From positions 2,135,501 to 2,199,500 of the forward strand of contig NC_014365.1 of NCBI RefSeq assembly GCF_000143965.1: a DNA stretch of 64,000 nt, written 5' to 3'. Positions 1 through 64,000 of this stretch are shown here, in pieces. The notes under the pieces are model-generated. The model saw only the letters and a list, made by a program, of their open reading frames with translations, had not been told where the DNA came from and ran no database searches. Each line of letters begins with the position of its first letter. Positions within the stretch are counted from its first letter, which is position 1. Source of the stretch: Desulfarculus baarsii DSM 2075. Lineage in GTDB: Bacteria > Desulfobacterota > Desulfarculia > Desulfarculales > Desulfarculaceae. The translations under genes were made by a program, and so were the position numbers.

Positions 1-496
1 GCAAGGGCCCACGATCGAAAACCACCGGCTCGCCGCTGTGCACGTCGGTGGCCACGCAGGCAAAGGGCAGCGGCAGATCCTCGATGCGCGCATCCGGCAG
101 AAAAAAGTCGACCGATTCCTGGAAAAACTGGCCGCCCATCACCGAAGGGCCCATCAAAAACGAGCGCAAAAGCCAGCTCTGCACGAAAAGCCGGCCCACT
201 TTGTCGACCAGGCTGCTGGCCGAGCCGTTTTCGGAGCTGGTTACGAGGCTGCGCAATTTGGCGTCGCGGGCCAAGTGCGATCCGGCGTATTCGATGACCT
301 TGGCGCGCATCCGGTCCGGCGTGAGCCCGGCGGCGAAAGCCCCCCCGGCCAGGGCCCCGGCGCTGGCCCCGATGATCGAGCGAACGGGCACGCCGCCATC
401 CCACAAAACCTCCAACACGCCCACGTGGGCGAAGCCCCTGGCCCCGCCGCCGCCCAAAACCAAATCCACGCCGTAGGTTGCGTTGTCGCGCTTCAT
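1..496 (-). CDS. Patatin-like phospholipase, C-terminal part beyond the left edge
   Basis: The minus-strand frame starts at an ATG at 496 and runs off the window at base 1. It contains a glycine-rich oxyanion loop (GGGGARG, near residue 16) followed by the nucleophile elbow GASAG (near residue 43), the two hallmarks of patatin-like acyl hydrolases. The later sequence includes FACVATDVHSGEPVVF, typical of the middle of the bacterial RssA/YchK-like branch. The catalytic Asp (DGG/DGA) lies outside the window. No signal peptide is seen, so it is probably cytoplasmic or membrane-peripheral. It diverges from rpsU. The substrate cannot be told from sequence. Confidence 0.85.
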   Translation of the reverse strand, partial: MKRDNATYGVDLVLGGGGARGFAHVGVLEVLWDGGVPVRSIIGASAGALAGGAFAAGLTPDRMRAKVIEYAGSHLARDAKLRSLVTSSENGSASSLVDKVGRLFVQSWLLRSFLMGPSVMGGQFFQESVDFFLPDARIEDLPLPFACVATDVHSGEPVVFDRGPL

Positions 497-520
497 TTGT
501 CCGTGCTTTTATGTTTAAGC

Positions 521-549
521 TTTACAAACATAACGGCCCTGGCTATATT
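521..549 (+). promoter_or_regulatory. Predicted sigma-70 promoter of rpsU
   Basis: TTTACA (521-526) and TATATT (544-549) are separated by exactly 17 bases in an AT-rich pocket between divergent genes. Transcription should start near 556, giving a leader of about 65 bases before the GTG of rpsU. Confidence 0.6.
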
Positions 550-557
550 TAGCCCCG

Positions 558-596
558 CGTCCGCGTTGGCGGACGACATATTTGGTTTATACCAAA
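558..596 (+). promoter_or_regulatory. Two tandem hairpins in the rpsU leader
   Basis: The first inverted repeat is CGTCCGC/GCGGACG (558-564 and 569-575, loop GTTG). The second is TTTGGT/ACCAAA (581-586 and 591-596, loop TTAT). Both lie between the predicted transcription start and the start codon at 623. They could stabilise the mRNA or mediate translational feedback by S21; which is unknown. Confidence 0.45.
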
Positions 597-622
597 AATT
601 CAGCATAGAGGGTGGTGATCGC

Positions 623-838
623 GTGCAGGTCCAAGTCATGGACAACAATGTCGAGAAGGCCATCAAGGCCCTTAAGCGCAAGCTGACCAAGGAAGGCGTC
701 TTCCGTCAGCTCAAGGAAAAGCGCTGGCATGAAAAGCCCTCCGACATGCGTCGGCGCAAGCAGCGTCAGGCGCGTCGGCGCATGCGCCGGCAAATCGCCA
801 GGGCCCGGGCTCGCGCCGAGGCGCGTCGGCATTTCTAG
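623..838 (+). CDS. rpsU: 30S ribosomal protein S21
   Basis: The 71-residue basic protein begins VQVQVMDNNVEKAIKALKRK and ends in an Arg-rich tail, matching S21 in length and pattern (DNNVEKA, then GVFRQLKEKRWHEKPSDMRR). S21 sits on the small-subunit platform near the 3' end of 16S rRNA and helps translation initiation. The GTG at 623 is preferred because it keeps the usual short beta strand before DNN; an ATG at 638 would remove it. A longer upstream reading frame in the same phase runs antisense to the lipase and is not coding. The gene appears monocistronic. Confidence 0.93.
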   Translation: MQVQVMDNNVEKAIKALKRKLTKEGVFRQLKEKRWHEKPSDMRRRKQRQARRRMRRQIARARARAEARRHF

Positions 839-865
839 TCCGGCCTGACATTGCAAAAGCCGCAT

Positions 866-896
866 CTGGGCGGTCTCCCCTTGGGGGGCCGCCCAG
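866..896. terminator. Bidirectional hairpin between rpsU and the LysE gene
   Basis: CTGGGCGG (866-873) pairs with CCGCCCAG (889-896), with a C-run/G-run inner extension. It lies between two convergent genes and could serve both, although a clear T-tract is missing on either side. Confidence 0.5.
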
Positions 897-903
897 TCGC
901 GTT

Positions 904-1584
904 TCAGCCCCATAGCCCCAGCAACATCCGCGCCGCGCCCACGCCGAAATAGACGCTGAAGCCCAAAAGCGTCACCGCGCAACAGCCGATGATCACGCGA
1001 TATATTCCATCGCTGAGCCAGCGCCGGCCCTTGGCCACCGCCAGCGAGACCAAACCGTACCACACCAGATCGGCGCTGATGTGGCCCAGATAAAACACCA
1101 CCACGCCCAAAGCGCCCCAGCGCGGATCGCGGGCCACCACCAGCAGCGACAGCCCCACCGTGGCCCACCACAAAATGAAATAAGGATTGGCCGCGCTGAG
1201 GAGCAGGCCGTCGGCCACCGGCCCCCGCTTGACCGCGCCCTGCCCGCTGGTCACCGCCGCCAGGCTGGCGCGCGGCAGGCCGCGCAGCATGCCCACGGCC
1301 ATGTGCAGCAAGATCAGCCCGCCCACCACGCCGATGGTTCCGGCCACGGCGTCCAGGCCCAGCAAAGGCCCCAGCCCGGCCAACAGCGCCGCCACCAGCG
1401 TCACTTCGATGATCCCGTGGCCCAAAACGATCAGCGGCCCGGCCCAAAAGCCCTGACGCACGCTGTGGGTGATGGTCATGGCCAGCACCGGCCCAGGCAT
1501 CACCGCCCCGGAAAAACCGATGGCGAACGAGCTGAGCCCCAGGCCCCACAGGCCCATGCCGGTTGCCAGAGATACGCCGTCCAT
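904..1584 (-). CDS. LysE/RhtB-family amino-acid or metabolite exporter
   Basis: The protein of about 226 residues is almost entirely hydrophobic, with six likely membrane spans. An early Pro-rich AVMPGPV motif is followed by a glycine-rich second span, and a loop in the middle reads SAANPYFILWW, both typical of LysE/RhtB translocators. These export amino acids or related small molecules by proton exchange; the substrate is not predictable. The frame is open further upstream to 1647, but that would overlap the neighbouring small gene, so the ATG at 1584 is preferred. It is the last gene of the minus-strand run with the Cys-rich protein and the M18 peptidase. Confidence 0.82.
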   Translation of the reverse strand: MDGVSLATGMGLWGLGLSSFAIGFSGAVMPGPVLAMTITHSVRQGFWAGPLIVLGHGIIEVTLVAALLAGLGPLLGLDAVAGTIGVVGGLILLHMAVGMLRGLPRASLAAVTSGQGAVKRGPVADGLLLSAANPYFILWWATVGLSLLVVARDPRWGALGVVVFYLGHISADLVWYGLVSLAVAKGRRWLSDGIYRVIIGCCAVTLLGFSVYFGVGAARMLLGLWG

Positions 1585-1592
1585 GCCCGCCC

Positions 1593-1805
1593 CTACGAGT
1601 ACTTGCACCAAGGCGCGTGGATCTTGACGTAGCCGACCACCGGACAATCACAATCGGTGGCCGCGCTGGGCGGCTGGCAGACCGTCCACTGCCCGGCCGG
1701 GGGGCCGCCCCGTTGGCGGCATGCCGGGCAATCGCCGTTTTCATCCAGCGCCGCGCCGCAGGCGGGGCACGGCTTGCCGATGGTTATGTCAAAGGTTTTG
1801 GGCAT
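1593..1805 (-). CDS. Small Cys-rich protein with a zinc-ribbon-like start
   Basis: This 70-residue frame starts at the ATG at 1805, six bases after the M18 aminopeptidase stop. It has CPAC at residues 13-16 and CPAC at 26-29, a spacing fitting one zinc ribbon, followed by a second cluster DCDCPVVGYV and a final HAPWC. Seven cysteines in 70 residues suggest metal binding. I do not recognise a family. The second half (VVGYVKIHAPWC) could be a separate small fold. Tight packing between two real genes and the clear Cys pairing support coding, but no function is assigned. Confidence 0.6.
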   Translation of the reverse strand: MPKTFDITIGKPCPACGAALDENGDCPACRQRGGPPAGQWTVCQPPSAATDCDCPVVGYVKIHAPWCKYS

Positions 1806-1810
1806 TGCCT

Positions 1811-3244
1811 TCAGTCCAAACGCCTGGCCGCGGCCTGGTAGAAGGCCAAAAAGGCCTGGCGCGCGGCGTGGATGTCGGCCTTGTGGCCGATCTCGAAGGG
1901 CGAATGCATCGACAACAGCGGCGGCCCGGCGTCGATGACCTCCATGCCGTGTTCGGCCAAAAACTTGGCGATGGTGCCGCCGCCTCCCTCGTCGATCTTG
2001 CCCATGGCCGCCACCTGCCAAGGCGCGCCCGCGCCGTCCCAGACGCTTCTGATCCAGGCCACGTATTCGGCGTCGGCGTCGCTGGTGGAGTATTTGCCGC
2101 CGGAGCCGGTGTATTTGCTCAGAGCCACGCCGTGGCCCAGGAGGGCGGCGTTGCGCTTTTCGTGCAACTCGGGGTAGTCCGGGTCCAGGGCCGCGGCGGC
2201 GTCGGCGCTGATGGCCTGGCTGGCGGCTAAAACGCGGCGCACGGCCAGATAGTCGGCCGGCTGGCCGGCGGCTTCGAGGATCGAGGATACCATCAATTCG
2301 AAGACGCGGCTGCGCGCGCCGGTGGCCCCTTCCGAGCCCACCTCCTCTTTGTCGACAAACAAGGCCACGGCGGTGTGAAGCGGATTTTGCAGGTCCAGGA
2401 TCGCCGCCATGGCCGCGAAGGCCGCGGCGCGGTCGTCCTGGCCGTAACCGCCGACGAACGCGCGGTCCAGGCCCACGTCCCTGGCCGGCCCGGCCGGCAC
2501 GATCTCCAGCTCGGCGCTGATCAGGTCGTGCTCGGTGAGGCCATATTCGTCGTAAAGCCTTTGAAGCACGGCCATTTTGACCTTTTCGCCTTTTTCGTCG
2601 CTATCCAGCGGCAACCCGGCGATCAGCAGGTTCATGCGCTCGGCCTCGAAGGCCTCGTTGACCTTTTTTTCGCCCTGGCTGCGCCGGCTGAGGTGGGGCA
2701 AAACGTCGAGCACGGTGAACACCGGGCCGTCGGGATCCTCGCCCAGGGCCAGGGGCACGACCCGACCATCCTTGGCGCAGACCACGCCCAGCAGGGCCAT
2801 GGGCCGGGCCAGCCACTGGTATTTCTTGACGCCGCCGTAGTAATGCGTCTTCAGGAAGGCCAGGCCCTGGTCTTCGTAAAGCGGGTTCATCTTCAGGTCC
2901 AGGCGCGGGGCGTCCAGGTGCGCGCCGATGATGCGCAGGCCCGCCGTCGCCGGCTCCTTGCCCAAAACCACCAGCGCCGCCATCTTGCCGCGAAATTCCA
3001 GAAACCAGCGTTTACCCTTGGCCTTGGCGCCCAGGGGCGCGAAGTCGGCCTCCAGGGCCTGGCGCTTGATTTCGGTCACGGCCAGGCGTTCGGTCTTGGC
3101 CACGCTCAAAAAACGCTTGTAGCGTTCGGCCAGGGCCATGATTTCCTTGCGCTGGGCGTCGGAAGATGTTTCCCAAATATTTTTGGGCTGATAGAGCAGT
3201 TTCTCATTCAACTCGTCAAGTTTTTTCTTGCTCAGCTTGGCCAT
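1811..3244 (-). CDS. M18-family aminopeptidase (zinc metallopeptidase)
   Basis: The 477-residue protein carries the M18 signatures: IIGAHLDAPRLDLK (first zinc ligands), GYGQDDRAAAFAAM, the catalytic acid region FVDKEEVGSEGATGARS, and a C-terminal HGVALSKYTGSGGKYS. These enzymes form large cytosolic tetrahedral complexes and remove N-terminal residues, often acidic ones, from peptides. Length and motif order match the bacterial M18 aminopeptidase 1 type. The start at 3244 follows a strong GGGGAGGG ribosome-binding site. It heads a three-gene run with the Cys-rich protein and the LysE exporter. Confidence 0.93.
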   Translation of the reverse strand: MAKLSKKKLDELNEKLLYQPKNIWETSSDAQRKEIMALAERYKRFLSVAKTERLAVTEIKRQALEADFAPLGAKAKGKRWFLEFRGKMAALVVLGKEPATAGLRIIGAHLDAPRLDLKMNPLYEDQGLAFLKTHYYGGVKKYQWLARPMALLGVVCAKDGRVVPLALGEDPDGPVFTVLDVLPHLSRRSQGEKKVNEAFEAERMNLLIAGLPLDSDEKGEKVKMAVLQRLYDEYGLTEHDLISAELEIVPAGPARDVGLDRAFVGGYGQDDRAAAFAAMAAILDLQNPLHTAVALFVDKEEVGSEGATGARSRVFELMVSSILEAAGQPADYLAVRRVLAASQAISADAAAALDPDYPELHEKRNAALLGHGVALSKYTGSGGKYSTSDADAEYVAWIRSVWDGAGAPWQVAAMGKIDEGGGGTIAKFLAEHGMEVIDAGPPLLSMHSPFEIGHKADIHAARQAFLAFYQAAARRLD

Positions 3245-3315
3245 GGGCCCTCCCCGCCTGGGCGCGAAACATCGTCAGCGCATGATTAAGCTAATACTCC
3301 ACGGCGGCCCACCCT

Positions 3316-4074
3316 TCAAGGCCGGGCGTCGGATGGCGCGCATTTTTGGGCCAACAGAAATATCTCCACGTTGCCCTTGGGGCCCAGGATGGGGCTGGGG
3401 CATTGACCCAGCACTTCCAGGCCCAGCTCGCGCAAGCAGTCGGCCACGCCGTCCACCGCCTGCTGGCGCGCGGCCGCGTCGCGAACCACGCCGCCCGAGC
3501 CCACGTGCTCGCGGCCGGCCTCGAACTGGGGCTTGACCATGGCCAGCAGCCGGCCGCCCAAGGCCAGGCGGGGCGTGATGTTGGGCAGCACCAGGCGCAG
3601 GCCGATGAATGACACGTCCATGACGATCAGCCCGTAGGGGCCGGGGGCCACTTCAATGGCCATGTGGCGCACATTCTGTCGCTCGATTGCCTTCACCCGA
3701 GGGTCCACGCGCAGCTTCCAGGCCAACTGACCATAGCCCACGTCCACGGCCGTGACCTCGGCAGCGCCCCGTTGCAGCAGACAGTCGGTGAAGCCGCCGG
3801 TGCTGGCGCCCACGTCCAGGCAGCTCAATCCGGCCGGATCGAGGCCGAAATGATCCAGCGCGCCAGCCAGCTTGAGCCCCCCCCGCGAGACATAGGGGTG
3901 CTCCGGGCCGTCGACGCTGACGGCGGCCTCGGGCTCGACGCTTTGGCCGGGCTTGCGCGCGGTCTGGCCGTCGATTCGGGCCAGGCCGGCCATGATCAGG
4001 GCCTGGGCCTTGGCCCGGCTGGGGGCCAGGCCAAGCTCCACCAGGCGTTGATCAAGGCGGGTGCGGCTGGCCAC
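3316..4074 (-). CDS. tlyA: TlyA-family rRNA 2'-O-methyltransferase
   Basis: The N-terminal about 60 residues are an S4 RNA-binding domain (RLDQRLVELGLAPSRAKAQA), followed by a Rossmann methyltransferase domain with the SAM motif LDVGASTGGFTDCLL. The combination and the 252-residue length are typical of TlyA/FtsJ-like proteins, which 2'-O-methylate cytidines in 16S and/or 23S rRNA; some family members have been called hemolysins. The GTG start at 4074 lies three bases after the dxs stop, an arrangement seen in many bacteria. Confidence 0.92.
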   Translation of the reverse strand: MASRTRLDQRLVELGLAPSRAKAQALIMAGLARIDGQTARKPGQSVEPEAAVSVDGPEHPYVSRGGLKLAGALDHFGLDPAGLSCLDVGASTGGFTDCLLQRGAAEVTAVDVGYGQLAWKLRVDPRVKAIERQNVRHMAIEVAPGPYGLIVMDVSFIGLRLVLPNITPRLALGGRLLAMVKPQFEAGREHVGSGGVVRDAAARQQAVDGVADCLRELGLEVLGQCPSPILGPKGNVEIFLLAQKCAPSDARP

Positions 4075-4077
4075 GGG

Positions 4078-5991
4078 TCAGGCCAACAGCGCCCTGGCCG
4101 CGGCGGCCACGGCCTCGGGGGTCAGGCCCAGACGCTGGCGCAGTTTGCCCTGGGCGCCGTGCTCGACATAGCGGTCGTTGACGCCGATCAGGCGCGTCTT
4201 GGGCCGCAGGCCGTGGGCGGCCAAGGCCTCCAGCACGGCCGCGCCGAAACCACCGGCCAGCATGTTTTCCTCGACGGTGACCACCCGGCCGCAACGCTGG
4301 GCTAGCTGGCAGATCAGTTCGTCGTCCAGCGGTTTGACAAAGCGGGCGTTGACCACCGCCGCCGACACGCCCTCGGCCGACAGCATCACCCCGGCCAGCC
4401 GGCAAAGCTCCACGCCCACGCCGATGCCCACCAGCAACACGTCGCCACCGTCGCTGAGCAACTGGCCCTTGCCCCAGGGCAACGGGCGCAGGGGCTCGTC
4501 GGTGTGCGCGCCAAGCCCCGCGCCGCGCGGATAGCGCAACGCCGTGGGGCCGTCGTGATCGAGCGCCGAAAAGAGCATGTGCCGCAGTTCGTTTTCGTCG
4601 GCCGGGGCCATGATCGAAAGATTGGGCGCGCAGCGCAGAAAGCTCAAGTCCAAGAGCCCCTGGTGCGTCTCGCCGTCCTCGCCCACCACGCCGGCCCGGT
4701 CCATGGCCAGCACCACCGGCAGCTTGGGCAGGCAGACGTCGTGGACGACCTGGTCAAAAGCCCGCTGCATGAACGTGCTGTAGATGGCCACCACCGGCCG
4801 GAAGCCCTCGCAGGCCAGGCCGGCGGCGAAGGTCACGGCGTGTTGCTCGGCGATGCCCACGTCGATGAAGCGGTCGCGGTATGATTCGGCAAAGGACTGC
4901 AAGCCGGTGCCTTCGGGCATGGCCGCGGTGATGGCCACGATGTCGCGGCGCTCCTTGGCCAATTGGACCATGGTCCGGCCAAAGACCTCGGTGTAGGTCT
5001 GGATTTTGGGCTTGGGCGGCGGGATGAGGCCGCAATCGGCCGTGGCCGGCGGCTGGGCTATTTTGCCCACGCCGTGGAAATGGGCCGGGTTTTCCTCGGC
5101 CGGCCGATAGCCCTTGCCTTTTTGGGTGATGACGTGGATCAGGTGGGGGCCCTTGATCGGCGCGACATTGCCGAAAACATTGATCAACCGGCCCAGATCG
5201 TGGCCATCCACCGGGCCGACGTAGTTGAAGCGAAAGGCCTCGAAAAGCATGCTGGGCGAGAAAAAGGCGCGGAACGACTCCTCGGCCCTGCGCGCCAATT
5301 CCACAAGATTTTCGCCAACTCCAGGCATGTTTTTAAGAAATCGCTCCAGCTCCTTGCGGAAGCGCTGATAGGCCCCGCCCGAGAGCGAACGGCTGACGAA
5401 CTTGGACAGCGCGCCCACGTTGGGGGCGATGGACATTCCGTTGTCGTTGAGCACGACGATCAGGTCTTCGTTCAGAAAGCCGGCCTGATTGAGGCCCTCG
5501 TAGGCCATGCCGCCGGTCAGTGAGCCATCGCCGATGACCGCCAACACCTTGCCCGAAGCGCCGCGCAGGCGTTTGCCCACGGCCATGCCCAGCGCCGCCG
5601 AGATGCTCGTCGACGAATGCCCAGTGTCAAAGGCGTCGTAGGCGCTTTCGCGGCGCTTGGGAAAGCCCGAAAGCCCGTCGAGTTGGCGTAGGGTGCAGAA
5701 TTGGTCGCGCCGACCGGTGATAATCTTGTGGGCGTAGGTCTGGTGGCCCACGTCCCAGACGATTTTGTCGTTGGGGCAATCAAAGACCGCGTGCAGGGCC
5801 AGGGTCAGCTCGACCACGCCCAGGCTGGGGGCCAGGTGGCCGCCGGTCTCGACGACGTGGGCAATGATGAAGCGCCGCACCTCGTCGGCCAGTTGCTTGA
5901 GCTGGTCCAGGCTCAGTTTCTTGACATCGGCCGGCGAATCTATCTTGGCCAGAATCTCGTATGTGGTTTGTTCGCTGGGTTGCAACGTCAC
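4078..5991 (-). CDS. dxs: 1-deoxy-D-xylulose-5-phosphate synthase
   Basis: The 637-residue protein has the full DXS architecture: a thiamine diphosphate domain with GDGSLTGGMAYEGLN, a pyrimidine-binding transketolase domain (DVGIAEQHAVTFAAG, GEDGETHQG) and a C-terminal transketolase domain. It condenses pyruvate and glyceraldehyde 3-phosphate to DXP, the first step of the MEP isoprenoid pathway and a precursor source for thiamine and pyridoxal. It lies directly downstream of ispA, so prenyl precursor supply and chain elongation are co-transcribed, and three bases before tlyA. Confidence 0.97.
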   Translation of the reverse strand: MTLQPSEQTTYEILAKIDSPADVKKLSLDQLKQLADEVRRFIIAHVVETGGHLAPSLGVVELTLALHAVFDCPNDKIVWDVGHQTYAHKIITGRRDQFCTLRQLDGLSGFPKRRESAYDAFDTGHSSTSISAALGMAVGKRLRGASGKVLAVIGDGSLTGGMAYEGLNQAGFLNEDLIVVLNDNGMSIAPNVGALSKFVSRSLSGGAYQRFRKELERFLKNMPGVGENLVELARRAEESFRAFFSPSMLFEAFRFNYVGPVDGHDLGRLINVFGNVAPIKGPHLIHVITQKGKGYRPAEENPAHFHGVGKIAQPPATADCGLIPPPKPKIQTYTEVFGRTMVQLAKERRDIVAITAAMPEGTGLQSFAESYRDRFIDVGIAEQHAVTFAAGLACEGFRPVVAIYSTFMQRAFDQVVHDVCLPKLPVVLAMDRAGVVGEDGETHQGLLDLSFLRCAPNLSIMAPADENELRHMLFSALDHDGPTALRYPRGAGLGAHTDEPLRPLPWGKGQLLSDGGDVLLVGIGVGVELCRLAGVMLSAEGVSAAVVNARFVKPLDDELICQLAQRCGRVVTVEENMLAGGFGAAVLEALAAHGLRPKTRLIGVNDRYVEHGAQGKLRQRLGLTPEAVAAAARALLA

Positions 5992-6034
5992 ACCTTTTGC
6001 GGGCCGTCGTCAAGCCGGCCGCGCGCGCCACGGG

Positions 6035-6928
6035 CTAGTGCGTCCTGGACATGATGTAGTGGGCCAAAAGCTCCAGGGGTCGGGCGGGAGGGCCCAGTTC
6101 GGCGATGATCGCGACCGCCTCCTCCACCAGGCGCTGGCCGGTTTGACGGGCCTGGGCCGGGCCCAGCACGGCGGGATAGGTCATCTTGCCCTTGGCCGCG
6201 TCGGCGCCGGTGGCCTTGCCCAGGGTCTCGGCGTCTCCTTCCAGGTCCAGCAGATCGTCGGCGATCTGGAAAGCCAGGCCGATGCGTCGGCCGTAGCGCA
6301 CCAGGCGGCTCAGCCTGTCCCGATCGGCCCCGGCCAGGATGCCGCCGGCCTCCAGCGAAGCGCAGATCAAGGCCCCGGTCTTGCGGGCGTGGATGTAGTC
6401 GACCATGGCCAGATCGGGCTCCATGGTTTCGGCCAGCAGATCGGCGGCCTGACCGCCGACCATGCCCAGATGTCCCGCCGCCCGCATGACCACGTTGGCC
6501 GCCTGGCGCGCGCGCTCGGCCGGCAGGTCGCCGACGGCGGCGGCGTCGGTCAGCAGGACCATGGCCTGGGTCAACAGGCCGTCGCCGGCCAACACGGCCA
6601 TGCCCTGGCCAAAGACCTTGTGGTTGGTCGGCACGCCCCGGCGATAGTCGTCGTCGTCCATGGCCGGCAGATCGTCGTGGATCAACGAATAGGTGTGGAT
6701 CATCTCCAGGGCGCAGGCGCAGAACATCGCCCGTCGGGGGTCGCCGCCCACGGCCTCGGCCCCGGCCAGGCACAAAATCGGGCGCAGGCGCTTGCCGCCG
6801 GCAAAAAGGCTGTAGCGCATGGCCTTGAGGATCACCCCGCCCGATTCGTCGGCCGGCAACCAGGCCTCCAGGGCCGCGTCGACCATCTGGCGACGCTGGG
6901 CCAGGTATTGTTTCAAGTCCACGCTCAT
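6035..6928 (-). CDS. ispA: Geranyl/farnesyl diphosphate synthase
   Basis: The 297-residue protein shows the trans-prenyltransferase motifs: a first Asp-rich motif in LIHDDLPAMDDDDYRRG and a second in FQIADDLLDLEGD, with GGKRLRP near the start. It elongates dimethylallyl diphosphate with isopentenyl diphosphate to C15 in the cytoplasm. The ATG overlaps the xseB stop by four bases (ATGA), indicating translational coupling. The xseB-ispA-dxs order is common in proteobacteria. Confidence 0.95.
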   Translation of the reverse strand: MSVDLKQYLAQRRQMVDAALEAWLPADESGGVILKAMRYSLFAGGKRLRPILCLAGAEAVGGDPRRAMFCACALEMIHTYSLIHDDLPAMDDDDYRRGVPTNHKVFGQGMAVLAGDGLLTQAMVLLTDAAAVGDLPAERARQAANVVMRAAGHLGMVGGQAADLLAETMEPDLAMVDYIHARKTGALICASLEAGGILAGADRDRLSRLVRYGRRIGLAFQIADDLLDLEGDAETLGKATGADAAKGKMTYPAVLGPAQARQTGQRLVEEAVAIIAELGPPARPLELLAHYIMSRTH

Positions 6929-7173
6929 TCCTCCGCCGCCTCGCCGGGCTCCAACGGCGTCTGCCGCGGAACGCCGTCGCCGCGGGCCAGCAAAACCACC
7001 TTTTGCTCGGCCTCGTCGAGGCGTTTGCCGCAGGCCTCGGCCAGGGCCACGCCTTCCTCAAAGAGCTTGAGCGATTGCTCCAGGGTCAGGTCGTCATTTT
7101 CCAGGCTCTGGACGATCTCTTCCAGGCGGCCCAACGAGGCCTCGAAGCCCTGTTGTTTTTTGGCTCCAGCCAT
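6925..7173 (-). CDS. xseB: Exodeoxyribonuclease VII small subunit
   Basis: The 82-residue helical protein has the XseB pattern FEASLGRLEEIVQSLENDDL followed by LEQSLKLFEEG. Several copies bind each XseA chain to form the single-strand exonuclease. The start overlaps the stop of the upstream M23 peptidase gene (TGATG). The large subunit, xseA, lies one gene upstream, so the two subunits are split by the peptidase gene. Confidence 0.94.
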   Translation of the reverse strand: MAGAKKQQGFEASLGRLEEIVQSLENDDLTLEQSLKLFEEGVALAEACGKRLDEAEQKVVLLARGDGVPRQTPLEPGEAAEE

Positions 7174-8048
7174 CAGTTCGCCTCCAAGGCGGCGGCGTAG
7201 CGCCGGCTAAGCTCCAGCCAGGCCAGCGGATCGATGCGCGCGCCGCCCACGCCCACGCCAAAGTCCAGGTGCGGTCCGGTGACTCTGCCCGTGGCCCCGA
7301 CTTCGGCGATGATCTGGCCCTTTGCCACGCGCTGGCCTTCTTTTACCAACATCGCCGACAAATGCAAGTAGCGGCTGACCACGCCCTGGCCGTGGTCGAT
7401 GATGATGGTCTGACCGCCGAAGTAGTGATCCAGGGCCACCGCCACCACGCCGGCGGCCGTGGCCTTGACCGGCTCGCCGGTGGCCGCGCGCAGATCCACG
7501 CCGCTGTGGGGCAGTTTTTCCACGCCGTTGACCACGCTGCGCCGGCCGAATTTGCTGACCACCACCCCCGGCACGGGCCGGATGAAGGGGCCCGACCAAT
7601 ATCTTTCAGGCGTGCGACGGGAATAGGCGGCGGCGATCTTGGCCTGGTCTTTTTTGTATTTTTCCAGCTCGGCCGGCGAAAGGTCGTCGAATTTTTTGTG
7701 CACGGTGATGCGCCGCACGCCGTAATCCATGGCCTTGACCGTGATCAGGGCGGCGGCCGCCTGGCGACCGTCGGCAAAGACGCGCAGCGTCTGACGGCCC
7801 AACGGCGCGTCCAACGGCGCGGCCACCACCGCGTAGTAGCAGCCCCGCGCGCCCCGTTGCAACGGCGTTTTCCGGCCCAAAAATTCGACCTCGGCCCGGG
7901 CCGGCGAGCCGCGCAGGCAGGCCGTGACCATGGCCGGCTGGCCCTTGCCCAGTGGCGTGGGCCAGATGTGGATCATCTGCGCGGCGGCCGGGCCGGGGCA
8001 CAATACAAAAAAAGCCAGCATCAACGACAGGGCCAGGCGATTCACCAC
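7173..8048 (-). CDS. Secreted M23-family (LytM-like) peptidase with an altered zinc motif
   Basis: An N-terminal signal peptide (about residues 1-23, cleavage after PGPAAA) is followed by a beta-rich domain and a C-terminal M23 domain. The first zinc motif is intact (LPHSGVDL) and the YLHLS histidine is present. However, the usual GPHLHF reads GPHLDF, with Asp in place of the His that normally ligates zinc. The protein should act on peptidoglycan in the periplasm, either as an Asp-ligated enzyme or as a non-catalytic LytM regulator. It starts with GTG inside the last codons of xseA after AGGAGG and overlaps xseB. Confidence 0.88.
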   Translation of the reverse strand: MVNRLALSLMLAFFVLCPGPAAAQMIHIWPTPLGKGQPAMVTACLRGSPARAEVEFLGRKTPLQRGARGCYYAVVAAPLDAPLGRQTLRVFADGRQAAAALITVKAMDYGVRRITVHKKFDDLSPAELEKYKKDQAKIAAAYSRRTPERYWSGPFIRPVPGVVVSKFGRRSVVNGVEKLPHSGVDLRAATGEPVKATAAGVVAVALDHYFGGQTIIIDHGQGVVSRYLHLSAMLVKEGQRVAKGQIIAEVGATGRVTGPHLDFGVGVGGARIDPLAWLELSRRYAAALEAN

Positions 8049-9388
8049 ACAACCTCCTCGACCACGGCGCGCAAGGCCCCGTGTTGCAGTTTAACCTCGA
8101 TGGCCCGGCCGGGCGCGGTATGGGCCGCCTCGCGCAACAGCCGACCCTTTTCGTCAAAGACCAACGCATAGCCCCGGCCCAACACGGCCAGCGGACCCAG
8201 CGCCCGCAAGCGGCCGCGCAAAAGTTCCGCCGCCGCCCGCCGCCCGCGCAAACGGGCGATCATGGCCGCCCACAAGCGGCCGCGCAAGCCCTCCAAGCGG
8301 CCCTGGGCCTGGGTCAAGCGGCGCTCGGGCCGGGCCTGGGCCAGTCGGCCGACCAACCGGTGCAAGCGCGCTTGTCGCCCGGCCAAAGCCGTTCGCTGGG
8401 CCATCAGCAGGCGGGCGCTAACGTCGTCGAGGCGCTGGCGGTGATCGGCCAGACGCCGCCGAGGGTCGGCCATGGCCCGCCGCAGATGGCGCAAATCGAC
8501 CCGTCGCCGCGCCAACGAACGCGCCATGGCCATTGCCAGGGCCTGGCGCGCGGCCTTCAGGCGCAGCGTCAGTTCCTCGCGGCCGGCCAGCAGCAGCTCG
8601 GCGGCCGCCGTGGGCGTGGGCGCGCGCAGATCGGCCGCCAGGTCGGCGATGGTCACGTCGATCTCGTGGCCCACCGCCGAAACCACCGGCAACGGGCAGG
8701 CGGCGATGGCCAGGGCCAGGGCCTCGTCGTTATAGGCCCATAGATCCTCGGGCGAGCCGCCGCCCCTGGTCAAAACAATAACCTCGGGCCAGCCCCAGGC
8801 GGCCAACTCGGCCAGGGCCACGACCATCTGGCCGGCGGCCGCCTCGCCCTGCACCTGCACGGGGTAGACCGCCACCTCCAGGCGCTGGCCGCGCCGCTCG
8901 ACGACCTTGAGGAAATCGCGCAACGCCGCCCCCGTCGGCGAAGTGACCACGGCCACACGCCGGGGCAGCTCGGGCAGGGGCTTTTTGCGCTCGGCGTCGA
9001 AAACGCCCTGGGCCGCCAGGCGGCGTTTGAGCTGCTCGAAGGCCAACGCCAGCGCGCCCGCGCCCAGCGGCTCGGCCGTGTCGACCACCAACTGCACCTC
9101 GCCTCTGGCCACGTAGACGCTCAGCCGCCCCTGACAGAGCACACGCTGGCCGTCCTCCAGCCGAAAACGCAGCAACCCGGCCTGATGGCGGAACATCACC
9201 GCCCGCAACACGCCGCCGTCATCCTTCAGGCTGAAATAGCAATGTCCGCTGGCCGGGCGGCGCAAGCCGCTGACCTCGCCCTCCACCCAGACGAAATCAA
9301 AGCTGGCCTCGGCCTGTTTTTTCAGGCGGTTCAACAGTTCGCTAACGCCCAGCACCTGGCGCGGCGTGAACAGACTCAGCCCTTCCAT
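8042..9388 (-). CDS. xseA: Exodeoxyribonuclease VII large subunit
   Basis: The 448-residue protein has an N-terminal OB-fold (FVWVEGEVSGLRRPASGH, YFSLKDDGG) and the XseA catalytic core (SPTGAALRDFLKVVERR, LTRGGGSPEDLWAYNDE, VSAVGHEIDVTIADLAADLR), followed by an Arg/Ala-rich coiled coil. It degrades single-stranded DNA from either end with XseB. The ATG at 9388 (MEGLSLFTPRQ) is chosen because the frame upstream is an Arg/Pro-rich artefact. It is the first gene of the run to tlyA. Confidence 0.95.
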   Translation of the reverse strand: MEGLSLFTPRQVLGVSELLNRLKKQAEASFDFVWVEGEVSGLRRPASGHCYFSLKDDGGVLRAVMFRHQAGLLRFRLEDGQRVLCQGRLSVYVARGEVQLVVDTAEPLGAGALALAFEQLKRRLAAQGVFDAERKKPLPELPRRVAVVTSPTGAALRDFLKVVERRGQRLEVAVYPVQVQGEAAAGQMVVALAELAAWGWPEVIVLTRGGGSPEDLWAYNDEALALAIAACPLPVVSAVGHEIDVTIADLAADLRAPTPTAAAELLLAGREELTLRLKAARQALAMAMARSLARRRVDLRHLRRAMADPRRRLADHRQRLDDVSARLLMAQRTALAGRQARLHRLVGRLAQARPERRLTQAQGRLEGLRGRLWAAMIARLRGRRAAAELLRGRLRALGPLAVLGRGYALVFDEKGRLLREAAHTAPGRAIEVKLQHGALRAVVEEVVW

Positions 9389-9419
9389 GGCCTCCCTTCG
9401 CGGCCCAAAGGCCGACGGA

Positions 9420-10001
9420 TCACTGGCCGATCCAATAACTCTCGGCCAGGCCCTGCTTTTGCAGCGACGCGCCCAAGGCCTGGGCGGCGGCCTTGTCGGC
9501 CAGGCCAGTGACAAAGACCCGGTGCCACACACCGCGCTCACCCAGATCGACCCTGGCCGTTTGCGCTTGCACGCCCTTTTTGGCCAAAACGGCCATGTAT
9601 TCCCGGGCCTCGTCTTCCTGGCGATAGCTGCGCAGTTGCAAGGTCAGCCCGCCGCCGGCCGCCGGCTTGGCCGCCCTGCGCGGCGCGTTGAGGGCCACGC
9701 CGACTTGCTCCATGGATGCGCCGGCCTCGACCACCTCCACGGGATAATCCACCTGGCCCTGGGGCGAGGCGGCGCGGTAGATGATCAGCCCCTTGCCCGC
9801 CGCCCCGCCGACCTCGTAGCGGCCCGAAGCGCCCTGACGGGCGGCGGCCAGTTCGTTGTCGAGCATCACGCCGATGGTGGCGTCGCCGACACCGGCCTGG
9901 CGCAGCTTGAGCACTTGGTCCACGCTCAGGCCCCAGGCCCCGGTCGGCCACAGGGCCCCCAGCGCCAAGGCGGCCAGGCAAAGCGGTCGGAAAGAGTTCA
10001 T
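9420..10001 (-). CDS. Exported SPOR-domain-like protein
   Basis: The 193-residue protein starts at the ATG at 10001 after GGGAGG. Its signal peptide reaches about residue 24 (LALGALWPTGAWG). A short helical repeat follows (LSVDQVLKLRQAGVGD), resembling the small motif that mediates recognition in many delta-proteobacterial exported proteins. The last about 75 residues (LTLQLRSYRQEDEA, then VWHRVFVTGLADKAAAQAL) form a SPOR-like repeat that would bind glycan strands of septal peptidoglycan. It may belong to the same transcription unit as xseA. No specific name is supported. Confidence 0.7.
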   Translation of the reverse strand: MNSFRPLCLAALALGALWPTGAWGLSVDQVLKLRQAGVGDATIGVMLDNELAAARQGASGRYEVGGAAGKGLIIYRAASPQGQVDYPVEVVEAGASMEQVGVALNAPRRAAKPAAGGGLTLQLRSYRQEDEAREYMAVLAKKGVQAQTARVDLGERGVWHRVFVTGLADKAAAQALGASLQKQGLAESYWIGQ

Positions 10002-10067
10002 GACGGCCTCCCGACAAAAGTTCAACTGTTCAATAATACTATCAGACATCGGGTAGCCAACGCCAGC

Positions 10068-11369
10068 CTACGGCCGGTCCAAGATCAAAAGGGCCTCCAC
10101 GTGGCTGGTCTGGGGGAACATGTCCAGGGCGTGCAGGGCCACGGGCGCGTAGCCATAGCCCAGCAATTCCTTGGCGTCGCGGGCCAGGGCCGCCGGATGG
10201 CACGAGACATAGGCCACCCGCTTGGGGGCCAGGGCGGCCACCTGATCCATCAGGCCCTTGGCCCCGGCCCTGGGCGGATCCAGCACCACCAGGTCGAAAC
10301 GCCGGCCGCTGGACGTCAGGCGGCCGACCGCGTCGGCGGCCTGGGTCCACAATATCTCCAGGCGCTCGTCCAGCTCGGCCCGCCGAGCTTGCCAGAGCAT
10401 GACCTGGGCGGCCTGGGGTTGGGCCTCCACCGCGCAGACTTGCCAGCCGGCCTGGGCCAACGGCAAGGCGAAATTGCCGCCGCCGGCGAACAAATCCAAC
10501 GCTTCGCCCGGCGGCAGTTGGCCGGCGGCTTCCAGCACCAGGCCCATCAGCCGCTGGTTGAGGCCCAGGTTGACCTGGCAGAACAGGCCGGGATAGGCCC
10601 GCAGTTGCAGTTGGCCGTCAGAATGATAAAGCAGGCCATTGTCCGGGCCGGGATCCCATTGCTCCAGGTTTTCGCCCCGGCAGAGGCGGGTCATCTTGGC
10701 CCCGGCCTGGGTGGCGGCCAGGCGCAGGCCGCGTTTCATGGCGTTATTCAGTTTGGCCCCGGCGCCGACGCCCATGGTCGCGAAGGGCCCGTCATCGTCG
10801 TTGGCCAAGACCTCGACCCAGGCCAGGCTGCGATGCTGGCCGCTGGTGACCTCCGGGGCCAAGGCGGCCAAAAAACGGCTGATGGCCGGATGGGCCACCG
10901 GGCAGTCGCGCAGGGGCTCGAGATAGTGCCCGCCGCGCTGAAAAAAGCCGATGCGGTTGCCGCGCACCTGAAAACGCACGCGGTTGCGCCAGCCCCACTG
11001 CCGGGGTGATGGCCACGCCACGGCCGGCGGCATGCCCGGCAGGCGGCCCAAGGCCCGGTCGAGCCATTGGGCCTTGGCCTCGAGCTGGCCCGCGTAATCC
11101 AGGTGCATCAGGTCGCAACCGCCGCAAGCGCCATAGGCCGGACAGCGCGCCTGGACGCGCCGGGGCGATGGCTCGAAAACCCGCCGACAGACGGCTTCGG
11201 CGAAATCTTTCTTGTCGTTGACGATCCTGGCCGCCACGGTCTCGCCGGCCAGGGCCCCGGCCACGAAAACCACCTTGCCGTCGTCAAGGCGGGCCAACCC
11301 CCGACCACCGGCGGAAAGCTGTTCGATCTTCAGCAATAGCTCTTGAGTGTCGCTTTGTTGATCCATCAT
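10068..11369 (-). CDS. TrmA/RumA-family RNA (uracil-5-)-methyltransferase
   Basis: The protein of about 433 residues has an N-terminal TRAM-like domain (ARLDDGKVVFVAGALAGE), a [4Fe-4S] cluster motif CPAYGACGGCDLMHLDY, a SAM-binding DLFAGGGNFALPLA, and a catalytic Cys in VAYVSCHPAALARD. This is the RlmD/RlmCD architecture that makes m5U in 23S rRNA; the exact uridine is not predictable. Two adjacent ATGs (11369, 11366) are the likely starts; the open frame further upstream is AT-rich intergenic DNA. Confidence 0.92.
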   Translation of the reverse strand: MMDQQSDTQELLLKIEQLSAGGRGLARLDDGKVVFVAGALAGETVAARIVNDKKDFAEAVCRRVFEPSPRRVQARCPAYGACGGCDLMHLDYAGQLEAKAQWLDRALGRLPGMPPAVAWPSPRQWGWRNRVRFQVRGNRIGFFQRGGHYLEPLRDCPVAHPAISRFLAALAPEVTSGQHRSLAWVEVLANDDDGPFATMGVGAGAKLNNAMKRGLRLAATQAGAKMTRLCRGENLEQWDPGPDNGLLYHSDGQLQLRAYPGLFCQVNLGLNQRLMGLVLEAAGQLPPGEALDLFAGGGNFALPLAQAGWQVCAVEAQPQAAQVMLWQARRAELDERLEILWTQAADAVGRLTSSGRRFDLVVLDPPRAGAKGLMDQVAALAPKRVAYVSCHPAALARDAKELLGYGYAPVALHALDMFPQTSHVEALLILDRP

Positions 11370-11584
11370 GCGCCGTTTCCACGCCCGACGTCGGCACGCC
11401 GGACGATCGAAAATCACTAAGTATGAACACAGTTTTTCGGTGATTAATTATTCACAACGCAACTATCGGCCTCTTAATCTTAAGTTTTTTGTCTTTCAGG
11501 CAAAACATGTTAAGCTTCAACTGTTTTATCCGGCAGCCTTCAAATGCGACACGCGCCAGACATGCTCATACGGAGTTCGACCGG

Positions 11585-12430
11585 GTGACGAACAAGTATA
11601 TCAAGGGCCTTAGATACGTTCCGTCTCTTCCGACGGTCTTGGCCAAGATCATGGCCCTGCTCGATGACGAAAAGACATCGGTGGCCGACCTGGAGGCCGT
11701 GATCGTTCGCGATCAGGCCCTCACTTCCAAGGTGCTCTCCATCGCCAACTCGGCCTATTGGGGCCTGCGCCACGAGGTGGTCAGCATCGAGCGGGCCACG
11801 GTGCTGCTGGGCTTCGAGGAGATCAGCAACATCTGCCTGGGGGCCGGCCTGATCGGCTTTTTGCACCCGTCGATCTTCCGCAACCGCGAGGGGGCCGAGC
11901 AGCTCTGGCTGCACACCCTGGCCGTGGCCGAGGCGGCTCAGGCCATCAGCCGCGAGATGGCCTTCATCGAGGCCGGTTCGGCCTTCACCGCCGGGCTGTT
12001 GCACGACCTGGGCAAGGCCGTGCTCGCCGCCTTCCACCCCGGCGACGTCGAGGATGTCCTGCGCCTGATGCAGCGCGAAAAACTGAGCTTCCGCCAAGCC
12101 GAAATGGCCAACGAGTGCGACCACGCGGCCATCGGCGGCGAGTTGGCCCAGCATTGGGGCATCCCCGCCTCGCTGGGCCAGGTCATGGCCATGCACCACG
12201 AGCCGCCGCCCGACGCCCAATTGGAGCCGCTGGTGGCGGCCGTGCACGCGGCCGACTACCTGGTGCGCGACATGGGCATCGGCGATTCGGGCAACCCCGA
12301 CAAGCCAACGGTGGAAGCGCGGGTGCTCGACTGGCTGGGCCTGGGCGATAGCCTCCTGCGCTCCATCAAGCGCGACCTGGCCTGGCGGCGGCCGGCCATC
12401 GAAGACCTCTGGAAAGAGCTGATCAGCTAA
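11585..12430 (+). CDS. HDOD-domain signalling protein
   Basis: A protein of about 281 residues dominated by an HDOD domain: YVPSLPTVLAKIMALLDD, then a motif block ending LLHDLGKAVLAAFHP. HDOD proteins are degenerate HD-domain regulators found in two-component and c-di-GMP-linked signalling. The GTG at 11585 is preferred because it follows GGAG by nine bases and places the domain at the usual distance. In-frame ATG 11507 and TTG 11489 lie in an AT-rich stretch (11418-11584) that looks like promoter DNA. No receiver domain is fused. Confidence 0.8.
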   Translation: MTNKYIKGLRYVPSLPTVLAKIMALLDDEKTSVADLEAVIVRDQALTSKVLSIANSAYWGLRHEVVSIERATVLLGFEEISNICLGAGLIGFLHPSIFRNREGAEQLWLHTLAVAEAAQAISREMAFIEAGSAFTAGLLHDLGKAVLAAFHPGDVEDVLRLMQREKLSFRQAEMANECDHAAIGGELAQHWGIPASLGQVMAMHHEPPPDAQLEPLVAAVHAADYLVRDMGIGDSGNPDKPTVEARVLDWLGLGDSLLRSIKRDLAWRRPAIEDLWKELIS

Positions 12431-12439
12431 GCTCAAGCG

Positions 12440-12775
12440 CTATCTGCCGTCACGGCGTCGGGCGGCCAGGCTGACCACTTTTTCGCCGCCGCCCTCCGCG
12501 CCGGGCGGCGAAGGCTCGGGCTCGGGGGCCTTGCGCGCCTCGGAGCGGGGTAAGCGCTCCAGGCGCATGGCCTCGCCGTTCATGGTGAACTCATCGCCGT
12601 CGATGTATCCCTCGCGCAGGATCCACGTCACCGTGCTGCGGGGCACGGTCAGGAACAAAAGCGTTATCTGCCACCAGCCCGGTTTGACGTCGGCGACGAT
12701 GTCCTCGACCCTGGCGTAGACCATGGGCTCGTTCTTGTGATGGATCAGCACCACGTCGCCGTTGCGGGTGATCAC
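12440..12775 (-). CDS. Conserved small protein coupled to the PfkB gene, function unknown
   Basis: The 111-residue protein starts with a GTG that shares bases with the PfkB stop codon (GTGA). Its first about 75 residues (ITRNGDVVLIHHKNEPMVYA, then DIVADVKPGWWQITLLF and a strand ending YIDGDEFTMNGEAMRLE) form a compact beta-rich domain that I recall as recurring in deltaproteobacteria without a name. A Pro/Glu/Gly linker leads to a basic tail EKVVSLAARRR. No membrane segment or catalytic motif is seen. Overlap with the kinase gene argues for joint translation. Confidence 0.75.
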   Translation of the reverse strand: MITRNGDVVLIHHKNEPMVYARVEDIVADVKPGWWQITLLFLTVPRSTVTWILREGYIDGDEFTMNGEAMRLERLPRSEARKAPEPEPSPPGAEGGGEKVVSLAARRRDGR

Positions 12776-13713
12776 AGGTCCGCCTCCCCGCCGCCGATGG
12801 CCTTCAGCCGCCGCTGAAATTCCGCCAAATCGACCGTATACTCCTGGGTGCCAAAGCACGACACGGCAAACGAGGCCAACGCCGCGCCCCAGCGGCAGGC
12901 CTCGACCAGGTCGCGGCCCTTGGCCATGGCCGCCAGCAAGCCGGCGCGGTAGGCGTCGCCGGCGCCAGTGGGGTCGTTGACCTGGTCGGTGGGCGCGGCA
13001 GGGATGCTGGCCCGGACGGAGCCGTTCAGCACCACCGAACCGTGCTCGGCCTTGGTGGAGACGATGCAGCCGACCTTGGCGCGCAACTCGTCAAGGCTCA
13101 AGCCTGTCTTGCGCAGGGTCATCTCCAGTTCGTAGTCGTTGGAGATGAACATCATCGCCCCCTCGATGGCCTTGGCCAGGGGTTCGCCATCCAGGATGTT
13201 GAGGGCCTGGCCGGGGTCGAAGATGAAGCGCGCGCCGCGGCGGCGGCACTGCTCGGGCAGGGTGGTCATGTCTTCCAGGTTGCCCGGCGAGATGATCACC
13301 ACGGCCTCGGCCGGGTCCAGGCGCTGGGCGTCGAAACGGCAGGAGTGGTTCATGGCCCCGGGATTGAAGCCGGTGATCTGGTTGTCGGCCATGTCGGTGG
13401 TGATGAAGGCGCCGGCGGTGTATTCCTCGTCGACGGTGCGGATGAAACCGGTTTCGATGCCGTGGGCGTCCAGCCAATCCAGATAGCGTTGGCCGTCGCG
13501 GCCCAGGCAGCCCAAAACGCTGGGCCGCTGGCCCAATTGGGCCAGGCCGTAGGCGATGTTGCCGGCGGTGCCGCCCAGATGCTCCTTGAGCCCGTTGACG
13601 TTGAAGCTGACGTTTAGCACGTGGATCTTGTCGGGCAAGATGTGATCGGAAAAACGGCCGCCGAAGTTCATGATGCGGTCGTAAGCCAACGAACCGGAAA
13701 TGAATATCTGCAT
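12772..13713 (-). CDS. PfkB-family (ribokinase/adenosine kinase-like) sugar or nucleoside kinase
   Basis: The 313-residue protein has the PfkB signatures: an N-terminal GGTAGNIAYGLAQLG substrate loop and a C-terminal DPTGAGDAYRAGLLAAM anion-hole and catalytic Asp motif. The N-terminus IFISGSLAYDRIMNF and the lid region resemble the adenosine kinase-like branch, but substrate cannot be settled among nucleosides, ribose and related sugars. It sits upstream of and overlaps a small conserved protein gene. Confidence 0.9.
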   Translation of the reverse strand: MQIFISGSLAYDRIMNFGGRFSDHILPDKIHVLNVSFNVNGLKEHLGGTAGNIAYGLAQLGQRPSVLGCLGRDGQRYLDWLDAHGIETGFIRTVDEEYTAGAFITTDMADNQITGFNPGAMNHSCRFDAQRLDPAEAVVIISPGNLEDMTTLPEQCRRRGARFIFDPGQALNILDGEPLAKAIEGAMMFISNDYELEMTLRKTGLSLDELRAKVGCIVSTKAEHGSVVLNGSVRASIPAAPTDQVNDPTGAGDAYRAGLLAAMAKGRDLVEACRWGAALASFAVSCFGTQEYTVDLAEFQRRLKAIGGGEADL

Positions 13714-13883
13714 TTTTCGCGCACCTCGAAATAATGTGGGCCGGGCCGTGGCGGTCCCGGTAAACGCTCGTCGCCTGAATCTAATGTGGCCGAGCCTCGG
13801 CTGTCAAGGCGGCCTTCGGGCCGCTTGTGGCGGCCGGGCCGGCGTGATAGTCTACGGCAGCATTTTAGCGCCGTGGAGTTTCG

Positions 13884-14459
13884 ATGAAAAACGCCCTCGC
13901 ATTTTTTTTGGCGCTCGCCGCCGCGTTGTGGGCTGGTGGCTGCCCGGCCCGCGACTTGAACCAGGAACCGGCCGCCATCTCCGACCAGGGCGCCGCGCCG
14001 CATGAATACATGCGGGCCCTGGGCGAGGCCGACGCCGCCGTGGCCTATATCTGGGAACAGATGCCTTTTCTGATCAACAAGGCCCTGCTCATCAGCAAGC
14101 CGTGCCAGGTCTACGGCGATTTCGACCACCGCAAGAGCAACGTCTTCAGCGACAACGACCCCACCTTGGCCTATGTCGAGCCCCTTGGCTTCAAATATCG
14201 CCAGGCCGAGGACGGTTTTTTCGAGCTGGAGATGGCCGTGGACCTGCTGATCCTCGACAGCCAGGGCAAGATCGTCGTGCTGCAGGACGACTATCAACGC
14301 GCCGAGGAGCGCAGCCGCTACCAACTGCGCGAAGTGTTCATGAACGTCAGCCTGCCTTTGTTCGGCCTACCGCCCGACAAATACCACGTCTCCATCAAGG
14401 TGCGCGACCTCATCGGCAAGGGCAGCGCCACCGCCAAGCTCGTGGTCATCCTGCGCTGA
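13884..14459 (+). CDS. Predicted lipoprotein, function unknown
   Basis: The 191-residue protein has a short basic N-terminus, a hydrophobic stretch and a lipobox-like LWAGGC, so Cys20 is the likely lipidation site. The mature part holds no motif I recognise; it is mixed alpha/beta with an extended C-terminal beta pattern (YHVSIKVRDLIGKGSATAKL) like a small beta-sandwich. It stands alone between the PfkB pair and the UPF0210 gene. A degenerate copy of its last codons follows downstream (14504-14531). Confidence 0.7.
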   Translation: MKNALAFFLALAAALWAGGCPARDLNQEPAAISDQGAAPHEYMRALGEADAAVAYIWEQMPFLINKALLISKPCQVYGDFDHRKSNVFSDNDPTLAYVEPLGFKYRQAEDGFFELEMAVDLLILDSQGKIVVLQDDYQRAEERSRYQLREVFMNVSLPLFGLPPDKYHVSIKVRDLIGKGSATAKLVVILR

Positions 14460-14503
14460 AGGCGGCCAATCCAGCCTCGTCGACGTTGGCCCGGCCCCGC
14501 CAG

Positions 14504-14531
14504 CGCCAAGCTCGTGGCCGTCCCGCGCTAA
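14504..14531 (+). repeat. Decayed direct repeat of the 3' end of the upstream lipoprotein gene
   Basis: CGCCAAGCTCGTGG at 14504-14517 repeats 14432-14445 exactly, and the following bases still spell a Pro-Arg-stop in place of Leu-Arg-stop. The two copies are 72 bases apart, in the same phase relative to their stop codons, and diverge after the shared core. Confidence 0.5.
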
Positions 14532-14548
14532 ATGGCCGCCGCTCCGCT

Positions 14549-15907
14549 TTAGTTGCGTAGCGCCGTGATCGGCGCGGGCATGCGGCCGCCGCGGCCGATG
14601 AATTTGGCCCCGGAAAAACGGTTGACGGCCATCACCGGCGCGCGGCCCAGCAGGCCGCCGAAATCCACCGAATCGCCTGGTTTGGTTCCCGGCGCGGGGA
14701 TCATGCGCACGCCGGTGGTCTTGTTGTTGGCCACGCCGATGCTCAGTTCGTCGGCGATGATGGCCGAAAGGGTGGCCGGCTCCACGTCGCCGGGCACGGC
14801 GAACATGTCCAGGCCCACCGAGCAGACGGCGGTCATGGCTTCGAGCTTTTCCAGGCCCAGCGCCCCGCATTCCACCGCGTCGATCATGGCCAGATCCTCG
14901 CTGACCGGGATAAACGTGCCCGACAACCCGCCCACGTTGCCCGAGGCCATGGCCCCGCCCCGCTTGACCGCGTCGATCAGCAGGGCCAGGGCGGCGGTGG
15001 TGCCCGGCGCGCCGACCTTTTCCAGGCCCATCGATTCCAGGATCTGACCCACGGAATCACCCACGGCCGTGGTCGGGGCCAGGCTGATGTCGACCACGCC
15101 GAAGTTCACGCCCAGGCGCTTGGCCAGCTCGCGGCCGACCAACTCGCCAGCCCGGGTGATCTTGAACACCGTGCGCCTGATCACCTCGCTGAGCATGGTC
15201 AGATCGCAATCGGGGTGCTTTTCGACCACGGCCCGCACCACGCCGGGGCCGCTGATGCCCACGTTGAGGGCCGTGTCGCCCTCTTGCGCGCCGTGGAAGG
15301 CCCCGGCCATGAAGGGGTTGTCGGAGGGCGCGTTGGCAAAGGCCACGAACTTGGCGCAGGCCAGGCCCAGGGGCGCGGCGGCGGCCATGGCCTTGAGGAT
15401 GTGGCCCAGGCGGGCGATGGCGTCCATGTTCATGCCGGCGCTGGTGCTGGCCAGGTTCAAAAATCCGCACAAACGCTGGGTGGAGCCCAGGGCCTGGGGC
15501 AGGGCCTCCATCAGCCGGCGATCGGCCTTGGTGGCGCCCTTTTCCACCAGCGCGCCAAAGCCGCCCACGAAATCGACCCCGGCCCGGCAGGCCCCGCGAT
15601 CGATGGCCTGGGCCAAAACCACCGGCGCCTCGTCGTGGGGGCAGGCCTCCAGCAACCAGGCCGCCGGGGTGATCGACAGCCGCTTGTTGACGATGGGCAC
15701 GCCAAAGGAGTCACTGATGCGGCTGGCCTCGTCCACCAGCCGCCGGCCCATGTCGGCCAGGCGACCGGCCACGGCCGCCGACATGCGCTCAATGTCGCGG
15801 TCGATCAAATCCTTGAGGTTGACGCCCAGGGTCACCGCGCGGATGTCGAAGTTGTCGAAGAGGATCATGCCGGCCGTTTCGAGGGCCTCTTGCAAGCCGA
15901 TAGCCAT
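14549..15907 (-). CDS. UPF0210 (DUF711) family protein
   Basis: The 452-residue protein is a full-length member of the UPF0210/PFL-like family, with conserved FGVPIVNKRLSITPAAWL, STSAGMNMDAIARLG, GAFHGAQEGDTALNVGISGPG and NVGGLSGTFIPVSEDLAM. The family is structurally related to glycyl-radical enzyme barrels but lacks a glycyl radical motif; its reaction is unknown. It is followed ten bases from its start by an ACT-domain gene, the usual partner, so the two probably work together. Confidence 0.9.
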   Translation of the reverse strand: MAIGLQEALETAGMILFDNFDIRAVTLGVNLKDLIDRDIERMSAAVAGRLADMGRRLVDEASRISDSFGVPIVNKRLSITPAAWLLEACPHDEAPVVLAQAIDRGACRAGVDFVGGFGALVEKGATKADRRLMEALPQALGSTQRLCGFLNLASTSAGMNMDAIARLGHILKAMAAAAPLGLACAKFVAFANAPSDNPFMAGAFHGAQEGDTALNVGISGPGVVRAVVEKHPDCDLTMLSEVIRRTVFKITRAGELVGRELAKRLGVNFGVVDISLAPTTAVGDSVGQILESMGLEKVGAPGTTAALALLIDAVKRGGAMASGNVGGLSGTFIPVSEDLAMIDAVECGALGLEKLEAMTAVCSVGLDMFAVPGDVEPATLSAIIADELSIGVANNKTTGVRMIPAPGTKPGDSVDFGGLLGRAPVMAVNRFSGAKFIGRGGRMPAPITALRN

Positions 15908-15916
15908 CCGCGCCTC

Positions 15917-16195
15917 TCAAACCCTGTGCATGGCCTTGATCACGGCCTCGCTGTGTAGCATGATCGTCAGGCCCAGGCGCTCGCCAAGCTGCTCCAACGC
16001 GCCGCGCAGGCCCGAAGGCCCCAGCTTGGAGTCGCCGATGTCGACGAGCATGGTCATGACGAAGGTGCCGTCCATGACCTTTTGCTGGACGTCGACGATG
16101 TTGCAGTCCTGCTCGAACAACAGGCCGCTGACCCGGGCGATGATGCCCTTTTGGTCGCCGCCCATCACCACCAAAAATACCCGTTCGTTTTTCAT
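15917..16195 (-). CDS. ACT-domain regulatory protein (UPF0237 type)
   Basis: The 92-residue protein is a single ACT domain (VFLVVMGGDQKGIIARVSGL, then NIVDVQQKVMDGTFVMTMLV). ACT domains bind amino acids or other small ligands. This stand-alone form is consistently paired with UPF0210, so it probably senses a ligand for that protein. Its ATG overlaps the nth stop codon (ATGA) and lies just upstream of UPF0210. Confidence 0.9.
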   Translation of the reverse strand: MKNERVFLVVMGGDQKGIIARVSGLLFEQDCNIVDVQQKVMDGTFVMTMLVDIGDSKLGPSGLRGALEQLGERLGLTIMLHSEAVIKAMHRV

Positions 16196-16890
16196 GGCTT
16201 TCGTCTTTGGCCCTCGGGCCCGGCAAGGACGCTCTGGCCGTGGGGACAGTGGGGCGCCAGGGCGCACTGGCCGCAACGGGGCTTGCGGGCCGGGCAGACC
16301 TGGCGGCCGTGCAGGATCATCTGGTGGCTGAACAATGTCCAACGCTCCTCGGGGATGATCTCCATCAGTTGTTGTTCGATCTTGTCGGGGTCGGCCTGAT
16401 CGCTGAGGCCCAACAAACCGGCCAGGCGCTTGACGTGGGTGTCGACGGTTATGCCCGGCACGCCAAAGGCGTTGCCCAAGACTACGTTGGCCGTCTTGCG
16501 GCCCACGCCGGGCAGGCCCGTCAGGTCATCCATCGCGGCGGGAACCTGCCCGCCGTGGCGCTCGAGCACCGCCCTGGCCGCGCCGATGATCGCCTTGGCC
16601 TTGTTGCGAAAAAAGCCGGTGGAGCGGATAACCTCCTCGACCTGGGCCTGATCGGCCGCCGCCGCCTGGGCCGGGCCGGGCCAGCGCGCGAAGAACTCGG
16701 GCGTGACCATGTTGACCCGCTCGTCGGTGCATTGGGCCGAAAGGATCGTGGCCACCAGCAACTGCCAGGCGTCGGCGAAGCGCAGGGCGCATTGGGCCGC
16801 CGGGTAGAGCTTGTCCAACTCGGCCAGGATGGCCGCCACCCGCTGGGGTTGGGGCCTTGACCAGGCCTTGTCCGCGCCCCGCGCCGCCAC
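16192..16890 (-). CDS. nth: Endonuclease III (DNA glycosylase/AP lyase)
   Basis: The 232-residue protein has the helix-hairpin-helix LPGVGRKTANVVLG with the catalytic Lys, the catalytic Asp in ITVDTHVKRLAGLLGL, and the C-terminal [4Fe-4S] motif C-x6-C-x2-C-x5-C (CPARKPRCGQCALAPHC). It removes oxidised pyrimidines in base excision repair. It is followed, with overlap, by the ACT-UPF0210 pair. Confidence 0.96.
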   Translation of the reverse strand: MAARGADKAWSRPQPQRVAAILAELDKLYPAAQCALRFADAWQLLVATILSAQCTDERVNMVTPEFFARWPGPAQAAAADQAQVEEVIRSTGFFRNKAKAIIGAARAVLERHGGQVPAAMDDLTGLPGVGRKTANVVLGNAFGVPGITVDTHVKRLAGLLGLSDQADPDKIEQQLMEIIPEERWTLFSHQMILHGRQVCPARKPRCGQCALAPHCPHGQSVLAGPEGQRRKP

Positions 16891-16892
16891 GC

Positions 16893-17507
16893 CTATTTCT
16901 CCAGCACTTCGGCCTTTTCGATGACCACCGACTCCAGGGGCACGTCGGAGTGATGGCCCTTGTTGCCGGTCTTGACCGCGCCGATTTTGTCGACCACGTC
17001 CTGGCCCTCGACGACCTTGCCAAAGACGGCGTAACCCCAGCCGTCGGGCGTCTTGGCGGTGTGGTCGAGGAACTCGTTGTCGGCCAGATTGATGAAGAAC
17101 TGGCAGGTGGCGCTGTCGGGGATCTGGGTGCGGGCCATGGACAGGCTGTAGTGGGTGTTCTTCAGGCCGTTGTCGGCCTCGTTCTTGATGGGCTTGTCGG
17201 TGGCCTTCATGCCCATGTCGGCGCGCAGGCCGCCGCCCTGGATCACGAAGCCGGGCACCACGCGGTGAAAGACCGTGCCGGCGTAATGGCCCTTGTTGAC
17301 GTAATTAAGAAAGTTCTGCACCGTGATCGGGGCCTTGTCGGGGTAAAGCTCGATTACGATGTCGCCCATGCTGGTGGTGAATTTGACCATCGGATTTTCT
17401 CCCTGCCGGACCTGGGCCGAGGCCACGCCGGCGCTGATGCAAAAGGCCGCGACAACGGCCGCCAGAATCGCCAGGCCCAAGCGGCGGGCCAGGGAATTTC
17501 GCCTCAT
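16893..17507 (-). CDS. Cyclophilin-type peptidyl-prolyl isomerase, exported
   Basis: A 204-residue protein with a signal peptide (about residues 1-31, ending VASAQ) and a full cyclophilin domain: [54 protein letters not shown] and [19 protein letters not shown]. The Arg and Phe of FHRV and the QFFIN motif mark an active prolyl isomerase, acting in the periplasm. The ATG at 17507 follows GGGGGAGCG. Two bases separate it from nth downstream. Confidence 0.94.
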
Positions 17508-17599
17508 TTTCGCTCCCCCGTCAAAGTGCGGCCGGCGGTCGGATGAGCCGCCGGCCAGCAAAGTATAACAAACGCTCGGGGCCAACGCCCGGCGAGCGA

Positions 17600-19357
17600 T
17601 CAAAATTCCTCGAACCCCTCCAACTCGACGCCCTCGAAGAAATCGTCCGACGACGAGGCCTTGGCCGCCGATTTGGCCGGAGCGGCCTTGGCCGCCGGCT
17701 TGGCGGCTGGTTTGGCCGCTGGGCGATGGGTCATCGGCCGCGCGGCCGCCACCGGGGCCGGCTTGGTCGGCTTTTTCTTGGCCGCCGCCAAAGGCTGGCC
17801 CTCGAAATTGACCTTGAAGCCGGCCATCTGCTGGCGCATCACATCGGCGGCCGAGGCCATCTCCTCGCTGGCCGAAGCGGCCTCCTCGACCAAGGCGGCG
17901 TTTTGCTGCACGCCCTGGTCCATCTGGGCCACGGCCTTGTTGACTTCCTCGATGCCCATGGCCTGCTCTTGGATGGCCGCGTCGATCTCGCCGGCGATGT
18001 CGGCCACGTTCTGAACGTTGGCGATGATCTCGGTCAGCAGTCGGCCGCTCTCGGTGACCAGTTGATTGCCCTGTTCGACCTTGACCACGCTATCGGTGAT
18101 CAGCCCCTGAATCTCCTTGGCCGCGGTGGCGCTACGCCCGGCCAGGTTGCGCACTTCTCCGGCCACCACGGCGAAGCCACGGCCGGCCTCGCCAGCCCGG
18201 GCCGCCTCCACGGCGGCGTTGAGGGCCAGCAGATTGGTCTGGAAGGCGATCTCGTTGACGACGTTGATAATCTCGCTGATCTTCTTGCTGGATTCGCTGA
18301 CGGCGGCCATGGCCTCGATGGTCCGCTGGACGACCTGCCCGCCCTCCTGGGCCATGTGGGCGGTTTTCTGGGCCATCTGGTTGGCCTGGCGGGCGTGGTC
18401 GGCCTCCTGCTTGACCGAGCTGGTCATTTCTTCCATGGCGCTGGCCGTCTCCTCGATGGCCGAGGCCTGCTGCTGCACCCGCTCGCTGAGATCCTGGTTG
18501 CCCTGGCTGATCTCCATGGTCGATTGGCTGACCACGTCGGTGGACTGGCGCACCTGGACGATGATGTCGTGGAGCTTTTCCACGAAACGGTTGAATTCGG
18601 CGGCCAACACGCCGATCTCGTCCTTGGACATGACCTCCATGCGGGCGGTCAGGTCGCCCTGGCCTTGGGCGATGTCCTTGATCATGGCCACGGTCTTTTT
18701 CAGCGGCGTGGTCACAGAGCGGGCCAACATCAGGCTGGCCAGCACGGTAAGGGCGAAAATAATGGCCACCACGCCCACGATGATCATCGTCAGATGGCCG
18801 ATCTGCTCCTCCACGTCGTCAACGTAGATGCCGCTGCCCACCAGCCACTGCCAGGCGGGGATGGCCTGGATGTAGGAGACCTTGTCCACCGCCTTGTCGG
18901 CGCCGGGCTTGGTCCATTTGTAATCGACAAAGCCCTTGCCCGCCGACTTGGCCAGGCTGACCATCTCGGCGAAAAAGGCCTTGCCGTCGGCGTCCTTGAT
19001 GCCAGCGGTCGGCTTGCCGATCAAATCCTTGCTGAACGGATGCATCAACATCACGCCGTCAAGGTCGTTGATCCAGAAATAGTCGTTGGTTTCGTAGCGC
19101 AGCTCGCGCAGCACGTCCAGGGTCATTTTCTGGGCCTGATCCCTGGTCAGTTTGCCGTCGGCCTCCTGTTTGACGAAGTATTCGGCCACCGAGACCGCCG
19201 TCTCCACCACGTGACGGGTTTTGAGCCGTTTTTCGTCGTAGATGGAGTCGGACACCTTGGGGATGACCCAGACATAAGTCAGGGCCATGACCATGGCCGC
19301 GCCCAGGGCCAGGGTGACGATTTTCGCGCCCATGGATTTGCCTATGGAAAAACTCAT
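17600..19357 (-). CDS. Methyl-accepting chemotaxis protein with a single Cache sensor
   Basis: The 585-residue receptor has an N-terminal membrane span (about residues 10-30), a periplasmic single-Cache domain ([18 protein letters not shown], then [13 protein letters not shown]), a second span (about 185-205), a HAMP domain, and a signalling domain whose hairpin tip reads [20 protein letters not shown]. An Ala/Lys/Pro-rich linker of about 40 residues leads to the terminal GFEEF, which fits the CheR-tethering pentapeptide pattern x-[HFYW]-x2-[HFYW]. Small organic acids are common ligands of this Cache type. No che genes are adjacent. Confidence 0.93.
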
Positions 19358-19532
19358 ATCCCCTCCCCGGGTCGATGTACGCGCGTCGTGTCGCTTTCCA
19401 AGCCGCCCATCGCCGTGTAGAACCGCAGCCGGCGACCAACGCCGACGTCACGGACTTATCGGCGTCCGTGAGGATATTATGAAACAATCCGTCGCGGGGC
19501 GGCAAAAAACATTGGCCTCCCCCGCCGGCGCT

Positions 19533-20195
19533 TCACAAAATGACCATCTGGGAGATCTGGCGGATAACCGCCGCCGGCGAATCCACCACGTGCAGCAGGT
19601 CCATGTCCTCGGGGCTGATCATGCCGTGGCCCTTGAGCACGGTGTCCATCCACTGCACCAGTCCGCCCCAGTATTGGCTGCCCATCAAAAACACCGGGAA
19701 GGGCCGGATACGATGGGTCTGGATCAGGGTCAGGGCCTCGGCCAACTCGTCGAGGGTGCCAAAACCGCCGGGCATGACCACGTAGGCCACCGAGTGCTTG
19801 ACAAACATGACCTTACGCACGAAAAAGTAGCGGAAATCCAGGCGCACGTTGGCGTACGGGTTGGGTTTTTGCTCGAAGGGCAGCTCGATGTTGAGGCCCA
19901 CCGAGTGGCCGCCGGCCTCGGATGCGCCCTTGTTGGCCGCCTCCATCACCCCGCCGCCGCCGCCGGTGATCACCGAAAAGCCGGCCTCGACCAGCAGCCG
20001 GCCCATCTCCTCGGCCTGCCTGTATTCGGGCGTGCCGGGCTTGGAGCGCGCCGAGCCGAAGACGCTGACGCCCTTGGGTATTTCGCCCAGGGTGTCGATG
20101 CCGTCGACGAACTCGCTCATGATCCGAAACATGCGCCACGACTCCTTGGCCGACAGCGCATCGACAACGTATTGATTTTCACCGCGCTCTTTCAT
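19533..20195 (-). CDS. LOG-family (TIGR00730) nucleotide-binding protein
   Basis: The protein of about 220 residues is a Rossmann fold with KGVSVFGSARSKPG, the glycine stretch ITGGGGGVMEAANKGA and PGGFGTLDELAEALTLIQ, the PGGxGTxxE signature. LOG proteins cleave the N-glycosidic bond of purine nucleoside monophosphates, including N6-modified AMP. The ATG at 20195 follows GGAGACGG; a GTG at 20213 after GAGGCGGGG is an alternative. It diverges from the beta-CASP nuclease gene. Confidence 0.9.
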   Translation of the reverse strand: MKERGENQYVVDALSAKESWRMFRIMSEFVDGIDTLGEIPKGVSVFGSARSKPGTPEYRQAEEMGRLLVEAGFSVITGGGGGVMEAANKGASEAGGHSVGLNIELPFEQKPNPYANVRLDFRYFFVRKVMFVKHSVAYVVMPGGFGTLDELAEALTLIQTHRIRPFPVFLMGSQYWGGLVQWMDTVLKGHGMISPEDMDLLHVVDSPAAVIRQISQMVIL

Positions 20196-20247
20196 CCAAG
20201 CCGTCTCCGTCACCGCCCCGCCTCGCCGGCTGGCGGCCAGATGTATG

Positions 20248-20276
20248 TTGAATCAAGACCTTGCAAGCTATATTAT
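20248..20276 (+). promoter_or_regulatory. Predicted sigma-70 promoter of the beta-CASP/radical SAM/RNase G operon
   Basis: TTGAAT (20248-20253) and TATTAT (20271-20276) have a 17-base spacer in the AT-rich divergent region, about 90 bases before the first gene. Confidence 0.55.
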
Positions 20277-20367
20277 TAGCGTCCATTAGTATTTGGAAAT
20301 TCCACCACCGTGTCAATAGCGGCCGGCCCCTTTTGCCTGGCTCCTTCTTGGCCCAGCGGAGACGATC

Positions 20368-22005
20368 ATGCAGATTACTTGCCTCGGCGCGACGCGCACC
20401 GTCACCGGTTCGTCATTTCTGGTCGAACTGGACGATCAGACGTGCTTTCTGGTCGATTGCGGACTTTTCCAGGGCGGCCGCCAGATAGAACAACGCAACT
20501 GGGACATCAGCGACCATCGGCCCCAGGACATCAAGGCCATCTACATCACCCACGCCCACATCGATCACTCGGGCCTGGTTCCCCGCCTGACCCGCCAAGG
20601 TTACAACGGCCCCATCTACGCCACCAAGGCCACCAGCGAGCTGCTCAAGATCCTCTGGCTGGACTCGGCCCACATCCAGCAGATGGAGGCCCAGTGGCAA
20701 TCGCGCAAAAACAAGCGCGTCGGCCGCAAGGACATCGAGCCGCTCTACGAAACCGTCGACGCCGAGGCGGCCATCGCCCTGATCCGCCCCGTGGAGATGA
20801 ACGCGCCCCTGGAGCTGATTCCCGGCGTGACCAGCACCTTTGTCTCGGCTGGCCACATCCTGGGCGCGGCCAGCCTGCATCTGTCGCTCCAGGCCGCCGA
20901 CGGCGCGCACAACGTGGGCTTTTCCGGCGACGTGGGCCGCCAAAAACAGCTCATCGTGCCCGACCCCGAGATCATGCCCCGGGTCGACACGCTCTTCATG
21001 GAGACCACCTACGGCCAGCGTCTGCACAAATCCATCGCCGACAGCGAAAAAGAACTCATGGACGTCATCACCCAGGCCTTCAAAGAGGGCGGCCGGGTGG
21101 TGATCCCCTCCTTCGCCGTCGAGCGGACCCAAGAGCTGATCTACGTCATGGCCCAGGCCTACCGCGACGGCAAATGGCCCGGCGAAATGCCGGTTTATCT
21201 CGACTCGCCCCTGGCCATCAAGGCCACCCAGATCTTCCGCGACCACCCCGAGTTTTTTGACGACGAGACCAAGGCCATCCTGGACAGCGGCCAGCGCCCG
21301 CTCAACTTCCCCTTTCTCACGCCCACGCCCAGCACCCAGGAAAGCCAGGCCATCAACGACAAAAAAGGGCCCATGGTCATCATCGCCGGCAACGGCATGA
21401 GCACCGCCGGCCGCATCAAGCACCACCTCAAGCACAACCTGTGGCGCAGCGATTGCCACGTGGTCATCGTCGGCTTCCAGGCCCAGGGCTCAACCGGCCG
21501 CCAGTTGGTCGACGGGGCCGACACGGTCAAGATCTTCCGCGAGGACGTGGAGGTGCGCGCCAAAATCCACACCATCGGCGGTTTTTCGGCCCACGCCGAT
21601 CAGGCCGAGTTGCTGACCTGGCTGGAGCCCCAGATCCACGACGGCCTGTGCGTCAACTTGATCCACGGCGAGGAGCTGCAATCGCTGGGTTTCGCCAAGG
21701 TGGCGCAAAAGCGCTTTCCCAACGCCCACTTCCACGTGCCAAAGTGGAAAGAGGTTATCCGCGTCACGCCCTTTGCCGAGGTCGCGCCGCTGCCCGTCGA
21801 GGAGTTCCCCGAGCCCGCGGCGCGCCTGGCCATGCCCCAGCGCCGGGCCATGGTCGCCGAGGTGCGCCAGTTGCGCGACCGCCTCGACGAGGTCATGCTC
21901 GAAATCCTCACCGGCGAGCGCGACCTGGATCAGCGGCAAATCGAGGCCCTGCGCCAGGTCGTCGAAGGGGCCGAGGCGGCCCTGGCCCAGTGGGAGGCCG
22001 CCTGA
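20368..22005 (+). CDS. Metallo-beta-lactamase/beta-CASP RNA nuclease
   Basis: The 545-residue protein has the HxHxDH zinc motif in THAHIDHSGLVPRL, a second His in SAGHILGAASLHL, a beta-CASP region (RVVIPSFAVERTQELIY, GNGMSTAGRIKHHL) and an RMMBL end (IGGFSAHADQAELLTWL, then NLIHGEELQS). This is the YsfA/TTHA0252 type of endoribonuclease related to CPSF73. A C-terminal helical extension of about 75 residues follows the core. The next gene begins three bases after its stop, and RNase G follows that, suggesting an RNA-processing operon. Confidence 0.94.
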   Translation: MQITCLGATRTVTGSSFLVELDDQTCFLVDCGLFQGGRQIEQRNWDISDHRPQDIKAIYITHAHIDHSGLVPRLTRQGYNGPIYATKATSELLKILWLDSAHIQQMEAQWQSRKNKRVGRKDIEPLYETVDAEAAIALIRPVEMNAPLELIPGVTSTFVSAGHILGAASLHLSLQAADGAHNVGFSGDVGRQKQLIVPDPEIMPRVDTLFMETTYGQRLHKSIADSEKELMDVITQAFKEGGRVVIPSFAVERTQELIYVMAQAYRDGKWPGEMPVYLDSPLAIKATQIFRDHPEFFDDETKAILDSGQRPLNFPFLTPTPSTQESQAINDKKGPMVIIAGNGMSTAGRIKHHLKHNLWRSDCHVVIVGFQAQGSTGRQLVDGADTVKIFREDVEVRAKIHTIGGFSAHADQAELLTWLEPQIHDGLCVNLIHGEELQSLGFAKVAQKRFPNAHFHVPKWKEVIRVTPFAEVAPLPVEEFPEPAARLAMPQRRAMVAEVRQLRDRLDEVMLEILTGERDLDQRQIEALRQVVEGAEAALAQWEAA

Positions 22006-22008
22006 ACC

Positions 22009-24513
22009 GTGCAACGCGATCAAATCATCAGCGCCGTGGAAAAGCCTGGCCGCTATACCGGCGGCGAGGCCTTCAGCGTGATCAAGGACCACGGTCAAGT
22101 AAAGTTGACCATGGCCCTGGCCTTTCCCGAGGTCTATGAAATCGCCATGAGCCATCAGGGGCTCAAGGTGCTCTACGACCAGCTGGCCGGCCGGCCCGAC
22201 GTGGCCGCCGAGCGGGTCTTTTGCCCCTGGACCGACCTGATGGACCTGCTGGAGCAAACCGGCCAGGCCCCCTGGTCGCTGGAAAGCGGCGCGGCCCTGG
22301 GCTCGTTCGACGTGATCGGCTTTTCGTTGCAATACGAGCTGACCTACGCCAACCTGCTGCACATGCTGCGCCTGGCCGGCGTGCCCCTGCGCCGCGACCG
22401 ACGCGGGCCAGAGCACCCGTTGGTCATCGCCGGCGGGCCCTGCGCGGTCAACCCCGAACCGCTGGCCGACTTTCTCGACATCGTGGCCGTGGGCGACGGC
22501 GAGCGGCTGATCCACCAGATCTGCGACCTTGTCATCGCCGCCAAGGAGCAAAGCTGGCCGCGCCAAGAGCTTTATCGCCGGGCCGCCGCCATCGAGGGCC
22601 TCTATGTCCCGGCCCTTTACGAACCCATATATCAAGACGGCCGCCTCGTGACGGTGCGCGCCGTCGACGCCGCCGCGCCGGCCAGGGTCAAGCGGCGCAT
22701 CGAGCCCGACCTGGGCGCCTTCGCCCCGCCCCAGCGGCCCGTCCTGCCGGCGGTCAAGCCCGTGCACGACCGCCTGGGCGTGGAGATCGCCCGCGGCTGC
22801 ACCAGGGGTTGCCGCTTCTGCCAGGCCGGGTTCATCTATCGGCCGGTGCGCGAGCGCCCGCTGGGGCAAGCCTTGAATGCGGCCCTGGAGGGCCTGGCCT
22901 GCACGGGCATGGAGGAACTGGCCCTTTTGTCGCTGTCGGCCGGCGATTACAGCGCCATCGAGCCGCTGGCCCGGGCGCTGATGGACGCCTGCGAGCCGCT
23001 GAAGGTTAGCCTGAGCCTGCCGTCGCTGCGCGTCGATTCGCTGAGCCAGGAGCTCATCGCCCAGATCAAGCGCGTGCGCAAGACCGGCTTCACCCTGGCC
23101 CCCGAGGCCGGTAGCGAGCACATGCGCCGGCGCATCAACAAAGACCTGACCGAGGAGCAGATCCTGGACACGGCCCGCCTGGTTTATGGCCTGGGCTGGA
23201 ACCTGATCAAGCTCTATTTCATGATCGGCCTGCCCGGCGAAAGCGATTCCGACGTGGAGGCCATCGGCCAGTTGGCCCGCCAAGTGGCCCAACAGGCCCT
23301 GGCCGCCGGCCGCGGCCGGGGCAAAAAACCCCTGGTCCACGCCAGCATCGGCATCTTCGTGCCCAAGCCCCACACGCCCTTCCAGTGGGAGGGCCAGCTC
23401 GATCTGGCCCAGGCCGAACAACGCCTGCGCCTGGCCAAGGCCAGCCTGGGCGACAGCCGTCTGCGCGCCAAGTGGAACGACGCGCGCCTTTCGGTGCTGG
23501 AGGGCGTGTTGGCCCGAGGCGACCGCCGGCTTTCGCGGGTGCTGGAGCTTGTCGTGGCGGCCGGCTGCCGCTTCGATGGCTGGAGCGAGCATCTGAACTT
23601 CACGGCCTGGCTGGCGGCCATGGAGGACGCCGGCCTGACGCTGGAGGAATACCTGCGGCCCAGGGGCCTGGACGAGGCCCTGCCCTGGGATCACATCGAC
23701 GTGGGCGTGGGCCGCGACTATCTGCTGGCCGAGCGGGAAAAGGCCGTCACCGGCCAGGCCACGGCCGATTGTCGCGGCGGCAAGTGCGGGGCCTGCGGGG
23801 TCTGCGACTTCAAGGAAATTCGCCCCCGCCTGACCGACGAAAAGCTGCCCGCGCCGGTCGGCCCCGCCGCCGCGCCCGAGGGCGAGGAGCGCTTCAAATA
23901 TCGCTATCGCCTGGAAAAAACCGGCCCGGCCCGTTTTCTGGGCCATCTGGAGATGATGACCCAACTGGCCCGGGCCTTCCGTCGGTCCGGCGCGCCCCTG
24001 GCCCATTCGCGGGGCTTTCACCCCCAGGCCCAGGTCAAGGCCTGCTCGGCCCTGCCCCTGGGCGTGGAAAGCTTGGTGGAGGTCATCGAGATCACCACCT
24101 TGCGGCCCATCGACCCCGTGGCCCTGGCCGAGCGGGTCAACCAAACCATGCCCCAGGGCATGCGCCTGGCTGACGGCCGCGCCGCCCGCCCCGGCGACAA
24201 TCTGGCCGAGCCCGATCTGGTGGGCTACCAGATCGACCCGCCCCGGCCGCTGGATCCGGCCCGCCTGAGCGCCTTCGCCCAGGCCCCGGAGTTCTTTTAC
24301 GCCCGAATTACACCCAAGGGACGCCGGGATATTGATTTCAAGGCCACCATCCGTAAACTTGAGCTGGACGAAAACCGCCTGCTCCTGGAGGTGGGCCGTC
24401 AGGGTGGCCGGCCCAAACCGGCCGAGGTGTTGGAGGCCGTCTTCGGCCTGGAAAAAAACCTGGCCTGTCGGGCCAGGGCGCTGAAAACCCTAGCCAAGTG
24501 GGGAGACAACTAA
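22009..24513 (+). CDS. TIGR03960-type radical SAM protein fused to a DUF2344 domain
   Basis: The 834-residue protein starts with GTG. The N-terminal about 250 residues resemble a B12-binding-like domain, followed by a radical SAM core with the cluster motif GCTRGCRFCQAG near residue 265 and SIGIFVPKPHTPFQWEGQ. A Cys knot (DCRGGKCGACGVCDF) leads into a C-terminal DUF2344 domain (YRLEKTGPARFLGHLEMM, RSGAPLAHSRGFHPQ). In many bacteria these modules are separate or fused and sit beside RNase G, as here. The substrate is unknown; an RNA or ribosome-associated modification is an inference from context. Confidence 0.92.
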   Translation: MQRDQIISAVEKPGRYTGGEAFSVIKDHGQVKLTMALAFPEVYEIAMSHQGLKVLYDQLAGRPDVAAERVFCPWTDLMDLLEQTGQAPWSLESGAALGSFDVIGFSLQYELTYANLLHMLRLAGVPLRRDRRGPEHPLVIAGGPCAVNPEPLADFLDIVAVGDGERLIHQICDLVIAAKEQSWPRQELYRRAAAIEGLYVPALYEPIYQDGRLVTVRAVDAAAPARVKRRIEPDLGAFAPPQRPVLPAVKPVHDRLGVEIARGCTRGCRFCQAGFIYRPVRERPLGQALNAALEGLACTGMEELALLSLSAGDYSAIEPLARALMDACEPLKVSLSLPSLRVDSLSQELIAQIKRVRKTGFTLAPEAGSEHMRRRINKDLTEEQILDTARLVYGLGWNLIKLYFMIGLPGESDSDVEAIGQLARQVAQQALAAGRGRGKKPLVHASIGIFVPKPHTPFQWEGQLDLAQAEQRLRLAKASLGDSRLRAKWNDARLSVLEGVLARGDRRLSRVLELVVAAGCRFDGWSEHLNFTAWLAAMEDAGLTLEEYLRPRGLDEALPWDHIDVGVGRDYLLAEREKAVTGQATADCRGGKCGACGVCDFKEIRPRLTDEKLPAPVGPAAAPEGEERFKYRYRLEKTGPARFLGHLEMMTQLARAFRRSGAPLAHSRGFHPQAQVKACSALPLGVESLVEVIEITTLRPIDPVALAERVNQTMPQGMRLADGRAARPGDNLAEPDLVGYQIDPPRPLDPARLSAFAQAPEFFYARITPKGRRDIDFKATIRKLELDENRLLLEVGRQGGRPKPAEVLEAVFGLEKNLACRARALKTLAKWGDN

Positions 24514-24514
24514 G

Positions 24515-26032
24515 GTGTCCGCCACGCTGCTCATCAACGCCCGGTCGTACGAAACCCGCGTGGCGCTTTTGGAAAACGGCCACTGCGTGGAGGTCTACAC
24601 CGAACGGCACAAACACGGCTCGTTGGCCGGCAATATTTATCTGGGCCGCGTGGCCCGGGTCTTGCCCGGCATGCAAGCGGCCTTTGTCGATATCGGCCTG
24701 CCCAAGGCCGCCTTTCTCTATGTGGGCGACGTGCGCCCCGACGTCAGCTTCGACGAATACCTGGCCCCCGGCGCCTATCCCGACGAGCCCGAAGACGTGG
24801 CCCAGGGCGGAGTCGCCGCCGAACAGGGCCAGGTGCGCATCGAGCAGATGCTCCAGCAGGGTCAGGAGCTGATGGTCCAAGTGGCCAAGGAGCCCCTGGG
24901 CAGCAAGGGCGCGCGCATCACCACCCACATCACCCTGCCCGGCCACAACCTGGTGCTGATGCCCACGCTCAACCACATCGGCGTCAGCCGACGCATCGCC
25001 GACGAGGATGAGCGCAATCGCCTGCGTCAGATCATCGAACAGATGGCCCCCGGCGGCTACGGCTTCATCGCCCGCACGGCCAGCGAAAACCAAGAGCCCG
25101 ACAAGCTGCGCGCCGAGATGGATTTTCTGGTCTCGCTGTGGGAGTCGATCCTGCTGCGCCGGGGCCGGGCCATGGTGCCCAACATGCTCCACCGCGACCT
25201 TTCGGTGAGCTTGCGGGCGGTGCGCGACCTCTGCACCCGCGAGGTCGATCACATGATCATCGACTGCGAGCAAGAGTATTACGAAGTGGTGGAGTTCGTC
25301 TCCACCTTCTTGCCCCGGCTGGTGCCCTGCGTGGAGTTTTATCGCGGCCGCGAGCCCATTTTCGACGCTTATGGCGTCGAGCACGAACTGACCCGGGCCC
25401 TGGGCCGCAAGGTCTGGCTGAAATCGGGCGGCTACGTGGTCATCGAAAAGACCGAGGCCCTGACCACCATCGACGTCAACACCGGGCGCTACGTGGGCGG
25501 CCACAACCTGGAGGAAACCATCCTCAAGACCAACCTGGAGGCGGTCAAGGAGATCGCCTGCCAGATCCGCCTGCGCGACCTGGGCGGATTGATCGTCATC
25601 GATTTCATTGACATGGAAAAAGAGGCCAACCGTCTGCGCGTGGTGGAATCCCTGAAGGACGCCCTGCGCGGCGACCGCTCGAAGACCAACGTGCTGGCCA
25701 TGAGCCCGCTGGGCCTGGTGGAGATGACCCGCAAGCGGGTGCGCCAATCGCTGGGCGAAAGCCTGACGGAGCCTTGCGCCTATTGCCACGGTTCGGGCAA
25801 GATCAAGGACGCCAGCACCGTCTGTTACGAGCTTTTCCGCGAGCTGGAGCGCGAGTTGCCCCACCTGGAGGCGGCCGTGGTCCACGTGGCCGTGCACCCT
25901 AGCGTGGCCGAGATGATGCTGCAAGAAGAACGCTACGTGCTGGAGGAGCTGGAATCCAATTATGGCGTGACCATCCAGGTGGAGGCCGACCTGACCCTGC
26001 ACCGCGAGCACTACGCCATCCGCGCCGAATAA
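24515..26032 (+). CDS. rng: Ribonuclease G/E family endoribonuclease
   Basis: The 505-residue protein has an N-terminal S1 domain (HGSLAGNIYLGRVARVLPGM, then GLPKAAFLYVGDV), the 5'-sensor and the catalytic Mg-binding acids in TIDVNTGRYVGGHNLEET and GGLIVIDFIDME, and the zinc-link CAYCHGSGKI. The short length without the long C-terminal scaffold marks RNase G, which matures 16S rRNA 5' ends and cuts mRNA. It starts with GTG one base after the radical SAM gene, so the two are co-translated. Confidence 0.96.
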   Translation: MSATLLINARSYETRVALLENGHCVEVYTERHKHGSLAGNIYLGRVARVLPGMQAAFVDIGLPKAAFLYVGDVRPDVSFDEYLAPGAYPDEPEDVAQGGVAAEQGQVRIEQMLQQGQELMVQVAKEPLGSKGARITTHITLPGHNLVLMPTLNHIGVSRRIADEDERNRLRQIIEQMAPGGYGFIARTASENQEPDKLRAEMDFLVSLWESILLRRGRAMVPNMLHRDLSVSLRAVRDLCTREVDHMIIDCEQEYYEVVEFVSTFLPRLVPCVEFYRGREPIFDAYGVEHELTRALGRKVWLKSGGYVVIEKTEALTTIDVNTGRYVGGHNLEETILKTNLEAVKEIACQIRLRDLGGLIVIDFIDMEKEANRLRVVESLKDALRGDRSKTNVLAMSPLGLVEMTRKRVRQSLGESLTEPCAYCHGSGKIKDASTVCYELFRELERELPHLEAAVVHVAVHPSVAEMMLQEERYVLEELESNYGVTIQVEADLTLHREHYAIRAE

Positions 26033-26038
26033 ATCTCG

Positions 26039-26069
26039 CCCCGGCCGAGCCGCCGCGCTCTGGCCGGGG
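26039..26069 (+). terminator. GC-rich hairpin after rng
   Basis: CCCCGGCC (26039-26046) pairs with GGCCGGGG (26062-26069) just after the RNase G stop. No T-tract follows, so termination efficiency is uncertain. Confidence 0.4.
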
Positions 26070-26098
26070 TCGATCCGCGCCCCATCGGAGCGACATAA

Positions 26099-26115
26099 TA
26101 GCTACATGCTAGCTA
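26099..26115. promoter_or_regulatory. Inverted repeat, candidate operator of the XRE-cupin regulator
   Basis: TAGCTA-CATGC-TAGCTA is a perfect 6-5-6 inverted repeat eight bases upstream of the -35 box of the acyl-CoA dehydrogenase promoter. The same architecture and core (GCTACAT..TAGC) occurs at 32615-32631 in front of the XRE-cupin gene. A partial direct repeat (TAGCTACATTC) overlaps its right side. Confidence 0.55.
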
Positions 26116-26122
26116 CATTCCC

Positions 26123-26151
26123 TTGACGTCGCCGCCGCGATTGCATATCGT
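26123..26151 (+). promoter_or_regulatory. Predicted promoter of the acyl-CoA dehydrogenase gene
   Basis: TTGACG (26123-26128) and TATCGT (26146-26151) have a 17-base spacer and lie 32 bases before the start codon, immediately downstream of the inverted repeat. Confidence 0.45.
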
Positions 26152-26182
26152 ACCTAGAGCGGATCAAACCGGGGAGGCGACG

Positions 26183-27334
26183 ATGGATTTTCAGCTATCC
26201 ATGGAGCAAGACATTCTGCGCAAGAGCGTGCGCGATTTCGCCGAAAAGGAAATTGCGCCCCAGGCCCAACGGCTCGACGCCGACGAAGAATTCAGCATGG
26301 AAACCTTCCGGGCCATGGGCGAGCTGGGATTGTTTGGCATGATCGTCGACGAGGCCTACGGCGGTCAGGGCATGGACTACATTTCTTACATCATCGCCGT
26401 GGAGGAAATCGCTCGGATCGACGGCTCCCACGCGGCCACGGTGGCGGCGGGCAATTCGCTGGGCATCGGGCCGATTTTCTATTATGGCTCCGAGGAGCAA
26501 AAGCATAAATATCTGCCAGAGTTGTGCGCTGGCCGCGCCCTGTGGGGCTTTGGCCTGACCGAGCCCAACGCCGGCTCCGACGCCGGCGGCGCGCGCACCA
26601 CGGCCGTGCTGGACGGCGATAGCTGGCTGATCAACGGCTCCAAGATATTCATCACCAACGCCTCGACCCCGGCCTCGCTGGGCGTGACGGTGATGGCCCG
26701 CACGGGGGTTTTCCCCGACGGCCGGCCCGAACTGAGCTGCATTCTGGTCGAAAACGGCACGCCCGGTTTCGAGGCCAGGCCCATGCACGGCAAGATGATG
26801 TGGCGGGCCTCCAACACCTCCGAGCTTTATTTTGAGGACTGCCGCGTGCCGGCCACCAACATCCTGGGCCAGCGGGGCAAGGGTTTTCACCAGATGCTGG
26901 CCACCCTGGACGCGGGACGGCTGTCGATCGGGGCCATGGGCGTGGGCGGGGCCCAGGGGGCCTACGAGCTGGCCCTAAAGTACGCCAAGCAGCGTGAGCA
27001 GTTTGGCCGGCCCATCGCCGCCTTCCAGGTCAACGCCTTCAAGCTGGCCGACATGGCCATGGAGATCGAGGCCGCCCGGCTGCTGCTCTACAAGGCCTGT
27101 TGGCAAAAGGACAACCATCAGTCGTTCAGCAAGCTGGCGGCCATGGCCAAGCTCTATGCCTCGGAGGTGATGGGCCGGGTGGCCACCGAGGCGGTGCAGT
27201 TGCATGGCGGCTATGGCCTGATGCGCGAATACGACGTGGAGCGCTTTTTCCGCGATCAAAAGCTCTTGACCATCGGCGAGGGCACCAGCGAGGTGCAACG
27301 CCTGGTCATCGCCCGGCTCATCGGGGCCATCTGA
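26183..27334 (+). CDS. Acyl-CoA dehydrogenase
   Basis: The 383-residue protein has the ACAD family order: helical N-domain (FQLSMEQDILRKSVRDFAEK), middle flavin domain (WGFGLTEPNAGSDAGGARTT, then NGSKIFITNAS), and C-terminal domain with the catalytic Glu in TIGEGTSEVQRLVIARL. It oxidises the alpha-beta bond of an acyl-CoA, passing electrons to electron-transfer flavoprotein. Short- or branched-chain substrates (butyryl, isobutyryl) fit the size but are not proven. The ATG at 26183 follows GGGGAGG. It is a single-gene unit; the upstream repeat links it to the regulator of the VorDABC locus. Confidence 0.94.
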   Translation: MDFQLSMEQDILRKSVRDFAEKEIAPQAQRLDADEEFSMETFRAMGELGLFGMIVDEAYGGQGMDYISYIIAVEEIARIDGSHAATVAAGNSLGIGPIFYYGSEEQKHKYLPELCAGRALWGFGLTEPNAGSDAGGARTTAVLDGDSWLINGSKIFITNASTPASLGVTVMARTGVFPDGRPELSCILVENGTPGFEARPMHGKMMWRASNTSELYFEDCRVPATNILGQRGKGFHQMLATLDAGRLSIGAMGVGGAQGAYELALKYAKQREQFGRPIAAFQVNAFKLADMAMEIEAARLLLYKACWQKDNHQSFSKLAAMAKLYASEVMGRVATEAVQLHGGYGLMREYDVERFFRDQKLLTIGEGTSEVQRLVIARLIGAI

Positions 27335-27360
27335 TCACAAGTATTAGAAAAACAGCGCAT

Positions 27361-27383
27361 GGGGCGAGCCAGCGGCTCGCCCC
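27361..27383 (+). terminator. Strong hairpin after the acyl-CoA dehydrogenase gene
   Basis: GGGGCGAGCC and GGCTCGCCCC form a 10-bp GC-rich stem with a three-base loop, 27 bases after the stop codon. No T-tract follows. Confidence 0.5.
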
Positions 27384-27420
27384 GCGTCGTTCCGTGGCTG
27401 ACGCGCCGGCGCGAAACTGT

Positions 27421-27449
27421 TTTGACCCGGCCCGCTTGCGGCTATAATT
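27421..27449 (+). promoter_or_regulatory. Predicted promoter of the RND efflux pair
   Basis: A perfect TATAAT (27444-27449) lies 48 bases before the adaptor start. TTTTGA (27421-27426) is at 17-base spacing; TTGACC two bases further in would give a 15-base spacer. Confidence 0.45.
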
Positions 27450-27497
27450 TTGCATGAAAGCAAAAAACAACCCCGCAGCCATCAAGGACGGTCTGGC

Positions 27498-28574
27498 ATG
27501 ATCAGCCCCAAAAACCTCAAACGCATCGGCGTCATCGGCGGGGCCATCGCGCTGGCGGCGCTGATCGGCCACAGCGGCGGCCTGTTCAATTTTTCGCGCA
27601 TCGCCCCGGGCCAGGAGCCGTCGCCGCCCGGCGAAATGGTCCGGCCGGTCAGAACCATCACCGCCCAGAAAACACAGTGGCCCGAATGCTTCGAGGCCGT
27701 GGGCGCCGTGCGGCCGCGCACCGAAACCAAGGTCGAGGCCCAGATCAGCGGCAAGGTGCTCAAGGTCGAGGCCCGGCCGGGGGCCATGGTTCAACAAGGC
27801 CAGCTTTTGGTGCTTTTGGACGCCCAGCAATACGACGCCCGCCTGGGCCAGGCCCGGCAAGACCTGAACGCGGCCAGGGCCGCGGCGGTGCTGGCCCGCG
27901 CCGAGCACGGCCGCCTGGAGCGCCTGTTTCAACGCGGCGCGGCCCCCAAGCGCGATCTGGACCGGGCCGTGGAAAACCTGGCCCGGGCCCAGGCCATGGT
28001 CCAGCGCGCCGAGGATCAGGTGGAGGAGGCCCGCCTGGCCCAGAGCTACGCCAGCGTCAAGGCCCCGGACACCGGCCGCATCACCGAGCGGCTGATCGAG
28101 CCCGGCGACATCGCCCTGCCCGGCCGCACGCTGTTTTTGCTGGAGACCGGCGGAGCCCCGCGCCTGGAGGCCCTGGTGCGCGAAGGCCTGATGGGCCGGG
28201 TGCGCCTGGGCCAAGAGCTGGAAGTGGTTATCCCGGCCTTGGATAAAGCCGTCTTGGGCCGAGTGGAGGAGATCGTCCCGGCGGTGGACCCGCGCACGCG
28301 CACGTTTCTGGTCAAGGTGGTGCTGCCGCCGACCCAGGGCCTTTATTCGGGCATGTTCGGCCGGTTGCGCATCCCGGTGGGCCAGCGGCCGGTGGTGACG
28401 GTGGAGAGCGCGGCCATTGGCCGGGTGGGCCAGTTGGAGATGGTCCGCGTCAAGGACGGCGACAATTGGCGCGGAGTTTACGTGACCACGGGCCGGGCCA
28501 GGGACGGCCAGATCGAGGTGCTCTCGGGCCTGGCTGGCGGCGAGACCCTGGCCGTGGAAGGCGACCGGCCATGA
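27498..28574 (+). CDS. RND efflux periplasmic adaptor (membrane fusion protein)
   Basis: The 358-residue protein has an N-terminal membrane anchor, a biotinyl-lipoyl half motif (VGAVRPRTETKVEAQISGKV, GAMVQQGQLLVLLDAQQY), a helical hairpin, and the second half (ASVKAPDTGRITERLIEPGD) followed by a beta-barrel. It joins the inner-membrane pump to an outer-membrane channel. No lipobox is present, so it is anchored by its N-terminal helix. The ATG at 27498 follows AAGGACGG. The stop overlaps the permease start (ATGA). No TolC-like gene is adjacent. Confidence 0.92.
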   Translation: MISPKNLKRIGVIGGAIALAALIGHSGGLFNFSRIAPGQEPSPPGEMVRPVRTITAQKTQWPECFEAVGAVRPRTETKVEAQISGKVLKVEARPGAMVQQGQLLVLLDAQQYDARLGQARQDLNAARAAAVLARAEHGRLERLFQRGAAPKRDLDRAVENLARAQAMVQRAEDQVEEARLAQSYASVKAPDTGRITERLIEPGDIALPGRTLFLLETGGAPRLEALVREGLMGRVRLGQELEVVIPALDKAVLGRVEEIVPAVDPRTRTFLVKVVLPPTQGLYSGMFGRLRIPVGQRPVVTVESAAIGRVGQLEMVRVKDGDNWRGVYVTTGRARDGQIEVLSGLAGGETLAVEGDRP

Positions 28575-31500
28575 GCGAACGCGCCAATTCGGGCGGAACC
28601 GGCCTGATCGAAAAAATCGTCCGGCCCTTTTTGCAATCGCAACTGGCGGTGCTGCTGATCATCGCGGCGTTGTGCCTGGGCGCGGCGGCGATCTGGGCCA
28701 CGCCCCGCGAGGAGGAGCCGCAGATCGTGGTGCCCTTGGCCGATGTCTTCGTGCAAGCGCCGGGGGCCAGCGCCGAGGAGGTGGAAAAGCTGGTGGCCAC
28801 GCCGCTGGAGCGCCTGCTGTGGCAGATCGACGGCGTGGAGCACGTCTATTCCACCAGCATGCCCGGCCAGGCCGTGGTCACGGTGCGCTTTTTCGTGGGC
28901 CAGCCCCGCGAGGCCTCGTTGGTCAAGCTGCACAACAAGATCATGATGAACCAGGACGCCGCGCCGGCCTTGGTCAAGGGCTGGGTGGTCAAGCCGGTGG
29001 AGATCGACGACGCGCCCATCGTCACCATCGCCCTGCATTCCAACAAGCTCGACGACCATCAACTGCGCCGCGTGGCCGAGGAGGTCATGGCCCGCCTGGC
29101 CGAGACGCCAGACATCAGTCGCACGGCGGTCATCGGCGGCCGGCCCCGGGAGATCCGCGTCGAGCTGGACCCCAAGCGCCTGGCCGGCTTCCAGGTCACG
29201 CCCGAGGAGGCGCAAGCGGCCCTGGCCGGGGCCGACGCCTCGCTCAAGGCCGGCCGCTTCAACCAGGCCGACCAGGCCCTGGAGCTGACCAGTGATTCGT
29301 TTTTGACCAGCCCCCACGACGTGGCCGAGCTGGTGGTGGGCGTCTTTGACAACCGGCCGGTGTACCTGCGCGACGTGGCCACCATCACCGACGGCCCGAC
29401 CGAGGCCGTCAGCTACACGCGCATCGGCTTCGGCGCGCGGGCCTTGCGCCAGGCCGGCCGAGCGCCCGACGACTGGTCGCGTCCGGCGGTGACCATCGAG
29501 TTGGCCAAGAAAAAAGGGGCCAACGCCGTCAGCGTGGCCGATGAGATCGTCGCCCGGCTGGATGAACTGCGCGGCGCGGTCTTGCCAGGCGACGTGGAGG
29601 CCACCATCACGCGCAATTATGGCCACACCGCCCAGGCCAAGTCGGACGAGCTGATCGAATCGCTTATTTTCGCCGTGCTGACGGTGGTGGCCTTGCTGGC
29701 CTTCACCATGGGCTGGCGCGAGGCCCTGGTGGTGGCGGTGGCCGTGCCGCTGTCGTTCGCCCTGGCGCTTTTTGTAAACTATCTGTTCGGCTACACCATC
29801 AACCGGGTGACCATGTTCGCCCTGATTCTGTCGCTGGGCCTGGTGGTCGACGACCCCATCACCAACGTCGACAACATTCAGCGACATATCCTGATGGGCC
29901 GCCAGCGGCCGTTGGAGGCCACCCTCGCCGCCGTGCGCGAGGTGTTGCCGCCGGTGATCATGTCGACATTGGCCATCATCGTCTGCTTCACGCCGATGTT
30001 TTTCATCACCGGCATGATGGGCCCCTACATGGCCCCCATGGCCATCAACGTGCCGCTGACGGTGACTTTCTCCACGCTGTGGGCGCTGACGATCGTGCCG
30101 TGGCTGAGCTACAAGTTGCTGCGCGGGCGCTCGCCCCTGGCTGGCGGCGCGCCCATTGCCGCCGGAGCGCCGGCCGAGACCACGCCCGAGTGGGTGCGGC
30201 GGGGCTATCGGGCGCTGATCGAGCCATTTCTGGACCGGCGCGGGCTGCGCTGGCTGCTACTGGCGGTGATCCTGGCCCTGCTGGCCGGCAGCCTGTCACT
30301 GGTGGGTTTGCGCCTGGTGCCGCTGAAAATGCTGCCCTTTGACAACAAGAACGAGTTTCAGATCGTCCTAGACTTCCCCGAAGGCACGACCCTGGAGCGG
30401 GCCGACCGCGTCTGCCGCGATTTCGAGGCGTTTTTGGCCACCGTGCCGGAGGTCGTTGATTTCTCCACCTTCGTGGGGCTTTCGTCGCCCATCGATTTCA
30501 ACGGCCTGGTGCGGCATTATTATCTGCGCCAGGGCGGCGAGGCCGCCGACATCCGCGTCAACCTGCTGCCCAAGGACCGTCGCCAGCAGCAGAGCCACGA
30601 GATCGTCCTGCGCCTGCGGCCGGCGCTGACGGCCCTGGCCCGGCGCGCCGGCGTGAACATGAAGCTGGTGGAGACGCCGCCCGGCCCGCCGGTGCTGTCG
30701 ACCATCGTCGCCGAGGTGCGCGGCCAACCCGGCCTGACCCACGATCAGCTCATCGCCGCGGCCAAAAAGCTTTCGGCCATGCTGGCCAAGGAAGACATGA
30801 TCGTCGATATCGACGATTCCTCGCAACAGCCGCGCCAGCGCATCGATTTTGTCGTCGACAAGGAAAAGGCCGCCCTGCACGGCGTCAGCGCCCAGCGCAT
30901 CATCCAGACCATGCGCCTGGCCGTCAGCGGATCATGGCCGGCGGCCGTGCATCTGCCCAACGAACGCCAGCAGTTGATGATCCGCCTGACCCTGCCCCGC
31001 CCGGCCCGCTCCAGCATGGCCGAACTGGCCGAGACGCCGGTCAAGTCGGCTGGCGGCCAGGTCATACCCCTTGGCGAGCTGGGCGTTTTCCAGCAATTGC
31101 CGGCCGAGCAGCCCATCAACCACAAGGACCTGGGACGCGTGGTCTATGTCTACGCCGAGGCGGCCGGGCGTTCGCCGGCCACGGCCATCCTGGACATGCA
31201 ATCGCGCCTGGACGCCGAGCCGCTGGGCCCCGGCGTCAGCGTGGAGTGGGCTGGCGAGGGCGAGTGGCAGATCACCTTGCGGGTCTTCCGCGATCTGGGC
31301 CTGGCCTTTGGCGCGGCGCTGGTGGGCATCTATATTTTGCTGGTGTTGCAGACTGGCTCGTTCGCCTTGCCGGTGCTGTTGATGGTGGCCATCCCGCTGA
31401 CGATCCTGGGCATCATGCCCGGCTTCTGGCTACTCAACCTGGTGGGCGCGGCCCCGGTGGGGCCCTACGAAAATCCGGTGTTTTTCACCGCCACCAGCAT

Positions 31501-31822
31501 GATCGGCATGATAGCCCTGGGCGGCATCGTCATCCGAAACTCGCTGGTGCTGATCGAGTTCATCCAGCAGGCCATGGCCGAACGCGGACTCGATCTGCGC
31601 GAAGCCATCCTGCGTTGCGGGGCCGTGCGCTTCCGACCCATCGTGCTCACCGCCGCCACCACGGCCCTGGGGGCCTGGCCCATCACCCTGGACCCGATCT
31701 TCTCGGGCCTGGCCTGGGCCCTGATCTTCGGCCTGCTGGCCTCGACGGCCTTTACGCTGGTGGTGGTGCCGGTGGTCTATTACCTCACGCAAAAAGGCCG
31801 CCAGGGCGCAACCCAACGCTGA
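28571..31822 (+). CDS. RND-family multidrug/solute efflux permease
   Basis: The 1083-residue protein has the standard two-fold RND layout: first span near residue 20-40, a large periplasmic loop (to about 350), spans 2-6, a second loop (to about 880) and spans 8-12. The proton-relay acids are seen in LGLVVDDPITNVDNIQRH. It uses the proton gradient to expel drugs or metabolites together with the upstream adaptor. Its first loop is AcrB-like rather than heavy-metal-like; substrate is unknown. Confidence 0.94.
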   Translation: MSERANSGGTGLIEKIVRPFLQSQLAVLLIIAALCLGAAAIWATPREEEPQIVVPLADVFVQAPGASAEEVEKLVATPLERLLWQIDGVEHVYSTSMPGQAVVTVRFFVGQPREASLVKLHNKIMMNQDAAPALVKGWVVKPVEIDDAPIVTIALHSNKLDDHQLRRVAEEVMARLAETPDISRTAVIGGRPREIRVELDPKRLAGFQVTPEEAQAALAGADASLKAGRFNQADQALELTSDSFLTSPHDVAELVVGVFDNRPVYLRDVATITDGPTEAVSYTRIGFGARALRQAGRAPDDWSRPAVTIELAKKKGANAVSVADEIVARLDELRGAVLPGDVEATITRNYGHTAQAKSDELIESLIFAVLTVVALLAFTMGWREALVVAVAVPLSFALALFVNYLFGYTINRVTMFALILSLGLVVDDPITNVDNIQRHILMGRQRPLEATLAAVREVLPPVIMSTLAIIVCFTPMFFITGMMGPYMAPMAINVPLTVTFSTLWALTIVPWLSYKLLRGRSPLAGGAPIAAGAPAETTPEWVRRGYRALIEPFLDRRGLRWLLLAVILALLAGSLSLVGLRLVPLKMLPFDNKNEFQIVLDFPEGTTLERADRVCRDFEAFLATVPEVVDFSTFVGLSSPIDFNGLVRHYYLRQGGEAADIRVNLLPKDRRQQQSHEIVLRLRPALTALARRAGVNMKLVETPPGPPVLSTIVAEVRGQPGLTHDQLIAAAKKLSAMLAKEDMIVDIDDSSQQPRQRIDFVVDKEKAALHGVSAQRIIQTMRLAVSGSWPAAVHLPNERQQLMIRLTLPRPARSSMAELAETPVKSAGGQVIPLGELGVFQQLPAEQPINHKDLGRVVYVYAEAAGRSPATAILDMQSRLDAEPLGPGVSVEWAGEGEWQITLRVFRDLGLAFGAALVGIYILLVLQTGSFALPVLLMVAIPLTILGIMPGFWLLNLVGAAPVGPYENPVFFTATSMIGMIALGGIVIRNSLVLIEFIQQAMAERGLDLREAILRCGAVRFRPIVLTAATTALGAWPITLDPIFSGLAWALIFGLLASTAFTLVVVPVVYYLTQKGRQGATQR

Positions 31823-31829
31823 AAGCGAA

Positions 31830-31873
31830 ACACCGGCCGCTCCTCGACGCTTTCGCCGATGAGCGGCCGGTGT
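31830..31873. terminator. Bidirectional hairpin between the RND permease and XRE-cupin genes
   Basis: ACACCGGCCGCTC (31830-31842) pairs perfectly with GAGCGGCCGGTGT (31861-31873), a 13-bp stem with an 18-base loop, between convergent genes. Confidence 0.65.
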
Positions 31874-31905
31874 CGCCTTTGGCCTAAAAGATCGCGTTGC
31901 CGGGG

Positions 31906-32592
31906 CTATTTGCTGGTGAGCACCGCCAGGATGCGCGCCGGTTGATCGCCCAGCGCCCGCACGTAGTGGGGCGCGCCCGAGTCGTAGTAGATCGAATCGC
32001 CCGGCTCCAAGACTTCGCGCACCTCGCCGACCACGGCCTCCATGCTGCCCTCCAGCACGAAGATGAACTCCTGGCCGTCATGCTGCGAGGCGGGTTTGGC
32101 CTCGGCGTGGGGATGGAGCGTGACCACGAAGGGCTCCATGGCCCGGTTGGCCTTGGCTGCGGCCAGATGCTCGTAGGAGTAGCCATAAGAGGTGTCGGCG
32201 TCGCCGGCGCGGCGGCTGATCGGCTGACGCTGGCTGGCCCGCACCACGGCGTGGGCCGCCTGGGCCCCGCCGGCGATGAGCGTGCCCATCTCCGAGCCCA
32301 AGGCCTTGGCCAGCTTCATCAAAACGCCCAGCGGCGGGCTGAGCCGGCCCTCCTCGATGGCCGTCAGCTCGCCTTCGGACAGGCCCGTGCGTTGCGAGAC
32401 GTCGGCCAAATCCAGGCCGCCGGCCTGGCGCAATGCCTGGATGCGTCGGGCAAGGGGCGCGTCGTCGACCTGGCTGACGCCAAGGCCGGCCACCTTCTCG
32501 ACGCCGCGCAGAAATTCCTCTTGGCCGCCGGCCCGCGACGGGGCGCATTGTTCATCGATCACGGCTGATTCGCGGTTGTCTTTGGGATCCAT
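31906..32592 (-). CDS. XRE-family transcriptional regulator with a C-terminal cupin
   Basis: The 228-residue protein has a helix-turn-helix near residues 45-100 (ARRIQALRQAGGLDLADVSQ, then RTGLSEGELTAIEEGRLSPP) and a C-terminal cupin (about 150-228) with HDGQEFIFVLEGSMEA and LEPGDSIYYDSGAPHYVRA. Cupin-linked XRE repressors usually sense a small carboxylate or metal ligand. A 6-5-6 inverted repeat 23 bases before its start suggests autoregulation, and the same repeat precedes the acyl-CoA dehydrogenase. It lies downstream of the VorDABC genes. The N-terminal about 35 residues are poorly conserved. Confidence 0.92.
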   Translation of the reverse strand: MDPKDNRESAVIDEQCAPSRAGGQEEFLRGVEKVAGLGVSQVDDAPLARRIQALRQAGGLDLADVSQRTGLSEGELTAIEEGRLSPPLGVLMKLAKALGSEMGTLIAGGAQAAHAVVRASQRQPISRRAGDADTSYGYSYEHLAAAKANRAMEPFVVTLHPHAEAKPASQHDGQEFIFVLEGSMEAVVGEVREVLEPGDSIYYDSGAPHYVRALGDQPARILAVLTSK

Positions 32593-32614
32593 AGTCCTCC
32601 CCCTTTGGGCGTTG

Positions 32615-32631
32615 TGGCTACATTATAGCCA
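32615..32631. promoter_or_regulatory. Inverted repeat, candidate operator at the XRE-cupin gene
   Basis: TGGCTA-CATTA-TAGCCA is a perfect 6-5-6 inverted repeat between the oxidoreductase gamma-subunit gene and the regulator. It shares length and core with the repeat at 26099-26115. Confidence 0.6.
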
Positions 32632-32649
32632 TATTATCGCCAGGGTGAA

Positions 32650-33207
32650 TCACTTTTTGCCCAAAGTCTCCAGCATAAAGCCGGCGCCGCGCTTGAGGGC
32701 GTCGGTGTTGATGGGAATCATGCCGTGATAACGCGGATCAAGGGCCTTGGGCAGGGCCTTGATGACGTCGCGCACCTCCAAGACCTTGCTGACCTGCACC
32801 AGCGCGCCCAGCATGACCATGTTGCCCAGGCGGGGGTTGCCCACCTCCTTGGCCAGTTCCATGGTGGGCACGAAGGTGACGTTTTTGGCCCGCGAGCTGA
32901 CGTGTTCTTCCTCGACAAGGCTGGAGTTTACAAGCAGATGGCCTTGTTTCTTGACACGTGGCCCGAATTTTTCGGCCGAGGGCCGGTTCATCACCGCGGC
33001 GGTCAGCGGCTCGTGGATGATCGGCGAGCCCACCGGGCGCTCGCTGACGACCACCGTGCAGTTGGCCGTGCCGCCGCGCATCTCCACGCCATAGACGGGC
33101 ATGTAGGTCACGTGTTTGCCGGCCTCCATGGCGGCGTAGGCCAGCATGTTGCCCATGAGCATCACGCCCTGGCCGCCGAACCCGGCGATTATGCAGTCAA
33201 AATACAT
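32650..33207 (-). CDS. 2-oxoacid:ferredoxin oxidoreductase gamma subunit (VorC/KorC type)
   Basis: The 185-residue protein begins FDCIIAGFGGQGVMLMGNML, the gamma-subunit signature, followed by YMPVYGVEMRGGTANCTVV. With the alpha, beta and delta subunits it decarboxylates 2-oxoacids to acyl-CoA and reduces ferredoxin. The ATG at 33207 follows GAGGTG; the larger open frame upstream is an antisense-phase artefact of the beta gene. It is the last gene of the delta-alpha-beta-gamma set. Confidence 0.93.
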   Translation of the reverse strand: MYFDCIIAGFGGQGVMLMGNMLAYAAMEAGKHVTYMPVYGVEMRGGTANCTVVVSERPVGSPIIHEPLTAAVMNRPSAEKFGPRVKKQGHLLVNSSLVEEEHVSSRAKNVTFVPTMELAKEVGNPRLGNMVMLGALVQVSKVLEVRDVIKALPKALDPRYHGMIPINTDALKRGAGFMLETLGKK

Positions 33208-33224
33208 CGCTTTCGCACCTCGGG

Positions 33225-33983
33225 TTAGAGCGCCTGGCGGTCTTTGAAAACGGCCAAGGGGAAGTAATCGGCCATTTCCTCGCCGACCCGCTTGTTGGCC
33301 TGCTGGGGCGTCATCTTCCAGTTGGTGGGGCAGGCCGAGAGAAACTCGACGAACGAAAAGCCCCATCTGTTCACCTGGTATTCGAAGGCCCGGTGCAAGG
33401 CCTTTTTGGCCTGCTGCAAGTTCTTGATGTTGTTGACCGCCACCCTGGCCACGAAGGCCGCGCCTTCCAGGGTGGCCAGCATCTCGCTCATGCGGATGGG
33501 CAGGCCGGCGTCGGCGGCGCTGCGGCCATAGGGCGAGGTGGTGGTGACCTGGCCTTCCAGGGTTGTCGGGGCCATCTGGCCGCCGGTCATGCCAAAGACG
33601 GCGTTGTTGACGAAAACCACGCAGATGTTTTCTCCGCGGTTGGCCGCGTGGACGATCTCGGCGGTGCCTATGGCCGCCAGGTCGCCGTCGCCCTGGTAGG
33701 TGAAAACGAAGTTTTCGGGCCGGGCGCGCTTGACGCCGGTGGCCACGGCAGCGGCCCGGCCGTGGGGGGCCTCGACCACGTCGACGTCGAAGTAGTCGTA
33801 CAAAAACACCGAACAGCCCACGCTGGCCACGCCGATGGTCTTGCCGCGCAGGCCGAAGGCGTCGAGTTGCTCGGCCACCAGGCGGTGGATCACGCCGTGG
33901 TGGCAACCGGGGCAAAAATGGGTGGCCACGTCCTTGAGGGACTGGGGCCGGTCAAAGACCTGTTGCAAAGCCGCCTCGGACAT
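33225..33983 (-). CDS. 2-oxoacid:ferredoxin oxidoreductase beta subunit (thiamine diphosphate)
   Basis: The 252-residue protein has the early [17 protein letters not shown] motif and the thiamine diphosphate-binding block [20 protein letters not shown] with [11 protein letters not shown]. It binds TPP and forms the active site at the interface with the alpha subunit. Its ATG directly abuts the alpha-subunit TAA stop. Confidence 0.93.
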
Positions 33984-35042
33984 TTAGGCCCTCCTCTTTT
34001 TCCAGGCTTTGTCCACCTCGTGGGCCAACTCGTCGGGGGTGGGGATCGACCCCGGCGGACGGCCGTAGAAATCAACCGGGGCCACGCCCTCCACGGCCAG
34101 GCGCACGTCCTCGACCATCTGGCCGGTGTTCAGCTCCACCACCATCAGATGGCCGCTCTTCTCGGCGGCGCGGCGCACGGCGGCGCTGGGGAAAGGATAG
34201 AGGGTGATCGGGCGCAACAAGCCGATCTTGCGGCCTTTTTCGCGCAGAATGTCGATGGAGGTCTTGAGGATGCGCGCCACCGAGCCAAACGCCGCCACGA
34301 TCATCTCGGCGTCGTCGGTCAGGTATTCCTCGAAACGCACTTCCTTGGCCATGCGCGCATATTTTTTGGCCAGCTTCCAGTTCTGCTCGGTCAGCTCGCC
34401 GTCGGCCAGATAGAGCGACTTGAGGATGCGCTGAGGGCGGCCCTCGTTGCCGGTCAGGGCCCAGTCTTTTTGGGGCGGCTTTTTGTGATAGGGCTTCAGC
34501 TCCACCGGCTCCTTGATCTGGCCGATCAGCGCGTCACCCAAAATGACCACGGGATTGCGATACCTGTCGGCCAGATCAAAGGCCAGGATCGTCAGATCGT
34601 AGTTTTCCTGGGCCGTGGACGGGGCCAGCACCAGGGTGCGATAGTCGCCGTGGCCGCCGCCGCGGGTGGCCTGGAAATAGTCGCCCTGGGAGGGATGGAT
34701 GCCGCCCAGGCCGGGGCCGCTGCGGCTCATGTTGACCACCACCGCCGGAATCTCCGAGCCGGCCAGGTAGCTGATGCCCTCCTGCTTGAGGCTGATGCCT
34801 GGGCTGGAGCTGCTGGTCATGGCCCGTGCGCCGGTGGCCGAGGCCCCCAGCAGCATGTTGATCGAGGCCACTTCGCTCTCGGCCTGCAAAAACACGCCGC
34901 CCACCTTGGGCAGGGTGGCGCTCATGTATTCGGGGATGTCGTTCTGAGGCGTGATGGGATAGCCGAAATAGAAGCGACAGCCCGCTTCGATGGCGCCCAT
35001 GGCTATGGCCTCGTTGCCCTTGATTAGCACTCGCCGCGCCAT
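33984..35042 (-). CDS. vorB: 2-oxoacid:ferredoxin oxidoreductase alpha subunit, VorB-like
   Basis: The 352-residue protein starts RRVLIKGNEAIAMGAIEAGC, continues FYFGYPITPQNDIPEYM and SSSSPGISLKQEGISYLAG, and ends with GQMVEDVRLAVEG and FYGRPPGSIPTPDEL. These closely match the PRK07119/VorB group, annotated as 3-methyl-2-oxobutanoate (2-ketoisovalerate) dehydrogenase. The family grades into 2-oxoglutarate (KorA) enzymes, so substrate is likely but not certain. If correct, the complex turns valine-derived 2-oxoacid into isobutyryl-CoA and reduced ferredoxin. Confidence 0.88.
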   Translation of the reverse strand: MARRVLIKGNEAIAMGAIEAGCRFYFGYPITPQNDIPEYMSATLPKVGGVFLQAESEVASINMLLGASATGARAMTSSSSPGISLKQEGISYLAGSEIPAVVVNMSRSGPGLGGIHPSQGDYFQATRGGGHGDYRTLVLAPSTAQENYDLTILAFDLADRYRNPVVILGDALIGQIKEPVELKPYHKKPPQKDWALTGNEGRPQRILKSLYLADGELTEQNWKLAKKYARMAKEVRFEEYLTDDAEMIVAAFGSVARILKTSIDILREKGRKIGLLRPITLYPFPSAAVRRAAEKSGHLMVVELNTGQMVEDVRLAVEGVAPVDFYGRPPGSIPTPDELAHEVDKAWKKRRA

Positions 35043-35043
35043 G

Positions 35044-35265
35044 TTAGCCTCGCTCCTGCTTGAAGACCCGCAGGGCCACGTCCGGGCAGAGCTGGGCGCA
35101 GAAGGCGCAACCCGTGCAGGGCTTGTCGCCGTCGTCGCTAAACTCCACGTAGTTGTAGCCCTTGGCGTTGATGTCCTGGCCCAGGCGCAGACAGCCCCGC
35201 GGGCAGGCCTCCACGCACAGGCCGCAGCCTTTACAGCGCTCGCTGATGATCGTCACCTTTGCCAT
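35044..35265 (-). CDS. 2-oxoacid:ferredoxin oxidoreductase delta subunit (two [4Fe-4S] clusters)
   Basis: The 73-residue ferredoxin-like protein carries CKGCGLCVEACPRGC and CTGCAFCAQLCPDVA, two classical [4Fe-4S] motifs that relay electrons from the alpha/beta catalytic unit to soluble ferredoxin. The ATG at 35265 (MAKVT) is the usual family start. An ATG at 35277 overlaps the fabD stop (ATGA) and would add four residues. One base separates it from the alpha-subunit gene. Confidence 0.92.
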   Translation of the reverse strand: MAKVTIISERCKGCGLCVEACPRGCLRLGQDINAKGYNYVEFSDDGDKPCTGCAFCAQLCPDVALRVFKQERG

Positions 35266-35273
35266 GGCATGTC

Positions 35274-36203
35274 TCATTTTAAGGCCCCGAGGGCCGCTCG
35301 CAACCCGTCGGGATCTTGCACGTTGTGGACCGTCACGGAACCTTGCGGGGCGGTCTTGTTGATCAATCCGGCCAAGACGTTCTTGGGCCCGGCCTCGATG
35401 AAAACCGTCACCCCCATGGCCAGCATGGCCTCGACCGTCTGCACCCAACGCACCGGCGCGGTGAGTTGGGCCGTCAAATGGCCCCTGAGCTCCTCGGCCG
35501 CGGCGGCGGGCGCGCCGCTGGCGTTGGGGATCACCGGGCAGGCGGGCTCGGCAAAGGCCGTATCGGCGATGGCCCGGGCCATGTCCTGGGCCGCCTGGGC
35601 CATCAATGGGCTGTGCCAAGCGCCCGAGACCTTCAGGGGCAGGGCCTTCCAACCCATTTCCTTGGCCTTGGCCGAGGCGACGGCCACGGCGTCCTTGGCC
35701 CCGGTGATCACCGTCTGCTGGGGGGTGTTGTAGTTGGCCGGCTGGACCATGCCATCCACCGCCGCGCACAGCTCGGCGGCCTGCTGAGGCGTGGCGCCCA
35801 TGATCGCGGCCATGGCCCCGGGATTGGCCTGGGCGTCGCGGTCCATCAGGCGGCCGCGCAGGCTCACCAGCTCCAGACAGCGCCCGGCCGAGATCACCCC
35901 CGCCGCGGCCAGGGCCGCGTATTCGCCCAGGCTGTGGCCGGCCACCACGTCGGGCCGCGCGCCGGCCTCGACCAAAGCGGCCCAGCAGGCCAGGTTGACC
36001 GCCGTCACCGCCGGTTGCAGGTTGACCGTGCGGGTCAGCTCATCCATGGGCCCCTCGAAGCACAGCTTGGCCAAGGGCAGGCCGCTGGCCGCCTCGGCCT
36101 GGGCGAAAATATCCCTGGCCACGGCCGATGAATCAAAAAACGCCTGGCCCATGCCCACGAACTGGGAGCCCTGGCCAGGGAACACCACTGCTAGTTTCGC
36201 CAT
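35274..36203 (-). CDS. fabD: Malonyl-CoA:ACP transacylase
   Basis: The 309-residue protein has the acyltransferase signatures: VVFPGQGSQFVGMGQAF, the nucleophile elbow GHSLGEYAALAAAG, the catalytic His in SGAWHSPLM, and FIEAGPKNVLAGLI. It loads malonate onto acyl carrier protein for fatty-acid synthesis. The ATG at 36203 follows GGAGG. Unusually, no acpP, fabF, fabG or fabH is beside it; instead its stop overlaps or abuts the 2-oxoacid oxidoreductase delta gene. Confidence 0.95.
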   Translation of the reverse strand: MAKLAVVFPGQGSQFVGMGQAFFDSSAVARDIFAQAEAASGLPLAKLCFEGPMDELTRTVNLQPAVTAVNLACWAALVEAGARPDVVAGHSLGEYAALAAAGVISAGRCLELVSLRGRLMDRDAQANPGAMAAIMGATPQQAAELCAAVDGMVQPANYNTPQQTVITGAKDAVAVASAKAKEMGWKALPLKVSGAWHSPLMAQAAQDMARAIADTAFAEPACPVIPNASGAPAAAAEELRGHLTAQLTAPVRWVQTVEAMLAMGVTVFIEAGPKNVLAGLINKTAPQGSVTVHNVQDPDGLRAALGALK

Positions 36204-36257
36204 GGATCCTCCAGAAATGCGCGCCGCGCCCCATGCCTGGAACAGATGCGGGCCGCC

Positions 36258-36283
36258 CACAAAAAACGACCCGCCAGGGCGGG
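36258..36283 (-). terminator. Small GC hairpin with a T-tract ahead of fabD
   Basis: On the minus strand CCCGC-CCTG-GCGGG is followed by TCG and six Ts. It lies between the DtxR gene and fabD, and also immediately after the predicted fabD promoter, so it may end DtxR transcription or attenuate fabD. Confidence 0.45.
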
Positions 36284-36290
36284 AAAATAA

Positions 36291-36319
36291 AATCTACCCA
36301 ATGGCTCTGGACCTGTCAA
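36291..36319 (-). promoter_or_regulatory. Predicted sigma-70 promoter of the fabD-vor operon
   Basis: On the minus strand, TTGACA (36319-36314) and TAGATT (36296-36291) have a 17-base spacer, about 90 bases before the fabD start. Confidence 0.5.
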
Positions 36320-36398
36320 CCAGATGCTATCACGAGAGATGGCGGCGGCGAGGTTTGCTCGCCACAACGGTCGTCATTGCTGGGGATGGGCCCGGAGG

Positions 36399-36938
36399 CT
36401 AACTACAGCCTCCGTCGTCGGTCAGCTCGTCGGTGCATTTTTCCAGGCAGGCCCGGCAGTCGTCGACCTGGGCCGGGCTGACCGCGATCTCCGAGCGCCC
36501 GCAAAAGCGGCGGAAATTCTTCAGCCAGTCCTCGCCAGAGCGCGGGCAGGTGCGCAAAAAGCCCAGAAACTGCACCAGGCGGTCCATGGCCTCGTCGTCC
36601 ATGGCGTGTTCGACGCGACAGGCGTTTTCCTCGGCGGAGTTGGAGGACAGCATGAGGATGTGCTGGAAAAAGTCCTTGAGCACCGCGTGGCGCTCGACGA
36701 TCTTGCCCGCGACATCCTCGCCGGCGTTGGTCAGGGTGGTGTAGCTGTAGGGCTCGTAGTTGATCAGGCCCTTTTCGGCCAAGGCCTTGAGCGCACCGGT
36801 CACCGAGGCGCGCGAAACGCCCATGCGGTCGGCGATGTCCTTGGCGCGGGCCACCTTCTTGTCGGCCTGCAGGTGATAGATGGCCTCGAGGTAGTCTTCC
36901 AAGTTGGACGAAAGATTGTTTTGTTCCTGTTGAACCAT
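36399..36938 (-). CDS. DtxR-family metal-dependent transcriptional regulator
   Basis: The 179-residue protein has an N-terminal winged helix (NLEDYLEAIYHLQADKKVAR, KDIADRMGVSRASVTGALKA) and a dimerisation domain (ERHAVLKDFFQHIL, ENACRVEHAMDDEAMDRL). The Cys of ACRVEH aligns with the iron-site Cys of DtxR rather than the Glu typical of MntR, hinting at Fe(II). No SH3-like third domain exists; instead a Cys-rich tail (CRACLEKC, then GGCS) follows. A hairpin spans its stop codon. Metal and targets are otherwise unknown. Confidence 0.9.
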   Translation of the reverse strand: MVQQEQNNLSSNLEDYLEAIYHLQADKKVARAKDIADRMGVSRASVTGALKALAEKGLINYEPYSYTTLTNAGEDVAGKIVERHAVLKDFFQHILMLSSNSAEENACRVEHAMDDEAMDRLVQFLGFLRTCPRSGEDWLKNFRRFCGRSEIAVSPAQVDDCRACLEKCTDELTDDGGCS

Positions 36939-36971
36939 GTTTATTCCCGCGTTGGTTTGCTTTTAGCATCT

Positions 36972-37006
36972 GTTACATTTATAACGATTTTTCAGGCCCG
37001 GGGCAA
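36972..37006 (-). promoter_or_regulatory. DtxR-gene promoter with an overlapping inverted repeat
   Basis: On the minus strand TTGCCC (37006-37001) and TATAAA (36983-36978) have a 17-base spacer. GTTA-N6-TAAC (36972-36985) covers the -10 box, a position suited to repressor binding and consistent with autoregulation. Confidence 0.45.
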
Positions 37007-37150
37007 CGCCAATTCCTGAACAGGGGCCGGCGGCGGCGCGGCGGCCAAGGCCCCGGCCCGCAAAACCGCGCCATCATGCGCCTTGACAGGTGGTCCATTT
37101 TTGCACTATTGGAGTCTAGCTTGACACGATTTGCCGCAGAAAGGATTGGC

Positions 37151-38215
37151 ATGGGCCTGTTTCGCCGCAAAACGCCGCTGGACGCCGCCGACAACGCCCA
37201 GTTCATCGATCTGGCCTATCACATCATCCTGGGCCGCGCGCCCGACGCCGAAGGCCGCAAGCATCACTTGGCCAGGCTGGATTCCGGCCAGGTCAGCCGC
37301 GATGGCGTTATCTACACCTTCGCCACATCGGATGAGTTCAAGCATCGCGTCAGGATTCTATACGATCCAACCGATATTCTTTTTGATTTTGTCGAACTTG
37401 ACGACGGCTCGGCCTTTGAAAAGCACGTCCAATCACAGCCTTTCGAGGGCGCGCAGCTCTGCGAACTGGTCAACCCGCGGCGCTGGCTGGAGGATGGATG
37501 GCGGGCCTATCAGCGGGAGATGACCATCATTCCCATGAGCCTTTCCGACATGCACCGCAAGGGTTGGGAGTGGACCCAGACCATCTATGGCCTGGATTTG
37601 CTGGGCGCGCTGGGGCCCGAACGGCGCTGCCTGGGCGTGGGCGCCGGTCACGAGCCGGTGGCCTATTGGCTGGCCAACAAAACCGGCGAGGTCATCGCCA
37701 CCGACCTATATGAAGGATCCTGGGCCGTCGACGGCAGCCGCGAGGGCGACCCCACCGTGCTCGACGACCCCAAAAAATACGCGCCCTTCCCCTACCGCGA
37801 GGATCGGCTGCGCTTCATGCGCATGGACGGAACCAAGCTGGACTTCCCGGACGAGTCCTTCGACGTGGTGTTTTCCATCTCCAGCATCGAGCATTTCGGC
37901 GGCCACGAGGCCTCGGCCCGCTCCATGGCCGAAATCGGCCGGGTGTTGAAGCCCGGCGGCGTGGCGGCCATCGCCACCGAGTGCATTGTCAACGATTCCA
38001 ACCATCAGGAATTCTTCCGCATCGAGGAGCTGGAGCGCTACATCGTGGCCCCTTCGGGCCTCAAGCTGATCCAAAAACCGACCTTCCGCCTGCCGCGCAA
38101 GGCCATCGAGCGACCCACGATCATGCCGGACGAACAAACGCACACGCCGCACATGGCGCTCAAGGCGGGCAACGTGGTCTACACTTCCGTCTTGTTCTTT
38201 TTTCAAAAATATTGA
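37151..38215 (+). CDS. DUF4214-like domain plus SAM-dependent methyltransferase
   Basis: The 354-residue protein has an N-terminal about 70-residue DUF4214-like segment (FIDLAYHIILGRAPDAEGRK, then GVIYTFATSDEFKHRV), a family often fused to glycosyltransferases and surface-polysaccharide enzymes. After a linker, a Rossmann methyltransferase follows with CLGVGAGHEPVAYWLANKTG, EVIATDLY, and SFDVVFSISSIEHFGG plus LKPGGVAAIATEC. A role in modifying a cell-surface glycan is an inference from the domain pairing and from the lpt genes downstream. The ATG at 37151 follows AGAAAGG. The codon use is like its neighbours. Confidence 0.8.
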   Translation: MGLFRRKTPLDAADNAQFIDLAYHIILGRAPDAEGRKHHLARLDSGQVSRDGVIYTFATSDEFKHRVRILYDPTDILFDFVELDDGSAFEKHVQSQPFEGAQLCELVNPRRWLEDGWRAYQREMTIIPMSLSDMHRKGWEWTQTIYGLDLLGALGPERRCLGVGAGHEPVAYWLANKTGEVIATDLYEGSWAVDGSREGDPTVLDDPKKYAPFPYREDRLRFMRMDGTKLDFPDESFDVVFSISSIEHFGGHEASARSMAEIGRVLKPGGVAAIATECIVNDSNHQEFFRIEELERYIVAPSGLKLIQKPTFRLPRKAIERPTIMPDEQTHTPHMALKAGNVVYTSVLFFFQKY

Positions 38216-38335
38216 GCCCGGCCGGCCGTGACGGCTTGGCCCGCGGCGCCGCCCCGGCGCTGGCCATCGTGGCGGACCAACCGCGCATGCAAGAATTTTG
38301 CCTTTACCGCGATGAGAGGGCTGGCTATACTTTGG

Positions 38336-38341
38336 AAGGCT
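38336..38341 (+). promoter_or_regulatory. Candidate -10 box of the lpt operon
   Basis: TATACT lies 74 bases before the TTG start proposed for lptC. No good -35 is visible. A transcript from here could not include the ATG at 38287. Confidence 0.3.
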
Positions 38342-38409
38342 TGGCCACGGCCCATAAACGCCAGCAATCGAGCGCCGGAAAACGCCTCGATCGGAGACGG
38401 ACGACAATT

Positions 38410-39006
38410 TTGAGACGTTCTCAATTGATCATCATCGCCACCTTGTCGGCGATAATCCTGGGCGTGGCCGTGGCCGTTTTCGTGCACGAGCCGGCCCGCT
38501 TGCCGGTGTTCGACGATGAAGGCGGTTCGCCGCTTCTGGCCGCCGACGGCCAGCCGCGCATGCGCGGAGTGACCTACACCCACGTGGAAAACGGCGTGCG
38601 CAAATGGTCCCTGACCGCCTCGGGCGCCAAGCAGAACCCCGAAGCGGAAAGCTTCACCCTGGCCGACGTGCGTTTGGAGTTCTTTCCCAAGGGCGGCGGC
38701 AAGGTGACCATTCGCGGCAACACCGGCCGCTACGAGCGCGGCAAGCGGACGATCATGCTCGAGGGCGACGTGGTGGCCACCACCCACGACGGCATCCGCC
38801 TGGTCACCGACAACCTGGCCTACAACGACGTGGACCAGACCGTCGACACCGACGCGCCGGTGCACATCAGCGGAGTTGATTTCGACCTCAAGGCCAAGGG
38901 CATGCGCGTGTTCGTGCCCCAAGACAAAGTCGTGTTCAAAAAAGACGTCGTGTCCAACTTCATCCCGTCGGGCGAGGGACCGCCGCCCGGAGTGACGATG
39001 GATTGA
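38410..39006 (+). CDS. lptC: LPS export protein LptC
   Basis: A protein of about 198 residues with one N-terminal membrane span (RRSQLIIIATLSAIILGVAV), and a periplasmic beta-jellyroll (RMRGVTYTHVENGVRKWSLT, RLEFFPKGGGKVTIRGNTG, EGDVVATTHDGIRLVTDNL). LptC passes lipopolysaccharide from the inner-membrane LptBFG complex to LptA. The TTG at 38410 gives the usual family length; an in-frame ATG at 38287 would add 41 residues with no membrane logic. It is the first gene of lptC-lptA-lptB. Confidence 0.87.
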   Translation: MRRSQLIIIATLSAIILGVAVAVFVHEPARLPVFDDEGGSPLLAADGQPRMRGVTYTHVENGVRKWSLTASGAKQNPEAESFTLADVRLEFFPKGGGKVTIRGNTGRYERGKRTIMLEGDVVATTHDGIRLVTDNLAYNDVDQTVDTDAPVHISGVDFDLKAKGMRVFVPQDKVVFKKDVVSNFIPSGEGPPPGVTMD

Positions 39007-39040
39007 CAAAACATTTCGCCTGCCTGGGAGGATTGTTCTC

Positions 39041-39592
39041 ATGAAGCGCCTGACTATCGCCGCCACCCTTTTCGTTTTTTGCCTTTTCGCGGCCGGCGCG
39101 GCCCTGGCGGCCGAACTGGTGGCCAGCGACAAGCCGATCAACGTCGACGCCGACAGCCTGGAAGTGGACAACAAAAACAACGTGGCCCACTTCATAGGCA
39201 AAGTCACCGCCAAGCAAGGTGACGTGAACATCGTCTGCGACCAACTCGATGTCTATTACGACAACACCGACAAGCCCCGGCAAGAGGCCCCGGCCCAGGC
39301 CAGCGGCGAATCGGCTCTGGGCCTGGGCGGCGGCGACGGCCGGGTGACCAAGGTGGTGGCCCTGGGCCACGTGCGCGTGACCCAGAAAGACCGCGTGGCC
39401 GTGGGTCGCAAGGGCACCTATTGGGCCGGCGCGCGCAAGCTGCTGATGGAAGGCAACGCCACCGTCTGGCAGGGCAAAAATCAAGTCGCCGGCGAAAAGA
39501 TCACCGTGTTTTTGGATCAGGACCGAGCCCTGGTGCATGGCCAACCCGGCAAGCGCGTCTCGGTGACCATCGTGCCAGACAAAAAGAAATAG
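39041..39592 (+). CDS. lptA: LPS transport periplasmic protein LptA
   Basis: The 183-residue protein has a signal peptide (cleavage near AALAAE) and an OstA-like beta-jellyroll: NVDADSLEVDNKNNVAHFIG, GDVNIVCDQLDVYYDNTD, RVTKVVALGHVRVTQKDRVA. LptA polymerises into the periplasmic bridge that carries LPS to the outer membrane. Start follows GGGAGG. Confidence 0.94.
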   Translation: MKRLTIAATLFVFCLFAAGAALAAELVASDKPINVDADSLEVDNKNNVAHFIGKVTAKQGDVNIVCDQLDVYYDNTDKPRQEAPAQASGESALGLGGGDGRVTKVVALGHVRVTQKDRVAVGRKGTYWAGARKLLMEGNATVWQGKNQVAGEKITVFLDQDRALVHGQPGKRVSVTIVPDKKK

Positions 39593-39607
39593 GACGGCGA
39601 ACGGCAA

Positions 39608-40330
39608 GTGGCCAGACTGAGCATGCATAAACTGGTCAAGGTGTACGGCCGCAGGCGGGTCGTCGACGACGTCTCGCTGGAGGTCAACGACCAGGAGATA
39701 GTCGGCCTTTTGGGCCCCAACGGCGCTGGCAAGACCACGTCTTTTTACATGACCGTGGGCATGATCCACCCCACCGAGGGCGATATCAGCCTCAATGACG
39801 AAACCATCACCCAGTTGCCCATGTATCAGCGGGCCCGCAAGGGCATCAGCTATTTGCCACAGGAGTCGAGTATCTTCCAGAAACTCAGTGTCGAGGACAA
39901 CATCAAGGCCATCCTGCAAACGCTGCCGCTGGACGAGCGGGCCCAGGAAGAACGCCTGGAGCGCCTGCTCGACGACCTGGGCGTGGGCCATCTGCGCAAA
40001 AACAAGGCCTATTCGCTTTCGGGCGGCGAGCGGCGGCGGGTGGAGATCAGCCGACTGTTGGTCACCGACCCCAAGTTCATCCTGCTCGACGAACCATTCG
40101 CCGGCATTGACCCCATCGCCGTCGGCGACCTGCAAGAGATCATCCGCCACCTGCGCGACCGGGGCATCGGCGTGCTGATCAGCGATCACAACGTACGCGA
40201 GACGCTGTGCGTCTGCGACCGGGCCTACATTTTGGCCCAGGGCAAGGTCATCGAGCAGGGCGACCCCGAGCACATCGCCCAGAGCGAGGTGGCCAGGCGA
40301 ATATATCTCGGCGAAGAATTCAGTCTGTAG
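39608..40330 (+). CDS. lptB: LPS export ABC transporter ATP-binding protein LptB
   Basis: The 240-residue ATPase has Walker [17 protein letters not shown], the Q-loop, signature [15 protein letters not shown], Walker [17 protein letters not shown] and the H-loop [10 protein letters not shown]. It drives LPS extraction with LptF/LptG, which are not in this window. It starts with GTG. The rpoN gene follows at seven bases. Confidence 0.96.
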
Positions 40331-40336
40331 GTTCGC

Positions 40337-41848
40337 ATGGGCCTGGAGATCAAACAAGCGCTCAAGATGACCCAGCAGTTGGTGATGACGCCCCAACTGC
40401 AACAGGCCATCAAATTGTTGCAGCTCTCCAGGCTGGAGCTGGCCGATACGATCAACCAGGAGTTGCTGGAAAACCCCATGCTGGAGATGGTCGAGGAGAC
40501 CGACCAGCAGCAGCGTCAGGAAGACGCCGACTCCGGCGGAGAGCCGGCCGACGCCACCGGGCCCGATGGCCCGCTGACCCAGGATCTGGGCGTCCAGGCC
40601 GAGGGTTCGGGCGAGGTTGACGTCCGCGAACAGGTCAGCGACGAGTTCGACTGGGAAAACTATCTGGGTGAATATTCCTCGGCCACCCGCGCCGAGGAGA
40701 GCGCCATCCACGAGGACAAGGACGCCCCGCCCTACGAGAGCCTGATCACCCGTTCGGCCTCGCTACAAGAACATCTGCTGTGGCAACTCAAGATGTCGCG
40801 GCTCGACGACGAACAAATGCGCGTAGGCGAGCTGATCATCGGCAACCTGGACGGCGACGGCTACTTGCAGTCCTCGTTGGAAGACATCGCCCAGCAACGC
40901 GGCGTTTCGCCGGCCCAGGCCGAGGTCGTGCTCAAGGTCATCCAGCAACTAGACCCCCTTGGCGTGGCCGCCCGCGACCTGCGTGAATGCCTGCTGATCC
41001 AGGCCCTGGAGCTATATCCGCAGCACGACGTGGCCCTCGACATCCTCGAAGGGCACATGGACCTGCTGGAAAAACGGCAATACCAGCAGATCGCCAAAAA
41101 GCTGGGCGTCGGTCTCGATGAAGTGGCCGAGGCCCTGGATATCATCCGCCTGCTGGACCCCAAGCCCGGCCGCTCGGTCAGCGAGGAAGAGCCGCAATAC
41201 ATCACGCCCGACATCTATGTCTACAAGATCGACGGCGAGTTCGTCATCGTGCTCAACGAAGACGGCCTGCCCAAACTGCGGGTCAACAATTTCTATCGCG
41301 ACTCGTTGGCCAAGGGCGGCGACCCCAAGGCCAAGGAATACGTCCAGGACAAGCTGCGCAGCGCCATGTGGCTGATCCGCTCGATCCATCAGCGCCAGCG
41401 CACGATCTACAAGGTCACCGAGGCCATCGTCAAGTTTCAGCGCGAGTTTTTCGAGCGCGGCGTGGCCCAGCTCAAGCCGCTGGTGCTACGCGACGTGGCC
41501 GAGGAAGTGGGCATGCACGAATCGACCATCAGCCGGGTGACCACCAACAAGTACGTCCACACGCCCCAGGGCGTGTTCGAGCTGAAATATTTCTTCAACA
41601 GCGGCATCAACCGCGTGGATGGCGGCTCGCTGGCCTCCGAGGCGGTCAAGGATCGCATCCGCCATCTGATCGCCGAGGAAGACCGTTCGCGCCCCCTGTC
41701 CGACCAGACCATCGCCGAAATGCTCAAGAAAGAGGACATAGACATCGCCCGACGCACGGTGGCAAAATACAGAGAGATGCTGGGCATCTTGCCGTCCAGC
41801 CGGCGTAGGGAACCCCTGGGAGGGCTGCCAAAAGCGAACGGGCGCTAA
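40337..41848 (+). CDS. rpoN: RNA polymerase sigma-54 factor
   Basis: The 503-residue protein has region I (LEIKQALKMTQQLVMTPQLQ, then IKLLQLSRLEL), an acidic region II, a core-binding region III and the RpoN box in RRTVAKYREMLGILPSSRR. Sigma-54 recognises -24/-12 promoters and needs enhancer-binding ATPases. Placement after lptB and before hpf-ptsN-rapZ is the classical proteobacterial order. Confidence 0.97.
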   Translation: MGLEIKQALKMTQQLVMTPQLQQAIKLLQLSRLELADTINQELLENPMLEMVEETDQQQRQEDADSGGEPADATGPDGPLTQDLGVQAEGSGEVDVREQVSDEFDWENYLGEYSSATRAEESAIHEDKDAPPYESLITRSASLQEHLLWQLKMSRLDDEQMRVGELIIGNLDGDGYLQSSLEDIAQQRGVSPAQAEVVLKVIQQLDPLGVAARDLRECLLIQALELYPQHDVALDILEGHMDLLEKRQYQQIAKKLGVGLDEVAEALDIIRLLDPKPGRSVSEEEPQYITPDIYVYKIDGEFVIVLNEDGLPKLRVNNFYRDSLAKGGDPKAKEYVQDKLRSAMWLIRSIHQRQRTIYKVTEAIVKFQREFFERGVAQLKPLVLRDVAEEVGMHESTISRVTTNKYVHTPQGVFELKYFFNSGINRVDGGSLASEAVKDRIRHLIAEEDRSRPLSDQTIAEMLKKEDIDIARRTVAKYREMLGILPSSRRREPLGGLPKANGR

Positions 41849-41934
41849 AAAGGCCGTTGACAATGACGCCCCCCCGGGATATGCACTACATTTGTCCCGA
41901 TCAGCCTTGACAGAGCAGCAAGGAGGCCGTTGCC

Positions 41935-42477
41935 ATGCAGATTCAGGTTGCGTTTCGCAATGTTGAACCATCCGAGGCCATTAAGGAATACGCTCGCGAC
42001 AAGGTCGGCAAGGTCCAGAAGTACCTGGACGGGCCGATCGAGGCCAATGTCACGCTCCAGGTGCAAAAGCACCGCCACGAAGTGGACGTCAATATCTTCG
42101 CCGGCGGCCTGAAGATCCACGGCAGCGAAACCACTGGCGACCTTTATAGCGCCATCGACCTGGTCATGGACAAGCTCGAACGTCAGTTGCGCCGCTATCG
42201 CGACAAGCTGACCAACTTCGGCCGCAACGGGCGCAAGGGCCGCGAGGTGCCCTACCAGGTGGCGGTCTACCAGCCCGAAGCCCTGGTCGATAGCCCCCAG
42301 CCGGCCACGGTCATGTCCGAGAGCCTTACGGCCAAGCCCATGGATGTCGACGAGGCGGCCATGCAGTTGGATCTTTCCGAGGACGACTTCATGGTTTTCA
42401 TCAACGCCCGCACCGACACGCTCAATGTCATTTACCGGCGCTCCGATGGCAATTTTGGCTTGATCGAGCCCCAATAA
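41935..42477 (+). CDS. hpf: Ribosome hibernation-promoting factor, long form
   Basis: The 180-residue protein begins MQIQVAFRNVEPSEAIKEYA and has the S30AE/HPF fold in its first about 100 residues, followed by a linker and the C-terminal dimerisation domain (AMQLDLSEDDFMVFINARTD, then DGNFGLIEPQ). Long HPF dimerises 70S ribosomes to 100S in stationary phase. A good AAGGAGG precedes the start. TTGACA at 41857-41862 in the upstream gap may mark its own promoter. Confidence 0.95.
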   Translation: MQIQVAFRNVEPSEAIKEYARDKVGKVQKYLDGPIEANVTLQVQKHRHEVDVNIFAGGLKIHGSETTGDLYSAIDLVMDKLERQLRRYRDKLTNFGRNGRKGREVPYQVAVYQPEALVDSPQPATVMSESLTAKPMDVDEAAMQLDLSEDDFMVFINARTDTLNVIYRRSDGNFGLIEPQ

Positions 42478-42495
42478 CGAACAAGCCGCGGCATT

Positions 42496-42957
42496 ATGAA
42501 GCTAACCGACATACTCAGCAAGGATCACATCATCGCCGACCTCCGCTCGCGCACCAAGCGCGGTGTGATGGAGGAGCTTTGTCAGTCCCTGGCCAGCACC
42601 CACCCCGACCTGGAGCCCGGTCGGCTGATGGAGGTGCTCATCGAACGGGAGCGCCTTGGCTCCACGGGCATCGGTGACGGCATCGCCATTCCCCACGGCA
42701 AGACCGACAAGGTCGGCGAGCTGATGCTGGCCTTTGGCCGTTCGCTGGCGGGGGTGGATTTCGACTCCCTGGACGCCAAACCGGCCCATCTGTTCTTTTT
42801 GGTGGTGGCCCCGGAAAACTCGGCCGGCGTCCACCTCAAGGCCTTGGCGCGCATCTCGCGGCTTTTGAAAAGCACCGCCGTGCGCCGCGAGCTGTTGGAG
42901 GCCGCCGACGCCATCGAAATTTACGAGATAGTCGCCGCCCAAGACGAGGAGTTTTGA
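42496..42957 (+). CDS. ptsN: PTS EIIA-Ntr nitrogen regulatory protein
   Basis: The 153-residue protein is a fructose/mannitol-type EIIA domain with the phosphorylated His in GDGIAIPHGKTDKVGELML. PtsN is a regulatory phosphocarrier, not a sugar transporter, tuning potassium, nitrogen or stress responses. It follows hpf at 18 bases. No HPr or EI gene is in the window. Confidence 0.94.
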   Translation: MKLTDILSKDHIIADLRSRTKRGVMEELCQSLASTHPDLEPGRLMEVLIERERLGSTGIGDGIAIPHGKTDKVGELMLAFGRSLAGVDFDSLDAKPAHLFFLVVAPENSAGVHLKALARISRLLKSTAVRRELLEAADAIEIYEIVAAQDEEF

Positions 42958-43012
42958 CCGCGAGGGCGCGCCTGTCGCCCGATGGCCCACGGGCCGCGGC
43001 CGGGAGCCTGGG

Positions 43013-43909
43013 ATGACCGACGAAAAACAGCATGGCCGAGGCCGCTTCGTTGTCATCACCGGGCTTTCCGGTTCGGGCAAGTCCTCGGTGCTCAAGGCCA
43101 TGGAAGACCTGGGCTATTACGCGGTGGACAACCTGCCGCCCCAGTTGTTGCCGTCGTTTGTCAACCTGCCGCTCAAGCAGCTCGACGATTCGTTCAAGGT
43201 GGCCTTGGGCATGGACATCCGCGGCCATCTTTTCCCCGAGATTTTTCCTGGCGTTTTTAGCGAACTGCTGCAGGAAGGCTTTCCATTGGAGATGCTCTTC
43301 CTCGAGGCCAGCGATGACGTGCTGCTGCGTCGTTTTTCCGAGACGCGGCGGGCCCACCCCGTGGCCAGGGCCAACGACGGCCTGGCGGCCAGCATCCGGC
43401 GCGAACGCGCCCTGCTGGAGCCCATCCGGGCCATGGCCAATCAAGTCCTCGACACCAGCAAGTTCACCATCCACCAACTGCGCCGGGCCATCGCCGGGCT
43501 CTACAGCGACTCCGACGCCGCCGCGGGCATGCAGGTCAACATCATGTCCTTTGGCTACAAGTTCGGCCTGCCCGGCGAGGCCGACCTGGTCATGGACGTA
43601 CGTTTCCTGCCCAACCCCTATTTTGTCGACGAACTGCGGCCGCTCGGCGGCAAGGACGAGCCGGTGGCCGAGTTTGTCCTATCGCAGGAGGCGACCAAGG
43701 CCTTTTTGGGGCGATTCTTGGATCTGCTCAAGTTCCTGATCCCCCACTATCAAAACGAGGGCAAAAGCCGCCTGACCGTGGCCATCGGCTGCACTGGCGG
43801 CCGCCATCGCTCGGTGGCCCTGGCCGAATGGCTGGCCCGCCAGCTCTCGTCGGCCGAAACCACCGTCACCGTCCGTCACCGCGATTTGGACGAGGGGGCA
43901 AAGTCGTGA
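43013..43909 (+). CDS. rapZ: RNase adapter/nucleotide-binding protein RapZ
   Basis: The 298-residue protein has the Walker A motif ITGLSGSGKSSVLKAMEDLG, the Walker B-like region, and the C-terminal SFGYKFGLPGEADLVMDVRF and IGCTGGRHRSVALAEWLA blocks. RapZ-type proteins bind RNA and glucosamine-6-phosphate and steer RNase E in enterobacteria; in other groups the role is less clear. Its stop overlaps the EIIA-Man start (GTGA). Confidence 0.95.
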   Translation: MTDEKQHGRGRFVVITGLSGSGKSSVLKAMEDLGYYAVDNLPPQLLPSFVNLPLKQLDDSFKVALGMDIRGHLFPEIFPGVFSELLQEGFPLEMLFLEASDDVLLRRFSETRRAHPVARANDGLAASIRRERALLEPIRAMANQVLDTSKFTIHQLRRAIAGLYSDSDAAAGMQVNIMSFGYKFGLPGEADLVMDVRFLPNPYFVDELRPLGGKDEPVAEFVLSQEATKAFLGRFLDLLKFLIPHYQNEGKSRLTVAIGCTGGRHRSVALAEWLARQLSSAETTVTVRHRDLDEGAKS

Positions 43910-44304
43910 TCGGCATTATCGTCATCACCCACGCCCGGCTGGGCCGGGAGTTGGTCAACGCGGCCGAATTCATTTTGGGCAAGATCGAGCGGATCGAGAC
44001 CATCTCCCTGGAGCCCCAGTCCAAAACCGACTTTTTAAGCGCCCAACTCGAGGCGGCCCAGGCCAAGGTCGACGGCGGCGATGGCGTGTTGATCCTCACC
44101 GACATGTTCGGCGGCACGCCCAACAACATCTCGCTGGCCTATTTTGACGAAGGCAAGGTCGACGTGGTCACCGGCGTGAACCTGCCCATGGTCATCAAAG
44201 CGGCCACCAGCCGGCAAGGCAAGGCCCTGGCCGAACTGAGCCGCGCCGTGCGCCAGGCCGGTCACGACAGCATTTCGGCGGCCAGTGAGCTGCTCGCCTC
44301 CTGA
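43906..44304 (+). CDS. PTS mannose-family EIIA domain protein
   Basis: The 132-residue stand-alone EIIA-Man domain starts with GTG. The active His is in IGIIVITHARLGRELV, and MFGGTPNNISLA is the typical second motif. No EIIB, EIIC or EIID follows, so it is probably regulatory, phosphorylated through an HPr encoded elsewhere. Many deltaproteobacteria have HPr next; here a RimI-like gene follows instead, overlapping its 3' end. Confidence 0.92.
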   Translation: MIGIIVITHARLGRELVNAAEFILGKIERIETISLEPQSKTDFLSAQLEAAQAKVDGGDGVLILTDMFGGTPNNISLAYFDEGKVDVVTGVNLPMVIKAATSRQGKALAELSRAVRQAGHDSISAASELLAS

Positions 44305-44800
44305 CAAGCCGGCCCAGCCCCTGGACGTGTGCGTGACGGTCATGGGCCGCGATCACCTACGCCAGGTGTCGGCCATCGAGCGGGCGTCGTTCAGCGCGCC
44401 GTGGCCCGAGCATTTTTTTCTGGCCCACACCCTGCACCCCAACAGCCTGCCCTTGGTGGCCTTGTTGCCGCCGGCCGGCTTGGTCGTCGGCCATCTGATC
44501 ATCTGGCTGGCGCCGGGCGAAAGCCTGGCCCAACTGCAGAATTTGGCCGTCAATGAAGCCTTCAGACGGCGGGGCGTGGCCGGGCGGCTGCTGAGTCACG
44601 GCCTGCATCTGGCCAAGCGGCGGGGGGCCAAACGCATGCGCCTGGAGGTGCGGGCCGGCAATCGGGCCGCCGCCCTGCTCTACGAGCGCTTCGGCTTTCG
44701 CCAAACCGGCCTGTTACCCGACTATTACGCCGCCGAGGGCGAGGACGCCCTGGTCATGGAGTTGGCCCTGGACGACGGCCGGCCGGCGGCGGGGGCTTAA
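44285..44800 (+). CDS. GNAT N-acetyltransferase, RimI-like
   Basis: A protein of up to 171 residues with a GNAT fold: ASFSAPWPEHFFLAHTLHPN, the acetyl-CoA loop NEAFRRRGVAGRLLSHGL and RLEVRAGNRAAALLYERFGF. These fit RimI, which acetylates the N-terminus of ribosomal protein S18. The start is uncertain: GTG 44285 overlaps the EIIA gene by 20 bases, with GTG 44327, GTG 44333 and ATG 44342 as alternatives. Confidence 0.87.
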   Translation: MSCSPPDKPAQPLDVCVTVMGRDHLRQVSAIERASFSAPWPEHFFLAHTLHPNSLPLVALLPPAGLVVGHLIIWLAPGESLAQLQNLAVNEAFRRRGVAGRLLSHGLHLAKRRGAKRMRLEVRAGNRAAALLYERFGFRQTGLLPDYYAAEGEDALVMELALDDGRPAAGA

Positions 44801-44805
44801 AAGGA

Positions 44806-44834
44806 TTGTGCCCGGGGGCGATCCATCGTATAAT
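44806..44834 (+). promoter_or_regulatory. Predicted sigma-70 promoter of pgk-tpiA-secG
   Basis: TTGTGC (44806-44811) and a perfect TATAAT (44829-44834) have a 17-base spacer. The leader would be about 160 bases. Confidence 0.65.
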
Positions 44835-44876
44835 CTTTTTGCGGCAATTCATTGGAAATGCAGGGTAATTTACCGC

Positions 44877-44948
44877 ATGTCCATTGACGCCCGCGTTTTT
44901 TTGACGGCCGGCCGCGTCGCCCTGGACCAGGCGCTGGCCGACAATTGA
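44877..44948 (+). CDS. Possible 23-codon upstream open reading frame in the pgk leader
   Basis: An ATG at 44877 opens a short frame, beginning [11 protein letters not shown], that ends at a TGA before the pgk ribosome-binding site. It would be translated from the predicted pgk transcript. No strong Shine-Dalgarno precedes it and it may be chance. Confidence 0.25.
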
Positions 44949-45000
44949 TTCGACCGACCCGAAGACAGCGGCCGGCCTCGCCAACCAAGGGGGTGGTTTT

Positions 45001-46242
45001 GTGAAATATATCAATCAGCTCGAAGACTTGAAAGACAAACGCGTCCTGATCCGCGTCGACTTCAACGTGCCCCTGGACGAAGAACGCAACATCGCCGACG
45101 ACAACCGCATCCGCGCCGCTCTGCCCACCATCAACTATGTCCTCGACGAAGGCGGCAAGGTCATCGTGGCTTCGCACATGGGCCGCCCCAAGGGCAAGCG
45201 CGTGGAGTCGCTGAGCATGGCCCCGGTGGCCCGCCGCTTGGGCCGCCTGCTCAAGAAAGAAGTGGCCCTGGCCCCGGATTGCGTGGGCCCCGAGGTGGAG
45301 AAAATGGTCTCGCAGATGACTTCGCCAGGGGTTATCATGCTGGAAAACCTGCGTTTTCACGATGGCGAGACCAAAAACGACCCCGAGTTCAGCCAGGCCC
45401 TGGCCCGGCTGTGCGATGTTTATGTCGATGACGCCTTTGCCGTGGCCCATCGCGCCCACGCCTCGGTGGTGGGCGTGACCCAATACGCGCCAGTGAGCGT
45501 GGCCGGCTTCACCATGAAAAAAGAGCTGGACTACTTCCGGCGGGCCATGATCGACCCGGCCCGGCCCCTGGCCGCGGTCATTGGCGGCGCCAAGGCCGTC
45601 ACCAAGCTGGAGGCCCTGGAAAACCTGCTCAATCACGTGGACAAGATCATCGTCGGCGGGGCCATGGCCAACACCTTCCTCAAGGGCGTGGACTACAGCG
45701 TCGGCAACAGCATGTTCGAGCCCGAACTGGTGCCGGTGGCCAACTGTCTGCTGCGCAAGGCCAAGGAGCTTGGCGTCAAGCTTTACATCCCCGTCGACTG
45801 CGTGGTCGCCGACCGTTTCGACCCCAAGGCCGAGACCATGATCACCACCGTCCAGGAAGTGCCCAACGACTGGATGATCCTCGACATTGGCCCGGCCACC
45901 AGCATGCTCTACCGCGAGGCCCTGGCCAACTGCAAGACCGTCATCTGGAACGGCCCCATGGGCGCTTTCGAGATGGACGCCTTCAGTCGCGGCACCTACA
46001 ACATGGTCTCCACCGTGGCCCAGAGCTACGCCCTGTCCATCGTCGGCGGCGGCGACACCGACGTGGCCATCCACCGCCTTGGCGAGACCGACAACATCAG
46101 CTACATCTCCACCGGCGGCGGCGCGTTTTTGGCCATGCTCACCGGCGATGTGCTGCCGGCGGTCGAGGCCCTGGGCGGGGCCACGGGCATGGAGGTCAAG
46201 GGCGAGCGTGACGAAAAATGCTTCACCAAACAACGTGGTTAG
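45001..46242 (+). CDS. pgk: Phosphoglycerate kinase
   Basis: The 413-residue protein has [20 protein letters not shown] at the N-terminus, SHMGRPKG, the hinge and nucleotide region [17 protein letters not shown], and the C-terminal [17 protein letters not shown]. It interconverts 1,3-bisphosphoglycerate and 3-phosphoglycerate with ATP formation. It starts with GTG after AAGGGGGTGG. tpiA follows, so two glycolytic steps are co-expressed. Confidence 0.97.
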
Positions 46243-46252
46243 GGGAGGCGTC

Positions 46253-47005
46253 ATGAACCGTCGAATCATGGTGGCCGGCAACTGGAAGATGTACAAGACC
46301 ATCGACCAGGCCGTGGCCTTGGCCAAGGCCGTGGCCGCCGGACCGGCCCGTCAGGGCCTGGATGTGCTCTTGTGCCCGAACTTCGTCTGCCTGGAGGCCG
46401 TGGTTCGGGCCGTGGCCGGCAGCCACGTGCAGGTGGGCGGGCAAAACCTGCACTGGCAAGACGAAGGGGCCTTCACGGCCGAAATCAGCGGCCCCATGTT
46501 GCGTTCTGTCGGGGCCAGCCACGTAATCATCGGCCACTCCGAGCGCCGGCAGTTTTTCGGCGAGACGGAAAAGACCGTGCGCATGCGCCTGGCGGCCGCC
46601 TTGCGCCACGGGCTCAAGCCCATCGTCTGCGTGGGCGAGACCCAGGCCGAGCGCGAGTCCGGCCAGACCGATGACGTCCTGGCCAGCCAACTGGCCGGCG
46701 GCTTGGCCGGCCTGAGCGCCGCCGAGATGGTCAAAGTGACCTTGGCCTACGAGCCGGTCTGGGCCATCGGCACGGGCCTGACCGCCAGTGACGAGCAGGC
46801 CCAGCAGGTTCACGCCTTTATCCGCGCCTGGCTGGCCGCCCGTTTTGACAATCAGGTTGCAAACTCGTGCGGAATCCTGTATGGAGGTAGTGTCAAGCCG
46901 GCCAACGCGGCCGGCCTTTTGCGTCAAAAAGATATCGACGGCGCTCTTGTTGGCGGCGCATCACTGGACGCGGACAGTTTCCTTGGTATAATTGCGGCCG
47001 TCTGA
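46253..47005 (+). CDS. tpiA: Triose-phosphate isomerase
   Basis: The 250-residue TIM barrel has the catalytic Lys in VAGNWKMYKT, His in IIGHSERRQFFGE, and Glu in LAYEPVWAIGTGLTA, with the phosphate loop YGGSVKPANA. It interconverts dihydroxyacetone phosphate and glyceraldehyde 3-phosphate. The ATG at 46253 follows GGGGAGGCG. Confidence 0.97.
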   Translation: MNRRIMVAGNWKMYKTIDQAVALAKAVAAGPARQGLDVLLCPNFVCLEAVVRAVAGSHVQVGGQNLHWQDEGAFTAEISGPMLRSVGASHVIIGHSERRQFFGETEKTVRMRLAAALRHGLKPIVCVGETQAERESGQTDDVLASQLAGGLAGLSAAEMVKVTLAYEPVWAIGTGLTASDEQAQQVHAFIRAWLAARFDNQVANSCGILYGGSVKPANAAGLLRQKDIDGALVGGASLDADSFLGIIAAV

Positions 47006-47030
47006 GGCTTTTTCGATTGGGAATGCGCCA

Positions 47031-47444
47031 ATGCAAATCGCGCTGATTTTGCTTCATCTGGTGGCCTGCGCCATTTTGGTGCTGGTGGTCTTGCTGCAAA
47101 CCGGCAAGGGCGCGTCGTTGGGCGCGGCCTTTGGCGGCGCCTCGCAGACCGTCTTCGGCTCTTCCGGGGCCCAGACGTTTCTGGGCAAGATGACCACCAT
47201 CGTGGCGGTGATCTTCATGGTCACTTCGCTGACGCTGGCCATCACCGCCGGCGGCAAGGGCTCCAAATCGGTCATGGCCGACGTGGCGCAGCCCGCCGCC
47301 CAGCAGGAAAGCGCGCCGCCGGCCCCGCCCAAGGCCGATGCGACGGCCCCGGCCCCGACGGCCACCGATAAAGGCGTGGCTCCGGCGGAAAAGCCCGCGC
47401 CGCAAGCGCCGGCGGCCCCAGCCAAGCCAGCCGAGGGCAAGTAG
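47031..47444 (+). CDS. secG: Preprotein translocase subunit SecG
   Basis: The 137-residue protein has two membrane spans (about 3-22 and 58-77) and the SecG core VLVVLLQTGKGASLGAAFGG. It has an unusually long Ala/Pro-rich cytoplasmic tail of about 50 residues. It helps SecYE protein export. The order tpiA-secG-tRNA-Leu is widely conserved in proteobacteria. Confidence 0.95.
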   Translation: MQIALILLHLVACAILVLVVLLQTGKGASLGAAFGGASQTVFGSSGAQTFLGKMTTIVAVIFMVTSLTLAITAGGKGSKSVMADVAQPAAQQESAPPAPPKADATAPAPTATDKGVAPAEKPAPQAPAAPAKPAEGK

Positions 47445-47465
47445 TTTATCAGGATCAGCAAAAAC

Positions 47466-47550
47466 GCCGTGGTGGTGGAAATGGTAGACACGCCGTCTTG
47501 AGGGGGCGGTGGGGAGACCCGTGCCGGTTCAAATCCGGCCCACGGCACCA
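47466..47550 (+). tRNA. tRNA-Leu (anticodon GAG)
   Basis: The 85-base cloverleaf has acceptor GCCGTGG/CCACGGC, D-loop with GTGGAAATGGTAGACA, anticodon stem CCGTC/GGCGG around TTGAGGG, a class II long variable arm, T arm GCCGG-TTCAAAT-CCGGC, and an encoded CCA. It reads CUC/CUU codons and resembles E. coli leuU. Confidence 0.96.
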
Positions 47551-47572
47551 AGTATAGATGCCCAAGAAACAA

Positions 47573-47613
47573 CGACGAAGCCGGCCAGAAATGGTTCGGC
47601 TTCGTCGCTTTTT
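47573..47613 (+). terminator. Rho-independent terminator after tRNA-Leu
   Basis: CGACGAAGCCG (47573-47583) pairs perfectly with CGGCTTCGTCG (47597-47607), an 11-bp stem followed by CTTTTT. Confidence 0.9.
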
Positions 47614-47742
47614 GGGCTGAACGGCCGGAGTGGCGCCATTCCTTGCGCATACGGTCTTTCGCCGCGCGGGGCAAGCGATGTCGCGCATCGACTTTTGGCC
47701 GACGCTTCGGCCGCGAAACCTTGCCCAAAAAGGCCACGCGAA
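47614..47742. other. Intergenic stretch between the tRNA-Leu terminator and the SDR gene
   Basis: No supported gene is seen here. No repeat of the tRNA 3' end was found on inspection here or across to 49041. Confidence 0.5.
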
Positions 47743-48432
47743 CTAGGTCAGCAATGCCCCGCCATCGACCACCGCCACCGTCCCTGTCTGGTACGGGTTG
47801 GTGATCAACGCCAAAAACGCCGCGGCCACCTCGCCGGCATCGGCAAAGCGCCCCAGTGGAAGCTTTTCGGCCATGTGCGCCATTTCGGCCGGCTTTGGCT
47901 TGACAAAGCCGGGGCTGACCGCGTTGACCCGCACCGGAGCCAACTCCACGGCCAGCACCCGGCATAGCGTCTCGGTAAGACTGTTGACCAAGGCCATGGC
48001 TGATGCGCCTGGATAGATCTTTGCGCCGGCGACGCCGCTGGTCAGGGTTATCGTGCCGGCCTTACGAATAAAACCATGGGCGACACGGATCAAACCGCAG
48101 GGGCCCCAAAACTTGGTTTCAAAGACCCGCCTGACCTCGGCCAAGTCCATGGCCAGCAACGGCGCTGGCCTGACCGCGGGCCTCACCGCAATCACCAGAT
48201 GGTCGATTTCACCAATCTCTTGGAACAATCGTCCATGATCATCCGGCGCGGTTATGTCGAAATCGTGGGTCCGCACCGCCGCGCCAACGGCCTCGGACAA
48301 CCGCCGGGTCTGGGCCGAAGCCCCGCGCGAGGCCACCACCAGTTCCGCTCCGTTGGCCTGAGCCAACTTGGCCACGGCCAGACCGATGCCCGATCCGCCA
48401 CCGATGATCAGCACTTTTTTGCCTTTGAGCAT
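47743..48432 (-). CDS. Atypical short-chain dehydrogenase/reductase
   Basis: The 229-residue protein has the NAD(P) motif IIGGGSGIGLAVAKLAQ and a Rossmann fold with PVRVNAVSPGFVKP and a terminal GTVAVVDGGALLT. The catalytic Ser region TLTSGVAGAKIYPGASA contains a Tyr, but the canonical Lys four residues later is Ser. It may be an extended or non-catalytic SDR variant. Start at 48432 follows GGGGAGATGAGG. It sits in a gene-poor interval next to tRNA-Leu, suggesting acquisition. Confidence 0.82.
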   Translation of the reverse strand: MLKGKKVLIIGGGSGIGLAVAKLAQANGAELVVASRGASAQTRRLSEAVGAAVRTHDFDITAPDDHGRLFQEIGEIDHLVIAVRPAVRPAPLLAMDLAEVRRVFETKFWGPCGLIRVAHGFIRKAGTITLTSGVAGAKIYPGASAMALVNSLTETLCRVLAVELAPVRVNAVSPGFVKPKPAEMAHMAEKLPLGRFADAGEVAAAFLALITNPYQTGTVAVVDGGALLT

Positions 48433-48465
48433 GGCCTCATCTCCCCATTTCACTTTGTAAGCGAC

Positions 48466-48825
48466 CTATACCACTTCGTCGGCGCGGCGGGGGATGGAAA
48501 AAATCGGGTTGGTCGGCTTACGCGGCCAGGAGCGAGGCGCAGGCGCGGCGTAATACCTGTCGCGGCCGGGCCAGCATGACCGGCGGCACCAGAAGAGCCA
48601 TGTGGCGGCCAAACGCTCCTTGAGTTCAACCTCGCCAAGGTTGGCGGCCTCGGCCCGCAGCACCGCCACGGGGTCGGCCTTCAGCTTGTTCTTGAACGCC
48701 TCGTCCGCCCCGACCCTGGCCACAATCTTGGCCCACGGCCGCGGCCGCTCCGGCAACCCCCTTGCGCAGCTTGGTTGACTGCCGTCAAAACCCGCTGCAA
48801 TCGGTTCATTTCGATGGTAGTTCAA
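48466..48825 (-). pseudogene. Probable remnant of an NHLP-type (nitrile-hydratase-like) RiPP leader
   Basis: Bases 48735-48616 encode WAKIVARVGADEAFKNKLKA followed by DPVAVLRAEAANLGEVELKE, matching the usual leader pattern of a polar helix, [DE]xAFKxxLxADPxAVL and a VELK strand. After that the frame becomes Trp/Arg-rich and unlike the family. A different frame over the same bases reads RHMALLVPPV before stopping, closer to the family's hydrophobic-LPP end, which suggests a frameshift. No in-frame ATG or good ribosome-binding site precedes it; the open frame starts at TTG 48825. No maturation or transport genes are nearby. It could also be a live but divergent gene. Confidence 0.4.
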
Positions 48826-48965
48826 CCGCGCTTACGGGCCAACAAAACAGCCAATCCGCCAGCGACGCCATGCCGCCCTTGCTTGCCGGCCGCCAGCTCC
48901 AAAGGCTGGCCCAACGTTAACTACGCCATTGCTAACAACATTCAGGAGGCGGAGCCTCGCGCGCC
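48826..48965. other. Gene-poor stretch upstream of the RiPP-leader remnant
   Basis: No convincing gene. On the minus strand a 32-codon frame ending at 48822 closes in GGLAVLLARKRG, which resembles a short hydrophobic/basic C-terminal tail but is too small to judge. Confidence 0.4.
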
Positions 48966-49002
48966 AATAATAAAAACACCGGCCGTTTTGCGCGGTCGGT
49001 GT
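48966..49002 (-). terminator. Rho-independent terminator after the GDT1-like gene
   Basis: On the minus strand ACACCGACCG and CGGCCGGTGT (one G-T pair) enclose a seven-base loop and are followed by TTTTTATTATT. Confidence 0.8.
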
Positions 49003-49041
49003 ATCATTTATGGATGGCGTTTTTCGTCCGCCACCGTCGGT

Positions 49042-49314
49042 TCAGAGCTTGCCCCAAAGCATCAGCGCGCCGATGACCATGAAGCCCACGGCCGCGCCGC
49101 GCTTGATCCACTCGGTGGGCAGAAAATTGACCAAGGCCTGGGCCAGCAGCACGCCGATCAGCGAGACCATGACCAGGGCCAGGGACGTGCCCAAAAATAC
49201 CGTCCAGGGCTTGCCGGTCTTGGCCGCCATGAGGATGCAGGCCAGTTGGGTCTTATCGCCCAGTTCGGCCAAAAAAATGGCCCCAAAGGTGGTGGCCAGA
49301 ATCTTCCAGTCCAT
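49042..49314 (-). CDS. Half-size GDT1/UPF0016 family metal transporter
   Basis: The 90-residue protein has three predicted spans and the family motif E-L-G-D-K-T in FLAELGDKTQLACILMA. Full-length members have two such repeats in about 200 residues; this single-repeat form must dimerise or pair with another copy. GDT1-like proteins export or exchange Mn(II) or Ca(II). It diverges from the THUMP methyltransferase gene. Confidence 0.9.
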   Translation of the reverse strand: MDWKILATTFGAIFLAELGDKTQLACILMAAKTGKPWTVFLGTSLALVMVSLIGVLLAQALVNFLPTEWIKRGAAVGFMVIGALMLWGKL

Positions 49315-49364
49315 TTGCGTCCCAACCCTTTCATCGCGCCGATTGGCGGCGCGGGGCCATTGAT

Positions 49365-50552
49365 ATGTCCGACGTCAACCTGCAACGGCGCGTCAAGCGC
49401 CACATCCAGGCCCCCGAGCACGACTTTTTCGCCGTCACCGCGCCGGGGCTCGAAGATCTCTGCGCCGCCGAGTTGGCCAACCTGGGCGCGGCCCAGACCA
49501 CGTCCTTGGCCGGCGGCGTGGCCTTCCACGGCCGGCTGGAGGCCATGCTCCAGGCCAACCTCTGGCTGCGCACGGCCGGGCGTGTGCTCATGCGCCTGGC
49601 CGACTTTCGCGTGCGCACCTGGGCCGACCTGACCCGCCAGGCCGCGGCCGTGCCCTGGGAGCTGCTGCTGCCGGCCGACGGCTCGTCACTGGACGTGCGG
49701 GTCAGCCTGCACGAAAGCAACCTGCACCACGCCGGCCGCGTGGCCGAGGAAATATTTTGGGCCGCGGCCAAGGCCATGGAGCGTCAAGGATTGACCGCGC
49801 CGGTCAAGGCCCTGCCCGGCCAGGACGACGCGCTGATCCTTCAGGTCAGGGGAGTCGATCGCCGGGCGTCGATCAGCCTGGACACCAGCGGCGCGCATCT
49901 GCACAAGCGCGGCTATCGTCAGGCCACGGCCAAGGCCCCCCTGCGCGAGACCCTGGCCGCCGCCCTGCTGATGCTCTGCGGCTACGACGGCTCGCGCCCC
50001 CTGCTCGACCCCATGTGCGGAGCCGGCACCCTGGCCATCGAGGCGGCGCTGATGGCCCGCGCCCTGCCACCGGGCCTTGGCCGCGACTTCGCCTTCCAGC
50101 GCCTGGCCTTTCACCGTCCGGCCGCCTGGGCCCACCTGCAAAAAACCGCCGCCGCCAATGCCCTAGCCGTGCCGCCAGCGCCCATTTTCGCCGGCGACCG
50201 GCTGAAATCGGGCCTGGAGCTGGCCCAGGCCAACGCCGCCCGCGCCGGGGTGGCGCAAAGCATCCAGTGGGGCCAAGCCGACTTTTTCGAGCGACCAGCC
50301 CCCACCGCCACGGCCGGGCTGGTGGTCATCAACCCGCCCTATGGCAAACGCCTGGGTAGCGTGAGCCAGGCCGAGCAGATCGTCCGGCGCATCGGCCGGC
50401 ATTTGGCCGAACACTACCGGGGCTGGCGTTGCGGCGTCGTGCTCTATCTGCCTCAATGGGCCGAGTTGCTGGGTCTGGAACAAATAGCCAGCCTGGAAGT
50501 TCCCCACGGCGGGCTGAAGGTCACCATGTTCTGCGGCCAAGTGGCGGGCTAG
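49365..50552 (+). CDS. THUMP-domain RNA N2-guanine methyltransferase (RlmL/YpsC-like)
   Basis: The 395-residue protein has an N-terminal ferredoxin-like/THUMP region (FFAVTAPGLEDLCAAELANL, then SISLDTSGAHLHKRGYRQAT) and a C-terminal SAM domain with LLDPMCGAGTLAIEAALMAR and the catalytic VVINPPYGKRLG. It is expected to make m2G in 23S rRNA. The E. coli RlmK second half is absent. Confidence 0.93.
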   Translation: MSDVNLQRRVKRHIQAPEHDFFAVTAPGLEDLCAAELANLGAAQTTSLAGGVAFHGRLEAMLQANLWLRTAGRVLMRLADFRVRTWADLTRQAAAVPWELLLPADGSSLDVRVSLHESNLHHAGRVAEEIFWAAAKAMERQGLTAPVKALPGQDDALILQVRGVDRRASISLDTSGAHLHKRGYRQATAKAPLRETLAAALLMLCGYDGSRPLLDPMCGAGTLAIEAALMARALPPGLGRDFAFQRLAFHRPAAWAHLQKTAAANALAVPPAPIFAGDRLKSGLELAQANAARAGVAQSIQWGQADFFERPAPTATAGLVVINPPYGKRLGSVSQAEQIVRRIGRHLAEHYRGWRCGVVLYLPQWAELLGLEQIASLEVPHGGLKVTMFCGQVAG

Positions 50553-50555
50553 TTT

Positions 50556-51641
50556 TCAGCCGAAAATGGCCTCGGCGAACTCGCGGGCGTCAAAGGGCCG
50601 CAGATCGTCCAAATGCTCGCCCACGCCCACGTAGCAGATGGGCAGCTTCAACTCGCCGGCGATGGCCACGGCCACGCCGCCCTTGGCCGTGCCGTCGAGC
50701 TTGGTCAGGATCAGACCGGTCAACTGCACGGCTTCGTTGAACATTTTAGCCTGATTCAGGGCGTTTTGGCCGGTGGTGGCGTCGAGGACGAGGATCACCT
50801 CGTGGGGCGCGCCGTCCATTTTTTTGCCGATGACGCGGTGGATCTTGCGCAACTCGTCCATCAGGTTGACCTTGGTGTGCAGCCGGCCGGCGGTGTCGAT
50901 GATGGCCACGTCCACGCCCCGGCCGACGGCCGCCTCCACCGTGTCGTAGGCCACCGCCGAGGGGTCGGCCCCTTCTTTCTGGCGCACGATGGGGCAGCCC
51001 ACCCGCTGGGCCCAGATCTCCAGTTGCTCGGCCGCCGCCGCGCGAAAGGTGTCGGCCGCGCCGAGCATCACTTTTTTGCCCTGGGCGCTCAGGTGGCTGG
51101 CCAGTTTGCCGATGGTGGTGGTCTTGCCCACGCCGTTGACGCCCACCACCATGATCACGTGGGGCTTGGCGGTCATGGCCGGCGGGGCGGCCGTCCGCCC
51201 GAAGATCTCCTCGATGCCCGCGCGCAGGGCCCCTTTCAGCGCCTCGGCGTCGGCCAGCTCCTTGCGCCGCACCTTGCCGCGCAGGCCGCCGATCAGCTCG
51301 GCGGTGGTTTTCACCCCCAGATCGGCGGTGACCAGAACCTCTTCCAACTCGTCGAGCACCTCGTCGTCGATCTTGCGGCCGATGGCGATTTTGTCGATGG
51401 AGCCGCTGATTTTTTCGCGGGTTTTGCCCAGACGCTCGGCCAGGCGGGCCAGCAGGCCCTTTTTTCTGGCCTCCGGCGCGGGGTCGCTTACCGACGTGGC
51501 CGGCGCATCGCTCACGGCCGCCGGCGGCGCGGCCTCGTCAACGGCGGCCTCGGCTGCCACGGGCGCTTGGCTCTGCCCCGTTTCAATGGCCTGGTCGGCT
51601 TGTTGTTGTTTCTTTTTCCGTCCGAATCCAAAAATACCCAT
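50556..51641 (-). CDS. ftsY: Signal recognition particle receptor FtsY
   Basis: The 361-residue protein has a Lys/Gln-rich N-terminus, an acidic Ala/Pro A-domain, and the NG GTPase: VNGVGKTTTIGKLASHLSAQ, ADTFRAAAAEQLEIWAQRVG, IIDTAGRLHTKVNLMDELRK and LTKLDGTAKGGVAVAI. It docks SRP-bound ribosomes at the membrane. The ATG at 51641 begins MGIFGFGRKKK after AAAGGGGC. Confidence 0.96.
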   Translation of the reverse strand: MGIFGFGRKKKQQQADQAIETGQSQAPVAAEAAVDEAAPPAAVSDAPATSVSDPAPEARKKGLLARLAERLGKTREKISGSIDKIAIGRKIDDEVLDELEEVLVTADLGVKTTAELIGGLRGKVRRKELADAEALKGALRAGIEEIFGRTAAPPAMTAKPHVIMVVGVNGVGKTTTIGKLASHLSAQGKKVMLGAADTFRAAAAEQLEIWAQRVGCPIVRQKEGADPSAVAYDTVEAAVGRGVDVAIIDTAGRLHTKVNLMDELRKIHRVIGKKMDGAPHEVILVLDATTGQNALNQAKMFNEAVQLTGLILTKLDGTAKGGVAVAIAGELKLPICYVGVGEHLDDLRPFDAREFAEAIFG

Positions 51642-51740
51642 GCCGCCAGCCCCTTTTAACGTGTGAGAGCGGGCCGCCATGGAGGCGGGCCCGCTCGGCA
51701 AATGTAAATGGCCCAAGCCGCCGCGTCAAGCATATCGGGC

Positions 51741-54700
51741 CTAGGCGGCCATGGAGGCGCCTTCCATGAGCGAGACGCTGAGCAGCTTGCTGATGCCCCG
51801 CTCTTCCATGGTCACGCCGTAGAGCACGTCCATGATCTCCATGGTGCGGCGGTTGTGGGTGATGGTGATGATCTGCGAATGCTGGCCAAGCTGGCGCACC
51901 AAGTCCAGGAAACGGCCGGTGTTGGCCTCGTCCAGGGGCGCGTCCACCTCGTCGAGGATGCAAAAGGGCGCGGGCCGGATCAAAAACAGGGCAAACAGCA
52001 CGGCCACGGCGGCCAGGGCTTTTTCCCCGCCGCTCAACGCCTCCAGGTTCTTGACTTTTTTGCCCGGCGGCTCCACCAGCAGGTGCAGGCCGGCCTCCAA
52101 CGGATCGACGCCCTCGTCCAAGACCAGCCTGGCCGAGCCACCGCCGAAGAGCACCGGAAACACCGTGCCCAGGCGCTGGTTGACTTCTTCGAGGGTGTCC
52201 ATGAAGCGGTCGCGGCTGGTGCGGTTGATCTTGCGGATGGCTTGGCGCAGGTCATCCAGCGAGGCGTCCAGGTCGGCCTTTTGCTCGGTCAGAAAACGAT
52301 GGCGCTCTTGCAGGGCCTCGTGCTCGACGATGGCCTCCATGTTCACCGGGCCCAACCGGCCCAGAAGCACCCGCAGCTTGTCCAGACGCTGACGGTTGGC
52401 CTGGGGGTCAAAGGGCCCGGCCGGCAGATGGGTCGCCAGATCCTGGGCCAGATCCACCCGGCAGCGCTCCAGAACCTGCTCGCGCAGTTGGTCGCGGCGC
52501 ATTTCCAACTCGCGGCGCTTGAATTCGTGGGCCTGGATTTCGGCCTCGATGCTCTTTTGACCGGCCCTGGCGGCCTTGATTTCGGCCTCCAGGGCCATGG
52601 CCCGGGCCTGAATCTCGCCGTGACCCTGGCGGGCTTGATTATAGGCGGCCTCCAGGCTGTCCAGTTGCTCGTAAAGCCCGCCCAGGCGCGTTTGTTCGCC
52701 CTGGCGGCGGGCCAACAACGACCGGACCGACTCGTCGGCCCCGGCTATCTCGTCGTCGAGCGATTGACGGCGCTGGCCGGCCGCGGCCGTCTCGCGCTCC
52801 AGGCGCTTGGCCTCCTGGGCGGCGTGATCGGCCTCGCTCTGGCGAGAAGCCGCGCGCAGCTTGACCTCGCTTTCGCGGGTGCGGGCGTCCTCCAGGGCCT
52901 CGCGGGCCTCGTCCAGGGCCTCTTGGGCCTGGCTCAGCTCATCCTCCAGCCGTTGGCCGATTTGTTCCAACTCCTCGGCCTCGGCGGCCAAATCTTCTTG
53001 CTCTTGGCGCAGTTGGGCCAATTCCTCCAAGGCCTCGCCATGGTCGAACTCCAGGCCTTCCAGGCGACGGCGGCGTTGGCCGGCGGCCTCTTGCAGGGCG
53101 CTTGAATGCTGCCTGGCCCGTTGCAGTTCTCGCTGTCCGGCTTGCAGTTGGCTGGCCACCTCGGTAGCCTGGGCCTCGACGCGGGCCATGTCGGCCTGAA
53201 GCGCCTGGCGCTGGGCGCTCAGATCATCCAGCAGCAGCCGAGACTGCTCCAGTTGCTGGCGGCGCTTGGTCAATTCGTTGCGCTGGCCAAGCACCGAGCC
53301 GCCCGATTGGCCCTGATCGCCAGCCAAGGTGAGCAAGGCCGGGCCATCCAAGCGCAGCCCCCCGGCGGCCACCACGGCCTGCCCCGGCAAAAGCCCCGGC
53401 GCGGCGGCCCAGGCCGCGGCTTGGTCGGCGCAGCAACCCACGCCCTCCAGCAAGTGGGCCAACGCCTCCAGCCCCGGCGCGAAGGTGGCCAGCTCCACCG
53501 CCCGCGTCGCCTCGGCCGGCGCGGCCACCCCCCGCGTGGCCAGCCGATCCAGGGCCACCACGCGTAGCGCCCCCAGGCCTTCTCGCGCCGCCCAGTGGGT
53601 CAGCGCCTCGGCCTCGGCCGCGCCTTGCACGATGAGCGCCTGCAACCACGGCCCCAGGGCCAGGGCCAGCAGTTCCTCATGGCCAGGCTTGGCTTCCACC
53701 CGCTGGACCACCAGCCCGAGCAAGGCCACCGGCAGTTGACCGGCCTGGGCCGCGGCCACGACCTGGCGCACCGACTCGGCGGCCCAGTTCAACGAGCCCA
53801 GGCTCAACTCCAGGGCCTCGACGCCAGCGGACAGGGCCTGATGAGCCTTGGCTTGATCGTCCTCGTCGCGCCGCAGGGCGCGCAGACCATCCTGCTGGCT
53901 TTTCTGGCGCTGCTGCAAGGCGTCGGCCCGGGCCTGGGCCGCGGCCAGATCGGCGGTCAACTCCTTGATGCGCTGGACGGCCTGGGCCAGATCGTCCTCG
54001 GCCTGGGCCAGTTCGTCCTCCAACTCGCCGCGCCTGATGGCCAGTTGTTCTTGCCGGCGGCGAATCTCGGCCTGACGCCGCTCCAGGTCGCCCAGGCGGT
54101 TGTTGATCTGGCCCCGCCGCGAGAGATGATCGACCAGGCGGTGCTTGGCCTCGTCGGCCCGACGCTGGCGCACGCGCAGCGATTCCTGAGCCAGGGCCAC
54201 CTGCTCGGCGGCCTCCTCGGCCAGGCGCTGGCCCGACTGAGCCTCGGCGCGGCAGCGTTCGGCCCTGGCCGCGGCCTTGGCCATATCCTCGCCCATGGTC
54301 TTTAGCCGACCGACCAGTTCGTCGCGCTCGCCGCCCAGGCGCTGGGCCAGGCGGCGCATGTTTTCGGCCTCGCGGCCCAAGAGGGTCAGCTCGTTTTCGG
54401 CCCGCTGGATGGCCCCTTGGGTCTCCAGGCGTTTGGCCCCGGCCTGGTCGATGAGCTGCTCGGCCTCCAGCATGGCCAGGCGCGCCCGCTCCAGGTCGGT
54501 CTCCTGGATGCTCAGATTGCGCTGGGTCAGCTCCAGTTGGGCCGTGGCGGCGGCCAGTTCGGCGCTCACCTCGCCGTGGGCCTGGCCCAGGGCGGCGAAC
54601 TCAAAACTGCCCAGGGCCAAGTCAAGCTCGCGGATTTTGTCGCGCAACTCTTTGTGACGCATGGCTTTTTTGGCCTGACGTTGCAGCCGGGCCATCTGCG

Positions 54701-55307
54701 AGTCCACCTCGATGATGATGTCTTGCAGGCGGTCGAGGTTTTCCCGCGCCCCTTCCATCTTCTTGAGGCTTTGTTTTTTTTGATTTTTGTAGCGGGTGAT
54801 GCCGGCGGCCTCCTCGACCCACAGGCGGCGCTCTTCGGGCCGCGAGTCGATGAACGAAGCCACCTTGCCTTGCTCGATGATGGCGTAGGCCCGGTTGCCC
54901 AGGCCGGTGTCCATGAGCAGTTGCTGGATGTCCTTGAGCCGGCAGGGCCGGCGGTTGATCTGATAATCGCTTTCGCCGTTGCGATAGAGCCGGCGGGTGA
55001 CCATGATCTCGGCCAAGTCGGCGTATTGCGGGGCGCTGATGGTCCCGGCGTTTTCAAAGACGATCGACACCTCGGCCAGGCCGGTGGGCTTGTGCGACTG
55101 GGCCCCGTTGAAGATCACGTCCTCCATGGCCTGGCCGCGCAACTGACGGGCCGACTGCTCGCCCAACACCCAGCGGATGGCGTCGACCACGTTGGATTTG
55201 CCGCAGCCATTGGGCCCCACCACCGCGCACAGGCCGTCGGGAAAATCCAACACCGCCCGCTGGGCAAAGGATTTGAAGCCGCTGATTTCCAGTCGTTTGA
55301 CCTTCAT
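51741..55307 (-). CDS. smc: Chromosome partition protein Smc
   Basis: The 1188-residue protein has Walker A GPNGCGKSNVVDAIRWVLGE at the N-terminus, two long Ala/Gln/Glu/Arg-rich coiled coils around a hinge near residue 520-650, and a C-terminal signature LSGGEKALAAVAVLFALF with Walker B PFCILDEVDAPLDEANT. Smc organises and segregates the chromosome with ScpA/ScpB. The ATG at 55307 follows GGAGG. ftsY follows downstream, the common order. Confidence 0.97.
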   Translation of the reverse strand: MKVKRLEISGFKSFAQRAVLDFPDGLCAVVGPNGCGKSNVVDAIRWVLGEQSARQLRGQAMEDVIFNGAQSHKPTGLAEVSIVFENAGTISAPQYADLAEIMVTRRLYRNGESDYQINRRPCRLKDIQQLLMDTGLGNRAYAIIEQGKVASFIDSRPEERRLWVEEAAGITRYKNQKKQSLKKMEGARENLDRLQDIIIEVDSQMARLQRQAKKAMRHKELRDKIRELDLALGSFEFAALGQAHGEVSAELAAATAQLELTQRNLSIQETDLERARLAMLEAEQLIDQAGAKRLETQGAIQRAENELTLLGREAENMRRLAQRLGGERDELVGRLKTMGEDMAKAAARAERCRAEAQSGQRLAEEAAEQVALAQESLRVRQRRADEAKHRLVDHLSRRGQINNRLGDLERRQAEIRRRQEQLAIRRGELEDELAQAEDDLAQAVQRIKELTADLAAAQARADALQQRQKSQQDGLRALRRDEDDQAKAHQALSAGVEALELSLGSLNWAAESVRQVVAAAQAGQLPVALLGLVVQRVEAKPGHEELLALALGPWLQALIVQGAAEAEALTHWAAREGLGALRVVALDRLATRGVAAPAEATRAVELATFAPGLEALAHLLEGVGCCADQAAAWAAAPGLLPGQAVVAAGGLRLDGPALLTLAGDQGQSGGSVLGQRNELTKRRQQLEQSRLLLDDLSAQRQALQADMARVEAQATEVASQLQAGQRELQRARQHSSALQEAAGQRRRRLEGLEFDHGEALEELAQLRQEQEDLAAEAEELEQIGQRLEDELSQAQEALDEAREALEDARTRESEVKLRAASRQSEADHAAQEAKRLERETAAAGQRRQSLDDEIAGADESVRSLLARRQGEQTRLGGLYEQLDSLEAAYNQARQGHGEIQARAMALEAEIKAARAGQKSIEAEIQAHEFKRRELEMRRDQLREQVLERCRVDLAQDLATHLPAGPFDPQANRQRLDKLRVLLGRLGPVNMEAIVEHEALQERHRFLTEQKADLDASLDDLRQAIRKINRTSRDRFMDTLEEVNQRLGTVFPVLFGGGSARLVLDEGVDPLEAGLHLLVEPPGKKVKNLEALSGGEKALAAVAVLFALFLIRPAPFCILDEVDAPLDEANTGRFLDLVRQLGQHSQIITITHNRRTMEIMDVLYGVTMEERGISKLLSVSLMEGASMAA

Positions 55308-55366
55308 GACCGCCTCCAACCGCGCAAAGCATGGCCCTCGGGCCTGGAGCGGCCCTTAACGTGGCC

Positions 55367-55395
55367 CCATATTAAGTAGTGGCTGGCAAAATTGC
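55367..55395 (-). promoter_or_regulatory. Predicted promoter of smc
   Basis: On the minus strand TTGCAA (55395-55390) and TAATAT (55372-55367) have a 17-base spacer, 60 bases before the smc start. Confidence 0.45.
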
Positions 55396-55436
55396 AACAA
55401 TATCTTGTGTGACAAACGCTGTCGGCTGACAAAACT

Positions 55437-56951
55437 TCAAGGCGTGGCGGGCGACCAGCGGGCCAGATAGGGCCCCAGACGCAGCTTGCGGGCGGTGTTG
55501 GCCATGCTCATGTAGCGCACCTTGCCAAAGACCGGCCGCTCCGGCCCCCAGGGGCGGTCGTAGCGGCCCAGACACCACATTATGCCGCTGTGGGAGTTTG
55601 GGTCGCGGCCGTCCAGGGCCCAGCGGTCGTTGAGATGAACCATGATCGCCAGGGCCTGGGCCGGCGTCTCGGTCCAATGCAGGATCTTTTTGCCCCAGAG
55701 CATGCGCAGATAATTATGGATGCGCCCTTCCTGGCGTAGCTGGTTCTGCGCCGCGTTCCAGATCGCGCCATGGGTCCGGGCCGTTTCCAGGCGCTCCAGG
55801 TCGTAGACGTATGGCCGGGGGTCGGCGGCGTGGGCGGCCAGGGTCTGGCCGGCCCAATCGGGCAGGGACTCCAGCTTGCCTTCCTGGCCCGGCCGGTGAT
55901 GGCAGAAGTTATAGCCCAGCTCGCGCCAGGTGATGAACTGGTCGGCAAAGGCCTCGGCCGTCGGGCTCAGGCCCCACCAGCCCTGGCGCGCGCCCTTGGC
56001 CGGCCCGCCCACGCGTTGAGGCGACCAACCCTCGACATCCGCCAGGGCCGCGAAAACCTGGTGCGCGGCGATGTGGCCAAAGTGCAGATACGGTGAAAGC
56101 CCGCTGCCGACGTCCTCGGCCGGCTGATTGCGCAGTTGGTCGTAGAGCGCCAGGCCCCGGCCCAAAAAGCGCGCCAACGTCGCGCCAGCCGCCGCCGCCC
56201 CGCCGACGCGGCCGACAACCGGCCCCACGGCGTGATCGATGGCCAGGCCGGCGATCAAGGCCTGGGGTCGGGCCAAATCCGCCGACCAGGCCGGCGGCCA
56301 GCGCTCGATGATCCAGCGGGGCAGGATCGGCGGCGGCGCGGGGAGACCAGCCAGCGGATCGGCCACGGGCGGCTGGGCCAGGTGTTCGGGCAGGTTTTTT
56401 TGCAAAAAACGCCTGAAGGCGTGGGCCGTGGGAAATGCGTGATCGCTGGCGGCCAGGGGCAGCAGGCCGCAGGAATCCACCGCCTCCAGGCGCGCGGCGC
56501 ATTGGGCGGCGGCGGCGGCCAACATGGCCGGGATGAAAAACGTCGGGTAGTCGTCGGCCACCACCGCGCAGGCCCGCTGGGCCAGGGCGGCCAAAAGACC
56601 CTTGCCCGCCCCGCGCGCCGGCTCCACGTAGGGGTAATAAAGCGCCCCACGGCCGGCCAGGGCGGCGGCGTTGGCGGCCATGCCTTGCAGGATAAAGCAA
56701 TGCAGCCGCTCCGAGGCGTGGGGATAATCCAGGCGCAGGGCCTCCAGAATCACCAGCGGCCGCTTCAACTCGCCGGCCAGCCAGGCCGCCCGTTGCAGGC
56801 CGAAGTTCCAGCCCGTCCGGCGCTGGGCGCACATCCAATAGAGCACGTAATCGCCGGCCGGGTCGAGCGGCCGTTGGTTGAGCGGCCGGATTCTGATCGT
56901 CGGGACGGGCTGCACGAATATTCTCCCCTCGGACGCACGGGCCGTTGACAT
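55437..56951 (-). CDS. Class II deoxyribodipyrimidine photolyase
   Basis: The 504-residue protein has an N-terminal antenna domain (YVLYWMCAQRRTGWNFGLQR) and a C-terminal FAD domain with LSPYLHFGHIAAHQVF, FITWRELGYNFCHH and ILHWTETPAQALAIMVHLND, the class II pattern (LNDR, GRDPNSHSGIMWCLG). It repairs cyclobutane pyrimidine dimers using light. It diverges from a DUF523-DUF1722 gene over a 76-base AT-rich gap. Confidence 0.95.
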   Translation of the reverse strand: MSTARASEGRIFVQPVPTIRIRPLNQRPLDPAGDYVLYWMCAQRRTGWNFGLQRAAWLAGELKRPLVILEALRLDYPHASERLHCFILQGMAANAAALAGRGALYYPYVEPARGAGKGLLAALAQRACAVVADDYPTFFIPAMLAAAAAQCAARLEAVDSCGLLPLAASDHAFPTAHAFRRFLQKNLPEHLAQPPVADPLAGLPAPPPILPRWIIERWPPAWSADLARPQALIAGLAIDHAVGPVVGRVGGAAAAGATLARFLGRGLALYDQLRNQPAEDVGSGLSPYLHFGHIAAHQVFAALADVEGWSPQRVGGPAKGARQGWWGLSPTAEAFADQFITWRELGYNFCHHRPGQEGKLESLPDWAGQTLAAHAADPRPYVYDLERLETARTHGAIWNAAQNQLRQEGRIHNYLRMLWGKKILHWTETPAQALAIMVHLNDRWALDGRDPNSHSGIMWCLGRYDRPWGPERPVFGKVRYMSMANTARKLRLGPYLARWSPATP

Positions 56952-57027
56952 GGCCCGGTCAGCGGGCCAACCATATATTATTAATTATTATAGGCCATGA
57001 CTGCCCAATCATGGCGGGAGCAAAGCC
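56952..57027. promoter_or_regulatory. Divergent promoter region of photolyase and DUF523-DUF1722 genes
   Basis: The gap includes a near-palindromic AT-rich run, TATTATTAATTATTATA (56973-56991 approx.), exceptional in this GC-rich window. It probably carries back-to-back -10 boxes; no operator was identified. Confidence 0.35.
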
Positions 57028-57996
57028 ATGCGACAATTCGCCCGGCCCAAAGTGGCGCTCAGCCAATGCCTGGGAAGCACGGCCTGTCGGTGGAACGGCG
57101 CGGCCATCGACGACCCCTTCGTGCGGCGGCTGGCCGCTCACGTGGATTTTCTGCCGGTCTGCCCGGAGATGGCCATCGGCCTGGGCGCGCCGCGAGCGCC
57201 GCTGCGCGTGGTCGACGACGGCTCGGGCCCGCGACTGTTGCAGCCGGCCACGGGGTTGGATCACACCCGGGCCATGGTCGAGTTTTGCCAAAATCATCTG
57301 GCCGGGCTGACGGCGGTGGACGGCTTTTTGTTAAAAGACCGCTCGCCCTCGTGCGGGCCCCACGGCGTGCGCATCTACGCCGGGCCGCAAAAAGGCGCGT
57401 CATCGCGCCAGGGCGGCGATTTTTTCGGCCTGATGGCCCAGCAAACCCACCCCCGCGCCGCCATCGAGACCGAAGGCCGCCTGCGCAACTTCACCCTGCG
57501 CGAACATTTTCTGACCAAGTTGTTCACCCTGGCCGCCTTTGGCCAAGTGGCCGCCTCGGAGCGTTTGTCGGCCCTGGTCGAGTTTCAGGCCGCCAACAAG
57601 CTGCTGCTGATGGCCTACAACCAACAGGCCATGCGCGCCCTGGGCCGCGTGGTCGCCGCCGGCCGCGACGCCGACTGGCCGACGCTCACCGCGCAATACG
57701 CCAACGTCTTGCAACAGGCCCTGGCTCGCCAAGCCAGCCGGGCCAATCACCAAAACGCCCTGCAACACGCCATGGGCTGGTTCAAAAAAGACCTCACCGG
57801 CCCGGAAAAGGCCCATTTCCTTGATTTGCTGGCCAAATACCGCGCCGGCAAAGCGCCCCTGGCCGTCTTGCAGGCCCTGGTGGCCGGCTGGGCCATCCGC
57901 CACCAAAACAGCTATCTGGCGGGTCAGAGCTATCTGCGGCCTTATCCGGAAGATTTGCTGGACTTGGGCGATTCGGGCAAGGGCCGAGACTTTTAA
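57028..57996 (+). CDS. DUF523 (TudS-like) and DUF1722 (YbgA-like) fusion protein
   Basis: The 322-residue protein has an N-terminal DUF523 domain with three Cys blocks: SQCLGSTACRWNG, VCPEMAIGLG and LLKDRSPSCG. These match the cluster-binding cysteines of TudS-type [4Fe-4S] desulfidases. The C-terminal about 160 residues are DUF1722 (REHFLTKLFTLAAFGQVAAS, then YRAGKAPLAVLQALV and SYLRPYPEDL). The E. coli DUF1722 gene ybgA precedes the photolyase gene, so the pairing is conserved here in a divergent form. A role in handling thio-nucleobases or UV damage is inference. Confidence 0.9.
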   Translation: MRQFARPKVALSQCLGSTACRWNGAAIDDPFVRRLAAHVDFLPVCPEMAIGLGAPRAPLRVVDDGSGPRLLQPATGLDHTRAMVEFCQNHLAGLTAVDGFLLKDRSPSCGPHGVRIYAGPQKGASSRQGGDFFGLMAQQTHPRAAIETEGRLRNFTLREHFLTKLFTLAAFGQVAASERLSALVEFQAANKLLLMAYNQQAMRALGRVVAAGRDADWPTLTAQYANVLQQALARQASRANHQNALQHAMGWFKKDLTGPEKAHFLDLLAKYRAGKAPLAVLQALVAGWAIRHQNSYLAGQSYLRPYPEDLLDLGDSGKGRDF

Positions 57997-58028
57997 GGCG
58001 GCCCCGGCCGCATCTGGCCAGGGCCGCC
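57997..58028. terminator. Hairpin between DUF523 and glyS genes
   Basis: GGCGGCCC (57997-58004) pairs with GGGCCGCC (58021-58028), between convergent genes. T-tracts are weak. Confidence 0.45.
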
Positions 58029-58080
58029 CGTGATGGCAAGCCCGATCGGCGCGTAGGGGCCGATCGAACGCAAGCAGGCG

Positions 58081-60168
58081 TTATAGCTGTAAATAGGTAA
58101 ACTCGGCCAGACCGCGGAACAGCCGGGCCACGCTCTCCAGCAGGGCCAAGCGGTTTTGGCGCACGGCCTGGTCGTTGTCCATGACCAACACGCCGTCAAA
58201 AAAGGCGTCGATGGGCCCTTTCAGCTCCGAGAGCCGTCGCAAAAATTGGGCGTAATCGCCGCTGGCGAACAGGGCCTGGGCCTCGTCGGCCACGGCCAGG
58301 ACGGCCTGGCGCAACTGGCGCTCGGCCTCGATGGTCATCAACGCCGGGTCGGGCGCGTGGCTCGGAACCTGGGCCGCCTCTTTTTTGAGGATGTTCATCA
58401 CCCGCTTCATGCCCGCGGCCAACGGCGCGAAATCGGGCGAATCCTTGACTGCCGCCAGGGCCTTGGCCCGGGCCATGGCCGCGCCGGGATCGTCCAGGCC
58501 GGCGGCCAGGACGGCCTGGGCCACATCGGTGGGCGCGCCGGCCTCGGCCATCAGGCCGGCCAGCCGCGCCGCGAAGAACTTGGTCACCTCGTCGGCCACG
58601 GTCTGATCCGCGGCGCTCAGACGGCCCGCCAGGCCGGCCAGGGCCTGGGCCAGGGTCTGGCTCAGCGAGATGGTCAGGTTTTTTTCCATCAGCAAACGCA
58701 GCACGGCGATGGCCGCCCGGCGCAGGGCGTAGGGGTCGGCCGCGCCGGTGGGGGCCTCGCCCACGCCGAACAGCCCGCAGATGGTGTCGATGCGGTCGGC
58801 CAGGCCCACCAGCGCGCCGATCATGCCCTTTGGCAGGGGCGCGTCGGCCCCCACGGGCTGGTAGTGCTCGGCGATGGCCGTGGCCACCTGGGGGTCTTCG
58901 CCGTCGCGGCGGGCGTATTCAGCGCCGATGACGCCTTGCAGGCTGGGGAATTCGCCGACCATGCCGGTGACGAGATCGCACTTGGCCAGTTGGGCCGCGC
59001 GGCGGGTCGGCTCAACCAGTTCCGGAGCCAGGCGCTGGGCCAGCCAGACGGCCAGGTCGATCACGCGCTGGACTTTATCGAAACTGGAGCCCAACTTGGC
59101 GTGATAGGTCACGTTTTGCAGGTCGCCCAGATAGTCGGCCAGGGGCCTCTTGCGGTCCTCGTCCAAAAAAAACCTGGCGTCGGCCAGGCGGGCGCGCAAG
59201 ACCCGCTGATGGCCATTGGCCACCACGGCCAAATCGCGGGGCGTGGTGTTGTTGACGGCGATGAAGGCCGGCAGGAGCCTGCCCTGGTCGTCTTCCAGCG
59301 AATGATAGCGCTGGTGCTCGCGCATGGCCGTGATCACCACCTCGCGGGGCACTTCCAAAAACTGCTTGTCGAACGAGCCCCAACAGGCCGTGGGTTGCTC
59401 GACCAGGTCGGCGTTTTCCAGCAGCAAGGCCTCGTCGGCCAACAGCCGGCCGCCGGCCTGGGCCGCGGCCTGGGCCACCTGTTGGCGGGTGGCCTCGATG
59501 CGCTCCGGCCGATCGACCAGCACATGGGCCTGGCGCAGCTTTGTCAGATAATCCTCGCCGCCGCGCACCTGGATGGCCTGGGGGGCCATGAAGCGGTGGC
59601 CACGGGTCTGGTCGCCGCTCTTGACGCCGGTGATCTCCAGGGGCACGACCTGGCCGTCGAACAGGGCCACGAACCAATGGATGGGCCGGGCAAAGCGGAA
59701 CTTCTCGGAGCCCCAGCGCATGGATTTGGCAAAATGCAGCGATTCGACGAGCTTGACCAGCAGCTCGGGCAAAACGGCCATGGCCGGCCGGCCGGCGATG
59801 GTCTTGACGTAGCCCAGGCGGGGGCCCTTGTCGGTGTCGATGAACGTGAGGCTGGTCAGCTCCACGCCCTGGCTCTTGGCAAAGCCCAAGGCCGCCTTGG
59901 TGGGCTCGCCGTTTTGGTCATAGGCGTTGGCCTTGGGCGGGCCCAGCACTTGCTCCTGGCGGTCTGGTTGGATCGCGGCCAGGTTCCGCGCCCACAGGGC
60001 CAGGCGACGCGGCGCGCCAAAGGCCTTGACCTGGGCGGCGTCCGGGCTGGCGCACAGCCCTTCGCGGACGAGCATCTCGGCGCCAAGGGCGGCCATTTGT
60101 TCGATGCCCGGGGCCACGAAACGGGCCGGCATTTCCTCGCAGCCGATCTCGAACAGCAGCTCGGCCAT
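58081..60168 (-). CDS. glyS: Glycyl-tRNA synthetase beta subunit
   Basis: The 695-residue protein begins AELLFEIGCEEMPARFVAPG and has HEQRY-type REHQRYHSLED, DARFFLDED, and the C-terminal helical DALR-like region (AFFDGVLVMDNDQAVRQNRL). It recognises tRNA-Gly for the alpha2beta2 synthetase. The start ATG shares a base with the glyQ stop (TGATG). Confidence 0.97.
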   Translation of the reverse strand: MAELLFEIGCEEMPARFVAPGIEQMAALGAEMLVREGLCASPDAAQVKAFGAPRRLALWARNLAAIQPDRQEQVLGPPKANAYDQNGEPTKAALGFAKSQGVELTSLTFIDTDKGPRLGYVKTIAGRPAMAVLPELLVKLVESLHFAKSMRWGSEKFRFARPIHWFVALFDGQVVPLEITGVKSGDQTRGHRFMAPQAIQVRGGEDYLTKLRQAHVLVDRPERIEATRQQVAQAAAQAGGRLLADEALLLENADLVEQPTACWGSFDKQFLEVPREVVITAMREHQRYHSLEDDQGRLLPAFIAVNNTTPRDLAVVANGHQRVLRARLADARFFLDEDRKRPLADYLGDLQNVTYHAKLGSSFDKVQRVIDLAVWLAQRLAPELVEPTRRAAQLAKCDLVTGMVGEFPSLQGVIGAEYARRDGEDPQVATAIAEHYQPVGADAPLPKGMIGALVGLADRIDTICGLFGVGEAPTGAADPYALRRAAIAVLRLLMEKNLTISLSQTLAQALAGLAGRLSAADQTVADEVTKFFAARLAGLMAEAGAPTDVAQAVLAAGLDDPGAAMARAKALAAVKDSPDFAPLAAGMKRVMNILKKEAAQVPSHAPDPALMTIEAERQLRQAVLAVADEAQALFASGDYAQFLRRLSELKGPIDAFFDGVLVMDNDQAVRQNRLALLESVARLFRGLAEFTYLQL

Positions 60169-61046
60169 CAGGCCACCTCACGTTTCAGGAGCGGATGCCC
60201 CATTTGCTGACGCTGGTTGACATAGGCCTCGGCCGCCCGCCGGGCCAGATCGCGGATGCGAGCGATGTAGGCCGTGCGCTGGGTGACGCTGATGGCCCCC
60301 CGCGCCTCCAGCAGGTTGAAGGCGTGCGAACACTTCAGGCAATAATCATAGCCCGGCATGACCAGGCCGGCGGCCAGCACGCGCTTGGCCTCGGCCTCGT
60401 AGGAATCGAACAAACGCCAGAGCATGTCGATGTCGGCCACCTCGAAGTTGTAGGTGGAGTGCTCCCACTCGCCCTTGTGGTGCACGTCGCCATAGCGTAC
60501 GCCCTCGGTCCAGGCCAGGTCGTAGACGTTGTCCACGCCTTGCAGGTACATGGCGATGCGCTCCAGGCCGTAGGTGATCTCCACGCTCACCGGGTCCAGG
60601 TCGATGGAGCCGGCCTGCTGGAAATAGGTGAACTGGGTGATCTCCATGCCGTCGAGCCAGACCTCCCAGCCCACGCCCCAGGCGCCCAGGGTCGGCGACT
60701 CCCAGTCGTCCTCGACAAAGCGGATGTCGTGATCCAGCGGATCAACGCCAAAGGCGCGCAACGAGTCGAGGTAAAGCTCCTGCACGTTCAGCGGCGAGGG
60801 CTTGAGGATGACCTGATATTGATAATAATGTTGCAGGCGGTTGGGATTTTCGCCATATCGGCCATCGGTGGGCCGCCGCGAAGGCTCCACGTAGGCCGCC
60901 TTCCAGGGCTCGGGGCCCAGCACCCGCAGCAAGGTGTGAGGGTTGAAGGTGCCCGCGCCGACTTCGATGTCGTAGGACTGACCGATGATGCAGCCTTTTT
61001 TGGCCCAATAGCCTTGCAGGGCCATGATCAAGTCTTGAAACGTCAT
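60168..61046 (-). CDS. glyQ: Glycyl-tRNA synthetase alpha subunit
   Basis: The 292-residue protein begins [20 protein letters not shown] and includes [38 protein letters not shown] and [14 protein letters not shown]. It forms glycyl-adenylate and charges tRNA-Gly with GlyS. An ATG at 61061 would add five residues. The upstream open frame is artefactual. Confidence 0.97.
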
Positions 61047-61168
61047 TTTGCGTTCCACCATGAATGGTTGCGCCCGCCAGGGCTTTTTGCCAAGTATAGG
61101 AACTAACGATGCTATCATCCATGGCGCGATGTTGCAAGGGCCGTGGGCGAGCATCAAAGGGCCCTGAC

Positions 61169-61205
61169 AAAAAGCCGCCGGGCGGAAGCGACTCCACCCG
61201 GCGGC
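61169..61205 (-). terminator. Rho-independent terminator after the aspartate aminotransferase gene
   Basis: On the minus strand GCCGCCGGG and CCCGGCGGC (14-base loop) are followed by TTTTTG, 24 bases after the aminotransferase stop. Confidence 0.8.
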
Positions 61206-61228
61206 GATTGACTGGTTTTGGCGCGCGA

Positions 61229-62422
61229 TCAGGACAGCTTGGCCAGGGCCGTGGCCACGCGCTCGACGCCGGCCTTGATCAGTTCGTCGCTGGTGGCGAA
61301 ACTGAAGCGGATGCACTCGTCGTGGCCAAAGGCCGAGCCGGGCACCAGGGCCACGTGGGCGGTGGCCAGCAGGTGCTCGCAAAGCTCCGACGAGCCGGTC
61401 ATCACTTTGTCGCCGGCCTTTTTGCCATAATAAGCCGCGAAGTTGGGGAAGGCGTAGAAAGCGCCCTCGGGCTTGAAGCAGCTCACGCCGGGGATCTGGT
61501 TTAGCAGATCGTAAATCAAATCGCGCCGCCGGGCAAAGACCTCGACCATGGCTTTAACGTCGTCTTGCGGGCCGTTCAAGGCCTCCACCGCCGCCTTCTG
61601 GGCGATGGAAGTGGGGTTGCTGGTGGATTGGGACTGGATCTTGCTGCAGGCCTTGATCAAATCCACCGGGCCGCCCATGTAGCCGATGCGCCAGCCCGTC
61701 ATGGCGTAGGCCTTGGAAACGCCGTTGAGGGTCACGGTGTTCTGGTAGATCAGCGGGCTCAGCGAGGCGGTGGCGGTGAACTTGGCCCCGTCGTACATCA
61801 TGGGCTCGTAGATCTCGTCACTGACAATAAGGATGCCCCGCTCGGCGCAGAACTGGGCCACGGGCAGCAGCTCCTCGGCGCTGTAGGCCGCGCCGGTGGG
61901 ATTGCTGGGCGAATTGAGGAAAATGGCCTTGGTCTTGTTGCTGACGGCCTTTTCCAGTTCGGCGAGCTGGAGCTTGAACTTGTTCTTTTCTTGGGTGGGC
62001 ACGATCACCGGCGTGCCGCCGGCCAAAATGACCATGGGCGGATAGCTGACCCAATAAGGCGCGGGCACGACGACCTCGTCGCCCTCGTTGAGCAGGGCCT
62101 GCATCACCAGATAGCCCGAATGCTTCCCGCCGACGTTGATCATCACCTGGTCGGGAGTATAGTCAAGGCCGTTGTCCCGTTTGAATTTGCCGCACACCGC
62201 CTGCTTCAGTTCGGGGGTGCCGGCCGCCGGAGTGTAGCGGGTGAAGCCGTCGTTGATGGCCTTGATGGCCGCCTGGCAAATCCGCTCGGGAGTGTTGAAA
62301 TCCGGCTGACCCACGGTGAAGTTGATCACGTCGATGCCTTCGGCGCGCATCTGGTTGGCCTTGGCGTCGAGGGCCAAGGTCGGCGATGGCGCGATGCTGG
62401 TCACGCGTCGAGATAGCTCCAT
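61229..62422 (-). CDS. Aspartate/aromatic-type aminotransferase (class I, PLP)
   Basis: The 397-residue protein begins [20 protein letters not shown], has [19 protein letters not shown], the PLP-binding Lys in [32 protein letters not shown], and a C-terminal Arg in [10 protein letters not shown]. This is the subgroup Ib AspAT type, which also accepts aromatic or prephenate substrates in some lineages. The ATG at 62422 is preferred over the longer frame to 62545. Confidence 0.94.
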
Positions 62423-62562
62423 GGTTGGGGGTCTCCTCAAAATCAGGGCGGCCAAGGCCGCGTTAATGGGGGGGATGGAAATATCGACAGCGGGCCGAAA
62501 CCCGATCAGGGGTAAATGCTTACCGGCAGTCGTCGCTTGTGTCAAGAATGGGGCGGCGAAAG

Positions 62563-62949
62563 CTATTTGATTTCCTTTTCCAGGTCGGGAAAAGCCGGCT
62601 TGCAGAATTCCTCGGCGGCCAGATCGGGGTTGTCGGCGTTGAGCAGCACCAGGTGGCGCAGATGCATGTAGGTGTCGGGGTCCATGGAGATGAAATCGAT
62701 GGCCACGCCGCCTTTGACCACCCTGGCCACCCTGCCCTCCAGGCTCAGCACGGGGGCGTCCTCGGCGTCGCTGGGCAGGTAGATCGTCACCATGCAGCCC
62801 TGGCCTTCCTTCAGCGGCAGGTCGCCCAGGATGAACACGCCCTTGTGACTGAGGTCGCGGGTCTCCAGGTCGAGCATGCGCAGGCCCACCGCCTGCACGT
62901 CGGCCTTGGTGCGAAACTCCACCCGCGTCCTTCTGCGTTGCTCGACCAT
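62563..62949 (-). CDS. PilZ-domain c-di-GMP receptor protein
   Basis: The 128-residue protein has the PilZ c-di-GMP motifs: EQRRRTRVEF (RxxxR) near the start and DLSHKGVFILG (D/NxSxxG) about 30 residues later. A short C-terminal acidic extension follows. It likely adjusts motility or envelope output to c-di-GMP. The ATG at 62949 follows GGGAGAAGAG. Function partner is unknown. Confidence 0.9.
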   Translation of the reverse strand: MVEQRRRTRVEFRTKADVQAVGLRMLDLETRDLSHKGVFILGDLPLKEGQGCMVTIYLPSDAEDAPVLSLEGRVARVVKGGVAIDFISMDPDTYMHLRHLVLLNADNPDLAAEEFCKPAFPDLEKEIK

Positions 62950-63055
62950 CGTCTCTTCTCCCGCCAAGTCATGACCATGGGCCACTCCGTTTGACTAATT
63001 ATACTGCATACCGACCGCCATCAACATCGACAACCGCAAAAACCGCATCCCGCCG

Positions 63056-63083
63056 TTGACAACGGGCCCACCGGGTTTATGCT
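63056..63083 (+). promoter_or_regulatory. Predicted sigma-70 promoter of the thiamine riboswitch/thi4 unit
   Basis: TTGACA (63056-63061) and TATGCT (63078-63083) have a 16-base spacer, just upstream of the riboswitch. Confidence 0.55.
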
Positions 63084-63126
63084 TAATGATGCGGCGTGGT
63101 TTTTCACAAACAACGCCGCCGAACGA

Positions 63127-63218
63127 TTGCTGGGGGAGCCGCGGCGATGCGGCTGAGAGTGCGCGATACAGGCGCAGACCCCTCGAACCTGTTGGGTAAT
63201 TCCAGCGTAGGGAAGCAG
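63127..63218 (+). ncRNA. TPP riboswitch (THI element)
   Basis: The element contains GGGGGAGC, CTGAGAG (63153-63159), GACCC, GAACCTG (63185-63191) and GCGTAGGGAA (63205-63214) in order, with closing stem TGCT/AGCA. It binds thiamine pyrophosphate and represses the following gene. Confidence 0.93.
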
Positions 63219-63254
63219 TCTGGCCGAGCGCGCGAGTAGTCCAAGCACGCTGTT

Positions 63255-63297
63255 TTCGGGCCGGTTTCCCTAACGGAGGCCGGCCCGAAGGCTTTTT
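63255..63297 (+). terminator. Riboswitch-linked attenuator hairpin
   Basis: TTCGGGCCGG (63255-63264) pairs with CCGGCCCGAA (63280-63289) and is followed by GGCTTTTT. It lies between the aptamer and thi4 and is the likely expression platform, forming when TPP is bound. Confidence 0.75.
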
Positions 63298-63324
63298 CGG
63301 GGGCCGGCCGGAAAGGCAAGCGAA

Positions 63325-64000
63325 ATGTTGGACGAAGTCACCATCAGCCGCGCCATTGTCAGCACCTATCTGCAAAAGTTGCAAGACCACCTGGAGCTGG
63401 ACGTGGCCATTGTCGGCGGCGGGCCCTCGGGCCTGGTGGCCGGCTACAAACTGGCCCAGGCCGGGCGCAAGGTGGCCCTGTTCGAGCGCAAGCTCTCGCT
63501 GGGCGGCGGCATGTGGGGCGGCGGCATGATGATGAACGAGATCGTGGTGCAGGAACAAGCCAAGCGCATCCTTGACGAGTTCGGCGTGCCTTCCAAGGAG
63601 TTCCAGCCGGGCTATCACACCGCCGACAGCGTTTTGTGCTCCACCACCCTGGCCTCCAAGGCCTGCCTGGCCGGGCTGACGGTGTTCAACCTGGTCTCGG
63701 TGGAGGACGTGATGGTCCGCGACAGCCGGGTGACGGGCCTGGTGATCAACTGGAGCGCCGTGGAGATGGGCGGGCTGCACGTGGACCCGCTGACCATCCG
63801 CGCCAAGTGGGTCATCGACGCCACCGGCCACGCCGCCGAGGTGCTGGGCGTCATCAGCCGCAAGGTCGACGCCCGGCTGCTGACCGAAAACGGCCGGGTC
63901 ATGGGCGAGCGCTCACTGTGGGCCGACGTGGCCGAGACCAACACCCTGGGCAACACCCGCGAGGCCTTCCCCGGCGTCTACACCGCCGGCATGTGCGCCA
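63325..64000 (+). CDS. thi4: Thi4-type thiazole synthase, cut by the right edge
   Basis: The frame from the ATG at 63325 runs off the window. It has the FAD/NAD-binding [37 protein letters not shown] and the region [10 protein letters not shown]. In yeast THI4 the sulfur-donating Cys lies there; here it is His, as in archaeal sulfide-dependent Thi4. It should turn NAD, glycine and sulfide into the thiazole of thiamine. The riboswitch in front confirms the pathway. Confidence 0.92.

Follow-up and report, generated by a model that had tools for sequence, protein, structure and literature searches.

A radical SAM-DUF2344 gene paired with an RNase E/G gene in Desulfarculus baarsii: a candidate RNA-modifying module with a TruA-like domain

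The operon and its products

The window, i.e. the whole analysed stretch of 64,000 nucleotides from Desulfarculus baarsii DSM 2075 (contig NC_014365.1, positions 2,135,501 to 2,199,500), carries three consecutive genes encoding a beta-CASP ribonuclease, a radical SAM-DUF2344 fusion and an RNase E/G family ribonuclease (Table 1). As given in the preliminary description, these are three real genes, separated according to their ORF coordinates by 3 bp and then by 1 bp. They had also been placed behind one promoter: a sigma-70-like candidate does lie upstream on the plus strand (20248-20276, 9/12 consensus matches), as a prediction from consensus matches only. The same intergenic region contains two predicted minus-strand promoter-like sites for the divergent TIGR00730 gene (20316-20288 and 20299-20272). 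Between 20150 and 26250, four sigma-70-like sites were found against a mean of 0.6 in shuffled sequences, one of the four being located downstream, at 26123.

Table 1. Features of the locus (window positions; residue numbers are those of the radical SAM protein)
Feature	Position	Strand	Basis
TIGR00730 gene (LOG-like), divergent from the operon	19533..20213	-	Pfam + NCBIfam
Divergent intergenic region, promoter-like sites on both strands	20214..20367	.	consensus matches only
Beta-CASP ribonuclease, TTHA0252-like, 545 aa, ATG start	20368..22005	+	ORF + Pfam
Radical SAM-DUF2344 fusion (TIGR03960 + TIGR03936), 834 aa, GTG start	22009..24513	+	ORF + Pfam + NCBIfam
Residues 34-505, Rossmann-like N-terminal domain + radical SAM barrel, MgmA-like	22108..23523	+	VIA-align
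C264-C268-C271, radical SAM [4Fe-4S] motif CxxxCxxC	22798..22821	+	Cys in 81/81 sequences at each position
C588-C593-C596-C599, second four-cysteine site CxxxxCxxCxxC (metal or Fe-S)	23770..23805	+	Cys in 79, 80, 80, 80 of 81 sequences
Residues 626-834, DUF2344, TruA fold without catalytic aspartate (P683 aligned there)	23884..24510	+	structure + profile comparison
RNase E/G family ribonuclease, G-like, 505 aa, GTG start	24515..26032	+	ORF + Pfam + NCBIfam

The beta-CASP protein combines the Pfam domains Lactamase_B, Beta-Casp and RMMBL, with an HxHxDH motif at residue 62, and its best solved relative is TTHA0252 (2dkf, 286.3 bits over residues 1-447). Two other identities, the type VII CRISPR nuclease Cas14 (NF045584, 323.8 bits for a cut-off of 800) and aCPSF1 (292.8 bits for 580.2), were considered and rejected. 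The third gene product displays the RNase_E_G and RNase_E_G_Thio domains and the motifs IDxNxG, DFIDM and CxxCxGxG. It satisfies the RNase E/G subfamily model TIGR00757 (484.1 bits, cut-off 325.95) but falls short of the RNase G equivalog PRK11712 (527 bits, cut-off 594), so that the protein formerly named RNase G is strictly an RNase E/G, G-like. The divergent gene falls outside the coordinates given in the preliminary description. Its product (TIGR00730 144 bits, cut-off 96.35; CtkRMPhLog 49.6 bits, under its cut-off of 300) would by family resemblance be a nucleotide phosphoribohydrolase.

In the radical SAM protein, Radical_SAM_N2 and Radical_SAM are followed by DUF2344, and both NCBIfam cut-offs are passed (TIGR03960, 678.6 bits for 462.3; TIGR03936, 128.5 bits for 71.9). 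It had been described as having no known substrate, and none was found in the literature and searches made, which also returned no paper on the function of the family. Listed literature on a modified cytidine of Thermotoga, on trypanosome mitoribosome factors resembling TruA and on cobalamin-dependent radical SAM enzymes with pseudouridine synthase contributed nothing to the present interpretation. TIGR03936 matches 189 of 198 genomes taken from the whole phylum, above the cut-off in 185 of them, and this is therefore a common enzyme without assigned function. Among 14 named controls, TIGR03936 and TIGR03960 both match only in Synechococcus elongatus and Thermotoga maritima (2/14 above each cut-off). 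The family is thus known but uncharacterised, and the mechanism proposed below is testable.

Gene neighbourhoods across the phylum

In 48 of the 63 families sampled, an RNase E/G gene immediately follows the one encoding the radical SAM/DUF2344 protein, adjacency being missing in the other 15; this agrees with the earlier statement that the protein is widely found by RNase G. These 63 families belong to the 82 seen in our genome scans, with 19 left out, and the 80 loci compared are biased to high-scoring TIGR03936 hits on long contigs. As the search for neighbouring RNase genes used tblastn with the window RNase, a very divergent RNase may be missed; for two loci the direct family-level count was used, the alternative distances being skewed by joined HSPs. 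Within Desulfarculaceae, the 3-bp gap between beta-CASP and radical SAM genes recurs in 11 of the 15 loci having both (window counted). Taken together, the adjacency in 48/63 families and this conserved gap place the gene arrangement beyond chance.

The link with the RNase is not obligate, and co-occurrence yields no sharp rule. Genomes without adjacency that were checked, at least five, keep RNase E/G elsewhere. Two others encode RNase E/G with no DUF2344 match and no TIGR03960 match above cut-off, a further two have RNase E/G with only a marginal DUF2344, and two assemblies (92% and 89% complete) are devoid of both. Ribosomal neighbours are also encountered: rplU and/or rpmA are found inside the fetched stretch in 10/80 loci, in two of which they directly follow the radical SAM gene without RNase E/G between, and an Obg-like gene, named by eye, occurs in 9/80. 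A truA gene is present inside the fetched stretch in 3/80 loci, in differing orientations, which exceeds the 0.4 or so estimated from gene density. Outside the phylum, the named scan gave two loci; in one of them, a Coriobacteriaceae MAG, separate radical SAM and DUF2344 genes stand beside rplU/rpmA, with no RNase match nearby. The pair formed by radical SAM/DUF2344 and RNase E/G is old and ribosome-linked.

The position of the beta-CASP gene is different. In 15 of the 16 Desulfarculaceae genomes examined, and in three loci of one other family, its immediate neighbour is the radical SAM gene; in the two of these three that can be judged, RNase E/G is not adjacent to the pair, and in the third the contig ends inside the radical SAM gene. 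Close beta-CASP relatives (E<=1e-70) are present in 63/118 genomes of the phylum. In 20 loci from other families, chosen out of 64 listed matches and mostly high scorers, the next-door gene is TIGR00730 in nine and radical SAM in two. The preliminary description held that the added beta-CASP nuclease sharpens the case for RNA or ribosome-linked chemistry, an argument that these counts do not bear out.

We lean slightly towards the idea that the beta-CASP gene forms with TIGR00730 a pair of its own, devoted to RNA turnover and nucleotide salvage, and that in this family it shares no more than a transcript with the radical SAM-RNase module. The abundance of beta-CASP relatives and their preference for TIGR00730, which is also found in the window, are in its favour, whereas the conserved 3-bp spacing, the contacts in the second family and the 11/20 loci with no TIGR00730 gene near beta-CASP argue against it. 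The window looks like two modules brought together, the beta-CASP nuclease having been added in this family from a beta-CASP/TIGR00730 module whose most likely role is RNA turnover. Such a separate pair is compatible with the explanation preferred below, and rejects only a single three-gene pathway.

The two ends of the radical SAM protein

The structure model of the radical SAM protein is confident (pLDDT 95.0). With VIA-align, the best fold match of residues 34-505 is MgmA (9ccb; Z 22.6, rmsd 3.0, 371 aligned), followed by MiaB (Z 19.8); MtaB (19.2), RimO (17.4), CysS, TsrM, OxsB and TokK are also among the matches. Foldseek ranks MgmA and TsrM first and includes Elp3 in its list. The modelled architecture is common to B12-dependent radical SAM methyltransferases and methylthiotransferases and, as MiaB and MtaB outscore all B12-type enzymes but MgmA, the fold alone is no proof of B12 use. 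No B12-binding Pfam domain was detected at E<=0.001, the N-terminal domain matching Radical_SAM_N2.

Methylthiotransferases hold a second cluster with three N-terminal cysteines, and MiaB and MtaB act on tRNA. An RNA substrate could be modified by cobalamin-free chemistry, either methylthiolation as by MiaB, MtaB or RimO, or an Elp3-like carbon addition, the second cysteine site perhaps holding an auxiliary cluster. This is in line with the Z scores of these enzymes, the Elp3 match and the four conserved cysteines at 588-599. We nonetheless regard it as unlikely, given that MgmA comes clearly first by Z and that the N-terminal triad is absent: among columns with Cys in at least 20/81 sequences, only C145 (48/81) was found there.

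At the other end, DUF2344 is a whole TruA fold, as judged from model and profile comparisons, and appears to be an inactive version of a tRNA-modifying domain, serving as an RNA handle. TruA (1dj0) matches the full model with Z 12.9 over 193 of the 209 domain residues, the domain model alone scores Z 10.9-12.5 against TruA chains (VIA), and its best Foldseek match is TruA 1vs3 (7.4e-9). In the 50 VIA rows re-scoring Foldseek's own matches, all titles denote pseudouridine synthases or H/ACA complexes, save those of 6sga, 9hny and 1zl3, which are silent on this identity. Profile comparison by hhalign aligns DUF2344 with TruA at a probability of 90.4 (E 1.4e-6), or 78.1 (E 1.8e-5) in another run; these single-pair E-values carry no database correction, and the alignment is confident over 63-67 columns, the forced global one reaching a probability of 36. 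The hhalign score is 51.4, whereas none of 100 column shuffles exceeded 25.3. Conversely, a genuine truA gene is matched below cut-off by TIGR03936 and by Pfam DUF2344 (E 0.0077).

The catalytic aspartate of pseudouridine synthases lies in R-T-D-x-G-V-H-A. At this position, the 80 DUF2344 sequences carry P (65), S (11), A (3) or T (1) and never D, and pseudouridine synthase activity of DUF2344 was therefore rejected. In one hhalign run the Asp/Pro pair opens the alignment, and in another it falls immediately beyond the locally aligned region; the loss of Asp consequently rests on this border together with the absence of D-x-G-x-[HE] from 80/80 sequences. Three of the 80 sequences contain an R-[TS]-D tripeptide at some point along their length. 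A conserved S-x-G-F-H-P stretch was rejected as the counterpart of the TruA RTD, since profile alignments place A-L-P-x-G there.

TruA-type folds bind RNA, and the presence of such a fold in DUF2344 therefore links the radical SAM protein to RNA. The connection to RNA or the ribosome initially suggested for this protein is thus supported by this domain and by the wide RNase E/G pairing. Alternatively, the enzyme would modify a protein, for instance the RNase itself or ribosomal protein L21/L27, with the TruA-like domain only docking the enzyme on a ribosomal particle. The loci with rplU/rpmA, notably those where they directly follow the radical SAM gene, would fit this proposal, as would the closest structure, MgmA, which is described as methylating a glutamine of methyl-coenzyme M reductase, i.e. 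a protein substrate (PMC11796369). We consider it unlikely: the rplU/rpmA neighbourhood concerns a minority of loci, checked genomes without adjacency keep their RNase E/G elsewhere, and an RNA-binding fold speaks for RNA.

A possible mechanism and its known relatives

With a confidence just short of even, we favour a ribosome-linked two-gene module whose radical SAM enzyme modifies RNA held by the inactive TruA-like domain. This domain would hold a structured RNA (rRNA precursor or tRNA), the radical site, probably with cobalamin, would add a group to a nucleotide, most simply a C-methyl, and the RNase would trim the same RNA before or after modification; the beta-CASP nuclease would remain outside this core. 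Here we infer B12, the RNA substrate and the chemistry. More speculative, and rather doubtful as a whole, is the precise version in which a B12-dependent radical SAM enzyme, guided by a dead TruA domain, C-methylates rRNA (or tRNA) in most of the phylum as well as in Synechococcus and Thermotoga, its product being a nucleotide modification without assigned enzyme. Together, an inactive TruA domain and a radical site of the B12 type would narrow the search from 'RNA or ribosome-linked chemistry' to a missing nucleotide modification.

The module shares features with several known systems. The window radical SAM protein is a full-length member of the uncharacterised TIGR03960/TIGR03936 families, alignable with 80 relatives, from which its gene differs by the preceding beta-CASP gene. 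The beta-CASP protein itself resembles Thermus thermophilus TTHA0252 in score, domains and HxHxDH motif, but has about 100 extra C-terminal residues, and its gene shares an operon with those for the radical SAM protein and RNase E/G. RNase G (Rng) generates the mature 16S 5′ end in E. coli; the window RNase resembles it in its RNase E/G domain and in the motifs for catalysis and zinc, while remaining under the equivalog cut-off.

MgmA, CysS, TsrM, OxsB and TokK have in common with the window protein the Rossmann-like N-terminal domain and the radical SAM barrel, at 21% identity across aligned residues for MgmA. Unlike these B12-dependent methyltransferases, it possesses the additional four-cysteine site and ends in a TruA-like domain, and its B12 use is presumed. 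MiaB, MtaB and RimO display the same overall architecture (Z 17.4-19.8), but with a second N-terminal three-cysteine site that the window protein lacks. Finally, TruA, PUS1 and PUS3 share the entire fold of the C-terminal domain, with a significant profile match, whereas in the window protein A-L-P aligns with R-T-D and the domain is fused to a radical SAM enzyme.

Linkage of the radical SAM gene to RNase E/G

Re-reading of the three open reading frames gave the same lengths and gaps (3 bp and 1 bp) as the preliminary description, and Pfam and NCBIfam models agree with the domain content it proposed for the three proteins. A sequence motif check found the catalytic motifs expected for the beta-CASP protein, the radical SAM protein and the RNase in all three. 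The name RNase G has to be loosened, since the protein passes the cut-off of the RNase E/G model but misses that of the RNase G equivalog; as the genome (G000) also carries elsewhere a second, RNase E-like RNase E/G gene (646 aa ORF), the window's RNase gene is the G-like copy. The single promoter proposed for the operon would correspond to a consensus match in the divergent intergenic region, which is its sole basis. In a scan of named genomes, the closest relative is a Desulfarculus MAG (65% identity).

We sampled neighbourhoods of 80 loci around TIGR03936 matches, from 63 of the 82 families seen in our phylum and class samples: a phylum sample of 58 families with one locus each, the window's own family contributing three, and 20 more loci from a class sample. 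Outside the window's family, 50 of 65 loci have RNase E/G downstream of the radical SAM gene in the same orientation; inside the family, 14/15 loci and the window itself do. Except in L050, the distance never exceeds 300 bp. The wide association with RNase G put forward earlier is thus recovered as RNase E/G downstream in 48/63 families, a linkage established by computation as old. It is not obligate, because two sampled genomes (G018, G174) possess RNase E/G but neither a DUF2344 match nor a TIGR03960 hit passing its cut-off, and two others (G121, G149) have it with marginal DUF2344 matches only. In family f19 (L143 and L144, from two sampled genomes without DUF2344 match), RNase E/G stands beside genes for an HNH-type nuclease and an SMC-like protein, as judged by eye.

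Neighbour clusters after the RNase, named by eye from translations, are Obg-like (9/80 loci), ProB-like (7), ProA-like (6), L27 (5), L21 (4) and NadD-like (4); two broader clusters, one kinase-like (8 loci) and one of ABC ATPases (5), seem to be generic recurrences from large families. A direct search located rplU and/or rpmA inside the fetched stretch of 10/80 loci, and in L065 and L083 they come immediately after the radical SAM gene, without an intervening RNase. Computation establishes this old linkage to the rplU-rpmA-obg region in a minority of loci; it does not extend to rpmA in G000, where that gene is about 490 kb away from the radical SAM gene.

Coordinates of the window and of features of related loci
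Feature	Location	Strand	Remark
Window	G000:C1:2135501-2199500		genome of 1 contig, 3,655,731 bases
TIGR00730 gene	19533-20213	-	in the window; recurrent beta-CASP neighbour
rpmA (L27)	G000:C1:2647053-2647292
Second TIGR03960-like gene of G000	L007:9900-12149 (G000:C1 about 3104900-3107150)	-	385.9 bits, below cut-off
Separate adjoining radical SAM and DUF2344 genes, then rplU, rpmA	L010:10001-12600		Coriobacteriaceae MAG
truA	L025:579-1346		up to about 6 kb from the radical SAM-DUF2344 gene, as in the next two (3/80 loci)
truA	L037:5737-6471
truA	L040:13813-14547

A TruA fold in DUF2344

The AlphaFold model of the fusion, built from 81 full-length sequences, has a mean pLDDT of 95.0 and a pTM of 0.94. 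Its residues 626-834 superpose on residues 7-255 of E. coli TruA (Z 12.9, 193 residues, rmsd 3.2), and DUF2344 folded alone reaches a pLDDT of 96.4. With the domain model, Foldseek retrieved 26 chains at E<=0.001, 22 being pseudouridine synthases or Cbf5 and the other four coming from two structures of the mitoribosomal small subunit, 6sga (T. brucei) and 9hny; the 50 VIA rows, which re-examine Foldseek's own matches, agree. By hhalign, 80 DUF2344 sequences matched 29 TruA sequences (probability 90.4, E 1.4e-6) and TruA matched the whole fusion protein (78.1, E 1.8e-5); a repeat run scored 51.4, whereas 100 column shuffles gave no score above 25.3. The confident part covers 63-67 columns, a forced global alignment having a probability of 36. 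DUF2344 and PseudoU_synth_1 were evidently already grouped by Pfam, as a paper on its PUA clan lists them together (PMC7955657). Of two weak TIGR03936 matches fetched from the class sample, L141 and L142, the former proved to be truA, carrying RTDAGVHS.

Opposite the catalytic Asp of TruA, the 80 aligned DUF2344 sequences carry P (65), S (11), A (3) or T (1), never D, and none contains the D-x-G-x-[HE] motif. DUF2344 has the fold, whereas the catalytic residue is missing as far as these alignments allow a judgement; the domain most plausibly serves to hold RNA. The Asp/Pro pair marks the border of the local alignment, being its first column in one hhalign run and lying one column outside it in another; the global alignment likewise pairs A-L-P with R-T-D.

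The beta-CASP gene and its TIGR00730 neighbour

A beta-CASP gene precedes the radical SAM gene at 14/15 fetched loci of the window's family (exception L012) and in the window, the gap being exactly 3 bp in 11 of the 15 loci having both, window included. The arrangement is also found in one other family (L022, L097, L109): in L022 and L097 RNase E/G is not adjacent to the pair, and L109 is truncated by its contig end within the radical SAM gene. Close beta-CASP relatives (E<=1e-70) occur in 63/118 genomes. At 20 such loci fetched from other families, TIGR00730 adjoins in nine (eight divergent, one in the same direction) and the radical SAM gene in two, 11 having neither neighbour. The arrangement is most simply explained by two gene pairs, TIGR00730/beta-CASP and radical SAM/RNase, having come to lie side by side; beta-CASP therefore adds little to the functional argument, and the earlier view that it sharpens the case for RNA or ribosome-linked chemistry is not supported.

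In five other families (L097, L098, L099, L102, L103, L105, L107, L108, L109), a TTHA0252-like beta-CASP gene has TIGR00730 next to it. The window's beta-CASP protein itself resembles TTHA0252, which has been described as a 5'-3' exo-RNase that influences mRNA levels globally (PMC4229858). By analogy, this protein and a nucleotide-cleaving TIGR00730 partner, if functionally paired, may act in RNA turnover, possibly as an RNA-turnover and nucleotide-salvage pair. L083, from a sister family in the window's order, shows TIGR00730, radical SAM, rplU and rpmA, with neither nuclease seen on a contig that ends 864 bases past the radical SAM gene.

The radical SAM enzyme and its candidate reaction

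Among the conserved cofactor cysteines, C264, C268 and C271 are invariant in the 81 sequences, and C588, C593, C596 and C599 are retained in 79, 80, 80 and 80 of them, respectively. G000 encodes a second TIGR03960-like protein with a similar cysteine-rich stretch at its end and no DUF2344, its gene lying close to one that looks ubiE-like by eye. A second, weaker radical SAM match immediately precedes the DUF2344 fusion at L048 and L060; at L027 one lies on the opposite strand, at a distance of about 9 kb.

In comparisons of the predicted model, MgmA (9ccb, Z 22.6) stands apart from the other matches: MiaB (19.8), MtaB (19.2), CysS (18.9), RimO (17.4), AprD4 (17.2), TsrM (16.5) and OxsB (16.2). 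The N-terminal domain is Radical_SAM_N2 and Pfam finds no B12-binding match in the protein, so that cobalamin is deduced from the fold.

We tentatively favour, with close to an even chance of being right, an RNA-modifying radical SAM enzyme, probably with cobalamin, whose RNA is held by the inactive TruA-like domain. The substrate would be rRNA rather than tRNA, and the added group would be methyl. A bolder reading, doubtful as a whole, is a B12-dependent enzyme C-methylating rRNA (or tRNA) under guidance of the dead TruA domain, accounting for a modification without assigned enzyme. Modification of a protein is the least probable proposal, with MgmA as precedent, an enzyme acting on protein (PMC11796369). 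RNA chemistry without B12 is unlikely, slightly less so than a protein substrate. Because most B12 enzymes rank below MiaB and MtaB by fold, and because the Asp column stands at the alignment edge, we gave slightly less weight to the favoured and bolder readings and slightly more to RNA chemistry without B12.

Outside subscription papers and preprints, a literature search found no paper on TIGR03960 or TIGR03936, on DUF2344 together with radical SAM, or on radical SAM and RNase G with rplU or cobalamin; the family is known but uncharacterised. Reading it as a dead TruA joined to a B12-type radical SAM enzyme makes its function testable. Compared with known systems, the protein is devoid of the extra N-terminal cysteines of methylthiotransferases, and the tRNA methylthiotransferases MiaB and MtaB are closer to its model, by Z, than are the B12 enzymes other than MgmA.

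Follow-up and report, generated by a model that had tools for sequence, protein, structure and literature searches.

A small protein of the DUF2080 family is probably the repressor of its own DUF2080-GNAT operon and of a catabolic regulon, acting through arrays of TAGCTA-like boxes, and an acyl-CoA dehydrogenase gene and an XRE-cupin regulator gene are likely to be among its targets. We reached this reading by sequence comparison, starting from a window of 64,000 nucleotides of the Desulfarculus baarsii DSM 2075 genome that contains both of these genes. The computations show that the array exists and is conserved, how it is linked with DUF2080, which classes of genes it precedes and how it is placed relative to promoters.

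An earlier note on this DNA had described two 6-5-6 inverted repeats in the window, and both are present as given, TAGCTACATGCTAGCTA at 26099-26115 and TGGCTACATTATAGCCA at 32615-32631 (window coordinates). Its remark that no other exact copy was noticed in the window holds even genome-wide, as the 3,655,731-base genome contains exactly two matches to TRGCTA-N5-TAGCYA, namely these two sites, and 0 to the reversed control; in shuffled versions of the window, matches with up to two mismatches averaged 0.02. The two repeats are thus real, but their description was incomplete, because each forms part of a 28-bp, three-box array. The best mismatch-tolerant matches to the repeat motif in this genome were pairs exactly 11 bp apart, indicating that the unit consists of three TAGCTA-like boxes separated by five-base spacers and spanning 28 bp.

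Pattern searches with mismatches allowed identified five arrays in all in the D. baarsii genome. The array at the acyl-CoA dehydrogenase promoter (26088-26115, plus strand; genome 2161588-2161615) reads GAGCGA-N5-TAGCTA-N5-TAGCTA, with an 11-bp period and boxes at 26088-26093, 26099-26104 and 26110-26115. The array before the XRE-cupin gene (32615-32642, minus strand; genome 2168115-2168142) reads TGGCTA-N5-TAGCCA-N5-TCGCCA, with the same period. Further arrays are found at an AMP-ligase gene (genome 340967-340994), at a thiolase gene, where there are four boxes (genome 1706934-1706972), and at the DUF2080-GNAT gene pair (genome 3101540-3101567). Weak 17-bp matches at 282132, 530199, 2856001 and 1117501-1118338 were discarded, their three-box status being unsupported by a 28-bp matrix; the match at 530199 is near a metallo-hydrolase gene. 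The candidate operator consists of three, and at most six, palindromic boxes resembling TAGCTA, spaced 11 bp, or one helical turn, apart.

In the window, the first array ends 7 bp 5' of the predicted -35 element of a probable sigma70-type promoter, read from the sequence (26123-26151, plus strand; TTGACG at 26123-26128, N17, TATCGT at 26146-26151). The putative target behind it encodes an acyl-CoA dehydrogenase of 383 aa (26183-27334, plus strand), which contains Pfam Acyl-CoA_dh domains and for which the best NCBIfam models scored below their cut-offs. Within the second array, the minus strand carries a TATAAT (32627-32622) that could be a -10 element. The adjacent gene (31906-32592, minus strand) encodes an XRE-cupin regulator of 228 aa with HTH_31/HTH_3 and Cupin_2 domains, which we regard as a putative target rather than as the binder. 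Directly upstream of it, likewise in most relatives, is the gene for the gamma subunit of a 2-oxoacid:ferredoxin oxidoreductase (32650-33213), and further upstream on the same minus strand are those for the beta subunit (33225-33983), a VorB-type alpha subunit (33984-35042; NF005507 above cut-off) and a 4Fe-4S ferredoxin-type delta subunit (35044-35250).

Of the 19 same-family relatives, 18 carry arrays as well. Using a relaxed box pattern with two mismatches, these contained 4-11 arrays each, versus 0-2 in the reversed control, and with three mismatches 5-13 versus 0-3; G005 was the sole same-family relative showing no array excess at either setting. Counts in the AT-rich f4 genomes are uninformative, because the reversed control was high too. 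Array neighbours in relatives include HGD-D, BcrAD, phenylacetate-CoA ligase (PaaK) and indolepyruvate:ferredoxin oxidoreductase (IorA) genes, as well as aldehyde:ferredoxin oxidoreductase, Had/BamA-type, TetR-EtfBA, CoA-transferase and DUF3795 genes, several of these names (BamA/Had, CoA-transferase, EtfBA) being read by eye from the sequences. The arrays in relatives mostly precede anaerobic aromatic and acyl-CoA genes, in agreement with the earlier prediction of a regulon concerned with acyl-CoA and oxo-acid catabolism. Likewise, the presence of the same pattern five times in the genome and family-wide supports the view that the two window sites are candidate operators of one regulon, under one common regulator.

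The earlier note had cast the XRE-cupin protein as this regulator, binding the repeats to repress or activate both itself and the acyl-CoA dehydrogenase. The site is indeed just 5' of the XRE-cupin gene and contains the -10-like TATAAT, and the protein belongs to a DNA-binding family and adjoins the Vor genes; the gene is of the same general type as those of the PuuR-like XRE-cupin regulators. XRE-cupin orthologues at close similarity occur in most same-family relatives and some other genomes, in many of them directly after the Vor gamma gene. However, the anticipated conservation of the site at these orthologues failed to appear, with arrays at 0 of 28 XRE-cupin loci of relatives (best matrix score 10) and the Vor neighbourhood retained. 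Conversely, arrays are kept in G018, where no match to XRE-cupin reached the threshold, and in G019, with weak, paralogue-level matches only, whereas G031 and G036, which contain XRE-cupin and lack DUF2080, had no consistent array excess over the reversed control (2 vs 0 and 0 vs 4, respectively). In addition, arrays precede DUF2080 genes in archaea (see below). The XRE-cupin protein is not supported as the shared regulator, and we consider this role very improbable. The predicted signature of autoregulation does exist, but upstream of DUF2080 genes, in genomes ranging from Desulfarculaceae to archaea, and the autoregulated protein is in all likelihood not XRE-cupin.

The arrays repeatedly adjoin the gene for a small protein, the core of which reads KFEVYGEEMIEKEVKQSGNSGRVYLPPEWVGKxVKIIRID. 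In D. baarsii, it is a DUF2080 protein of 58 aa (G000:C1:3101251-3101424, minus strand), with a GNAT acetyltransferase gene downstream of it and the best array at its own promoter. It scored 31.1 bits against PF09853 (cut-off 21.5) and 77.1 bits against NF033496 (cut-off 22), and all 34 DUF2080 members analysed match PF09853; by sequence, the proposed regulator is a member of what these models call the 'DUF2080 family transposase-associated protein'. DUF2080 is present in 18 of the 19 same-family relatives, as well as in G020, G021, G052 and G053, and is missing from G005, which shows no excess of arrays.

DUF2080 loci were scored with a matrix for which no array adjacent to DUF2080 had been used in training. 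Scores of at least 22 were reached by 27 of the 30 loci, some of which overlap each other; these 27 represent 22 of the 23 genomes that have a match. The remaining genome, G015, holds only a 48% paralogue. None of 150 shuffles reached 22 with this matrix, the maximum being 8.3. The DUF2080 gene is thus where a conserved operator at the proposed regulator's own promoter was found.

A scan of named genomes yielded at least 313 relatives of DUF2080. We used the best 80 of them, which were selected by score and not at random; they come mainly from Desulfobacterota, and also from Thermoplasmata, Methanomassiliicoccales and Heimdall/Hodarchaeota. An array scoring at least 20 was located within 450 bp upstream in 39 of these 80 loci. 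By comparison, 9 of 565 control windows taken from these loci had one, and none of 400 shuffles did. (Some of these nine precede second DUF2080 copies.) When similar upstream regions were grouped together, an array was present in 37 of the 73 resulting clusters, and 30 of the 39 array-bearing loci are outside those named Desulfarculaceae or Desulfarculus-like. In archaea, arrays are present at L145, L146 and L150, and none was seen at the loci from Heimdall/Hodarchaeota within the best 80. With this matrix, roughly half of the distant loci had no array, suggesting that specificity may drift. In 68 of 78 loci, the next gene after DUF2080 encodes a GNAT protein.

These frequencies, together with near-identical arrays at orthologous promoters in different genera, speak against the two window sites being palindromes paired by chance or copies of some mobile repeat, as might be supposed from the fact that the genome has only two exact 17-mers. 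The conservation data rule out a chance pair, and we give the explanation as a whole practically no credence. Alternatively, a third transcription factor could bind the arrays, the DUF2080-GNAT operon being merely its most conserved target: the binding by DUF2080 is a prediction and its fold is unproven, and TetR and GntR genes also have arrays in some relatives. Nevertheless, of all array associations, only that with the DUF2080-GNAT pair is retained from one sampled family to another and into archaea, and a third factor, if unlinked, must co-occur with the pair over the same range, which makes its involvement unlikely.

DUF2080 itself may be MazE/AbrB-like, as weakly suggested by sequence. 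Similarity to MazE_antitoxin (PF04014) was detected in 26 of 34 DUF2080 members, although it was weak and below the Pfam cut-off (best E 0.0079); the D. baarsii protein scored 14.1 bits, below the cut-off of 24.7. The MazE-like weak match spans residues 35-48 (SGNSGRVYLPPEWI). We looked for the swapped-hairpin dimer fold of MazE/AbrB (SpoVT-AbrB) proteins, but AlphaFold monomer models of DUF2080 were of middling confidence (pLDDT 68 and 72) and contained two strands only; Foldseek with these models retrieved no match to solved structures, and sequence profiles compared with solved structures produced chance matches only. Autoregulatory palindromic-box arrays are typical of MazE-type repressors. 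DUF2080 resembles MazE/AbrB-type antitoxins and transition-state regulators in its small size and weak sequence match, but differs from them in falling below the Pfam cut-off, in lacking a fold match and in having a GNAT partner instead of MazF.

The pair could also be viewed as a toxin-antitoxin system, with DUF2080 as antitoxin and autorepressor, GNAT as toxin, and the catabolic operons recruited secondarily, a reading that overlaps, as to the operator, with that of DUF2080 as repressor. The weak MazE similarity and the two-gene operon with operator arrays would fit, and, in the single paper found to mention DUF2080, an antitoxin with this domain is among the pairs validated against nuclease toxins (PMC10440598). 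However, the targets form coherent catabolic operons, which are conserved from family to family, and the DUF2080-GNAT pair is near-universal, not patchy, in Desulfarculaceae, so we find this view distinctly unlikely. PF09853/NF033496 are annotated as transposon- or transposase-associated, whereas our results connect DUF2080 with an operator, with a neighbouring GNAT gene and with a regulon of catabolic genes; "transposase-associated" is most likely a mislabel for a tiny, widely conserved protein.

The position of the arrays suggests that they act as repressor operators, as expected if DUF2080 is a repressor. In 17 of 21 DUF2080 promoters, a TTGACA -35 element is at a fixed distance, such that the -10 element starts 2 bp ahead of the array and extends into the first box. 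The aldehyde:ferredoxin oxidoreductase genes have their -10 element within the array. Of 51 sites, 32 have a TTGAC 10-50 bp upstream of the array, versus 4 of 51 for the mirrored position, and the operator overlaps the core promoter for most promoters in relatives. An array over the -10 element at fixed spacing is a repressor-operator layout, pointing to repression. The D. baarsii acyl-CoA dehydrogenase and AMP-ligase arrays are exceptions to this overlap, ending 3-7 bp upstream of the -35 element, so that coverage of the -10 element does not account for these two; activation is conceivable at the acyl-CoA dehydrogenase promoter.

With a spacing of 11 bp, all boxes look to the same side of the helix; from this and from their near-palindromic form, we infer one dimer per box, with cooperative neighbours. 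DUF2080 would form dimers of a MazE/AbrB-like fold, each binding one palindromic box, and neighbouring dimers would bind cooperatively along one helix face. The bound protein would cover the -10/start region and repress the promoter, its own included. Its targets would be anaerobic aromatic and acyl-CoA breakdown genes, comprising in D. baarsii those for acyl-CoA dehydrogenase, XRE-cupin, AMP-ligase and thiolase. Speculatively, a CoA-linked signal, perhaps via the GNAT partner, might relieve repression. As a broader and tentative proposal, which we see as possible more than probable, DUF2080 may be a transcription factor family of bacteria and archaea that reads 11-bp-spaced TAGCTA arrays and governs anaerobic aromatic/acyl-CoA catabolism, the GNAT partner sensing or using acyl-CoA and switching DUF2080 by acetylation or CoA-ester binding.

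If true, this would provide a function for a family of proteins of ~58-90 aa in Desulfobacterota and several archaeal groups, and an operator that can be searched for in any genome to uncover hidden aromatic/acyl-CoA degradation genes. Our literature searches on DUF2080, and on XRE/cupin or AbrB with aromatic regulation, turned up no account of this operator. In the benzene degrader ORM2a, the benzene-activation cluster includes a subcluster of BamQ, GNAT and 'transposase-associated protein' genes, and its authors considered that the last two might have no role in degrading benzene (PMC13101534). This is apparently the same gene pair, matched by name only, beside a benzoyl-CoA pathway gene; the part of that report dealing with the subcluster describes no operator (PMC13101534). 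For anaerobic aromatic degraders, including the gene pair apparently beside the ORM2a benzene-activation cluster, our proposal would name a testable regulator. AbrB of Geotalea daltonii controls anaerobic benzene and toluene oxidation via rpoN, with a TGGNA-type motif (PMC11497800). It differs from the case described here in its motif, in acting through rpoN and in not being a DUF2080 protein in that study, but is alike in being an AbrB-type regulator that acts on anaerobic aromatic degradation.

The top-scoring array of TAGCTA-like boxes in the D. baarsii genome belongs to a DUF2080–GNAT gene pair (G000:C1:3101251-3101567; loci L009 and L065), and we propose this pair as the source of the regulator that reads the arrays. 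On three archaeal contigs (L145, L146 and L150), TAGCTA arrays lie 6–63 bp upstream of the matched region of DUF2080 genes, which are followed by GNAT genes, as in the bacterial arrangement. In the family-level scan, the DUF2080 copies at L093, L087 and L083 had no strong upstream array, and DUF2080 paralogues may have other specificities. The number of boxes differs from promoter to promoter, with extended arrays of four at L008 (1935-1973) and six at L064 (2957-3017).

Two XRE-cupin paralogues elsewhere in the D. baarsii genome (G000:C1:3374141-3374686 and 1440593-1441111) adjoin an AMP-ligase gene and an acyl-CoA dehydrogenase gene; arrays are absent at both loci. Between the two array sites of the window, at the acyl-CoA dehydrogenase and XRE-cupin genes, lies a pair encoding an RND-type membrane fusion protein and a transporter (window 27500-31822), which has no array of its own. 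Strong arrays recur at DUF3795 genes (L112, L061 and L062).
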